Program-made: the position numbers and the translations under genes | Notes under the pieces: generated by a model | Told to the model about the DNA's origin: nothing | Database searches by the model: none | The model's input: the letters and a program-made list of their open reading frames with translations, nothing else | NCBI GenBank assembly: GCA_017621795.1 | Contig: JAGASJ010000053.1 | Span: 1-35,844 of the forward strand | DNA: 35,844 nt | Direction of reading: 5' to 3' | DNA from: Oscillospiraceae bacterium | GTDB lineage: Bacteria; Bacillota; Clostridia; Oscillospirales; Oscillospiraceae | In this document: in pieces, positions 1 to 35,844 of the stretch | How the letters are laid out: each line of letters begins with the position of its first letter | Numbering within the stretch: the first letter of the stretch is position 1

Positions 1-72
1 ATCCTGAGGCACTAATGCCTCTAAATCCACGATAATCGCTTCACTTCTGGCATCTTTTCTCCATTGTTCCAT
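1..72 (-). CDS. IS1182-like transposase, N-terminal fragment (runs off the left edge)
   Basis: The first 24 codons of a minus-strand gene are visible, starting at an ATG at 72. They include the stretch DLEALVPQD, which resembles the N-terminal 'LExLVPxDHLLRK' region of IS1182-type (DUF772) DDE transposases. A ribosome site GGGGGTG lies about 6 nt before the start. The rest of the gene is outside the window, so the catalytic residues cannot be checked. The family call rests on one short motif plus the context: a short end with a terminal repeat placed directly against a terminator hairpin. Confidence 0.6.
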   Translation of the reverse strand, partial: MEQWRKDARSEAIIVDLEALVPQD

Positions 73-93
73 AAAAACACCCCCGTTTCCTTT

Positions 94-122
94 ATTATAC
101 CAGAAACGGAGGCTTATTGGAA
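94..122 (-). promoter_or_regulatory. Promoter of the IS transposase, inside a small palindrome
   Basis: The minus strand carries TATAAT at 99-94 preceded by TGG, giving an extended -10, with a weak -35 TTCCAA at 122-117 and a 17-bp spacer. The -10 lies between the inverted heptamers CCGTTTC (83-89) and GAAACGG (103-109). A hairpin or operator there could damp transposase expression; that role is inferred. Confidence 0.55.
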
Positions 123-123
123 G

Positions 124-138
124 TTTTTTGACAGACTG
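124..138. mobile_element. Terminal repeat of the IS element
   Basis: The sequence TTTTTTGACAGACTG ends exactly where the stem of the downstream gene's terminator begins (139). The same end, CTTTTTGACAGACTG, abuts another terminator at 23680, and inverted variants of it (CAGCCTGTCAAA, AGACTGTCAAA, GAGTGTCAAA) abut hairpins near 3877, 23451 and 30880. It is therefore read as the outer end of the IS whose transposase starts at 72. The other end lies outside the window. Confidence 0.55.
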
Positions 139-170
139 AAAAATGGGACAGTGAAAACTGTCCCATTTTT
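139..170 (-). terminator. Rho-independent terminator of the decarboxylase operon
   Basis: A perfect 13-bp stem (139-151 with 158-170) encloses a 6-nt loop and lies directly after the oadB stop. It has A-tract and T-tract flanks on both sides, so it can stop transcription from either direction. Confidence 0.85.
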
Positions 171-171
171 A

Positions 172-1422
172 TTAGCCAAATACGCTCAGCAGGAAGCCTG
201 CGGCGATCGCAGAGCCGATCACACCGGCCACATTGGGGCCCATTGCGTGCATCAGCAGGAAGTTGGAGGGATTGTACTTCTGACCAACCGTATTACTTAC
301 ACGGGCAGCCATCGGCACCGCGGAAACACCGGCAGAGCCGATGAGGGGATTGACCTTGCCCCGGGTCAGCTTGCACATCACCAAGCCACCCAGCAGGCCG
401 CCAACGGTAGACAGGATGAATGCCACAACGCCCAGTGCCACGATGGACAGGGTCTGCACATTCAGGAAGTTGGCACCGGTCATGGTGGCACCCACAGCGG
501 TGGACAGCAAGATGGTGACAATGTTCATCAGCGAGTTCTGCATGGTGTCGCTGAGACGGTCGGTAACGCCGGTCTCCTTCATCAAATTACCGAACATCAA
601 GCAACCGATCAGGGGTGCGGTATCCGGCAGCAGCAGTGCCACGAACACAGTAACCAGGATGGGGAAGATGATCTTCTCGGTCTTGGATACATTACGGGTC
701 TGCACCATCTTGATCTTCCGCTGCTCCTTGGTGGTCAGCAGCTTCATAAAGGGCGGCTGGATCAGGGGGATCAGCGCCATATAGGAATATGCGGCCACAG
801 CGATGGGTCCAAGCAGGTTGGAAGCCAGCTGACTGGTCAGGAAGATGGCGGTAGGACCGTCCGCACCGCCGATGATGCCGATGGATGCGGCCTCAGGGCC
901 TGTAAAGCCCAGCAGGATCGCACCGAAGAACGCAACAAACACGCCCATCTGTGCGGCGGCGCCCAACAGCAGGCTCTTGGGGTTGGACAGCAGCGGTCCA
1001 AAGTCGGTCATTGCGCCCACGCCCATAAAGATCAGGCAGGGGTACAGGCTGGACTTTACACCGATGTAGAAGATATCCAGCAGTCCGCCGTAGTGGATAA
1101 TATCTGTAAAGTGGATGTGCTCAATGGTGCGGATCACCTCACCGGCCTCACCGGTCACCAAATAGGGTGTGCCGTTTACGTAGGAATCCCACAGGCCTTG
1201 ATTGTACAGACCTGCACCGGGCAGGTTGCTGAGAATACAGCCGAAGGCAATGCCGCACAGCAGCAACGGCTCAAATTTTTTCACGATGGCCAAGTACAGC
1301 AGACCACAGCCGATGATGATCATCACCAGGTTCTGCCAGCCATCCCCTGCGAAGCCTGCAAACAAAGAGGCAAAGCCGCTTTGTTCCCACAGATTCTGCA
1401 GGATTTCACCAACATTGATCAT
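172..1422 (-). CDS. oadB: Na+-translocating decarboxylase, beta subunit
   Basis: This 416-residue polytopic membrane protein is the carboxybiotin decarboxylase and Na+ pump of the oxaloacetate/methylmalonyl-CoA decarboxylase family. Many hydrophobic segments are visible, and the signature GGADGPTAIFLTSQLA (about residues 185-200) contains the conserved aspartate of the Na+ and carboxybiotin site. In this family decarboxylation of carboxybiotin drives export of Na+. The ATG at 1422 follows GGAGGGCAACC. It is the last gene of the operon oadA-oadG-BCCP-oadB and is followed directly by a terminator. The substrate cannot be read from this subunit; the alpha subunit points to oxaloacetate. Confidence 0.93.
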   Translation of the reverse strand: MINVGEILQNLWEQSGFASLFAGFAGDGWQNLVMIIIGCGLLYLAIVKKFEPLLLCGIAFGCILSNLPGAGLYNQGLWDSYVNGTPYLVTGEAGEVIRTIEHIHFTDIIHYGGLLDIFYIGVKSSLYPCLIFMGVGAMTDFGPLLSNPKSLLLGAAAQMGVFVAFFGAILLGFTGPEAASIGIIGGADGPTAIFLTSQLASNLLGPIAVAAYSYMALIPLIQPPFMKLLTTKEQRKIKMVQTRNVSKTEKIIFPILVTVFVALLLPDTAPLIGCLMFGNLMKETGVTDRLSDTMQNSLMNIVTILLSTAVGATMTGANFLNVQTLSIVALGVVAFILSTVGGLLGGLVMCKLTRGKVNPLIGSAGVSAVPMAARVSNTVGQKYNPSNFLLMHAMGPNVAGVIGSAIAAGFLLSVFG

Positions 1423-1434
1423 TGGTTGCCCTCC

Positions 1435-1833
1435 TTAACCGATGACAACCAAAGCGTCGCCGGTATTGACGGAAGCACCCTTTGCGGCAACGACCTGCGT
1501 GACCGTGCCGGCCTTGGGCGCCAAAATCTCGTTTTCCATCTTCATCGCTTCCAGCACGCACAAAAGGTCGCCTTCCTTTACAGCCTGACCGGCGGTGACG
1601 TTCACCTTCAAAATGGTGCCGGGCATAGGGGCGGAAACACTTTCGCCTGCGCCGGTGATGACCGGTGCGGCAGGTGCGGCGGCAGGAGCCGCGGCGGGAG
1701 CAGCTGCTGCAGGAGCAGCGGCGGGGGCGGGGGCGGCAGGAGCAACTGCCTCATATTCGGCCAGAAGCATTGCCTGACCTGCTTCGACCTCTACTTCATA
1801 AGTACGGCCGTTTAAGGTTACTTTATATTTCAT
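1435..1833 (-). CDS. Biotin carboxyl carrier protein of the decarboxylase
   Basis: A 132-residue protein with a short N-terminal strand region, an Ala/Pro-rich flexible linker (about residues 30-60) and a C-terminal biotinyl domain. The biotinylation motif EAMKMEN is clear, and its second lysine-adjacent position is the family's biotin attachment site. It carries CO2 from the alpha-subunit carboxyltransferase to the membrane beta subunit. In many relatives this domain is fused to the alpha subunit; here it is a separate gene, as is common in clostridia. Its start nearly touches the end of oadG, so translation is probably coupled. Confidence 0.92.
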
Positions 1834-1834
1834 C

Positions 1835-2221
1835 TTACTCTACCTCCTTGATGGAAATAAAACGCAGCTCGTTCAGGGGCTTGCCCATCTTATCGGCTAC
1901 AATCGCCATAATCATTGCGGCGGTCTTGGGCTCTACATTATACAGCTTCATGCTGCCGGCAGAGCCGGGTGCGGTAGGTGCGGGCGCAGCCTGCACTGCA
2001 GGTGCTTCTTCTGCAGGTGCTACCGTCTTGGCAGCCTTTTTTGCCTTGGCGGCAAATACAGAGCCCAACGCAAAAACCACGACCATCAGCAGAACCAGGC
2101 CGAAAAACACCACCGCATAGCCCAGCAATGCCAGAATGCCGGCATCCCCTACGCCCAAATTCTCCAGGGAATTGGCCGCTTCGGTGGGGGGCGGTGCCAT
2201 TGTTAACATATCCATAACCAT
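1835..2221 (-). CDS. oadG: Decarboxylase gamma subunit (OadG-like membrane anchor)
   Basis: A 128-residue protein with one transmembrane segment (about residues 28-55), a Lys/Ala-rich stretch after it, an Ala/Pro linker and a small C-terminal domain ending in RFISIKEVE. Gamma subunits of this family hold alpha and beta together and help bind Zn2+. The C-terminal domain is longer than in the minimal roughly 80-residue gamma subunits. It lies between oadA and the carrier gene with very short gaps, so the four genes are surely one transcript. The start at 2221 is preceded by AGGAGGAACAGCT. Confidence 0.8.
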
Positions 2222-2233
2222 AGCTGTTCCTCC

Positions 2234-3616
2234 TTAGGCCTCAACGATGGTATATGTAGCGGTATTCTCTTCCTTTTCCTTCCGTTCCTCAAAGAACTTC
2301 TCGGCCAGGTTGGGGAATGCAATATAGCTCAGCACATCCTCGTCGGACTTTGCAACACCTTCCAGCTTCTTGCGGGTCTCGTCCACAATGGGGGCCAGTG
2401 TGTCGGCATAACGGCCCTCCAGGGGCTTCTCGTCACCCAAAATGCGGGCCTGAATGTCCTTGTCGATGGGTGCGGGGGTGGTGCCGTACTCACCGCGGCA
2501 GTAAGCCTTGATCTCTTTGGAAACAGTCTTGTAGCGCTCGCCGTCCAAAACGTTGCGGACAGCCTGCACGCCTACCATCTGAGAGGTGGGGGTAACCAGA
2601 GGGGGATAACCCATATCGGCACGGACTCTGGGGGTCTCTGCCAGTGCCTCCTCGAACTTATCCAGTGCGTTCATCTGCTTGAGCTGGCTCAGCAGGTTGG
2701 AGAGCATACCGCCGGGCACCTGATAGGTCAGGCACTGGGTGTCGGTAGCCATTGCCTTGGGCATCAGGGTGCCGTCGGCAACGAATTCATCACGAAGGGT
2801 CTTGAAGAAATCGGACATCTTGGTGGTGCAGGCATCGTCCAGGTCCACCTGATAGCCCAGCTGACGCAGGGCGTAAGCCATGGTCTCGGTAGCGGGCTGA
2901 GAAGTACCGCCGGAGAAGGGAGAGATGGCGGTGTCAATAATATCCACGCCTGCTTCCACTGCCTTCAGGTAGGTCATAAAGGCCAAGCCGGTGGTGGAGT
3001 GGGTGTGCAGGTCGATGGGCAGATCCACGGCGTCCTTAATGGCGGAAACCATATCGTAGGCTTCCTGGGGACCCATAATGCCGGCCATATCCTTAATACA
3101 AATGGTAGAAGCGCCCATTTTCTTCAGCTCCTTTACCATTTCCACGTACTTGGCGTGGGTATGGACAGGAGAGGTGGTGTAGGAGATGGTGCCGGAAGCA
3201 ATGGCGCCGGCGTTCACAGTGGCTTCCATCGCCACCTTCATATTCTTTACGTCGTTCAGGGCGTCGAAGATACGGATCACATCCATACCGTTTTCCACCG
3301 CCTTGGCAACGAACAGCTTGACGAAATCATCGGGGTAGTGGGAATAGCCCAAAACGTTCTGACCGCGCAGCAGCATCTGCAGCTTGGTATTGGGCATCTT
3401 GGCGCGGATCTTCCGCAGACGCTCCCAGGGATCCTCGTGCAGGTAACGCAGGCACACGTCAAAGGTGGCGCCGCCCCAGCATTCTGCGGCGTAGTAACCG
3501 GCCTTATCAATGGTTTCCAGCATGGGTTCGAACTTCTCGTAGGGCAGGCGGGTTGCGATCAGGGACTGGTTTGCGTCACGCAGAACCGTCTCTACAAATT
3601 GAACTTTTCTTGCCAT
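2234..3616 (-). CDS. oadA: Oxaloacetate decarboxylase alpha subunit (carboxyltransferase)
   Basis: This 460-residue protein is a TIM-barrel carboxyltransferase of the pyruvate carboxylase / oxaloacetate decarboxylase class. Visible motifs are RDANQSL near the N-terminus, CIKDMAGI with the lysine that is carbamylated in the family, and DLHTHSTTGL with the metal-binding histidines. A conserved PYC_OADA-type C-terminal region follows. It lacks its own biotinyl domain, which is the separate gene at 1435-1833. The reading frame extends upstream, but the ATG at 3616, with GGAGG 11 nt before it and the family-typical start MARKVQFVET, is the better start. Expected reaction: oxaloacetate to pyruvate plus CO2, coupled to Na+ export; methylmalonyl-CoA is less likely because that alpha subunit is a different protein. 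Confidence 0.88.
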   Translation of the reverse strand: MARKVQFVETVLRDANQSLIATRLPYEKFEPMLETIDKAGYYAAECWGGATFDVCLRYLHEDPWERLRKIRAKMPNTKLQMLLRGQNVLGYSHYPDDFVKLFVAKAVENGMDVIRIFDALNDVKNMKVAMEATVNAGAIASGTISYTTSPVHTHAKYVEMVKELKKMGASTICIKDMAGIMGPQEAYDMVSAIKDAVDLPIDLHTHSTTGLAFMTYLKAVEAGVDIIDTAISPFSGGTSQPATETMAYALRQLGYQVDLDDACTTKMSDFFKTLRDEFVADGTLMPKAMATDTQCLTYQVPGGMLSNLLSQLKQMNALDKFEEALAETPRVRADMGYPPLVTPTSQMVGVQAVRNVLDGERYKTVSKEIKAYCRGEYGTTPAPIDKDIQARILGDEKPLEGRYADTLAPIVDETRKKLEGVAKSDEDVLSYIAFPNLAEKFFEERKEKEENTATYTIVEA

Positions 3617-3757
3617 TTTGTATATGACCTCCATAGGAAGAATTTTGTGGCACCGAAAACGGGCCTTATATATCATTTTCGGCATTTGATGCCGAATGTT
3701 CCGGCAAAAGACGGCCCTCACACACAGCAGCACTGCGCAAAGTGCCCATCCCTCACC
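3617..3757 (-). promoter_or_regulatory. oadA leader with two mutually exclusive hairpins
   Basis: The roughly 140-nt untranslated leader can form hairpin A (arms 3678-3685 and 3689-3696, 8 bp, 3-nt loop) or hairpin B (arms 3653-3659 and 3676-3682, 7 bp). They share bases 3678-3682, so only one can form at a time. Neither has a following U-run. The arrangement looks like a leader switch or attenuator, but I recognise no known riboswitch class. Confidence 0.35.
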
Positions 3758-3763
3758 AAGTAC

Positions 3764-3792
3764 ACTATACCATATTAAAATGCAATTGTAAA
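3764..3792 (-). promoter_or_regulatory. Sigma-A promoter of the oad operon
   Basis: On the minus strand the -35 TTTACA (3792-3787) and -10 TATAGT (3769-3764) are separated by exactly 17 bp, and TGG precedes the -10. It is the only strong promoter seen for the four-gene operon. Confidence 0.8.
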
Positions 3793-3842
3793 CCTATAAT
3801 TTTCCGTTTTTCCCCGTTCTTTCGTGTTTCCTGCGGATAAAA

Positions 3843-4151
3843 CCCCGGGCGTGTTGATACAACACGCCCGGGGGGTCAGCCTGTCAAAAAAGTATTTTTT
3901 GACAGGCTGCAGAGGTCAAAGAAGCGCCAAAGACAAGCAACGCGACCCCGATGTGTATATAGATACTCGAGCGGGGCGCGTTGCGCAGGAAGTCAAAATA
4001 TCTTGCGGAGCAAGCCCTTTTTTGACAATTGTTTGCGGGACGGGAAACCCGTCCCCTACGGTATATTAAAATATTTAGATTTATATTTTGACGGTTTGGG
4101 GGTTCTTTGACACTCTAACCCCGGGCGTGTTGATGCAACACGCCCGGGGTT
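3843..4151. repeat. Structured repeat element between two copies of one 31-bp hairpin
   Basis: This region without genes is highly ordered. Copy one of a CCCCGGGCGTGTT hairpin is at 3843-3873 and copy two at 4119-4149. Between them, from the left: a perfect 15-bp palindrome with a 3-nt loop (3877-3909) starting CAGCCTGTCAAA; a second hairpin with arms GCAACGCG/CGCGTTGC (about 3938-3987); a GGGACGGGAAACCCGTCCC hairpin (about 4035-4053); and an end, GGTTCTTTGACACTCT, that abuts the second hairpin. The ends match the IS end at 124-138, so this is read as a MITE-like relic. The right 90 bp recur inverted at 30878-30968. Confidence 0.65.
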
Positions 4152-4166
4152 GGGATTATACAAAGC

Positions 4167-5192
4167 TCAGCTCATAATAAATTCGTGCAGCGCACGGATA
4201 TTGGTGTTAAAGTCCACCTTATACATCTCACGCCCCTGTACGAAAATAATACCGGTATAGCTCTTGCCGGCCTCGTTTTCAATGGGGAGCATCCGCTGGG
4301 TAATGGGATTGGACATCAGAGAGGGGACCTTCGCAATGTAGCTAAGGATCTCTCCGTTGGTCATATCTGTATTGACGTACGGAAGCATGGTTTCTGCCAG
4401 GTCGATGAGGGTGGGAATGCTGGAGGAAGCCGCCTTGTTCATCAGCTTGGTCAACATCGTTCTTTGCCGCCTGGTGCGGACAAAGTCATTGTCGATAAGT
4501 CGGATCTGGCAGTATATACGAGCCTGTCTGCCGTTGAGCGTCTGTGTCCCGGAATAGGTTGGGATTTTACTGGTATCTTGTATGTAAAAGGCCTCCGCAT
4601 CTGTAAGGGTGATTTCCACGCCGCCCAGCAAATCGACGCCCTTTTCAAAAGCGGCAAAATCCACCACCACGTAATGGTCGATTTTAATACGGAAGTTGTT
4701 TTCCACCGTCTCGATGAGCAGCTTGGGACCGCCCCAGGAGTAGGCCGCGTTCAGCATGCCCCACTGCTCCCCGTCGGAACGGGGGATACACACATACATA
4801 GCGCGCATCAGGGAAGTCAGGTGGATCTTCTTTGTGCGTTCGTTAATGGACAGGATCATCATAGAATCGGATCGGCCGTATTCCCAGCTGGCGTGGCGGT
4901 CGGTGCCAACAAGTAAAATATTGGTGATCTTGGAGTCCTTCAGAAATTCGATCTCCTGTGCCTCCTGAAACTCGTTGTGGGCCTGGTCGATATGCTCCAC
5001 CGAGTCGGTGGCATCCACCGTTTCGCCCTCATAGATTTCCGATTCTGACAGTGTCAGGTTGCCTGTAATTTCGGTACGGTCCACCTTGTTCAGCAGTCCG
5101 TTGATGTACAGCCACAGGCCGCCCAGCAGCAGTATGATCAGCAGCAAAATACAGCCAATGACGATCAGCGTGATCTTTAACGCCTTATTCAC
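4167..5192 (-). CDS. LytR-CpsA-Psr (LCP) cell-wall polymer ligase
   Basis: A 341-residue protein with a short cytoplasmic start, one transmembrane helix (about residues 7-30) and an extracellular LCP domain (about 88-260). Family motifs include LLVGTD, RSDSMMILSIN and RTRRQRTML. LCP enzymes attach anionic polymers such as teichoic acids or capsule to peptidoglycan. One oddity is that the usual 'PRD' motif reads MRAM near residue 130, so the conserved aspartate is alanine. The start is GTG (5192) with GGAGTG about 10 nt before it. It begins about 20 bp after the lexA stop, so the two genes are probably co-transcribed. Confidence 0.88.
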   Translation of the reverse strand: MNKALKITLIVIGCILLLIILLLGGLWLYINGLLNKVDRTEITGNLTLSESEIYEGETVDATDSVEHIDQAHNEFQEAQEIEFLKDSKITNILLVGTDRHASWEYGRSDSMMILSINERTKKIHLTSLMRAMYVCIPRSDGEQWGMLNAAYSWGGPKLLIETVENNFRIKIDHYVVVDFAAFEKGVDLLGGVEITLTDAEAFYIQDTSKIPTYSGTQTLNGRQARIYCQIRLIDNDFVRTRRQRTMLTKLMNKAASSSIPTLIDLAETMLPYVNTDMTNGEILSYIAKVPSLMSNPITQRMLPIENEAGKSYTGIIFVQGREMYKVDFNTNIRALHEFIMS

Positions 5193-5213
5193 GGTAAAAA
5201 CACTCCTTTTGCA

Positions 5214-5792
5214 TTAGTAGGTGCGCACAACTGCCTTGACCAGCCCGATGAGCCGGGCGTTTGTGCCGTCGATGGGGGAATATGCGTCGTTTTCCGGCAT
5301 TAAAAGCACCTGTCCGTCCGTTAGGTGCAGCCGTTTTACTGTGGCCTCGTCTTCAATGCGGGCCACCACGATCTGGCCGTGGTCGGCAGTTTGCTGGGGA
5401 CGCACCACCACCAAATCGCCGCTGAGGATCCCTGCACCTACCATACTGTCACCCTGCACGCGCAGGGCAAAGCAGGATTCCTCTCCGTCCCAAAGCAGCT
5501 GCCCTTCCTGATTCTCCACCGCTAAAATGGGCAATCCGGCGGTCACTGTGCCAATGATGGGAATATAGCCGCCCCGCTGGGTAGAGACCACTGCCCGCTT
5601 GCGGCCCTTGGAATCGGAGCTTTGCAGCAGACCTTGTGCCTGCAGCTGCTGCAGATGGTAGCTGACAGAGGCGGTGGACTTCAGTCCTACTGCCGCGCCG
5701 ATCTCACGCACAGAGGGCGCAAAACCGTTTTCCTGGGAGAACTTCCGCACATATTCCAGTATTTTTTCTGCTTTATCCGTTGTTCTTGCCAT
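5214..5792 (-). CDS. lexA: LexA repressor
   Basis: A 192-residue SOS repressor. The N-terminal winged helix-turn-helix (residues 1-65) is followed by the autocleavage peptidase domain. The scissile Ala85-Gly86 lies in TVTAGLPI, the catalytic serine is Ser116 in QGDSMVG, and the catalytic lysine is Lys153 in EATVKRL. RecA-stimulated self-cleavage derepresses DNA-repair genes. Start at 5792 after GGAGGGGC. I could not find the Firmicutes box GAAC-N4-GTTC upstream; another inverted repeat (5824-5863) is present instead. Confidence 0.95.
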   Translation of the reverse strand: MARTTDKAEKILEYVRKFSQENGFAPSVREIGAAVGLKSTASVSYHLQQLQAQGLLQSSDSKGRKRAVVSTQRGGYIPIIGTVTAGLPILAVENQEGQLLWDGEESCFALRVQGDSMVGAGILSGDLVVVRPQQTADHGQIVVARIEDEATVKRLHLTDGQVLLMPENDAYSPIDGTNARLIGLVKAVVRTY

Positions 5793-5817
5793 TTTTGCCC
5801 CTCCATTTCTTCTTTCT

Positions 5818-5863
5818 ATAGTAGCACAAATGAGCGAAAATGCAACCGATTTTTTATTTGTGC
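5818..5863 (-). promoter_or_regulatory. lexA promoter with an inverted repeat
   Basis: The minus strand has -35 TTGCAT (5845-5840), a 16-bp spacer and -10 TACTAT (5823-5818). GCACAAAT at 5824-5831, inside the spacer, pairs with ATTTGTGC at 5856-5863. The repeat lies between lexA and a divergent gene and could be an operator for one or both. It does not match the usual Gram-positive LexA box. Confidence 0.5.
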
Positions 5864-5890
5864 ATAGAATGAGAAAAAGGAGGTATCTTT

Positions 5891-6325
5891 TTGGAACAGC
5901 TTGACCGGGAGAAAATCAGACGGGTTTGGCAGCGGGTACAGGGCACTGTACAACCTGCCGCAGACCCTGAATGCAGTTGTATTTCTGTGGCAGAAAATCT
6001 GTACGCCTACAAAAAATTGATGAAAACCGCCTCAGAGCAAGAAAGAGTCCTGTTGCGGCAGCTGATCGCAGACAGCAAAATGCAGCTTTCGGTGCTGCAG
6101 GGGATCGAAATAATGGAAAAGGGCGAAAAATCTGCCCTTTTCGTTCCGTCTCAGACGCAGGAGCATCGGGAAAACTTACTGCGGCGGTGTATCGGCCGCA
6201 CCCTGCAGCTTGCCGCACAACTATCTTCCGTCGGGGAGCATAGCCCCTTTTTTTCTGCGTACCGTCATCTGTCGCAGAGGCTGGGTGACCATCTTTGCAC
6301 GTTGTTGGCGTTACTGGCTTTGTAA
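5891..6325 (+). CDS. Small helical protein of unknown function
   Basis: A 144-residue, mostly helical protein with a TTG start at 5891 and a strong ribosome site GGAGG 7 nt before it. It has no signal peptide or membrane segment. The pattern (a helix containing AENLYAYKKLMKTA, then LRQLIADSKMQL) resembles two helices of ferritin-like/rubrerythrin domains, but the expected glutamate and histidine metal ligands are mostly missing. That relation is only a guess. It is divergent from lexA and its end overlaps the convergent mtaB gene by 15 bp. Confidence 0.7.
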   Translation: MEQLDREKIRRVWQRVQGTVQPAADPECSCISVAENLYAYKKLMKTASEQERVLLRQLIADSKMQLSVLQGIEIMEKGEKSALFVPSQTQEHRENLLRRCIGRTLQLAAQLSSVGEHSPFFSAYRHLSQRLGDHLCTLLALLAL

Positions 6326-7603
6326 TGTGCCCAGCACACCTTCCTGATAAAGGGCGGTAAACTTCACCGGCAGAATGCGGTTATGCAGATCTTCCCCTTC
6401 CACATAAACCTTCACATAATTGGGGGCGTGGCCTACAAACCAATCGCCCTCTTTTTCCTCAAAAAGCACGGGATGCACTGTATGCAACAGTGCTGTACGG
6501 TAGTTTTCAGACATTTTTTGGGCACACGCCACAGCCCGGCGACTGCGCTCCTCCTTCACACTGTTGGGGTGCTGGCCGGGCATTTTGTCTGCCGGTGTGC
6601 CGGGACGGCGGGAGTAGGGAAAAATATGCATATCCGCAAAGCCGCACTTCTGAATAAAGGACAGCCCCTGCGCAAATTCCTCCTCCGTCTCCCCGGGGAA
6701 AGCCACGATCATATCGGTGGTGATGGCACATTGGGGGAAGAATCGGTTAAGCAGCTGCACGCTTTCAAAATAACGGGCCGTGTCGTATTTGCGCTTCATA
6801 CGGGAAAGTACACTGTCACACCCCGCCTGCATGGACAGATGAAAATGGGGGCACAGGTTGGAAAGCCTGCACAGCTTTTCACAAAAGGCCTCGGTGACGA
6901 TCCGCGGCTCCAAAGAGCCCAAACGGATCCGCATTTGGGGCACCGCCTTACAAATTGCTTCAATCAGCACATCCGGGGTCGGCTTCCCCGGCAGGTCCAC
7001 GCCCCAGGAGGCGATCTCAATCCCGGTGACCGTTACCTCCTTATAGCCCAGTTTTTGCAGCTGCAATACCTGCTCCACTGCCAGCTCCAAGGGAGCAGAA
7101 CGCACCGGCCCACGGGTATAGGGAATAATACAGTAGGTACAGAAATTGACACAGCCATCCTGTACCTTCAGCATTCCTCTGGTACGCCCCTCCAGTCCTC
7201 CGGCAGGCAGGATCTCAAAGCTGCGGCGGGAAAGTGCACGATCCAGCACCTGACGGGACTGCCGATCCTTTGCGCTTTGGATACAGGCGCGAATAAACGC
7301 TGCCCGCTGACTGCTTCCGCCGATCACATCCACCTGCAGCTTTTCCAGAGCCTGCTGATCGTGCTGGGCGTAACAGCCACACACCGCGACGGTGGCAGTG
7401 GGACTCAGCTTGCGGCAGCGGCGAATGACCCCACGGTTTTTCTTGTCTGCCACTGCGGTGACAGAGCAGGTATTGATCACATAGCAGTCGCAGGCATCCT
7501 CAAAGGGCGCAACCGTATGCCCGTATTCCACCACCAGCTGCTCCATGGCCTGGGTCTCATACTGATTCACTTTGCATCCAAGGGTGTAAAATCCAAATTT
7601 CAT
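6311..7603 (-). CDS. mtaB: tRNA t6A37 methylthiotransferase MtaB
   Basis: A 430-residue radical-SAM methylthiotransferase that adds a methylthio group to t6A at position 37 of tRNAs reading ANN codons. The N-terminal UPF0004 domain carries its cysteines (Cys10 in YTLGCKVNQ, then NTCSVT, then VCGCYAQ). The radical-SAM cluster is CVNFCTYC in the middle, and a short TRAM-like domain ends the protein. KVNQYETQ is typical of MtaB rather than MiaB or RimO. I prefer the ATG at 7603, with GGTGG 8 nt before it, over an upstream in-frame TTG. Confidence 0.92.
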   Translation of the reverse strand: MKFGFYTLGCKVNQYETQAMEQLVVEYGHTVAPFEDACDCYVINTCSVTAVADKKNRGVIRRCRKLSPTATVAVCGCYAQHDQQALEKLQVDVIGGSSQRAAFIRACIQSAKDRQSRQVLDRALSRRSFEILPAGGLEGRTRGMLKVQDGCVNFCTYCIIPYTRGPVRSAPLELAVEQVLQLQKLGYKEVTVTGIEIASWGVDLPGKPTPDVLIEAICKAVPQMRIRLGSLEPRIVTEAFCEKLCRLSNLCPHFHLSMQAGCDSVLSRMKRKYDTARYFESVQLLNRFFPQCAITTDMIVAFPGETEEEFAQGLSFIQKCGFADMHIFPYSRRPGTPADKMPGQHPNSVKEERSRRAVACAQKMSENYRTALLHTVHPVLFEEKEGDWFVGHAPNYVKVYVEGEDLHNRILPVKFTALYQEGVLGTLQSQ

Positions 7604-7659
7604 CGTTAAAACCACCAAAACACAGCATCCTGACTTGTGAAAATCGTCAAGTATTCTAA

Positions 7660-7687
7660 TTGCAATTTCAAAGCTTTATGGTATAAT
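7660..7687 (+). promoter_or_regulatory. Promoter of the HPr-like gene
   Basis: TTGCAA at 7660-7665 and TATAAT at 7682-7687 are separated by 16 bp, and TGG precedes the -10. Confidence 0.7.
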
Positions 7688-7752
7688 AAGCCTTGTTCGC
7701 CCCCCCATTATACTCTATAATTCACTGTTTGTACAGCATTGGAGGATTTGCG

Positions 7753-7986
7753 ATGAAAGAATTTCATATCCTTCTGCGTTCCGGATCTCAGGTGCAATCC
7801 TTCGTGAACATCAGTATGCGGCAGCCTTTTGAGATACGGGTCGGCAATGAGGGGCAGGATATTAACGGCAAGGACCTGATGGGGATGTTCAGTCTGGATT
7901 ATTCCGCACCCATTCGTGTACGGGTCCAATGCTCCCAGGAGGAGTTTTTAGCCTTCCGTCAATGCGCAAAAGAATATTTGGTGTAG
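7753..7986 (+). CDS. HPr-like protein without the phospho-histidine
   Basis: A 77-residue protein with the size and strand pattern of HPr, the phosphocarrier of the sugar phosphotransferase system. In HPr the active site reads GxHARP; the corresponding stretch here is GSQVQSFVN, with no histidine. The regulatory-serine motif (KSIMGVMSL in HPr) reads KDLMGMFSL, so serine 46 is replaced by aspartate. It therefore cannot carry phosphate in the normal way; a regulatory or structural role is inferred. GGAGG lies 7 nt before the ATG at 7753, and the frame's earlier start is unlikely. Confidence 0.75.
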   Translation: MKEFHILLRSGSQVQSFVNISMRQPFEIRVGNEGQDINGKDLMGMFSLDYSAPIRVRVQCSQEEFLAFRQCAKEYLV

Positions 7987-7990
7987 TGTA

Positions 7991-8024
7991 CAGTCCCGGG
8001 AATACCCGGGGCTGATTTTATTTA
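7991..8024 (+). terminator. Terminator of the HPr-like gene
   Basis: A 10-bp stem with one wobble pair (7991-8000 with 8005-8014) and a 4-nt loop is followed by ATTTTATTT. Confidence 0.75.
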
Positions 8025-8110
8025 GTGAAAAGTGAAGAGTGAAAAGTGAAAAATTAAATTAAATTGTCGGCAACACCGACACCATAACTCTTCACTCTTC
8101 ACTCTTCACT
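8024..8110. repeat. Long inverted repeat of AGTGAAG-like heptamers
   Basis: The left side is three to four tandem AGTGAA(A/G) units and the right side is TTCACTCTTCACTCTTCACT, its complement. Between them are an AT-rich stretch and a GTCGGC-type core followed by CCATAACT. The same unit appears at 35434-35481, and its core at about 11385-11400. It is a dispersed intergenic repeat placed between two terminators. Confidence 0.65.
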
Positions 8111-8143
8111 AAAAAACGGGACGGCGTTGCCGTCCCGTTTTTT
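8111..8143. terminator. Bidirectional terminator after jag
   Basis: A perfect 15-bp stem (8111-8125 with 8129-8143) and a 3-nt loop, with an A-run on the left and a T-run on the right. It lies just after the jag stop. A near copy, AACGGGACGG with CCGTCCCGTT, occurs at 35692-35716. Confidence 0.9.
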
Positions 8144-8155
8144 ATACAATGTGCG

Positions 8156-9013
8156 TTAGCGGACATATTCGATCACAACCCTACGGTTGGGCTCTGTGCC
8201 CACAGAGTAGGTGGTGATCCGATCCATATCCTGCAATGTAGCGTGGATCACGTGACGCTCGTAAGCATTCATAGGCTCCAGGGTGGTGCGGCGACGTGCC
8301 TTCAGCACCTGCTGTGCCTTCTTCTGGGCGTAGCGGCGCAGAGAATCCTCCCGCTTGCCACGGTATTGCTCTGCATCTACATTGATGCGAATATGACCTT
8401 CTACGGTGCGTCCCACGGAGTAGTTGCACAGATGCTGAATGGCATCCAGTGTGTCGCCGCGGCGGCCGATCAGGTAGCCCAGATCTTCGCCCACCAGCTC
8501 TGCCTCATAGGTGTTGTCGTCCACCTTGCGGGCATGGGGAACGGCCTGAGAATTCATGTGCTCCAGAAGACCCTTCAGGAACTTCTCGATCTTCTCCTCC
8601 ACACTGCCTTCTGCGGCAGGTGCATACACCTTCGGCTCCTTGGGTGCTTCCTTCTTGGGCTCGGGCTTCTTCATTTCCGCTTTGGGTGCTTCCTTCTTGG
8701 GCGCAGCCTTGGGCTCTTCCTTCTTGGGTTCAGCCTTGGGTGCGACAGGAGCAGCCTCCACAGGCTTTTTTGCCTTGGGCTTGTTGCTGCGGGATGCGGC
8801 GCCCAGTGCACTCTTGGGTGCGGCAGGTGCAACGTCCGGTGCTTCGTAAGTCACCTGTACCTTTGCAGGTGCGGCGCCGAAGCCTAAAAAGCCGGATTTG
8901 GCCTGTGCCAAAACCTGAACAGATACGCTGTCTCTATCCAACCCCAGCTGGGTCAATGCCGCTTCAATGGCAAGGTCAATGGTCTTGCCGGTGGTTACAA
9001 TGCTTTTTTCCAT
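8156..9013 (-). CDS. jag: RNA-binding protein Jag (KhpB/EloR)
   Basis: A 285-residue protein. The Jag_N domain covers residues 1-55 (TGKTIDLAIEAALTQLG, KSGFLGFG). A long linker rich in Lys, Pro, Ala and Glu (about 65-135) follows. The KH domain with GYLIGRRGDTLDAIQ and a C-terminal R3H domain (about 220-283) complete it. In Firmicutes it binds RNA and takes part in cell elongation and envelope control. Its ATG shares one base with the yidC stop (TAATG), so translation is coupled. The linker is lengthened by repeated PKKE/PKAE units. Confidence 0.94.
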   Translation of the reverse strand: MEKSIVTTGKTIDLAIEAALTQLGLDRDSVSVQVLAQAKSGFLGFGAAPAKVQVTYEAPDVAPAAPKSALGAASRSNKPKAKKPVEAAPVAPKAEPKKEEPKAAPKKEAPKAEMKKPEPKKEAPKEPKVYAPAAEGSVEEKIEKFLKGLLEHMNSQAVPHARKVDDNTYEAELVGEDLGYLIGRRGDTLDAIQHLCNYSVGRTVEGHIRINVDAEQYRGKREDSLRRYAQKKAQQVLKARRRTTLEPMNAYERHVIHATLQDMDRITTYSVGTEPNRRVVIEYVR

Positions 9014-10269
9014 TATTTCTCCTCCTCCGTCTCCTGAGACGCATAACGGTCGGGATCATAATTGCGGCCTTTGCAGAAGGGACGGTCGGGGATGCCGGAC
9101 ATTACCTGCGGTTCTTCCTCTTCCTCCTCTACAATGCCCCGCTTGGCATTGTACTCCTTCTTTGCGGCGGCCTTTTGTGCATTTTGTTCCCGCTGCTGCT
9201 TCTGCTGGAGCTTCTTCTTGCTGGTGTTTTCAGTGATGCCTTCAGGATTGGCGGCACGGCGCTCCGCACGGATGCGCTCTTTTTCCAGCTCTGCCAGCTC
9301 TTCTTCCATCGCCTTTTGCAGGCGCAGAGCATCCTCTGCATCGTATTCCTTACGCAGGGATTTGGTGATCGCCACGTCCATGACCGTGCCCACAACGCCC
9401 TGGATCAGCCAGTACAGGCTCATTGCGGCGGGCATACTGAAGCCGATGAAAATGGTCATGATCGGCATAACATACATCATGACCTTGCCGGACTTGCCTG
9501 CCTGGGATTCCTTGGCAGTTTCCTTGTCCTCCACGCCCTTGGCATCGGTAACCAGGGAATTATTTGCGCGCTGAGAGATCAGCATGGTCAGCATCTGGCT
9601 GCCGGCAGACAGCACCGGCAGTAAAAATCCGCCAATGTGTGCCCAGTCCCAGGACCACAGGGTTTTGTTGAAGATCTTGTACTCCGGCACAGCTGCCAGG
9701 TCAATGCCCAGGAAGCTGAAGTTTACGCCGGCAGCAACACGGCCTGCATCGGTAATGCCCTCAACGCCTGCGATCACAGCAGGGTCGATCTCCCACAGAT
9801 GGGCGGCAGTGACCATTTGCTTGTAGTAGTCCAGGCCCTTGAAGGCAGTCTCATGCTCTGCGCGGACAAGCTCCATCAGTTCCTTTGCCACCGCATCGGA
9901 CTGGTGCAGAATATAGGTCAGGGGTTCACGGATGACCTGATAAAGGGGAATCAAAATCAGCAGAGGCAGCAAAGACCACAGACAGCCGCCGCCCATAGAT
10001 ACGCCTTCTTCTTTGTAAAGCTTGCGAATCTCCTCGCTCTGCTTCATTTGGTCGTTTTCGTACTTCTTTTGAATGTACTTCAGCCTGGGGGTCAGGCGAG
10101 ACATTTTCATGGTAGAGCGTCTGCTCTTGATGGTGGTGGGCATCAGCACCAGCTTGACGATCAAAGAGAACAAGATCAGTGCAAGACCGTAGTTGTTGGA
10201 AAACTGATACAGCCAGTCCAGCAAATAGCCGAAGCCAATTCGAATATACTCAAAAATGCCGAGAATCAT
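9013..10269 (-). CDS. yidC: YidC/Oxa1-type membrane protein insertase
   Basis: A 418-residue insertase that places proteins in the cytoplasmic membrane alone or with Sec. Hydrophobic segments start near residues 25, 100, 205 and 260, and the conserved basic hydrophilic groove residues fall in the first segment region (LVLMPTTIKSRRS). It is longer than a usual Gram-positive YidC (about 260-290 residues). The extra length is an external loop (about residues 130-205) and a highly charged cytoplasmic tail after about 310. Start at 10269 with AGGAGGAAC. It lies in the conserved rnpA-yidD-yidC-jag block. Confidence 0.94.
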   Translation of the reverse strand: MILGIFEYIRIGFGYLLDWLYQFSNNYGLALILFSLIVKLVLMPTTIKSRRSTMKMSRLTPRLKYIQKKYENDQMKQSEEIRKLYKEEGVSMGGGCLWSLLPLLILIPLYQVIREPLTYILHQSDAVAKELMELVRAEHETAFKGLDYYKQMVTAAHLWEIDPAVIAGVEGITDAGRVAAGVNFSFLGIDLAAVPEYKIFNKTLWSWDWAHIGGFLLPVLSAGSQMLTMLISQRANNSLVTDAKGVEDKETAKESQAGKSGKVMMYVMPIMTIFIGFSMPAAMSLYWLIQGVVGTVMDVAITKSLRKEYDAEDALRLQKAMEEELAELEKERIRAERRAANPEGITENTSKKKLQQKQQREQNAQKAAAKKEYNAKRGIVEEEEEEPQVMSGIPDRPFCKGRNYDPDRYASQETEEEK

Positions 10270-10287
10270 TAAAGTTCCTCCTAATAT

Positions 10288-10500
10288 TTAAGGCACGGGG
10301 TCGTAATAGTCCCCTTTGTGGAAGGGGTGACAGCGCAAAAAGCGGCGCAAAGCCAAATAGCCGCCCTTCAACGCCCCGTATTTGGTAATTGCTTCGTAAG
10401 CGTAAGCGGAGCAGGTAGGGGTAAATCTACAACGGGAAGGAAACGCGGGAGAGATGTGCTTCTGATAGAAGCGGATCATTGCTAAAAATATCTTTTTCAT
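10288..10500 (-). CDS. yidD: Membrane protein insertion efficiency factor YidD
   Basis: A 70-residue protein with the family signature [21 protein letters not shown] and [14 protein letters not shown]. YidD assists YidC-dependent insertion. Its start codon overlaps the rnpA stop (ATGA). Confidence 0.95.
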
Positions 10501-10829
10501 CGCAAGACACCTGCTTTTTCTGCCAAGGACAGATAGGCGGCAGTCAGTTTGGAAAAGTCCGCATCCACGCAGCGACTGCGCGCTACCACCACAATATCAT
10601 ATCCCGCGGCAAACCGCGCTTCATTCAGGCGATAGATCTCCCGCAGGCGGCGGCGTACCCGATTGCGCACATGGGCCTTGCCCAGCTTTTTACTGACGGT
10701 GATGCCCACACGGTTACGTTCCGTGTGATTGGCTTTGGCGTAAAACACCAAAAAGCCGTTGGCCTTTCCGTCTGTATGGTACAGCTTGCGGAAAATATGA
10801 TTTAGTTTCAAACTGGATGAAAACCTCAT
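10497..10829 (-). CDS. rnpA: Ribonuclease P protein component
   Basis: A 110-residue basic protein that binds the RNase P RNA and helps mature tRNA 5' ends. The signature [19 protein letters not shown] is clear. An upstream in-frame start exists (10922), but the ATG at 10829 has GAGAGG just before it and gives the normal size. It overlaps yidD by 4 bp. A terminator lies between it and rpmH, which would lower its expression relative to L34. Confidence 0.94.
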
Positions 10830-10878
10830 AATCCTCTCTCCACTACAGAAAGAACGGCACACAGAATGTGTGCTCAAA

Positions 10879-10917
10879 TAAAAAAGGGAGCAGGGCGAAA
10901 GAATTATTCGCCCTGCT
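10879..10917 (-). terminator. Internal terminator between rpmH and rnpA
   Basis: An 11-bp stem (10889-10899 with 10907-10917) is followed on the minus strand by CCC and six T residues. It probably makes most transcripts end after rpmH, with read-through to rnpA. Confidence 0.8.
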
Positions 10918-10973
10918 ATCACTCCCGTTTTGCGTGGAGCGACGCTCCAGCGTGTAGTTACCCAAGGCTAAAC

Positions 10974-11108
10974 TCAGGCGGACAGAACCTTGCGGCCCTT
11001 TGCGCGGCGGCGAGCAAGAACCTTGCGGCCATTGGAAGTAGCCATTCTCTGGCGGAAACCGTGAACCTTGGAACGGTGACGGCGGCTGGGCTGATAGGTA
11101 CGCTTCAT
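10974..11108 (-). CDS. rpmH: 50S ribosomal protein L34
   Basis: A 44-residue, very basic protein starting [18 protein letters not shown] and ending [10 protein letters not shown], a clear L34. AGGAGG lies 9 nt before the ATG at 11108. It heads the rnpA-yidD-yidC-jag block. Confidence 0.97.
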
Positions 11109-11201
11109 CGGGGTACACCTCCTGTCAAATTCTTTATATGCTCAACAGCCCGAAGGCCGTAGCAAAGCATAGTAAACGACCATACATCGTCATTCTATCG
11201 C

Positions 11202-11230
11202 ATTATAACCGAAAACTACCCTCAGGTCAA
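11202..11230 (-). promoter_or_regulatory. Strong sigma-A promoter of rpmH
   Basis: The -35 TTGACC (11230-11225) and -10 TATAAT (11207-11202) are 17 bp apart. The next 300 bp upstream contain no gene and no TTATCCACA-type DnaA box that I can find. Confidence 0.88.
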
Positions 11231-11281
11231 CAATTATTTTTTCACCTGTACCTTTTATTATATAAAAACGGGGAAAAAACA

Positions 11282-11361
11282 GCGGGCGGATGATATCCGC
11301 CCCTACGATGTTGAACAAAAACGTGCGATATAGACCGTAGGGGCGGATATCATCCGCCCGC
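11282..11361. repeat. Palindromic repeat with 26-bp perfect arms
   Basis: Arms at 11282-11307 and 11336-11361 are perfect inverted copies (core GGGCGGATGATATCCGCCC) around a 28-nt centre. Related arms occur at 27040-27122. The region 11109-11412 otherwise holds only the rpmH promoter and a fragment of the GCCGAC/CCATAACT repeat. Confidence 0.8.
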
Positions 11362-11412
11362 AATTATTTTAATCCTTCGGCTCTGCCGACACCATAACTT
11401 TCAATTGTCAAT

Positions 11413-12039
11413 TTACCGTAATTGTTTGAGCAAGTCCCAAAAATCTGCAACGCGCCAATCGCAGGGGGGATATTGGGGGATATCCGGGGTCAGCAGATGG
11501 ATGGTTTTGCATCCGGCGTTGTAGCCCGATTCCAGATCGCAGCTGCGGTCACCCACCATCACGGTATCCTCAGCCGTGCCGCCGTATTTTTCCATCAGGT
11601 ACAGGATCGGCGCAGGCGAAGGCTTGTACACAAACCGCGGATGGGCGGTAGTAATGATCTCCCGAAAGCAGTCGGTCAATTGTGCCTTTTCCAGATACGG
11701 ATAGGTAGATTCTCCCCGATTGGTAAATATGTAATTATAACCGCCGTTGCTGCGGATCTGCTCCAGCACCTCCCGCACCCCCGGAAAGGGCGGCGCGGTA
11801 TCCAGGTGTTGGTTTACATAATATTTATCGTAGTGCTCTTTCATATCCGGGATATTGTATTTTTCGCCGTAGTAGCGGATGGCGTGAGGCACATTGATGA
11901 GCATTTGCTCATGAATATTTTTCCTGCTTTCCGTAATGCCGCAATCCCGCAAGGCTTTTTGCATATAGCCGGTGAGGTTGGGATAGGTGTCAAACAGTGT
12001 GCCGTCAAAATCCCAAATAAAATGTTTTAAAGACCTCAT
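11413..12039 (-). CDS. HAD-superfamily phosphatase, phosphoglycolate-phosphatase-like
   Basis: A 208-residue HAD hydrolase. Motif I is WDFDGTLFDT (Asp10 and Asp12), motif II is the Thr of FTNRG, motif III is the lysine of KPSP, and motif IV is GDRSCD. A helical cap (about residues 18-90) makes it subclass I. The substrate is unknown; sugar phosphates or phosphoglycolate are typical. Start at 12039 after GAGGGAC. Confidence 0.85.
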   Translation of the reverse strand: MRSLKHFIWDFDGTLFDTYPNLTGYMQKALRDCGITESRKNIHEQMLINVPHAIRYYGEKYNIPDMKEHYDKYYVNQHLDTAPPFPGVREVLEQIRSNGGYNYIFTNRGESTYPYLEKAQLTDCFREIITTAHPRFVYKPSPAPILYLMEKYGGTAEDTVMVGDRSCDLESGYNAGCKTIHLLTPDIPQYPPCDWRVADFWDLLKQLR

Positions 12040-12067
12040 CTTTTGTCCCTCTTTTTGCAGTTGCCGA

Positions 12068-12817
12068 TCAGCCCGCCATCGCCAGCATCAGGCAGAAGCC
12101 CACCAGCAGCGCATAAGTCGCCCCCCGTTCCTCGCCGTGGGCGTGAGTCTCCGGGATCATCTCATCGCTGATGACATAGAGCATCGTGCCGCCTGCAAAT
12201 GCCAGCGCGAAGGGTAAAACAGCGGCAGACACGGTTACCGCAAAATAGCCCAAGAACGTTCCAAATATCTCCACCACACCGGTCATGGTTGCCACAATAC
12301 AGGTGCGCAGAGGCTTCATCCCCGCCGCCAGCATCGGTCCGATGATCACCATACCCTCCGGGATGTTTTGCAGTGCAATACCGGCGGCAATGGTCAGTGC
12401 CTGCTCGTTGTTGTCTGTACCGAAGCCCACACCGGCGGCAATGCCCTCCGGCAAATTGTGAATGGCGATGGCCAGTACAAAGAGCAGCACCCTGTTCAGC
12501 TTTTGGGTATCCGAGGGATGCTGCTCCTGATCCGCACCGGAAAGACGGTGCAGGTGGGGCACCAGCTTATCCAGCAGGTTCAGGCAGAAGGCGCCGCAAA
12601 AAATACCTGCTACGGCGACCCAAATGCCCCATTTGCCGCCGCCTTCCACCGCGGGCACGATCAGCCCCAATACGGCGGCGCACAGCATCACGCCTGCGGC
12701 AAAGGACAGCACGATGTCACTGAATTTATGGGAAATATTTTTAAAGACAAAGCCTAAGAGCGCGCCGACGATGGTCGCGCCGCCAACGCCCAGCGCTGTA
12801 AGAAAAACAAGCTGCAT
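12068..12817 (-). CDS. ZIP-family metal transporter
   Basis: A 249-residue protein with about eight membrane segments. The metal-binding motifs HNLPEGIAAGVGFG (fourth helix) and NIPEGMVI (fifth helix) are typical of ZupT/GufA-type ZIP transporters that import Zn2+ and related ions. The variable loop between helices 3 and 4 contains HLHRLSGADQEQH. GGAGGAGAT precedes the ATG. A weak extended -10, TGCTATACT, lies about 30 bp upstream. It is close to the HAD gene and may share its transcript. Confidence 0.88.
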   Translation of the reverse strand: MQLVFLTALGVGGATIVGALLGFVFKNISHKFSDIVLSFAAGVMLCAAVLGLIVPAVEGGGKWGIWVAVAGIFCGAFCLNLLDKLVPHLHRLSGADQEQHPSDTQKLNRVLLFVLAIAIHNLPEGIAAGVGFGTDNNEQALTIAAGIALQNIPEGMVIIGPMLAAGMKPLRTCIVATMTGVVEIFGTFLGYFAVTVSAAVLPFALAFAGGTMLYVISDEMIPETHAHGEERGATYALLVGFCLMLAMAG

Positions 12818-12888
12818 AAAATCTCCTCCTTTTTATTAGTATAGCACATATTCCGAAAATTTCCATAAAAAGGAGAAAAAAACAGCTT

Positions 12889-13437
12889 TTAATTCTCCGA
12901 GCGAATAAACTTTCCGGCAGGTGTGCGCAAAAGCACAAAGCCCAGCACCATCACCATCACCATATCCGGCAGCATATACGCACCGTTATACAGGGCCGAA
13001 TAGATCCAGGGAGAGGTCATGGTCATCTTGAAAAATTCCTCCGGCATATACTCTGCCCAAATGGTGGCACCTACCACATAATGCACCAAAAACCGCAGGG
13101 TACAGGCCACAGCCGTTGCCCGATAGAACTTGCCTTTAAACAGTCCCGCTGTGCCCACGACCATATAGGCGATCAAAAAATCACCCAGGATGCTCTCCCA
13201 GCCGATGGCAATGCCCCCTTCAAACAGGGCCTGCAGTACCGCGTGGGCAGTGCTCACGATCATTCCGGGACCAAAGCCCCAGCGCACGCAGTACAAAATG
13301 ATGGGAAACATACTAAGGTCGATAGAGCCGCCCCAGGGGAACTTATACAGGGGCAAAAAGCTAAGGATTTCCGCCAGCGCAATACAGATTGCGCCCTCTG
13401 TCAGTCGGCGGACGCGCAGATGGGTCTTACTTTGCAT
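12889..13437 (-). CDS. thiT: Thiamine transporter ThiT (ECF S component)
   Basis: A 182-residue, six-helix membrane protein of the energy-coupling-factor S-component type. The family pattern includes LTEGAICIALAEILSFLPLYKFPWGGSIDLSMFPI near the N-terminus (only part quoted here matters: the E and PWGGS) and YNGAYMLPDM near the end. It binds thiamine and needs the shared ECF module encoded elsewhere. The upstream TPP riboswitch and terminator support the substrate strongly. Confidence 0.93.
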   Translation of the reverse strand: MQSKTHLRVRRLTEGAICIALAEILSFLPLYKFPWGGSIDLSMFPIILYCVRWGFGPGMIVSTAHAVLQALFEGGIAIGWESILGDFLIAYMVVGTAGLFKGKFYRATAVACTLRFLVHYVVGATIWAEYMPEEFFKMTMTSPWIYSALYNGAYMLPDMVMVMVLGFVLLRTPAGKFIRSEN

Positions 13438-13454
13438 GAAGATACCTCCAATAA

Positions 13455-13491
13455 AAAATATCGCATTGCAACCGTCAAAGGTGCAATGCGA
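13455..13491 (-). terminator. Riboswitch expression platform (terminator)
   Basis: A perfect 10-bp stem (13461-13470 with 13482-13491) followed on the minus strand by TATTTTTTATT lies between the TPP aptamer and the thiT ribosome site. It should form when TPP is bound and stop transcription. Confidence 0.85.
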
Positions 13492-13515
13492 TCCATAAAA
13501 GGTATCTTTACATCA

Positions 13516-13607
13516 GCATCTTTTCCTACGACGGTACAAACCGTATCAGGTTCACGGGTTGAGGCAAGGAAGCCTCCTCTCAGCCGATCCAGTTCGGCAC
13601 CCCGAAG
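13516..13607 (-). ncRNA. TPP riboswitch
   Basis: On the minus strand the conserved elements appear in order: GGGGTGCC, GGCTGAGAG, AACCCGTGAACCTGAT and CGTAGGAAAAGATG. These are the THI-box aptamer that binds thiamine pyrophosphate. It controls thiT through the downstream terminator. Confidence 0.95.
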
Positions 13608-13631
13608 ACGAATGTTGTAATGCGTAAAATG

Positions 13632-13660
13632 ATTATATATCGGTTGGTTTCGGAAGTCAA
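13632..13660 (-). promoter_or_regulatory. Promoter of the TPP riboswitch / thiT transcript
   Basis: The -35 TTGACT (13660-13655) and -10 TATAAT (13637-13632) have a 17-bp spacer. The -35 overlaps the stop codon of the upstream HIT gene. Confidence 0.85.
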
Positions 13661-13995
13661 GCCATTTCTGTGTTGAGCACCTTACCGCCCAAAATGTGGA
13701 AATGCAGGTGGTGCACCGTCTGCCCCGCGTCCGCGCCGCAGTTGGATACCACACGGTAGCCGTTTGTCAGCTGCTCCCGGGCCGCAATGGCGGGAATGAC
13801 CTCAAAAATGTGGGCGACCAGCTTGCTGTTTGCTTCGGTGATCTCTCCGACAGATGCAATATGCTCCTTGGGGATCACCAAAATATGGGTGGGTGCCTGG
13901 GGGGCAATGTCCCGAAAAGCCAAAATCTGCTCGTCCTCATAGACCTTGGTGGACGGGATCTCCCCGTGGGCAATCTTACAAAATAAACAATCCAT
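13657..13995 (-). CDS. HIT-family nucleotide hydrolase
   Basis: A 112-residue histidine-triad protein of the Hint/protein-kinase-C-interacting type. The triad motif is HHLHFHILGG, and CLFCKI near the N-terminus is typical of the bacterial branch. Such proteins hydrolyse nucleoside phosphoramidates or related dinucleotides. AGGAGG precedes the ATG at 13995. Confidence 0.93.
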   Translation of the reverse strand: MDCLFCKIAHGEIPSTKVYEDEQILAFRDIAPQAPTHILVIPKEHIASVGEITEANSKLVAHIFEVIPAIAAREQLTNGYRVVSNCGADAGQTVHHLHFHILGGKVLNTEMA

Positions 13996-14040
13996 TTTTC
14001 TACCTCCTACAGTAACCGACGATGCAATCGTCTGCGATCA

Positions 14041-14511
14041 TTACAGGCCAAAAATATGCAGTACACCGGCGCTGGCAAATGCCATAATACATCCGGCCAT
14101 TATTACACCCAGGCACACTGCCCCTGCAGTGGTCTTCGGGCCTAAGTTCAGAAGGCTTGCCGCCAACGTGCCGGTCCACGCACCGGTACCGGGCAGGGGA
14201 ATGCCCACAAACAGCATCAGTGCCACAAAGCTTCCGAAGCGGCCGGTGGACCTGGTCAGCTTCCGTCCTGCCTTTTCGCCCTTTTCCAGGCAGAAGCCGC
14301 AGAACTTTCCGATGTGCTTCTGTTTTGCGCCCCACAGCAAAAATTTACGGGCAAACATATAGACGATCGGTACAGGCAGTAAATTGGCAATGGCGCACAT
14401 AAATACCGCCGGCACGCGGTCCAGCCCCGCCGCCATTGCATAGGGCACGCCGCCTCTGAGCTCCACTATGGGGACCATGGAAATCAAAAAAGCAATGATG
14501 TACTTTGTCAT
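14041..14511 (-). CDS. Small multidrug-export-like membrane protein (COG2426 type)
   Basis: A 156-residue protein with three to four membrane segments and the family pattern PIVELRGGVPYAMAAG plus FVGIPLPGTGAWTG. The family has been named 'small multi-drug export', but its function is poorly established. An upstream in-frame start exists; the ATG at 14511, with AGGAGC before it, fits the family length and is preferred. Confidence 0.82.
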   Translation of the reverse strand: MTKYIIAFLISMVPIVELRGGVPYAMAAGLDRVPAVFMCAIANLLPVPIVYMFARKFLLWGAKQKHIGKFCGFCLEKGEKAGRKLTRSTGRFGSFVALMLFVGIPLPGTGAWTGTLAASLLNLGPKTTAGAVCLGVIMAGCIMAFASAGVLHIFGL

Positions 14512-14649
14512 GGCTTGCTCCTTTTTAAAGTGTTCTTTTATTGTAGCACAACTGCGTCCCGGTTGCAACGGAAATATGGAAAGTGGAGAGAAAGTGCCCT
14601 GTTTTTATGGCTTTTCAGCCTCTCTGTGGGGCACATAAAAAGAAAATAC

Positions 14650-14678
14650 TTCCATTTTTTGAAAAAGTGTGGTATACT
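14650..14678 (+). promoter_or_regulatory. Extended -10 promoter of the carboxypeptidase gene
   Basis: TATACT at 14673-14678 is preceded by TGG, forming an extended -10. The -35 position (TTCCAT, 14650-14655) is weak. Confidence 0.55.
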
Positions 14679-14708
14679 GTGTGAGAATTTTGCGAAAAGA
14701 GGCATACT

Positions 14709-15722
14709 ATGAAAAAAAATACTGTTCTGTCCATTGTTGCGGCAGTGCTTTTTTTGATCGGTCTTGTGCTGATGCTGGTGGTCGTGCCTATGCTCTCCGA
14801 CGACGGGTCGGTCACCACTACAGCAGTGGCAACTACCGAGCCGCCCACCACCGTGCCGCCCACCACCGAGCCACCCACAGAGCCCACTACCGAAGCACCC
14901 ACCAACCCTCCGGCAGAGACTACGCCCCCCCGGGAGCTGAACCTCACCGCCAGCAAGGCCTTTGTTTATAACTGCACCGCAGATTATATGGTATACGCCG
15001 GCGGCGATATGGATGAAAAGATCTCTCCCGCCAGCCTGACAAAGCTTCTGACCGGCCACGTGGTGCTGCAGCATCTAAACCCCGCCACGGTGATTACCGT
15101 GGGTGAGGAGATCACCTGGATCGACCCGGATTCCTCCTGGGCAAATCTGCATCAGGGCAATCAGCTCACTGTGGAAATGCTGATTCAGGGGCTGATGATG
15201 CAAAGCGGCAACGATGCCGCCTATACCCTGGCCGTTGCCTGCGGGCGTACCATCCGCAACGACCAGAATCTAAACGCCCGGGATGCTTTGGGCGTCTTTA
15301 TGGACGAGATGAATAATGAAGCCCGCCTTTTGGGTCTGAGCAACACCCACTATGTAAATCCCGACGGCATTGATGCCCAGGGGCACTACACCAGCTGTAA
15401 CGATCTCGTCACCATTTCCAAGATCGTGATGGAAAATCCGCTTCTTATGAAATACTGCGGTATGGCCACCGCCAACGTCACCTTCCAATCCGGCGAAAGC
15501 TACACCTGGAACAACAGCAACTACCTGCTCCACGAAAGTATGAATTGCTACACGCCGGAGGCCATCGGCCTGAAAACCGGCAGTACATACAATGCAGGCA
15601 AATGCCTCATCTCCGTTTTTAAACAGGAAGACGGCACCGTTTTGATGGTAGGTGTGCTGGGCAGCAGCTCCGACGCCGAAAGATACAACGACACCCTGAT
15701 CCTCTATAACCGTTTTAAATAA
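14709..15722 (+). CDS. D-alanyl-D-alanine carboxypeptidase (S11 family)
   Basis: A 337-residue low-molecular-weight penicillin-binding protein that trims the terminal D-Ala of peptidoglycan stem peptides. An N-terminal transmembrane anchor (about residues 6-28) is followed by a Thr/Pro/Glu-rich wall spacer (about 34-75) and the catalytic domain. The active-site motifs are Ser109-x-x-Lys112 (ASLTK), Ser166-Gly-Asn168, and Lys289-Thr-Gly. It differs from DacA/DacF by the N-terminal rather than C-terminal anchor. GAGG lies about 8 nt before the ATG. Confidence 0.92.
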   Translation: MKKNTVLSIVAAVLFLIGLVLMLVVVPMLSDDGSVTTTAVATTEPPTTVPPTTEPPTEPTTEAPTNPPAETTPPRELNLTASKAFVYNCTADYMVYAGGDMDEKISPASLTKLLTGHVVLQHLNPATVITVGEEITWIDPDSSWANLHQGNQLTVEMLIQGLMMQSGNDAAYTLAVACGRTIRNDQNLNARDALGVFMDEMNNEARLLGLSNTHYVNPDGIDAQGHYTSCNDLVTISKIVMENPLLMKYCGMATANVTFQSGESYTWNNSNYLLHESMNCYTPEAIGLKTGSTYNAGKCLISVFKQEDGTVLMVGVLGSSSDAERYNDTLILYNRFK

Positions 15723-15731
15723 GCGAAAAAC

Positions 15732-15759
15732 AAACTGCCACCCCCCGGGTGGCAGTTTT
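15732..15759. terminator. Terminator after the carboxypeptidase gene
   Basis: A 12-bp stem (15732-15743 with 15747-15758) with a 3-nt loop is followed by a short T-run. Confidence 0.8.
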
Positions 15760-15791
15760 GCGTATGTAACAGCATGAACCAACATTTAAAC

Positions 15792-15878
15792 TGTAGGGAA
15801 CGGCCTGTGTGCCGTTCCGAATTGCAAAACGAAAAAGGAACGACACATAGGTCGATCCCTTCGGAAACGAAGGGATCG
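15792..15878. repeat. GTAGGGAACGG palindromic repeat plus a GAAA-loop hairpin
   Basis: The unit begins GTAGGGAACGGCCTGTGTGCC and its other arm contains GGAACGACACATAGGTCG. It is the same family as 19842-19921 and 24528-24598. The right arm is extended by an 11-bp hairpin with a GAAA loop (15853-15878). Confidence 0.75.
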
Positions 15879-15920
15879 GATTCCCCGTCCTTGCGCGTCT
15901 GCAAATGAGGAGGTCTTATA

Positions 15921-16859
15921 CTATCTGAAGTTTTTATGGCAATTTTGTTTTAAAAACTCTTTGATTTCACCACGGTCTTTATCTTCATAATACCCGATCA
16001 AAAGCTTTTTAAATGCAGGCACGTGATTTTCCGGAATAACCAAAAGCCCCCCCGCTTTTGAGATCAAATAGTGATTTGCAAAAATAACCGCGGCGCGTTT
16101 ATTGCCGTCATTGAATATCTGTGTTTTCATACAGTAAAGGCAAAGGTCCACAGCAATATTTATTGCTTCTTCGTCACGGCTTATGATTTCTAAAATATTT
16201 TCCATAACCACGGTTTCTATAGGCAGCGGCGGAACATAGGAAGTGCCGCCGATGGTTACAGGTACGCCCCTGATTCTGCCGCCGCTTGTATAAAATCCCT
16301 CGTTTACCAGCTTTGCGATGTGACACAAAATAGAGTAGTCGCTTTTAACCTGCAAAACATTCTGATCTAAGACAAACTCCCAGGCGTGTTTCAGATTCAG
16401 TATTTTTTGCACATCACTTGCAGTGACGCCATTGATCCTGCCATTATCGATAATATCCTCGGTTTGAGGGAAAGAAGTAGCAACCCCTTCCAAAACCGCC
16501 TGATCATAAATGGACAATTTCATATTCATTCTGGCAAAGTCCAGATTTAAAATCACATCGGGAGCCAGTTCACTTTCCGTAAAACCTTTTTCGGCAAGCG
16601 CTTTTTCCACCTTGCGTATTTGTTTGCGCAGCTCCTTCGCCTCCACATTGTTGCGCAGTAAAAGCTGATAGAGTGTATCAGAATATACATCCACATAGGT
16701 AGAGATTACCCGGCTCCCCACACGCTTGCGAATATAAAGATACTTTCCGCTGCCGTTTTCTTTTATTTCGGGAGTGCCATCATAAGCCAGCAACTTCAGT
16801 CTGGCGTTTAAATCAGAGCGTTGCTCCAATAATTCTTGTATCTCAGGGTAGTTATTCAT
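15921..16859 (-). CDS. Fic-domain protein with the catalytic histidine replaced
   Basis: A 312-residue protein. An N-terminal helical region (residues 1-100, partly coiled-coil) precedes a Fic domain. The Fic loop, normally HxFxDGNKR, reads QIFNDGNKR, with Gln247 in place of the catalytic histidine and D251-GNKR intact. Fic enzymes normally transfer AMP or another phosphate group to a protein side chain. The change should abolish normal AMPylation, yet the reading frame is intact. A class-II inhibitory-like segment AVLEGVATS (121-129) lies upstream. No antitoxin gene is adjacent. It is visibly richer in A+T than its neighbours, which suggests transfer. Confidence 0.85.
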   Translation of the reverse strand: MNNYPEIQELLEQRSDLNARLKLLAYDGTPEIKENGSGKYLYIRKRVGSRVISTYVDVYSDTLYQLLLRNNVEAKELRKQIRKVEKALAEKGFTESELAPDVILNLDFARMNMKLSIYDQAVLEGVATSFPQTEDIIDNGRINGVTASDVQKILNLKHAWEFVLDQNVLQVKSDYSILCHIAKLVNEGFYTSGGRIRGVPVTIGGTSYVPPLPIETVVMENILEIISRDEEAINIAVDLCLYCMKTQIFNDGNKRAAVIFANHYLISKAGGLLVIPENHVPAFKKLLIGYYEDKDRGEIKEFLKQNCHKNFR

Positions 16860-16870
16860 ACCAAAACTCC

Positions 16871-16923
16871 TTTTAAGGAACTTTTTGTATTTTTATTTTA
16901 ATATTTGTTCCCTAAAATGTCAA
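16871..16923 (-). promoter_or_regulatory. Fic-gene promoter spanned by an inverted repeat
   Basis: The minus strand has a perfect -35 TTGACA (16923-16918), a 17-bp spacer and -10 TAAAAT (16900-16895). Inverted 11-mers, TTTTAAGGAAC (16871-16881) and GTTCCCTAAAA (16907-16917, one mismatch), flank the -10, as an operator would. The rest of the gap to 17126 holds only a partial copy of the AbrB-leader repeat (about 16967-16990) and a GC-rich palindrome (about 17003-17033). Confidence 0.65.
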
Positions 16924-17060
16924 GAATGATTCTTCGCCCCCAATCGACTGATTTGCACAGTAGGAACAGCGTAATTTGTAAAATGGTTGTATGTACAAGG
17001 GGCCTTTGGGGCGTCGGGGCGCCGCCCCCTACAAGCATAAACCGATATTATTGGATCTGC

Positions 17061-17089
17061 TGGACTTTTGGGTTTTATTTTGGTATAAC
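17061..17089 (+). promoter_or_regulatory. Promoter of the sigma-factor fusion gene
   Basis: TGGACT (17061-17066), a 17-bp spacer and TATAAC (17084-17089) preceded by TGG form a moderate extended -10 promoter. Confidence 0.5.
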
Positions 17090-17126
17090 ATAAATAACGA
17101 TCGAAAAAAGGAAGCAGAGGGTCAAA

Positions 17127-18626
17127 ATGGAGATAGAGAAGTTAAGCGCACTGGTATGCGCGGTGCAGCAGGGTGACCGCCAGGCGGCGGACGAGCTCTA
17201 TATGCAAACCCACCAAGGGTTATATTACTACATATCCAAAACTGTAAACGACGCCGAGCTGGCACAGGATCTGCTGCAGGAGACCTTTATAGAAATATAT
17301 CAGACCATCGGCAATCTGAAAGAGCCGGCGGCGTTCTTAAAATGGAGCAGGCAGATCGCCTATCACAGGTGTACCGCCTATGGCCGAAAGACCAGAGATC
17401 TTCTTGTGGACGAAAACGAAGACGGGCTGAGCGTATTGGATACCATTGAGGAAGAACGGGCAGAATTTATCCCGGACGAGGCCTTGGACAAAGAGGACCT
17501 GAAAAAGACCATTCGGGCAATGCTGGCAGAGCTGCCCATCGAGCAGCGCAGTGCGCTGATGCTGCGGTACTTCGATGAAATATCCGTAAAGGAAATTGCC
17601 GAGATTCAGGGCGTTACCGAGGGAACGGTGAAAAGCCGCCTGAATTATGCCCGGAAATCCCTTCAGAAATCCGTGGAGACCTACGAAAAGAAAAGCGGTG
17701 TCAAGCTCCGTTGCGCCGGTGCAGTGCCCCTGCTTTTGTGGCTGTTTGCCAACGAGTTCGGTGCTGCCTCGGCTTCCGGTGCTGCTTCCGCTGCCGCCGG
17801 TGCGGCAGCGGGAGCTGTGGCAGAGGGTGTAAAAGCCGCAGGAAGATTTGCGGCCAAAAAGGTAATTGCCGGAATTGCCGCGGCAGCCGTTGTGGCAGGT
17901 GGTGCCGCCACTGCATTTTTGCTACATAAAGCGCCGGAAAAGCCGATGCAATGGTATGGCTACGGTGACTTCTCTTCGTCCCTGCAGGCGCGCCGCTTTG
18001 AACTGGAAGTGGACGAAATGGATGATGATTCCATCAGCGGTCGTTTGGAAGCTTCCCACCTGTATGAAGATCAATACGGCTCAGACTTTACCGGCACAGG
18101 GCGGGAAGAAGACGGGATCGTCACTTATACCATTACATACGAAGAGCCCTGGTCGTTCGTCCTCACATACGAACAGATGGAGCTCATATACGACAAAGCA
18201 GAGGACTGCTTTTCTTTAGATGATCCTTTCTGCGTGACGATGGATCGGGTTTCCCGGGCATCCTCCCGGGTGCTGGTGGAAAACGGGCATTGGTCCGGCT
18301 TTGGGGAAGACCGTTTTTACCTTCTTGAAAGCACCGGCCATCTGTTTGACGTTCAGATCCACCGAATGACCGAGGACGCCGTCAGCGGACAGCTGACCGT
18401 TTCCTACGAGGATCAGGTGGACCATCTTACTGCGTTTACAGGCAGAGGTTATTTAGAAGATGGGCGCTATCATTTTGAGCTCCTGCTGGAAACACCCCGA
18501 ACGGATACTTCTCCCCTTTTCGATATGACAGCAGACCGATGCTGGCTGCAATATGATCCCGAAAAGGAGACCTTGGAGCTCTTTTTATTGAGCGTCTATT
18601 CCGCAAATTTGGAAAAAGGAAAATAA
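17127..18626 (+). CDS. ECF-type sigma factor fused to a membrane anchor and duplicated outer domain
   Basis: This 499-residue protein has three parts. Residues 10-90 are sigma region 2 (AQDLLQETFIEIYQTI), and 125-182 are region 4 with the helix-turn-helix EIAEIQGVTEGTVKSRL. After an Ala/Gly-rich stretch there is one transmembrane helix (about 244-266). The C-terminal 230 residues contain two similar units, W276-P341 and W389-P457, sharing WxGxG, D[SA][IV]SG[RQ]L and FTG[TR]G. The predicted topology puts the sigma part inside and the duplicated unit outside. No separate anti-sigma gene is nearby, so the outer part may sense signals and release the sigma part; this is inference. GAGGG precedes the ATG at 17127. 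Confidence 0.85.
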   Translation: MEIEKLSALVCAVQQGDRQAADELYMQTHQGLYYYISKTVNDAELAQDLLQETFIEIYQTIGNLKEPAAFLKWSRQIAYHRCTAYGRKTRDLLVDENEDGLSVLDTIEEERAEFIPDEALDKEDLKKTIRAMLAELPIEQRSALMLRYFDEISVKEIAEIQGVTEGTVKSRLNYARKSLQKSVETYEKKSGVKLRCAGAVPLLLWLFANEFGAASASGAASAAAGAAAGAVAEGVKAAGRFAAKKVIAGIAAAAVVAGGAATAFLLHKAPEKPMQWYGYGDFSSSLQARRFELEVDEMDDDSISGRLEASHLYEDQYGSDFTGTGREEDGIVTYTITYEEPWSFVLTYEQMELIYDKAEDCFSLDDPFCVTMDRVSRASSRVLVENGHWSGFGEDRFYLLESTGHLFDVQIHRMTEDAVSGQLTVSYEDQVDHLTAFTGRGYLEDGRYHFELLLETPRTDTSPLFDMTADRCWLQYDPEKETLELFLLSVYSANLEKGK

Positions 18627-18660
18627 TTTTCAAAAATATAAAACCTTTTGCCGTGCCGTT

Positions 18661-18681
18661 ACCCCTTACAAGCAGAGGGGT
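18661..18681 (+). promoter_or_regulatory. Hairpin covering the ribosome site of the small ORF
   Basis: ACCCCT (18661-18666) pairs with AGGGGT (18676-18681), which includes the GAGGGG ribosome site of the ORF at 18688. The ACCCCTTA(C/T)AAGCAG stretch is repeated at 18824-18839 inside that ORF. Confidence 0.4.
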
Positions 18682-18687
18682 GATCCG

Positions 18688-18888
18688 GTGAAAGCGCATT
18701 ACAACCTGTACTACCTGTACTTGGAGGAGCAGGAGCAGCATCCTCTGAGCACACAGCAAAGCGAAACGATCCGAAAAAATATTGAAAAATATTTTGAAAA
18801 GATAAAACCGCCGTGGAAGCCACTACCCCTTATAAGCAGTGAGCAGAAATCACAAAAAATGAAATCAAATAAAAAAGGAGAAACTTAA
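18688..18888 (+). CDS. Small hypothetical protein
   Basis: A 66-residue ORF with a GTG start at 18688 and GAGGGG 7 nt before it. It is rich in Tyr, Gln, Glu and Lys, starts MKAHYNLYYLYLEEQ, and has no signal peptide. It sits between the sigma fusion and the lipoprotein with short gaps, so all three could be one transcript. I do not recognise a family. It may be a remnant, as part of its coding sequence is a duplicated intergenic stretch. Confidence 0.45.
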   Translation: MKAHYNLYYLYLEEQEQHPLSTQQSETIRKNIEKYFEKIKPPWKPLPLISSEQKSQKMKSNKKGET

Positions 18889-18889
18889 A

Positions 18890-19768
18890 ATGAAAAAACT
18901 GCTTTGTATGATTCTTTCCCTGATGATGGTGTTGGGCCTGTGCGCCTGTGGAACGGGAACATCCGATAAGGGTCCGTCAGGCCCCTCCGGCAATAAGAAC
19001 AACCTTTCCGATACTGAAGCGGTGGAGGCCGCTTTGGTTGGCACTTGGTTGCCCGACCACTATGCGCAAGAAAAAGAGACCGCCGAAGTTTTGAAATTCA
19101 ACAAAGACGGCACCGTTGAAATGCTGGGTGCTACCTACACTTGGAAGGTCAGATCCGCAAGCGCAAAAGACAGCGCCAGCATCGCCTTTTATGACGGAGA
19201 GACCTGCTTCAACACCGCAAAGTACTATTTAAAAGAAGGCGTGCGCAATTATCTTGTTTTTGAGTACGTTCAGGGCTCCCGTGAGCAGTATAAGCTTGAA
19301 CACCTGGGATACCACAAGGAGTCAGATTATCAGGTGATCGAGATCACAATGGACAATTACGAAGACTACTTTGAAACGGTGGAATGTGTTTCTGTGACAG
19401 AGGATTCCTTCGGTGATGCGACCAAAATAACGATCTATAGAGGTCTTGCCTTTAATGAAGAGCACGGCAAGGTAAACCATACCATTTCTCAGGGCGCATT
19501 TGAGCTTGCTTTCCATACGCAAAGCCGGTACAAAGTAACCGCCGACAAAGCGACCGCTGAATACACCTTTGGCGAAAAGGTGTACGACGGAAATCCGCAC
19601 ACCGATATAAAAGACTGCCAGAAATTAGGTGTTCTGGACGATCACTACGGCATTTTGTTCACTTACGGGATCATCAGCAACTTCCCCACCGATACAGTTT
19701 ATATCGATGACGAGATGGAAGTAACCAGAGTCATCGGCACATTGTACGTTTACACCCCCGCAGAATAA
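18890..19768 (+). CDS. Lipoprotein with a lipocalin-like start, downstream of the sigma fusion
   Basis: A 292-residue secreted lipoprotein. The signal peptide ends in the lipobox L-C-A-C, with lipidated Cys20. A Gly/Ser/Lys spacer follows, then a domain beginning LVGTWLPDHYAQEKE and KFNKDGTVEMLGATYTWKV, the pattern of lipocalin-like or META-like beta-barrel domains. The second half is unassigned. AAGGAG lies before the ATG at 18890. It may be a target or a partner of the tethered sigma factor; that is inference from position only. Confidence 0.8.
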   Translation: MKKLLCMILSLMMVLGLCACGTGTSDKGPSGPSGNKNNLSDTEAVEAALVGTWLPDHYAQEKETAEVLKFNKDGTVEMLGATYTWKVRSASAKDSASIAFYDGETCFNTAKYYLKEGVRNYLVFEYVQGSREQYKLEHLGYHKESDYQVIEITMDNYEDYFETVECVSVTEDSFGDATKITIYRGLAFNEEHGKVNHTISQGAFELAFHTQSRYKVTADKATAEYTFGEKVYDGNPHTDIKDCQKLGVLDDHYGILFTYGIISNFPTDTVYIDDEMEVTRVIGTLYVYTPAE

Positions 19769-19781
19769 AATATAAACCAAA

Positions 19782-19814
19782 CGGGGGTGTCTCAAAACGA
19801 ATGAGACACCCCCG
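19782..19814. terminator. Hairpin between convergent genes
   Basis: A perfect 13-bp stem (19782-19794 with 19802-19814) and a 7-nt loop lie between the lipoprotein and the convergent small gene. T-runs are weak on both strands, so termination is likely but not certain. Confidence 0.6.
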
Positions 19815-19841
19815 AAAATGAATACTTATTTGATGATCACT

Positions 19842-19921
19842 GTAGGGAACGGCCTGTGTGCCGTTCCGAATTGCATATTTTGAAGAAAAATCTGTGGAAT
19901 GACACATCGGTCATTCCCTAC
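19842..19921. repeat. GTAGGGAACGG palindromic repeat
   Basis: The outer ends GTAGGGAA and TTCCCTAC are inverted, and the inner arms contain CGGCCTGTGTGCCG and GACACATCGGTC. Same family as 15792 and 24528. Confidence 0.75.
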
Positions 19922-19947
19922 ATATACAATTTAAGAGCGCATCGGTT

Positions 19948-20259
19948 TTACCGTATGACCGCCTTGATCCGGTTGATCACTTCACGGACCTTCTTTTTGT
20001 GATAACCCACCAAATAGCCGTCCAAACTAAACTCGCCGCCAAGATCCGACCGCACCCAGCCGGTGATGTGGAGCGTGCTTTGATCGATAAACTCATATTT
20101 TATATATTTAATGGAGGTAAATACACCGTTGCCGCACTTCCAAACATGCTCGCCCTTTTCAAAAACCAGCTCATATTTTTCTTCCGTCAGGATCTTTTTG
20201 ATGCTTGCTTCGGTAGCAGCTGCGTCTGTATACGAAAAAACATAGGTCGTCCTTGCCAT
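19948..20259 (-). CDS. Small protein of unknown function
   Basis: A 103-residue protein with no signal peptide or membrane segment. It has alternating strands and two helices, including TDAAATEASIKKILTEEKY and a basic C-terminal helix KKKVREVINRIKAVIR. I do not recognise the family. The ATG at 20259, with GGGGTG before it, is preferred over an in-frame start 24 bp upstream. It is a single gene, divergent from the TetR regulator. Confidence 0.7.
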   Translation of the reverse strand: MARTTYVFSYTDAAATEASIKKILTEEKYELVFEKGEHVWKCGNGVFTSIKYIKYEFIDQSTLHITGWVRSDLGGEFSLDGYLVGYHKKKVREVINRIKAVIR

Positions 20260-20393
20260 AACCGCACCCCTTTCAATGATCATCTATGATATCATAGCGG
20301 TTTTGGGATGTCAACAGGGCAGAACAGGCCGCCCCAAAAGGGCACGCAGGCCGTTTCCTATTTTTATCTCCAACGGAAATTTCCAAAATACTA

Positions 20394-20422
20394 TTGCAAT
20401 TTTAGCGGTGATGTGGTATATT
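20394..20422 (+). promoter_or_regulatory. Promoter of the TetR gene
   Basis: TTGCAA (20394-20399) and TATATT (20417-20422) are 17 bp apart, with TGG before the -10. The palindrome at 20420-20452 overlaps the -10 and the transcription start. Confidence 0.75.
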
Positions 20423-20452
20423 TGCACCAGTGCAATTTGCACTGGTGCAAAT
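20420..20452. promoter_or_regulatory. 33-bp palindromic operator, probably for the TetR protein
   Basis: A perfect palindrome with 16-bp arms around one central base, with half-site ATTTGCACCAGTGCAA. Each arm contains its own smaller dyad TTGCACCAGTGCAA, so there may be two overlapping sites. Its position over the promoter start predicts self-repression. Confidence 0.75.
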
Positions 20453-20489
20453 TATTGTTTGCATTTACAACATCGTTAAAGGTGATGAA

Positions 20490-21197
20490 ATGGCGCGCGC
20501 GGGAACGACTACAAAATATGAGATCATCCAGGCGGCATCGGAGTTCTTTTTTACGGAAGGCATTTCCAATACCTCCCCACGTATGATCGCGGAAAAGCTG
20601 GGGCTTAGCACCGGCAATATCACATATTATTTTAAAAGCAAGGAGCATTTGCTGCTGACTGTGGTGGAAGAGCTGTGCAGCTTCCAGTGGCGTATGCTGG
20701 AGGCGGAAATCGACAAAGGCATCGGCTCGGCGGCCTCTGTCTGCCTGGAAACGATGACCGTAGCCGTCGCTTGCGCGGAAAGCCGGATTGCAAGAGATTT
20801 CTTTATTGCCACCTTCCAAAGTGAGCTTTGCCGCAATCATCTGCGCCAGGACCACGTGGATCGGGCAAAGAAGATCTTTGCGGCGGAATGTAGCGGTTGG
20901 ACAGATGAACAGTTCCATCAGGCAGAGCTTCTCATTATGGGGCTGCAGTATTCCGCCATTGCTCCGACCGATGCAAACATTCCTCTGAAAATGCGAATAT
21001 CCGGTGCCCTGAACCAAATTCTAAGCATCTACAATGTGGATGCAGAAACACGGCAAAAGGAAATTCAAAAGATCCTGGATAAAGACTGCCGCAATATCAG
21101 CAAGCGGGTGATGGCAGCCTTTACAGACTTTGTTCAGAAAAAGAACGCGGAGATGCTGCACGAAGCGCAAGATGTTCTTTCAAAAAAAGACGCCTGA
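20490..21197 (+). CDS. TetR/AcrR-family repressor
   Basis: A 235-residue regulator. The N-terminal helix-turn-helix (AEKLGLSTGNITYYFKSKEHLL) is typical, and the rest is a helical ligand-binding domain that I cannot assign. The frame extends upstream, but the ATG at 20490, with AAAGGTGAT before it, is the family-like start. It sits just downstream of a 33-bp palindrome and 61 bp before the surface-protein gene, with no terminator seen between, so it may control that gene too. Confidence 0.88.
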   Translation: MARAGTTTKYEIIQAASEFFFTEGISNTSPRMIAEKLGLSTGNITYYFKSKEHLLLTVVEELCSFQWRMLEAEIDKGIGSAASVCLETMTVAVACAESRIARDFFIATFQSELCRNHLRQDHVDRAKKIFAAECSGWTDEQFHQAELLIMGLQYSAIAPTDANIPLKMRISGALNQILSIYNVDAETRQKEIQKILDKDCRNISKRVMAAFTDFVQKKNAEMLHEAQDVLSKKDA

Positions 21198-21258
21198 TTC
21201 ATTTACTTGTAAAAAACGGCGAGCGCCCATTCTCAAAATTCAAAACGGAGGAAATGAT

Positions 21259-23412
21259 ATGAAAATGAAATTGAAGTTTTCAAGCAGAATACTTACCCTT
21301 GTGTTTGCGCTGGTGATGGTGGCAGGGATACTTTCTATGACCGCCTTGGCGGCAGAGGAAGAAACGTACGGTCTGTGGATCGGCAACGATCAATTCACCT
21401 CCCAAAAGCGCACCATTGCCGGGCAGACCGGTACGGCAACATACGACCCGGATACCAAAACACTGACGCTGGACCACTTTACATATATCGGCAGCGGACA
21501 GGAGGCCAATAGCGATATTAGCATCCTTATATACGCCGAAGAGGATCTGAACATCGTCTTAAAAGGTGAAAACAAGCTGATCAGCACCTGCGATTGCCAT
21601 CTCTTCAATTACGGAATTTATAACGCAACCGGTTTTACCACCATCGTCGGCACGGATATGCAAAACGATTCTCTGCTGGTGCAGTCCAAAGGTACAGGGC
21701 ACAGTATGGGAATGTACACTTATTCCAAGGGCGTCCGCGTGGAAAACTGTACACTGACTGTTCAATGTGAGCTGGAAGGCAACACGAATATTGCAATGTA
21801 TTTTGGAGGCGAATCAACCTTCCGCAACTGCACGGTTGATGTTTCCTGTGCAAATGCCCAGGGACTGCAAAACGGCATTTTTGTATCGGGCGGCCTCAAC
21901 ATAGAGGAAAGTACTGTTACGGTTTCTGTTTCCGATGGCGAAGCCTTCGTGGGAAGGATCAATCTGAACTATCCCGGCGGTTATGCCTGGAAGGTCAGCC
22001 GGGACAGCGAATACAGCACAGACCCCTTTACCTATAACCAGGAAAGCGATCTTGCAATCAAGCCCGCGGCTTTTATGGCAACCTGGACTGACGGTGACGG
22101 TGCTTCTTATGAAAAAGCATTTCGGTACGGTGAAGTGATCACCCTGCCCACCAGCACGTTTTTTGAAGAGACCTTCCGCAGAAGCGGATACACACTGACC
22201 CAATGGCAGGGCTATACCGAGGGTATGACTATGCCCATGGGCAGCGTGACCTTTACCGCCGTTTACGCCCCCAAGCAATACACCGTCTCTTTTGATACCA
22301 ACGGCGCAGAAACCATCGACCCCATTACCGTTACCTACGCAGAGAAATACGGCAGTTTGCCTTCCTCGTCAATCACAGGGCTGTCCGGCGGCAACAAAAA
22401 CTGGTATCTTGTAGATCCATACGGATCCGTTACCGAAACGAACATCAAAAACCTGAGCATCGTAACCGTGGCAAAGGATCACAAACTGTTTATCAAACGC
22501 AATGTGCTGTCCCCCACTGTGAGCATTGAACTACGCGTGCCGGGCGGTATTTCCGACAGCTATCAGTATTACATCCCCGGCACGTCACAGCGCATTCTGA
22601 CTGCCAATGTAGGAAATATGAATACCGATATTTTAGATTATACCTATCAGTGGTATAAAGACGGAGCCGCTATTGATGGTGCGACCTCCAATGTGCTGAC
22701 CCTTGACGGCAATGTATCCGACAGCGGCACCTACAAGGTGGAGGTCACCGCAACGCTGAAGGATGGTACAGGCATCGTGGTAACAAATCCATCTGCCACC
22801 GGCTCTAAGGAGCAGAAAGTCAAGATCCTGCACGCCGCCAACACCTTAAACTATAATGAAAATGGCGGCGAAGGCGGTCCCCAAAGCGCCTATACCGGCG
22901 GCACAAGCCTGAATATCTCTGATGATGCGCCGATCAGAGAGCATTACATTTTCACCGGCTGGAACACGGAAGCTGACGGCAGCGGCGACAGCTATACATC
23001 TGAGGACGTTTACACCTTCCAAAACGACAACGGAAACGGCGGCTGCACAGTGATCCTGTATGCGCAATGGAAGGCCGTGGAGCACACCGTCACCTATATG
23101 GCAGATGGTGAAACGGTATCGACCGAAAAGGTGGCACACGGTCAGGATGCAACGCTTCCCGCTGTTCCCCCCAAGGATGGATACACCGGCAAGTGGGATA
23201 ATGACGGCAAGAACATCATCGAGGACCGAACGATCAGCGCGGTTTACACGGAAATTCCCCCTGTCACCCCCGACGAAGGAAAACCGAGCGATCCCGATTC
23301 CCCTGCAACCGGCGACAGCAGCAATCCCTGGCTGTGGGCAGTCCTCCTGGTCGTAAGCGGCAGCGCAGTCATTGCCCTGACCGTTGCCAACAGAAAAAAG
23401 AACAACACATAA
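21259..23412 (+). CDS. Sortase-anchored multidomain surface protein
   Basis: A 717-residue secreted protein. After the signal peptide (about 1-31, ending in TALAAEE) comes a beta-strand-rich region (about 35-240, GENKLISTC and VENCTLTV repeats) resembling a right-handed beta-helix. InlB-type B repeats follow near 272-350, then an Ig-like domain at about 460-515 (YQWYKDGA) and more B repeats at about 528-650. The end is a sorting signal: SPATG, a hydrophobic segment and a basic tail NRKKNN. SPxTG matches motifs used by clostridial SrtB-type sortases. The likely role is adhesion. The ATG at 21259 follows GGAGGAA. Confidence 0.88.
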   Translation: MKMKLKFSSRILTLVFALVMVAGILSMTALAAEEETYGLWIGNDQFTSQKRTIAGQTGTATYDPDTKTLTLDHFTYIGSGQEANSDISILIYAEEDLNIVLKGENKLISTCDCHLFNYGIYNATGFTTIVGTDMQNDSLLVQSKGTGHSMGMYTYSKGVRVENCTLTVQCELEGNTNIAMYFGGESTFRNCTVDVSCANAQGLQNGIFVSGGLNIEESTVTVSVSDGEAFVGRINLNYPGGYAWKVSRDSEYSTDPFTYNQESDLAIKPAAFMATWTDGDGASYEKAFRYGEVITLPTSTFFEETFRRSGYTLTQWQGYTEGMTMPMGSVTFTAVYAPKQYTVSFDTNGAETIDPITVTYAEKYGSLPSSSITGLSGGNKNWYLVDPYGSVTETNIKNLSIVTVAKDHKLFIKRNVLSPTVSIELRVPGGISDSYQYYIPGTSQRILTANVGNMNTDILDYTYQWYKDGAAIDGATSNVLTLDGNVSDSGTYKVEVTATLKDGTGIVVTNPSATGSKEQKVKILHAANTLNYNENGGEGGPQSAYTGGTSLNISDDAPIREHYIFTGWNTEADGSGDSYTSEDVYTFQNDNGNGGCTVILYAQWKAVEHTVTYMADGETVSTEKVAHGQDATLPAVPPKDGYTGKWDNDGKNIIEDRTISAVYTEIPPVTPDEGKPSDPDSPATGDSSNPWLWAVLLVVSGSAVIALTVANRKKNNT

Positions 23413-23417
23413 GCCGA

Positions 23418-23450
23418 AACAGCGCAGTAGATAATTCTACTGCGCTGCTT
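23418..23450. terminator. Terminator hairpin, copy 1 of the CAGCGCAGTAGA family
   Basis: A 12-bp stem (23420-23431 with 23436-23447) just after the surface-protein gene. The same hairpin recurs at 23681-23712 and 26120-26150. Confidence 0.65.
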
Positions 23451-23680
23451 AGACTGTCAAAGAACCCTATAAATGCGCAAATATGGCTCCCTCTGACGAG
23501 GGAGCTGGCTAATTGCCGATTTTAGGCAATTAGCCTGAGGGAGAGAAAAAACAGAAAAGTCTAACCATATTGTATAGACTTTTCTGAACTTTTCAGGCCT
23601 TCTCTCCCCCAGTCAGCCTGTTCGGCTGACAGCCCCCTCGTCAGAGGGGGCCAAGGGGAAAGGTGCTTTTTGACAGACTG
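23451..23680. mobile_element. MITE-like element with the IS end, between two terminator copies
   Basis: The left end AGACTGTCAAAG and right end CTTTTTGACAGACTG are inverted and abut terminator hairpins on both sides. Inside is a nested palindrome (23485-23652): outer arms of the CCCTCTGACGAGGG type, a hairpin GGCTAATTGCC/GGCAATTAGCC, and a central 12-bp stem CAGAAAAGTCTA/TAGACTTTTCTG. No coding sequence is present. Confidence 0.65.
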
Positions 23681-23712
23681 AACAGCGCAGTAGAAAATTC
23701 TACTGCGCTGTT
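23681..23712. terminator. Terminator hairpin, copy 2
   Basis: A perfect 15-bp stem, AACAGCGCAGTAGAA with its complement (23681-23695 with 23698-23712), directly after the deacetylase stop on the minus strand. Confidence 0.65.
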
Positions 23713-23714
23713 AT

Positions 23715-24419
23715 TTACAACAGAACTTCCTTGTTTGTTCCGTAAAAGATATCGTCTTGATTGCTGATCAGCTTGAAAAATTCTTCCAATCGGACCCAAT
23801 GATCCGCACCGTAGTCCATTTCAAAGGAATGTCCCCAAATATAAAATATTTTTGGGCTTTCCGTTTTCAGCTCCACAAACGCCCTGCCCAGACGCATCAT
23901 TTCTTCAAAATCAAGATGATAGGCCGTGGGGTTAAAGCGGTACAGGTCTTCCTGCAGATCAAAGCGGCCGGTTGTGGTAATGGTGCGGCTATACCGAACG
24001 CCGGTGTTTTTCTTTATAATTTCTGCAACACGGTCATCATTATTTACGCCGCCGCAGGGATATGCCATACCAACCACCTCATAGCCCGCAAGCTGGGATA
24101 ACTGAAGTCGGTCCGTCTCTACCTGACGGATGATCTCAGATGCGTCACATTGGGTAAGGTTTGGATGGGTCAAGGTATGGACGGCGACCTCGTGACCGTC
24201 ATAAATGGTTCTTACATCTTCTGAATGTACCTTATAATGGGAGATCCGCTGACCCTCCCGGATCAACATTCCCTTTTGCGACAAAAGCTGGGAATTTAAG
24301 TTGAAGGTGCATTTTAAGCCGTACTTGTTTAGTAGCTCAATGAGCCGAATATCCTGTGTTACGCCGTCATCGTAGCTGAACGTCACGGCTTTTTTCTTCC
24401 CTTGGTCAAAAAAGCCCAT
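23715..24419 (-). CDS. Polysaccharide deacetylase (NodB-like, CE4)
   Basis: A 234-residue cytoplasmic-looking deacetylase. The NodB pattern is present: TFSYDDG with the catalytic and metal-binding aspartates, and HTLTHPN with the metal histidines. Later motifs include AYPCGG. The substrate may be N-acetylated sugar in a surface glycan. The reading frame extends well upstream, but the ATG at 24419, with GGCGGTGATGAT before it and a promoter 22 bp further, is clearly the real start. It lies near a WbsX-like glycan gene in the same orientation. Confidence 0.85.
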   Translation of the reverse strand: MGFFDQGKKKAVTFSYDDGVTQDIRLIELLNKYGLKCTFNLNSQLLSQKGMLIREGQRISHYKVHSEDVRTIYDGHEVAVHTLTHPNLTQCDASEIIRQVETDRLQLSQLAGYEVVGMAYPCGGVNNDDRVAEIIKKNTGVRYSRTITTTGRFDLQEDLYRFNPTAYHLDFEEMMRLGRAFVELKTESPKIFYIWGHSFEMDYGADHWVRLEEFFKLISNQDDIFYGTNKEVLL

Positions 24420-24440
24420 ATCATCACCGCCTTTTGTTTC

Positions 24441-24469
24441 ATTATAGCATCGAGCATTGAAAAAGTAAA
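24441..24469 (-). promoter_or_regulatory. Deacetylase promoter with -35 inside the shared repeat
   Basis: The -35 TTTACT (24469-24464), a 17-bp spacer and -10 TATAAT (24446-24441). The -35 lies in the same AAAGTAAATC unit that supplies the -35 of the genes starting at 25919 and 26935. Confidence 0.8.
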
Positions 24470-24616
24470 TCCTGCGGTATAATCTCCCTCTTTTACAAAT
24501 AATCGCATCGTAATTTGTAAAATGATTGTAGGGAACGGCCTGCGTGCCGTTCCGCATTGCAAAACGAAAAATGGAACGACACATAGGTCGTTCCCTACGG
24601 AAAAGGAGAAAGATAT
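24464..24616 (+). repeat. AbrB-leader repeat, copy 1, with an inserted palindrome
   Basis: The unit runs: AAAGTAAATC, TATAAT (24478-24483), the palindrome TTTTACAAAT/ATTTGTAAAA (24491-24522), ATGATT, an inserted GTAGGGAACGG palindrome (24528-24598), then AAAAGGAGAAAGATAT and ATG. The same parts in the same order occur at 26978-27155 and 28138-28345 with different inserts. Confidence 0.75.
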
Positions 24617-24715
24617 ATGAAATCAACAGGAATTGTTCGTCGGGTGGAGGAATGAGGTATAATAACACCAAGAGCGATAAAGCCGCATAAACACTGGGCT
24701 TTTGGACGATTTTGG
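24617..24715 (+). pseudogene. Decayed AbrB-type regulator remnant
   Basis: From the ATG at 24617 the translation is MKSTGIVRRVEE, then a stop. The family starts MKSTGIVR(R/K)VDELGR. In the same frame after the stop, GIITPRAIKP resembles the family's RIVIPKEIRR before similarity is lost. It keeps a good ribosome site. It is a relic of an AbrB/SpoVT-like transcription factor and aligns along its length with the remnant at 27153. Confidence 0.6.
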
Positions 24716-24758
24716 AGCAAAAATTTTGGGGGAAACAGCATATTTTGACCGACACATC

Positions 24759-24791
24759 GCAAAAGCGAGGGGAGATCCCCTCGCTTTTTGC
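24759..24791. terminator. Terminator between the AbrB remnant and the WbsX gene
   Basis: A near-perfect stem of about 15 bp (24759-24773 with 24776-24790) with core GCGAGGGGA is flanked by A- and T-runs. A similar hairpin follows the second remnant (27287-27315), so this terminator belongs to the repeated unit. Confidence 0.75.
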
Positions 24792-24812
24792 TGTGCATAC
24801 TATAAAAACTTT

Positions 24813-25919
24813 TTAGTTCTTTTTCCCGAATACTTCTTGAATTGCCTCAAGGTAACCGTAGCCGTAAAAATCGTCAGGCTCCAAGTAACTTGTTTCTGTC
24901 CACTCGTTCCAACTGTTTACCGTGATCAAATGAACGCCTGCCTGCTCGCAGTATTCTTTGGCATATTCCAGGCATTTTTTAAAGTTTTCAGGTGTATTGT
25001 TGGTGATGATCGGGGTGATATAATTTTTGAAACGGGGGTTATTATCCCAACCAACCGATACGTTTGGAAAATAGGAAACCGAATATTCGTCTTTAATTTC
25101 TCTCCAAAGCTTCTTTACATCTTCAAGCACATCAAGATAATCTCTGTCAACATCGGTCATATGAGCAAACTGATAATTCGTCACCGAGCTAAACCCGAGG
25201 GTATTTACAAGTGCACGTTCATTTTCAATAGGCTTACCGTCAACGCCCGAATGGTTTTTGATTTTGCCGTTCCAACGGATAAATTGCAGATGTACACCGC
25301 CCAAACCTTCTTTTTGGGCTTCCTTGTTCAGCCACTGCAAAGCATCGACCGTTTCGGCAATCCCGCCTAAACCGTTTATCAAATTGTTAATATCATAAAT
25401 ACTTATAACGGGTTTTCCGTCTATTCGGTAATAGTTCTCACGCTTAAAGTATTGTTCTATCCACCGCTTGCCGATCATCTCAAACTGCTCGCGCGTTACA
25501 GTACCCTGCCAAATGGTAGAGCTCACCGAATCGGAATTACGAATATCCCACAGATGTGTTGCATCATGATTTGCCCACATAATATAGAATTTCATCTTGT
25601 TGTTATTCGGCGCTTTCAAAAAGCCGTCATTCAGGCAATTTTCAAGAAAAGGGCGGTTATCATACCAATACCAATCATAAATAAATACATTGACTCCGTG
25701 TGAAACAGCCGCCTCAATTTGTCCGCTCATCACATACGGATCCGCCTCGTTTACATATCCCCACAATGGTTTTCTGTTCCAATGATAACCGTTTGATTTT
25801 TCAGAGGAGTTTTTTACCGTTTGCCACTCCCCGATCCCCTCCGGCCAAAAAATTCGACTTCTCGGTTCATCACCGGTATAAGCCGGCCACACATACGCGG
25901 CGATGTCAATTTTTTTCAT
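24813..25919 (-). CDS. WbsX-like / GH99-like glycan protein
   Basis: A 368-residue soluble protein resembling WbsX (GH99-like) proteins found in polysaccharide loci. Typical features are the start IAAYVWPAYTGDEPR, the segment VFIYDWYWYDNRPFLE, and the late NSWNEWTE motif with candidate acidic active-site residues. It probably acts on a mannose-type or related surface glycan, but the substrate is unknown. Its composition is more A+T-rich than the core genes of the window, consistent with gain by transfer. GGAGGGATT precedes the ATG at 25919. Confidence 0.85.
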   Translation of the reverse strand: MKKIDIAAYVWPAYTGDEPRSRIFWPEGIGEWQTVKNSSEKSNGYHWNRKPLWGYVNEADPYVMSGQIEAAVSHGVNVFIYDWYWYDNRPFLENCLNDGFLKAPNNNKMKFYIMWANHDATHLWDIRNSDSVSSTIWQGTVTREQFEMIGKRWIEQYFKRENYYRIDGKPVISIYDINNLINGLGGIAETVDALQWLNKEAQKEGLGGVHLQFIRWNGKIKNHSGVDGKPIENERALVNTLGFSSVTNYQFAHMTDVDRDYLDVLEDVKKLWREIKDEYSVSYFPNVSVGWDNNPRFKNYITPIITNNTPENFKKCLEYAKEYCEQAGVHLITVNSWNEWTETSYLEPDDFYGYGYLEAIQEVFGKKN

Positions 25920-25989
25920 ATTCTAATCCCTCCAAAAGAACCATTCTTGTATAATTTATAAATTTATAGTCGTATTGTATTTTTCTTTT

Positions 25990-26018
25990 ATAGTAACACA
26001 TCAAAATAGAAAAGTAAA
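25990..26018 (-). promoter_or_regulatory. Promoter of the WbsX-like gene
   Basis: The -35 TTTACT (26018-26013), a 17-bp spacer and -10 TACTAT (25995-25990). The -35 is again in the repeated AAAGTAAATC unit. Confidence 0.75.
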
Positions 26019-26107
26019 TCTTGCAGAATAAATCTTCCCGGTTTACAGATACTAACAGCGTAATTTGTAAAATGATTGTAGGGAACGGCCTGCGTGCCGT
26101 TCCGCAT
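26013..26107 (+). repeat. AbrB-leader repeat, shortened copy
   Basis: It contains AAAGTAAATC, a degenerate form of the palindrome (26041-26072), ATGATT and the first arm of the GTAGGGAACGG element (from 26078), then stops without the ribosome site and ATG. The gap 25920-26155 holds nothing else except the promoter and the hairpin at 26120. Confidence 0.65.
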
Positions 26108-26119
26108 TGCACAAAGGGT

Positions 26120-26150
26120 AACAGCGCAGTAGAAATTCTACTGCGCCGTT
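26120..26150. terminator. Hairpin after the TauE gene, copy 3 of the CAGCGCAGTAGA family
   Basis: A 15-bp stem with one mismatch (26120-26134 with 26136-26150) just after the TauE stop. T-runs are weak on the minus strand. Confidence 0.55.
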
Positions 26151-26155
26151 AGTTT

Positions 26156-26935
26156 TTATTTTACCAAATACTCAAATCCTAATATAATAACGCCCAACAG
26201 CACCAATACAGCGCCAACGGCTCTGTTTAATGTTTCGGGCTTTGCTTTGTTTGCAAACACTGCCGCGATCCGTGCCCACATAAAGGTAAACAGAATGCAC
26301 AGCGCCATAATCAGAAGATTGGGTCTGTCCCCAAAGGAAAAGTGGGAAATTGAGCCGGTCAGTGCAGTAAAGGTCATAATAAATACGCTGGTGCCTACGG
26401 CGGTCTTTAGCTCATATCCCAGCACAGATGTGAGAATGAGGAGCATCATCATACCTCCACCGGCGCCAACAAAGCCGCAGATGAAACCAATAAAAATACC
26501 GCAAAGAATCGAACCTGTGATTTTTCTTTTTCTGTTGACGGCCTCCATTTCCTGCTTGGTGGTCATAACCGGCTTTGCAATAAATTTGATGCCCAAAATC
26601 AGTGTCATAAAGGTGCTGAAGCCGCCCATAGTTTGGGTCGGGACAGCACTGGAAACATAGCTTCCCACAACTGTGAACAGCAAGACCATCGCCATCATAA
26701 GCAAGCCGTTTTTGATGTCCAGATTTTTATTTTTCCCATAGGTGAAGGCTGAAACCGCGCTTGCCAGCACATCAGAGGCAAGGGCAATTCCTACTGCGGT
26801 GTAGGGTTCTATCTCAAGGAAAGTAATCAGCATTGGGCTTATAACGGCGGCGGCGCTCATGCCTGCAAAACCGGTCCCGAGTCCTGCGCCCATACCTGCG
26901 AAAAAAGTTACGAGCAAAACGATCCAAATATTCAA
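26156..26935 (-). CDS. TauE/SafE-family anion exporter
   Basis: A 259-residue protein with about eight membrane helices in two related halves, typical of TauE/SafE proteins that move sulfite, sulfonates or other organic anions. The Gly-rich patterns GMGAGLGTGFAGMSAAAV and GFVGAGGGMMM mark the two halves. I choose the TTG at 26935, with GAGGTGAT 5 nt before it. The upstream ATG at 26956 overlaps the -10 box, so it cannot be in the transcript. Substrate unknown. Confidence 0.88.
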   Translation of the reverse strand: MNIWIVLLVTFFAGMGAGLGTGFAGMSAAAVISPMLITFLEIEPYTAVGIALASDVLASAVSAFTYGKNKNLDIKNGLLMMAMVLLFTVVGSYVSSAVPTQTMGGFSTFMTLILGIKFIAKPVMTTKQEMEAVNRKRKITGSILCGIFIGFICGFVGAGGGMMMLLILTSVLGYELKTAVGTSVFIMTFTALTGSISHFSFGDRPNLLIMALCILFTFMWARIAAVFANKAKPETLNRAVGAVLVLLGVIILGFEYLVK

Positions 26936-26954
26936 AAGATCACCTCGATGGAGC

Positions 26955-26983
26955 ATTATACCACAACGTACCCAAAAAGTAAA
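26955..26983 (-). promoter_or_regulatory. Promoter of the TauE gene
   Basis: The -35 TTTACT (26983-26978), a 17-bp spacer, and TGG-TATAAT with the -10 at 26960-26955. The position of the -10 decides the start codon of the gene. Confidence 0.85.
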
Positions 26984-27152
26984 TCCGTCAGTATAAATCT
27001 CCCCCTTTTACAAATAATAGCATCGTAATTTGTAAAATGATTGTAGGGCGGGCGATTGATAATCGCCCCTACAAGCACGCACCAGCATTTACGGGTGTAG
27101 GGGCGGATATCATCCGCCCGCCAAATGTATCGTAAAAGGAGAAAGATATATT
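26978..27152 (+). repeat. AbrB-leader repeat, copy 2, with a different insert
   Basis: AAAGTAAATC, the palindrome at 27006-27037, ATGATT, then an inserted pair of GGGCGG-type palindromic arms (27040-27122), then AAAAGGAGAAAGATATATT before ATG. The insert belongs to the family seen at 11282-11361, not the one in copy 1. Confidence 0.75.
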
Positions 27153-27299
27153 ATGAAGGCTACTGGCATTGTTCGTCGGGTAGAGGAATGCGTTATAATA
27201 GGACAAACATCGAAAAACCGCATAAGCACTGGGGTTTTCGCTGATTTTTGTTCAACCCAATTTCCACAAGACATTGTATACATAGCAAAAGCGAGGTGA
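27153..27299 (+). pseudogene. Second AbrB/SpoVT-type remnant (48-codon ORF)
   Basis: The first nine codons encode MKATGIVRR, identical to the start of the intact spoVT at 28343. After V-E-E the similarity to the family is lost (CVIIGQTSKNRIS), and the ORF ends at 27299. Its DNA aligns with the remnant at 24617, including CCGCATAA(G/A)CACTGGG. It keeps a strong ribosome site and no internal stop, so a 48-residue peptide could be made, but relic status is more likely. Confidence 0.55.
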
Positions 27300-27315
27300 G
27301 TTTCACCTCGCTTTT
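27287..27315. terminator. Terminator after the second AbrB remnant
   Basis: A 13-bp stem (27287-27299 with 27303-27315) with core GCGAGGTGA, A- and T-rich ends and a 3-nt loop. Confidence 0.75.
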
Positions 27316-27356
27316 CAGCATTTAGTTCATCCTATCATAGTAGACGATTATAAAGG

Positions 27357-27806
27357 TTATTCGGGAATTCTAGTAATGCGTATGGTCCACATAAATTGAT
27401 CAATATCTTTATCCCAAGAACAATCCCAACAGGAATCGGTGTCGGAATGCATAATGGTATCGCTTAAAGAAAAATCTAGTTCTGCTGGATCAATAGCGTG
27501 CGAGCCGATGTTTTCCTCACCACAGTTGGGGCACTGAGTCCACACCATGATTTTACCCTGTACTTTGCTAGGGTCGGGGGAGTTTGGAACATAAGCGTCA
27601 GGTCCGTAGTAAGTGCACTCAGCATTCTGCATAGGTTCTGCCTTATAAGTGTAGACCATTGGTTTTGTTTCTGTTGTTTCTGCTATGGTGGCTTGGGGAA
27701 TTGTTTCGTTCTCTGCCGAGATGGATTCTTGCGGGGTTGTTCCTCCACAGGCTGAAATTCCAAAACACAACACCAGTGCAAGCAGAATTGTCAAAGCTTT
27801 TTTCAT
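27357..27806 (-). CDS. Small secreted lipoprotein with paired cysteines
   Basis: A 149-residue lipoprotein. The signal peptide ends in the lipobox I-S-A-C, followed by a Thr/Glu-rich spacer. The mature part has CPNCG and CWDC pairs, which could bind zinc or form disulfides. Family unknown. The ATG at 27806, with GGAGGT before it, is preferred over an upstream start that would lie inside the operators. It is divergent from the HTH regulator, which probably controls it. Confidence 0.8.
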   Translation of the reverse strand: MKKALTILLALVLCFGISACGGTTPQESISAENETIPQATIAETTETKPMVYTYKAEPMQNAECTYYGPDAYVPNSPDPSKVQGKIMVWTQCPNCGEENIGSHAIDPAELDFSLSDTIMHSDTDSCWDCSWDKDIDQFMWTIRITRIPE

Positions 27807-27828
27807 GTTTTTACCTCCAAATTCCATA

Positions 27829-27869
27829 TGTAACATAATGTTACATAAACAGTGTAACACAATGTTACA
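27829..27869. promoter_or_regulatory. Twin palindromic operators between the lipoprotein and the HTH gene
   Basis: Site 1 (27829-27845) is TGTAACATAATGTTACA, a perfect palindrome. Site 2 (27853-27869) is TGTAACACAATGTTACA with one change. Their centres are 24 bp apart. They lie between divergent starts, so the adjacent HTH protein is the likely binder. Confidence 0.75.
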
Positions 27870-27890
27870 ATAAATGCAAGGGGTGATTTG

Positions 27891-28094
27891 ATGATTGGGC
27901 TGAAAAAAATCCGGAAACAGCGGAATTTAAATCAACAGAAAGTTGCAATGGATTTGAATATTTCCCGTGAAGCATTGTCCTATTATGAAAACGGCAAGCG
28001 AGAGCCGTCCCTTGCGTTGCTGGTTGCAATGTCGAAATATTATAATGTATCCATCAATTATCTGATCACCGGCGAAGAATTTCAAAAAAGATAA
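27891..28094 (+). CDS. Small XRE-type HTH regulator
   Basis: A 67-residue protein that is essentially one helix-turn-helix domain: LKKIRKQRNLNQQKVAMDLN, then ISREALSYYENGKREPSL. Such proteins bind palindromic DNA as dimers. GGGGTGA lies 4-5 nt before the ATG at 27891; a TTG just before it is less likely. It is divergent from the lipoprotein with two operators between. Confidence 0.9.
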   Translation: MIGLKKIRKQRNLNQQKVAMDLNISREALSYYENGKREPSLALLVAMSKYYNVSINYLITGEEFQKR

Positions 28095-28137
28095 ACCTAC
28101 CTTTTCGATAATGGAAAGGTAGGTTTGTTTTTATTTT
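28093..28137 (+). terminator. Terminator of the HTH gene
   Basis: A stem of about 12 bp (AAACCTACCTTT with AAAGGTAGGTTT, 28093-28104 and 28114-28125) is followed by GTTTTTATTTT. Its left arm overlaps the stop codon. Confidence 0.85.
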
Positions 28138-28342
28138 GTGCGGTATAATCTCCTGTCTTTTACAAATAATAGCATCGTAATTTGTAAAATAATTGTAGGC
28201 GAGAAAAGGCCCCCTCTGACGAGGGGGCTGTCAGCGAAGCTGACTGGGGGAGAGAACGACTACCCCTCAGTCACCTGCGGTGACAGCTCCCCTGACAAGG
28301 GGAGCCTTCCAGGTGCGCCGCAGAAAAGGAGAAAGATATATT
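28138..28342 (+). repeat. AbrB-leader repeat, copy 3: spoVT leader with a CTCTGACGAGGG insert
   Basis: TATAAT (28144-28149), the palindrome TTTTACAAAT/ATTTGTAAAA (28158-28189), AATTGTAGG, then an inserted nested palindrome (about 28207-28311) with CCCCTCTGACGAGGGG and TCAGC/GCTGA hairpins, then AAAAGGAGAAAGATATATT and the spoVT ATG. The insert type matches the core at 23485-23652. Confidence 0.75.
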
Positions 28343-28885
28343 ATGAAGGCTACTGGTATTGTTCGTCGTGTTGACGATTTGGGACGGATCGTGATCCCGA
28401 AGGAGATCAGACGCACATTAAAAATCCGCGAGGGTGACCCCTTGGAGATCTATACCGAAAAGGATGGGGGTGTGATCTTCCGCAAGTACTCCCCTATGGG
28501 GGATCTGCAGGATTTTGCCGCCCAGATGTGTGACTCCATCTTCGGCAGCTTTGGCCACATTGCCGCCGTCACCGATCGGGACGCGATCATTGCGATCTCC
28601 GGTGCCGCCAAGCGGGATTTTTTGGAAAAGCCCAATACCGCGGAGCTTTTGCATCTGATGGAAGAGCGTAAAAGCTACCGCTACAGCGCCGGCGCTGCGC
28701 CCATCAAAATCACCGACAGCTCAGAAAAATACACCATCGGCGTGGCGGTGCCCATTTTGTGCCAGGGAGACCTGATGGGCAGTGTGGTGTTTTTGCTGGG
28801 TGAGGATTCTGCCCAAATGACGGAAAACGATTTAAAGCTTGCCCAGGCCACCGCTTCCTTTTTGGGGCGTCAGATGGAGAACTGA
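28343..28885 (+). CDS. spoVT: Stage V sporulation protein T (AbrB-family regulator)
   Basis: A 180-residue transcription factor. The N-terminal swapped-hairpin DNA-binding domain (residues 1-50) reads MKATGIVRRVDDLGRIVIPK with EIRRTLKIREGDPLEIY. The C-terminal GAF-like domain (about 55-178) ends in LAQATASFLGRQ. In spore-formers SpoVT tunes late forespore gene expression under sigma G. Its presence fits a sporulating lineage. AAGGAG lies 12 nt before the ATG at 28343. Its leader contains an inserted repeat. Confidence 0.92.
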   Translation: MKATGIVRRVDDLGRIVIPKEIRRTLKIREGDPLEIYTEKDGGVIFRKYSPMGDLQDFAAQMCDSIFGSFGHIAAVTDRDAIIAISGAAKRDFLEKPNTAELLHLMEERKSYRYSAGAAPIKITDSSEKYTIGVAVPILCQGDLMGSVVFLLGEDSAQMTENDLKLAQATASFLGRQMEN

Positions 28886-28908
28886 TGCCCAAAATTCCAA
28901 TAAAATGA

Positions 28909-28937
28909 TTGCATTCTATGTTTTCCTGTGATAAAAT
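28909..28937 (+). promoter_or_regulatory. Promoter of typA
   Basis: TTGCAT (28909-28914) and TAAAAT (28932-28937) are 17 bp apart in the gap between spoVT and typA. Confidence 0.65.
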
Positions 28938-29008
28938 GTTTTGCTGGAAATGAACGTAAACTTATGAAACGGCAAAATGCCGAAAAGAAGAAAGAAGGCA
29001 CCTATTTC

Positions 29009-30838
29009 ATGATTTCTCAGGAAAACATTCGCAATATTGCCATCATTGCCCACGTTGACCACGGCAAGACCACCCTGGTGGACGAAATGCTGAAGCAGGG
29101 CGGCATCTACCGTGAAAACCAGGTGACCCAGGACCGTGTAATGGACTCCGGCGACCTGGAACGGGAACGGGGCATTACCATTTTGGCGAAGAATACCTCT
29201 GTTACCTACGGGGATTACCGCATCAATATTGTGGACACCCCCGGTCACGCCGACTTTGGCGGCGAGGTGGAGCGCATTTTGAAGATGGTCAATGGCGTTA
29301 TCCTGTTGGTAGACGCCGCGGAAGGTCCTATGCCTCAAACCCGCTTTGTGCTGCAAAAGGCACTGGAGCTGGGGCACAAGGTGATCGTGGCGGTGAACAA
29401 GGTGGACAAGCCGGACGCCCGTGTGCACGAAGTGATGGACGAGGTTTTGGAGCTGCTTTTGGATCTGAATGCCACCGACGAGCAGTTTAACTCTCCCACC
29501 GTATTCTGCTCCGGCCGTCAGGGCACTGCCGCCTACGGTCCGGATGAGGTGGGCACAGACCTGAAGCCTCTGTTTGAAACCATTGTAAATTATATTCCCG
29601 CGCCCCAGGGTGATCCTAATGCGCCCTTGCAGCTGCTGGTCTCCAGCATCGACTACAACGAATATGTAGGTCGTATTGCGGTGGGCCGCATTGAGCAGGG
29701 CACCATCAAGGTCAATCAGGAAGTGATGATCTGCGATTATCACGATCCCCAATACCGTCAAAAGGGCAAGGTGGTTGCCCTGTACGAGTATGACGGTCTG
29801 GGCAAAAACCCCATTTTAGAAGCATCTGCCGGTCAGATCGTGGCCTTTTCCGGTATGGCAGACATCACCATCGGACGCACCCTGTGCGCCACCGATGCCC
29901 CCAACCCCCTGCCCTTTGTAAAAATTTCGGACCCCACCATCGAAATGACCTTTGCGGTCAACGATTCTCCCTTCGCAGGCAAGGAAGGCAAATTTGTCAC
30001 CTCCCGCAACATTCGGGACCGTTTGGACAAGGAGCTGATGAAGGACGTCTCCCTTCGTGTCACCGAGCAGGGCACCGATTCCTTTAATGTGGCAGGCCGC
30101 GGCGAGATGCACCTGTCCATTTTGATGGAGACTATGCGCCGTGAAGGCTTTGAATTTTCCGTCTCCACCCCCAGAGTGCTCACCAAAGAGATCGACGGCG
30201 TGCTGTGCGAGCCCATTGAACGGATGGTAGCGGACGTGCCGGAGGACTGTATGGGTGCGGTCATTGAAAAGATGGGCCGCCGCAAGGGTGACCTGCTGGG
30301 GATGACCCCCATGGGCAACCGTTACCGTTTGGAATTTTTAGTACCTTCCCGTGGTCTTTTCGGCTACCGCAACGAATTTTTGACCGATACACGGGGCGAG
30401 GGCATTATGTCCTCCGTGCTGGAAAGCTACGCACCCATGAAGGGGCAGATCGAGCGCCGTCTCACCGGCTCTCTGATCGCTTTTGAAACCGGAGAAGCCT
30501 GTTCCTACGGCCTTTTCAACGCCCAGGAACGGGGCGCGCTGTTCATCGGCGCCGGCACACCGGTTTACGCCGGTATGGTGGTGGGCATTTGCAGCCGCAA
30601 CGAGGATATGACCGTCAACGTCTGCAAGAAAAAGCAGCTGACCAATATGCGCGCCGCAGGCTCAGACGAGGCGCTGCGGCTGGTAAGCCCCAAGATCTTC
30701 TCCTTGGAGCAGTGCCTTGAATTTTTGGCAGATGATGAGCTTTTGGAGTGTACCCCCAAAAGTCTGCGTATCCGCAAGCGCACCTTAGACCACGCCGCCC
30801 GTATGCGCGAGGTTATGAAGCGCCGCAATCAGGAATAA
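29009..30838 (+). CDS. typA: Ribosome-binding GTPase TypA/BipA
   Basis: A 609-residue translational GTPase. G1 is AHVDHGKTT, G2 is RERGITI, G3 is DTPGHADFG, G4 is NKVDKPDA. Domain II, EF-G-like domains III and V and the TypA-specific C-terminal domain (about 480-600, ending RKRTLDHAARMREVMKRRN) follow. It binds ribosomes and helps assembly and stress or low-temperature growth. The frame starts earlier (28928), but the ATG at 29009 matches the family N-terminus (IRNIAIIAHVDHGK). No strong ribosome site is seen close to it; AGAAGG lies about 10 nt upstream. Confidence 0.95.
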   Translation: MISQENIRNIAIIAHVDHGKTTLVDEMLKQGGIYRENQVTQDRVMDSGDLERERGITILAKNTSVTYGDYRINIVDTPGHADFGGEVERILKMVNGVILLVDAAEGPMPQTRFVLQKALELGHKVIVAVNKVDKPDARVHEVMDEVLELLLDLNATDEQFNSPTVFCSGRQGTAAYGPDEVGTDLKPLFETIVNYIPAPQGDPNAPLQLLVSSIDYNEYVGRIAVGRIEQGTIKVNQEVMICDYHDPQYRQKGKVVALYEYDGLGKNPILEASAGQIVAFSGMADITIGRTLCATDAPNPLPFVKISDPTIEMTFAVNDSPFAGKEGKFVTSRNIRDRLDKELMKDVSLRVTEQGTDSFNVAGRGEMHLSILMETMRREGFEFSVSTPRVLTKEIDGVLCEPIERMVADVPEDCMGAVIEKMGRRKGDLLGMTPMGNRYRLEFLVPSRGLFGYRNEFLTDTRGEGIMSSVLESYAPMKGQIERRLTGSLIAFETGEACSYGLFNAQERGALFIGAGTPVYAGMVVGICSRNEDMTVNVCKKKQLTNMRAAGSDEALRLVSPKIFSLEQCLEFLADDELLECTPKSLRIRKRTLDHAARMREVMKRRNQE

Positions 30839-30841
30839 TGA

Positions 30842-30877
30842 AAACGCCCTTGCAAGGAAAGCCTTGCAAGGGCGTTT
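30842..30877. terminator. Terminator of typA, copy 1
   Basis: A perfect 16-bp stem (30842-30857 with 30862-30877) with a 4-nt loop. A second copy of the same hairpin is at 30969-30998. Confidence 0.8.
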
Positions 30878-30968
30878 CAGAGTGTCAAAGAACCCCCAAA
30901 CCGTCAAAATATAAATCTAAATATGTAGGGAACGGGTTTCCCGTCCCGCATCGGGATCGGTTTTCTAG
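30878..30968. repeat. Truncated IS-end element between duplicated terminators
   Basis: It begins CAGAGTGTCAAAGAACC and continues as an inverted copy of 4030-4112, including GTCAAAATATAAATCTAAATA and a GGGACGGG/CCCGTCCC hairpin. The right end lacks the usual terminal repeat, so it appears truncated. Confidence 0.65.
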
Positions 30969-31003
30969 AACGCCCTTGCAAGGCTTTGCAAGGGCGTTTT
31001 ATT
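30969..31003. terminator. Terminator, copy 2, after the DUF2207-like gene
   Basis: A 13-bp stem (30969-30981 with 30986-30998) followed on the plus strand by TTATTATTT. It shares its arm sequence with 30842-30877 and lies just after the stop of the minus-strand gene. Confidence 0.8.
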
Positions 31004-31005
31004 AT

Positions 31006-32706
31006 TTATCCCCTGCTGCTATGCAGAAGACCTAAAAGCCGTTCCAAAAACAGGGTGTCACTGCGGCGATTCATATCATGCAAAAGCTGACGCGCCTGAG
31101 CGCTCCACTTTGCGGCACTCATGGGTGCCTGCTTGTGAAGCAGAATATAGGGGCAGGCAGGCTGAGGTGCCTTGCCGAATGCCCGGGCAAAGGGCTTATC
31201 CACGCCCAGCGCCAGCGCGTAGGGCAGCAGCTCAAAGAAATACTCCGGATTATATGCGGTGATCTGCCGCAGTGCTTGGGGATTCAGGGTGCGCATATAC
31301 TTTCGCAGACCCAAAATCTGGGCAAAATCCGAAGCGCCCGCCATGGTGCGGCGACCGCCCAACGCGGCGGCAAAGCCACAAAGCCACTGGAACAAAATCA
31401 CCTTGATGGCCAGTGTATGCTGACCCGCCAGCAGACCCAGTACCAGCCAAATACCGCTAAAGAGCAGTCCGTTGGTGGTTCTTCCTGTTTTGTACTGCCA
31501 GATCTCCATCGTGGTGTTTTGCATCATATAAGCGCACACCAAGCCCAGCGATGCCAGCAGGAAGATCCAAAGCCCCTGCAATGCGGCGCCCTGACTCATG
31601 GCAATGCCAAAGGAAACACCGCAAAACAGCCCTACCAGGGATGCCAGTGCCCGAAACAGCCGGGGATTGCCGGACCGGGGCTCTACCAAGGACTGCTTGC
31701 CGGGATTCATTTTGGCCACGGCTCTGCACTGCCCTGCGTAAAAGCTGCCGGCAGTATCCACCCTGTCCCGACGGCTAAACAGGGTGCGGAAGCACTTCTG
31801 CTCAAAAACGTTGCGCTCATTGCCCATATCCATTTGCTTTATGATCATCACCCGATCGTGCCGGTCACGGATCAGCTGTACATAACCCAGCTGTGCCCAG
31901 GAGAGTACCATCAGGCTCAGATGCGCCTGCCCCAATTTCAGCACCGTACCTAACTGACCGGCGGTGATACCCTCCGGCGGTGTGGTGCTGCGGCGCAGAC
32001 GGGGACGAAAGCGCAGAAACGCCAGCCAGTATAGCACCGCAAGCAATCCGCACAGGAACATCGCCTTGTCGTCAAAGGGAGATTCGTTGAATACCACCGG
32101 TGCCCGGGGGAACAGATTTTCATCCACGGAAAGGGTCATGGTCAGGGTCTCGTGGTCCTTCAGCTCCGTGGTGGAGGAGCCGGTGACCGTCTGCCCAAGA
32201 ACCGTATTTTCCAGGTCTTTTTCAATGTTCGCCTGGTGATAACCGCTGGTAAAAGCGGGCTTTGCATCAATTTTCCCCGGCAGTGTGACGGCGTAATGCA
32301 GCTGCGAAATGGGAAATTCAAAGCCGGACAGCAGGGGAAGCTTCATCTGTGCGCCGCCTGCGGCACTGTGGATCACATTCGGAAGGGTATAGGTAATATG
32401 AAAAGAGAAATCACCGGCAAAGCCGCCGATGGCGCCGCTCAGATCTACATAATCCACCCCGTTTTTGGTGGTGATCTTGGCTTTTCCGCCGTTGAGACTG
32501 ATGCCCTGGGCTTCCGCCGGAACGGGGAAACGCCAGCCGCCGCTGCCATCGGCGTGGATGGTCACCTGTACCGACATATAACAGCTCTCGTCCGGATTGA
32601 CCGTGGCGGTGATGCGTACCTCTGAGGCATACTGGGCCCCGTGCACAGTGGTACAAACACAAAAAATCAGCAACACAGCAAGCATAATGCGCAGCAGCCG
32701 ACCCAT
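31006..32706 (-). CDS. DUF2207-like membrane protein
   Basis: A 566-residue protein. A signal peptide (about 1-24) leads into an extracellular beta-rich domain (about 25-205) of the DUF2207 type. A membrane helix lies near 218-236, then a cytoplasmic region (about 240-350, EGITAGQLGTVLKLGQAHLSLM), a cluster of hydrophobic helices (about 360-450) and a C-terminal domain with LRKYMRTLNPQALRQIT and YNPEYFFELLPYALALGVD, typical of the family. Function is unknown. The ATG at 32706, with GGAGGG 5 nt before it, is preferred over a GTG two codons upstream. Confidence 0.85.
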   Translation of the reverse strand: MGRLLRIMLAVLLIFCVCTTVHGAQYASEVRITATVNPDESCYMSVQVTIHADGSGGWRFPVPAEAQGISLNGGKAKITTKNGVDYVDLSGAIGGFAGDFSFHITYTLPNVIHSAAGGAQMKLPLLSGFEFPISQLHYAVTLPGKIDAKPAFTSGYHQANIEKDLENTVLGQTVTGSSTTELKDHETLTMTLSVDENLFPRAPVVFNESPFDDKAMFLCGLLAVLYWLAFLRFRPRLRRSTTPPEGITAGQLGTVLKLGQAHLSLMVLSWAQLGYVQLIRDRHDRVMIIKQMDMGNERNVFEQKCFRTLFSRRDRVDTAGSFYAGQCRAVAKMNPGKQSLVEPRSGNPRLFRALASLVGLFCGVSFGIAMSQGAALQGLWIFLLASLGLVCAYMMQNTTMEIWQYKTGRTTNGLLFSGIWLVLGLLAGQHTLAIKVILFQWLCGFAAALGGRRTMAGASDFAQILGLRKYMRTLNPQALRQITAYNPEYFFELLPYALALGVDKPFARAFGKAPQPACPYILLHKQAPMSAAKWSAQARQLLHDMNRRSDTLFLERLLGLLHSSRG

Positions 32707-32736
32707 ATACACCCTCCTTTTTTATAGCATCAATTT

Positions 32737-32765
32737 ATCATACCATAGGAAAATTTGAAAAGCAA
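32737..32765 (-). promoter_or_regulatory. Promoter of the DUF2207-like gene
   Basis: The -35 TTGCTT (32765-32760), a 17-bp spacer and TGG-TATGAT with the -10 at 32742-32737. Confidence 0.65.
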
Positions 32766-32827
32766 GGGCGGGATGTGCAGGAAAAAGCCGTTCTTGCAGA
32801 AAAATTGCATATTTCGCCGTTTGTAAA

Positions 32828-32856
32828 TTGACCGCGGGGAAATAGTGTGGTATATT
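32828..32856 (+). promoter_or_regulatory. Promoter of the YitT-family gene
   Basis: TTGACC (32828-32833), a 17-bp spacer and TGG-TATATT (32851-32856). It is divergent from the DUF2207-like promoter. Confidence 0.8.
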
Positions 32857-32891
32857 GTATGTCAACTGTATCCGATGCGGAGTGTGTGATC

Positions 32892-33803
32892 ATGAAAAAA
32901 GTACTCACTTATACGGTGATCGTGTTGGTGGCGTTTTTGGCGGCACTGAATCAACAGATCTTTATCTTCCCCAACCGTTTTGCCCCCTCAGGGATCAACG
33001 GTCTTTGCACCATGGTTCAGCATTTGTTTGGCATCAGTATGGGCTATCTCAGCCTGCTGATCAACATCCCTTTGGCAGTGGCGGTATTTTTCAAGGTATC
33101 CCGGCCCCTGGCTGTGCGCAGCATGGTGTATGTGACCGCGTTTTCCGTGTCACTGATCGTTTTGGACTATGTGGACCTTTCTGCCGTGGCCTACGCCACC
33201 GATAACGGCACCAGCACCATCTTGGGTCCGCTGGTGGCAGGTGTGCTGACCGGCTTTTTCTACAGTGTGCTGATTCGGGGCGGTACGCTTACCGGCGGTA
33301 CCGACTTTATCGCATCCCTCATCCACAAAGTCAAGCCCCATTTCAGTATGTACTGGATCATTTTTATGCTGAATTGCTTTGTGGCGTTCGTCTCCTATTT
33401 CGTCTACGATTATAAGCTGGAGCCGGTGATTCTGTGCGTGCTGTACAGCTTCTTGTCCCGGATGGTGTCTGAGTCGGTGAGCAGAACAAACCGCAGTGCC
33501 GTGCGCTTTGAGATCATCACGGAAGACCCCACCGCCATCAGCCAGGCCATTATCCATCAGCTGCACCACAGTGCAACGCTGCTTCCGGGCAAGGGCATTT
33601 ATAGGGGCAGAAAGACCAGTGTGCTGGTGTGCGTGGTCAACCGTTCTCAGGTGGCGCAGCTTTCTGCCATCATCCGCAACAGTCCCAACACCTTCGCGGT
33701 GATGAGCAGCGTGGGCGAGGTGATGGGAAACTTCAAGCACTTGGATCCCCACGGCAATCAGGAAGTGGAGCTGTTGGACGACGGCAATGTGCCGATCTCA
33801 TAA
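32892..33803 (+). CDS. YitT-family membrane protein
   Basis: A 303-residue protein with five to six membrane helices (about 1-170; pattern GGTLTGGTDFIASL) and a C-terminal soluble DUF2179 domain (about 205-295) with GKGIYRGRKTSVLVCVV. Members are widespread in Firmicutes; the transport substrate is not established. The ATG at 32892 is preferred over an earlier in-frame start close to the -10. Confidence 0.9.
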   Translation: MKKVLTYTVIVLVAFLAALNQQIFIFPNRFAPSGINGLCTMVQHLFGISMGYLSLLINIPLAVAVFFKVSRPLAVRSMVYVTAFSVSLIVLDYVDLSAVAYATDNGTSTILGPLVAGVLTGFFYSVLIRGGTLTGGTDFIASLIHKVKPHFSMYWIIFMLNCFVAFVSYFVYDYKLEPVILCVLYSFLSRMVSESVSRTNRSAVRFEIITEDPTAISQAIIHQLHHSATLLPGKGIYRGRKTSVLVCVVNRSQVAQLSAIIRNSPNTFAVMSSVGEVMGNFKHLDPHGNQEVELLDDGNVPIS

Positions 33804-33816
33804 CTGCAAAAAGCAA

Positions 33817-33835
33817 GGGAGGCGTTTTGCCTCCC
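33817..33835 (+). terminator. Weak terminator-like hairpin after the YitT gene
   Basis: A 7-bp stem GGGAGGC/GCCTCCC (33817-33823 with 33829-33835), without an immediate T-run. Confidence 0.45.
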
Positions 33836-33921
33836 GCAAATATTTCTCTCCCTTTTAACGAAAAACATCTATCATTGCGCAATCGCAACAGCAGATATCT
33901 GCCGTCCACATATTTTACTGT

Positions 33922-33950
33922 TTGACTTTACAGGGAAAAAGTACTATTAT
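33922..33950 (+). promoter_or_regulatory. Promoter of the acyltransferase-PAP2 pair
   Basis: TTGACT (33922-33927) and TATTAT (33945-33950) are 17 bp apart. Confidence 0.75.
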
Positions 33951-33986
33951 ATTCTATATCTTTTGTTGAAAAATAGAGGTATTTTT

Positions 33987-34757
33987 ATGGCCAACAAGAA
34001 GAAAAAGCCGTCTTTCATTTCCCGCGGTACATACCGCGTTTTGCTGTTTTTGGTGCGTACCTTCACCCACAGGCCCACCATCGAGGGCTGGGAGAACATC
34101 CCCGCAGAGGGCTGCATTTTGGTGGGTAACCACTCCCACATGTACGGCCCCATCAACGGCGAAGTGTATATGCCCAAGTCCACCGTCACCTGGTGCGCCT
34201 ATCAGATGACCGAGCTGAAAGAAGTGCCCGCCTATTCCTTCCAGGATTTTTGGCACATGAAGCCCAAGTGGACCTATCCGTTTTATAAGGCACTGTCTTA
34301 TTTGATCGCGCCGTTTTCCGTGGCACTGTTTGGCAACGCCCGCATCATTCCGGTGTACCACGATAACCGACTGATGCGCACCTTCCGGGAGACCCTTGCC
34401 GCACTGGATGCGCAGCGGCAGGTCATTATTTACCCTGAAAAGTTGGGGGAGCACAACCACATTCTCTATAATTTTCAGGAGCACTTCGTAGACATCGCTC
34501 AGATCTACCATAAGCGCACCGGGAAGGATCTGCAGTTTGTGCCTATGTATCACTGTCCCGCCCTGCGGAAGGTGGTCATCGGCACGCCCATTACCTACAA
34601 TGCGGAAAATCCCCAGGAAGAAGGGGCACGGATCCGCACCTATCTGTATAACGAGATCACAGCCATTGCAGAGGCACTGCCCCTGCACCGTGTTGTGCCC
34701 TATGCCAATGTATCCAAAAAGCATTACCCGATGAGTCGGAAGGAGGCGCAGAAGTGA
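33987..34757 (+). CDS. PlsC-like acyltransferase with altered catalytic motif
   Basis: A 256-residue protein related to 1-acylglycerol-3-phosphate acyltransferases, which add a fatty acid to phospholipid precursors. The expected NHxxxxD reads NHSHMYG: Asn48 and His49 are kept but the aspartate position is Gly54. The usual PEGTRS motif reads YPEKLGE. It may be a divergent enzyme with another acceptor, or lack the usual activity. GAGGT lies 7 nt before the ATG at 33987. It overlaps the PAP2 gene by 4 bp, so the two act together. Confidence 0.8.
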   Translation: MANKKKKPSFISRGTYRVLLFLVRTFTHRPTIEGWENIPAEGCILVGNHSHMYGPINGEVYMPKSTVTWCAYQMTELKEVPAYSFQDFWHMKPKWTYPFYKALSYLIAPFSVALFGNARIIPVYHDNRLMRTFRETLAALDAQRQVIIYPEKLGEHNHILYNFQEHFVDIAQIYHKRTGKDLQFVPMYHCPALRKVVIGTPITYNAENPQEEGARIRTYLYNEITAIAEALPLHRVVPYANVSKKHYPMSRKEAQK

Positions 34758-35455
34758 GAAAGCCTGTTGTGGATTATCGCAATCTGCGGCTTAAAAATAT
34801 TACAAGCCCCCAGTACCGCCATTTGCTTTTGATGCTGGGCTGGCTGGTATACGGATTGCTGTATTTGCTGACGGAAAATCTCATTCCCGTAGAAAAATGC
34901 CACGTGGTCTATTCCCCCCTGGACGATAAGATCCCCTTCTGTGAATGGTTCGTGCTGCCCTATGTGGGCTGGTATGTGCTGATCGTGATCTCCCTGGGGT
35001 ATTTTGCCCTTTATAATGTGGAAAACTTCAAGTGTCTGCAGACCTATATTATGATCACCCAGGGCATCGCTATGATCATTTACATCCTTTGGCCCAGCGT
35101 GCAGCTGCTTCGCCCCGATCCCTACCCCAGAGATAATATTTTGGTGGATCTGGTGCGGCTGATTCAGTCGGTAGACACCCCCACCGGTGTGTGTCCCTCC
35201 CTGCACGTAGGCTACTCTTTAGGCATCGCCTCCACGTGGCTGAAGGAACAGCAGGCCTCCAAAAAAACCAAGGTGCTGGTGTGCGTGTTTGTATTTTTCG
35301 TGTGCATCTCCGTTGCCTTCGTCAAACAGCATTCGGTGGTGGATATTTGGGCGGCCATTCCCATGTGCGCCGTGGCAGAGCTTTTGGTCTTCCGTAAGTA
35401 CTACAAGAAAAAATGGCAGGCGCGGCGCCTTGCGTCAGTGAAGAGTGAAAAGTGA
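34754..35455 (+). CDS. PAP2-family membrane phosphatase or transferase
   Basis: A 233-residue protein with about six membrane helices. PAP2 motifs are CPSLHV (His151) and KQHSVVD (His193 and Asp197), as in lipid phosphatases and inositol-phosphorylceramide-synthase-like proteins; the first motif (KxxxxxxRP) is seen only as LLRPDPYPRD. The start is GTG at 34754, inside the acyltransferase stop, with AGGAGG before it. The last codons (SVKSEK, stop) come from the dispersed AGTGAAGAGTGAAAAG repeat, so the native end seems replaced. It probably acts in membrane lipid or undecaprenyl-phosphate turnover. Confidence 0.85.
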   Translation: MRKPVVDYRNLRLKNITSPQYRHLLLMLGWLVYGLLYLLTENLIPVEKCHVVYSPLDDKIPFCEWFVLPYVGWYVLIVISLGYFALYNVENFKCLQTYIMITQGIAMIIYILWPSVQLLRPDPYPRDNILVDLVRLIQSVDTPTGVCPSLHVGYSLGIASTWLKEQQASKKTKVLVCVFVFFVCISVAFVKQHSVVDIWAAIPMCAVAELLVFRKYYKKKWQARRLASVKSEK

Positions 35456-35481
35456 AAAGTTATGGTGTCGGCAAAGCCGAC
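35434..35481 (+). repeat. AGTGAAG repeat overlapping the end of the PAP2 gene
   Basis: CAGTGAAGAGTGAAAAGTGA, then AAAGTTATGGT and the hairpin GTCGGC-AAA-GCCGAC (35467-35481). It matches parts of 8024-8110 and about 11385-11400. Confidence 0.7.
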
Positions 35482-35515
35482 GGATTATAATTATTTTGAT
35501 TGAATTTGATGAATT

Positions 35516-35649
35516 GTTGCAAAGCAACATGAATTGAATTGCCAAAGCCTTATGCGCCGCAGCGCAATTCATGTGGTGAAAACCACAATTCATGCATTTA
35601 TGCAATTCATGCCGTTAGGCAATTCATTTATGTGTCGGCGAAGCCGACA
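35516..35649. repeat. Array of mini-hairpins separated by AATTCAT
   Basis: Six short hairpins with different stems follow each other: GTTGC/GCAAC (35516-35528), TGCGC/GCGCA (35553-35566), TGTGGT/ACCACA (35572-35587), TGCAT/ATGCA (35593-35604), TGCC/GGCA (35610-35621) and TGTCGGC/GCCGACA (35633-35649). The linkers are variants of AATTCAT(G) or its complement. Stems differ but linkers are kept. The gap from 35456 to the window end holds no gene that I can support. Confidence 0.7.
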
Positions 35650-35691
35650 ATTTAAATAATACCCGGCACCTACTTGTTTAATGCATAATTT

Positions 35692-35716
35692 AACGGGACG
35701 GTATTGCCGTCCCGTT
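35692..35716. terminator. Terminator-like hairpin after the PAP2 gene
   Basis: A 10-bp stem AACGGGACGG/CCGTCCCGTT (35692-35701 with 35707-35716), nearly the same as the jag terminator at 8111-8143. Confidence 0.6.
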
Positions 35717-35744
35717 ATTTGTATAATAGACAACGTACGTCCGA

Positions 35745-35844
35745 AGGAATTGTCATTGCGAGGGAGCGAATAGCGACCGTGGCAATCCGTACTCCTTGCC
35801 GCCATCAGGCGGCGCGGTGCTTTGCACCGCAAGAAAACGGATTC
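35745..35844. repeat. TGTCATTGCGAGGGAGCGAA-type dispersed repeat, running off the edge
   Basis: The sequence has the character of an interspersed repeat ('ATTGCGAGGGAGCGAA...GTGGCAATCCG') often seen between bacterial genes. It includes the hairpins GCCGCC/GGCGGC (35798-35813) and GCGGTGC/GCACCGC (35814-35830). The second arm is probably outside the window. Confidence 0.5.

What the first reader, a model, noticed from the sequence alone, without database searches (positions are those of the whole stretch)
3843..4151. Relic element between two copies of one terminator hairpin (locus 1)
The same 31-bp CCCCGGGCGTGTT hairpin occurs on both sides of an element whose ends (CAGCCTGTCAAA and TTTGACACTCT) resemble the IS end at 138. 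A normal target duplication is a few bases; here a whole hairpin is duplicated. Together with 23418-23712, and less completely 30842-30998, this suggests a transposition mode that copies the target palindrome.
Basis: partly seen in the sequence, partly recalled or inferred. Interest (0 to 1): 0.75.

Follow-up and report, generated by a model that had tools for sequence, protein, structure and literature searches.

The report
Mobile element that duplicates terminator hairpins
A family of small mobile DNA elements inserts at the foot of the DNA hairpins that end bacterial genes and leaves a copy of the hairpin on each side, so the size of the duplicated target follows the hairpin and not a fixed ruler.

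Summary
3877-4116 is a MITE of an IS1182-family insertion sequence; one end of a full copy lies at 1-138. In the window's genome 39 of 39 distinct element ends abut a stem-loop, against 48 of 4000 random positions. In 69 related loci, 45 carry a direct repeat across the element (swapped flanks 0 of 203). The repeat is a terminator-like hairpin, centred on the palindrome in 41 of 45; over those 41 it is 19-64 bp long and tracks palindrome length (r = 0.91). An Enterococcus plasmid pair and a same-genus site agree. Best mechanism (inferred): the hairpin is folded, probably as a cruciform, and both IS 3' ends join at or near the two 5' feet. Wan et al. 2017 drew this as a hypothetical branch; IS1272 itself removes the hairpin. 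Seven of seven distant IS1182 members examined lack it. New variant of a known kind.

The parts
1..138 (-). One end of a full-length IS1182-family IS, cut by the contig start: first codons of the transposase on the minus strand and the terminal repeat TTTTTTGACAGACTG at 124-138
   Evidence: Sequence; matches copies with whole transposase genes in same-genus genomes; that transposase matches NF033551 IS1182, 379.7 bits, cut-off 270
139..170 (.). Hairpin AAAAATGGGACAGT-GAAA-ACTGTCCCATTTTT abutting the IS end; an identical copy abuts the opposite kind of IS end at the end of contig C78
   Evidence: the link of the two contigs is inferred from the identical hairpin
3841..3873 (.). Hairpin copy 1 of the duplicated target (downstream of the minus-strand ORF 4167-5192, which looks like an LCP-type gene, recalled); keeps the T-tract
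3877..4116 (.). MITE type A (about 240 bp), ends CAGCCTGTCAAA / TTTGACACTCT; no transposase gene
3877..3909 (.). Palindrome at one MITE end, made of the terminal repeat and its inverted copy
   Evidence: arm 15, loop 3
4117..4151 (.). Hairpin copy 2 of the duplicated target
23418..23447 (.). Hairpin copy 1 at locus 2, between convergent ORFs
23451..23680 (.). MITE type B, ends AGACTGTCAAAGAACCC / TTTTTGACAGACTG
23681..23712 (.). Hairpin copy 2 at locus 2
30842..30877 (.). Hairpin copy 1 at locus 3, just after the ORF 28928-30838
30879..30966 (.). Decayed MITE type A: one end (AGAGTGTCAAAGAACCC) and part of the interior, other end lost; right boundary approximate
   Evidence: (46 nt exact inverted match to 4071-4116)
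30969..30998 (.). Hairpin copy 2 at locus 3; same stem, loop region reads by eye like the other copy inverted plus a 4-nt loss
   Evidence: the inversion reading is inference

Best explanation
The elements are an IS1182-family insertion sequence and two kinds of MITE that share its ends. Insertion takes a whole terminator-like hairpin as the target and leaves a copy of it on each side (shown by empty sites). Inferred mechanism: the palindrome is folded, probably extruded as a cruciform; the transposase docks on the four-way junction and joins the two IS 3' ends at or within a few pairs of the two 5' feet of the stems. The stagger is then the palindrome, and gap filling copies it. At the junction the two attacked phosphates are close in space however long the stem is, so one fixed enzyme geometry can give duplications of 19 to 64 bp. 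Consequence (inferred): no gene is broken and both neighbours keep a terminator hairpin.
For: Exact one-to-two conversion in Javan90/Javan87, the Enterococcus plasmid pair and G053/G000. 45 of 69 loci have a long direct repeat, 0 of 203 in swapped controls. 41 of 45 repeats are centred on the palindrome within 1.5 nt; over those 41, length correlates with palindrome length, r = 0.91 when the palindrome may extend into the flanks (0.988 when measured inside the repeat, which is biased upward). 39 of 39 own-genome ends abut a hairpin, random positions 48 of 4000. Transposase matches the IS1182 model. Of 9 right and 7 left ends of full ISs in this genome, six pairs carry the same hairpin, five of the six with identical cores.
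Against: 24 of 69 loci show no paired repeat at the threshold: some are contig ends, many have a different hairpin at each end, which fits recombination between IS copies but was not shown. L116, L123, L126 and L149 have an end with no flush or only a weak hairpin, and L180 showed no recognisable ends (by eye). The cut is not always at the outermost pair: in 25 of 41 the stem could extend past the repeat, by 1-2 pairs in 20 and 3-5 pairs in 5. The cruciform step has no direct evidence; folded single strands are not excluded. A few pairs differ by an inverted loop, which plain gap filling does not predict.
Confidence: 0.85

Rival explanations
1. Two hairpins stood side by side beforehand (double terminators of convergent genes), and the element merely sits between them.
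For: Loci 2 and 3 of the window lie between convergent ORFs, where paired terminators would be plausible.
Against: Empty sites have one hairpin (weaker cases). The two copies are near-identical within a site but differ between sites.
Confidence: 0.02
2. The element carries one hairpin with it or makes the copy later by gene conversion, so the duplication is not part of insertion.
For: Some copies have different hairpins at their two ends.
Against: The duplicated hairpin is the host's own, site by site, and the filled Javan87 site differs from the empty one by exactly one IS plus one hairpin.
Confidence: 0.04
3. The target is a folded single strand (lagging strand at the fork, or a strand exposed in transcription) and not a double-stranded cruciform; the second strand is cut later.
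For: Terminators are sites of transcription-driven strand exposure. Stems with internal mismatches are used (L226, L229, L231; sequences). Single-strand hairpin use is known in other elements (recalled).
Against: Duplication symmetric about the hairpin centre in 41 of 45 fits use of both strands together more simply.
Confidence: 0.2

Closest known systems
IS1182 family (IS1182-like ISs; some Enterococcus members are annotated ISEfa7)
   Same: Transposase over the curated NCBIfam cut-off; short inverted terminal repeats, one gene. That some members target palindromic sequences is credited to Siguier et al. 2015 by PMC5678879 and PMC4923244 (passages seen; the review itself not seen).
   Different: Here the whole palindrome is shown to be duplicated, with length following the palindrome. 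The seven more distant members examined (under 30% identity) show no hairpin repeat.
IS1272 / TnSha1 (IS1182 family, staphylococci)
   Same: Targets inverted repeats or terminator hairpins without sequence specificity (Wan et al. 2017 PMC5678879, abstract and passages; PMC4923244, passages).
   Different: IS1272 and TnSha1 remove all or part of the hairpin and make no duplication. The IS1272 transposase is remote (about 24% identity over half the length). Wan et al. drew whole stem-loop duplication only as a hypothetical 'pathway b'.
CRISPR spacer integration by Cas1-Cas2 and casposon integration (recalled)
   Same: A staggered attack at both ends of a long, often palindromic target leads to its complete duplication (recalled).
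   Different: Different enzyme; the target is a specific repeat, not any terminator hairpin.

Membership tests
IS1182 family | Transposase matches the family model | tested here: met
   NF033551, 379.7 bits against cut-off 270; Pfam PF13751, PF05598 and PF01609 over cut-off. Tested on whole transposases from same-genus relatives, since this genome holds only IS ends
IS1182 family | Terminal inverted repeats flanking a single transposase gene | tested here: met
   Ends CAGTCTGTCAAA / TTTGACAGACTG or near variants around the gene
IS1182 family | Full-length element in the window's own genome | tested here: inconclusive
   PF13751 not found in the draft genome; IS copies end at contig ends, so the body may be missing from the assembly
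MITE of this IS | Same ends, no transposase, multiple copies, same target mode | tested here: met
   Mobilisation by this transposase not shown
IS1272-type hairpin replacement | Target hairpin lost, no duplication | tested here: not met
   Two hairpins after insertion, one before
IS1272-type hairpin replacement | Target is an inverted repeat without primary-sequence specificity | tested here: met
   Hairpin sequences differ from site to site
Intrinsic terminator as target | Stem-loop with a T-tract | tested here: met
   T at least 4 of 8 after the right copy in 31 of 45; A at least 4 of 8 before the left copy in 29 of 45; both in 21
Intrinsic terminator as target | Terminates transcription | not testable with these tools
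   No expression data

The most novel reading that the evidence does not exclude
A clade of DDE transposases has no fixed stagger. The enzyme reads the four-way junction of an extruded cruciform, so target structure templates the length of the duplication (19-64 bp here). During insertion the two hairpin strands can swap templates in the complex, which would leave the inverted loops seen in a few pairs.
Probability: 0.6. Interest if true: 0.8.

Novelty: new variant of a known kind. Interest (0 to 1): 0.66.

Why it matters
DDE transposases are textbook examples of a fixed, short target duplication set by the distance between two active sites (recalled). Here the duplication follows the target's palindrome over more than a threefold range. 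That points to a transposase reading DNA shape, and it turns a drawn-but-untested branch of a published model into a testable case. It also suggests a safe-harbour strategy: insertion breaks no gene and copies the terminator hairpin. An exact natural before/after pair (Javan90/Javan87) and many source elements make a bench test easy.

Tried and rejected
Pre-existing double terminators: rejected by empty sites. Hairpin carried by the element: rejected, since hairpins differ between sites and match the host site. Locus 2 in relatives: uninformative; G053 and G041 share one flank and show no hairpin pair. Locus 3 in G041 and G015: misread through a wrong offset and read again; G049's match was partial and not read. 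Second MITE site on C104: G053 and G056 match one flank only. Macrococcoides and Rhizobium elements: no clear empty site among the rows listed (7 of 7 and 15 of 27). PF13751 in the own genome: no hit. Solved structure of a relative: none at E 0.1; no structure prediction was run. Tree (quick method, SH-aLRT): the 36 hairpin-duplicating copies included lie on one side of a branch (support 85), but long branches make the deep part unsure; two remote staphylococcal-type rows were in the tree without a test of their insertion mode. Orientation against the terminator, scored as more T after the right copy or more A before the left copy: 19 against 19 of 45.

My first length correlation (0.988) measured the palindrome inside the repeat and so was biased upward; one search repeats it with the flanks allowed in (0.91).

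Literature: searches in the open-licence library turned up no report of whole-hairpin duplication by IS1182 members as an observed fact; most hits were seen as listings only, and one search listed 20 of 205. Passages were also read in PMC3196728, PMC3281130 and PMC9208149; the first two tabulate 4-bp repeats for their IS1182 members. From memory, ISfinder lists target repeats of about 0-60 bp for IS1182, so curators may already have such cases; one Siguier review could not be read (not held).

Full report
WHAT IS THERE. The two hairpins at locus 1 are real and near-identical (33 nt, 97%). Four exact hits of the 13-nt core lie only there, and 0 of 100 shuffles reached the five hits found with up to two mismatches. 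Loci 2 and 3 repeat the pattern with quite different hairpins. The DNA between the hairpins at locus 1 (3877-4116) is one copy of a repeat family: a search of the window's own genome (2.03 Mb, 105 contigs, 89% complete) gives 32 matches, self-matches and fragments included. The end motifs occur 27 and 22 times (the second with up to one mismatch), reversed controls 0 and 0.

EVERY END SITS ON A HAIRPIN. I collected the distinct outward ends of the family in this genome that keep the end motif and at least 40 nt of flank, leaving out the inner half of the MITE's own end palindrome: 17 right and 22 left. All 39 have a stem-loop of at least 9 pairs (one mismatch allowed) whose foot is within 5 nt; 48 of 4000 random positions in the same loci do. 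Full ISs seem to break the assembly, so their two ends lie on different contigs. Of 9 right and 7 left full-IS ends, six pairs carry the same hairpin: C78/C19 (the window start), C38/C104, C52/C89, C79/C72, C50/C11 and C20/C61; three right ends and one left end have no partner. The first five pairs have identical hairpin cores; C20/C61 differs in its loop. The linkage is inferred. C50/C11 would be a MITE-hairpin-IS-hairpin series.

THE RESPONSIBLE IS. The 138 bp at the window start match copies in 17 of the 135 other same-genus genomes searched, three of which were read as complete genes. The 474-aa protein is an IS1182-family transposase (NF033551, 379.7 bits, cut-off 270; Pfam DDE_Tnp_1_6 and DUF772).

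THE DUPLICATION IS THE HAIRPIN. One scan of the species-level genome collection kept the best 80 of 210 loci. I used 63, leaving out 17 with partial matches or flanks cut by contig ends, and added 6 plasmid or phage loci. In 45 of 69 the flanks share a direct repeat scoring at least 15; when left and right flanks of different loci were swapped, 0 of 203 did (maximum 14). Median palindromic fraction is 0.90 in the repeats (minimum 0.29) and 0.43 in equal-length neighbours (maximum 0.79). Repeat lengths run from 17 to 64. In 41 of 45 the repeat is centred on the palindrome within 1.5 nt; the exceptions are L171, L172, L178 and L228. Over the 41 (19-64 bp), repeat length correlates with palindrome length at r = 0.91 when the palindrome is allowed to run on into the flanks; 16 have no further pair outside the repeat, 20 have one or two, and 5 have three to five. 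Measured inside the repeat alone the figure is 0.988, which is biased upward. So the joins are at the foot or a few pairs inside it. T fills at least 4 of the 8 nt after the right copy in 31 of 45, and A at least 4 of the 8 nt before the left copy in 29 of 45, as expected of terminators, many bidirectional.

LOCI WITHOUT A PAIR. Of the 24 (read by eye), some have flanks cut by contig ends. Many have a different hairpin on each side (for example L151, L154, L155, L164, L174, L227), as recombination between IS copies would leave. L115 has a recognisable but diverged pair. L136 and L147, from one complete genome, carry what look like the two halves of one pair at far-apart places. Not all fit: L116, L123, L126 and L149 have an end with no flush or only a weak hairpin, and L180 showed no recognisable ends.

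(1) Prophages Javan87 and Javan90, recorded from two S. canis genomes: the empty stretch is 1,237 bp with one 26-bp hairpin; the filled one is identical on both sides, with two copies of the hairpin and a 1,538-bp IS between them. (2) Enterococcus plasmids: NC_017962 has the IS between two 27-bp hairpins; NZ_CP023514 has one, with a single loop difference and flanks 96.9 and 99.0% identical. (3) A MITE on contig C104 of this genome: G053 is collinear on both sides (89 and 83%) and has one hairpin. (4) Window locus 1: G053 has one hairpin and no element, though with other intergenic DNA inserted (by eye). (5) Locus 3: of four relatives read, G053, G056 and G015 have one hairpin right after the same gene (G056 has other, different hairpins further on) and G041 has none; none has the element there. 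Items 4 and 5 are weaker because terminators diverge between species.

HOW FAR THE MODE REACHES. I fetched ten further plasmid copies, chosen from 60 rows listed of 1790 records. The Rhizobium member at 37% identity has the duplication. Of two others at 43-44%, L235 has a hairpin at each end but different ones, and the ends of L234 were not resolved. Seven of seven members under 30% identity show no long repeat and, by eye, no hairpin at the ends. Two published IS1182 members elsewhere are tabulated with 4-bp repeats. A quick tree puts the 36 duplicating copies included on one side of a branch, support 85, with long-branch warnings.

MECHANISM. Shown: one hairpin becomes two, and the boundaries are at or near the feet of the stem. 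Inferred: a folded target. [quoted passage not shown] This explains why length varies while symmetry does not. Wan et al. 2017 drew this outcome as pathway b in their Fig 13, while reporting the opposite (hairpin removal, no duplication) for IS1272 (PMC5678879; abstract and passages seen). PMC4923244 reported hairpin deletion for TnSha1 (passages seen). PMC12056078 summarises IS1182 relatives as transposing with or without duplication and with recognition of sequence or structure (passages seen).

UNEXPLAINED. Among 59 hairpin pairs (45 IS loci and 14 pairs of this genome), 7 gave no hairpin under that script's strict settings; of the other 52, 42 have identical cores and 46 could have shown a loop inversion. 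Ten differ. Two (L117, L125) differ only by exact inversion of the loop. Three more (C20/C61, C44:21165, window locus 3) read best as inversion plus a small change, the last by eye. Four differ by one ordinary substitution, and L162 is undecided. Plain gap filling does not predict inversion. Template switching between the two hairpins in the complex, or later inversion inside a palindrome, would.

VERDICT. The finding is real and its interpretation is supported. It is an IS1182-family variant whose defining step was proposed but, within the searches named here, not documented.

Noticed in passing
L117, L125; also G000 C20/C61, C44:21165 and window 30842-30998: The two hairpin copies of one insertion differ by inversion of the loop (two exact cases, three probable).
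   Followed up: partly
window 3877-3909: One end of MITE type A is itself a 33-nt palindrome made of the terminal repeat and its inverted copy, so the MITE end could itself be a hairpin target.
   Followed up: no
L107 (G053 C11): A MITE type A fused to an IS body lies as one unit (1,753 bp) between two identical 37-bp hairpins.
   Followed up: partly
G000 C50 end with C11 start: MITE, hairpin, IS, hairpin in series (contig link inferred): one duplicated hairpin was apparently hit twice.
   Followed up: partly
L136 and L147 (AP018533); L185 and L186 (CANRIS): By eye, matching hairpin halves lie at different copies in one genome, as if recombination between IS copies had swapped flanks.
   Followed up: no
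window 24481, 26031, 26996, 28148: Another interspersed repeat (84 nt, 62-88% identical to the reference copy), next to repeated short ORF starts at 24598, 27134, 28324.
   Followed up: no
window 8050-8110 and 35437-35497: Pair of 61-nt inverted repeats, 79% complementary, far apart.
   Followed up: no
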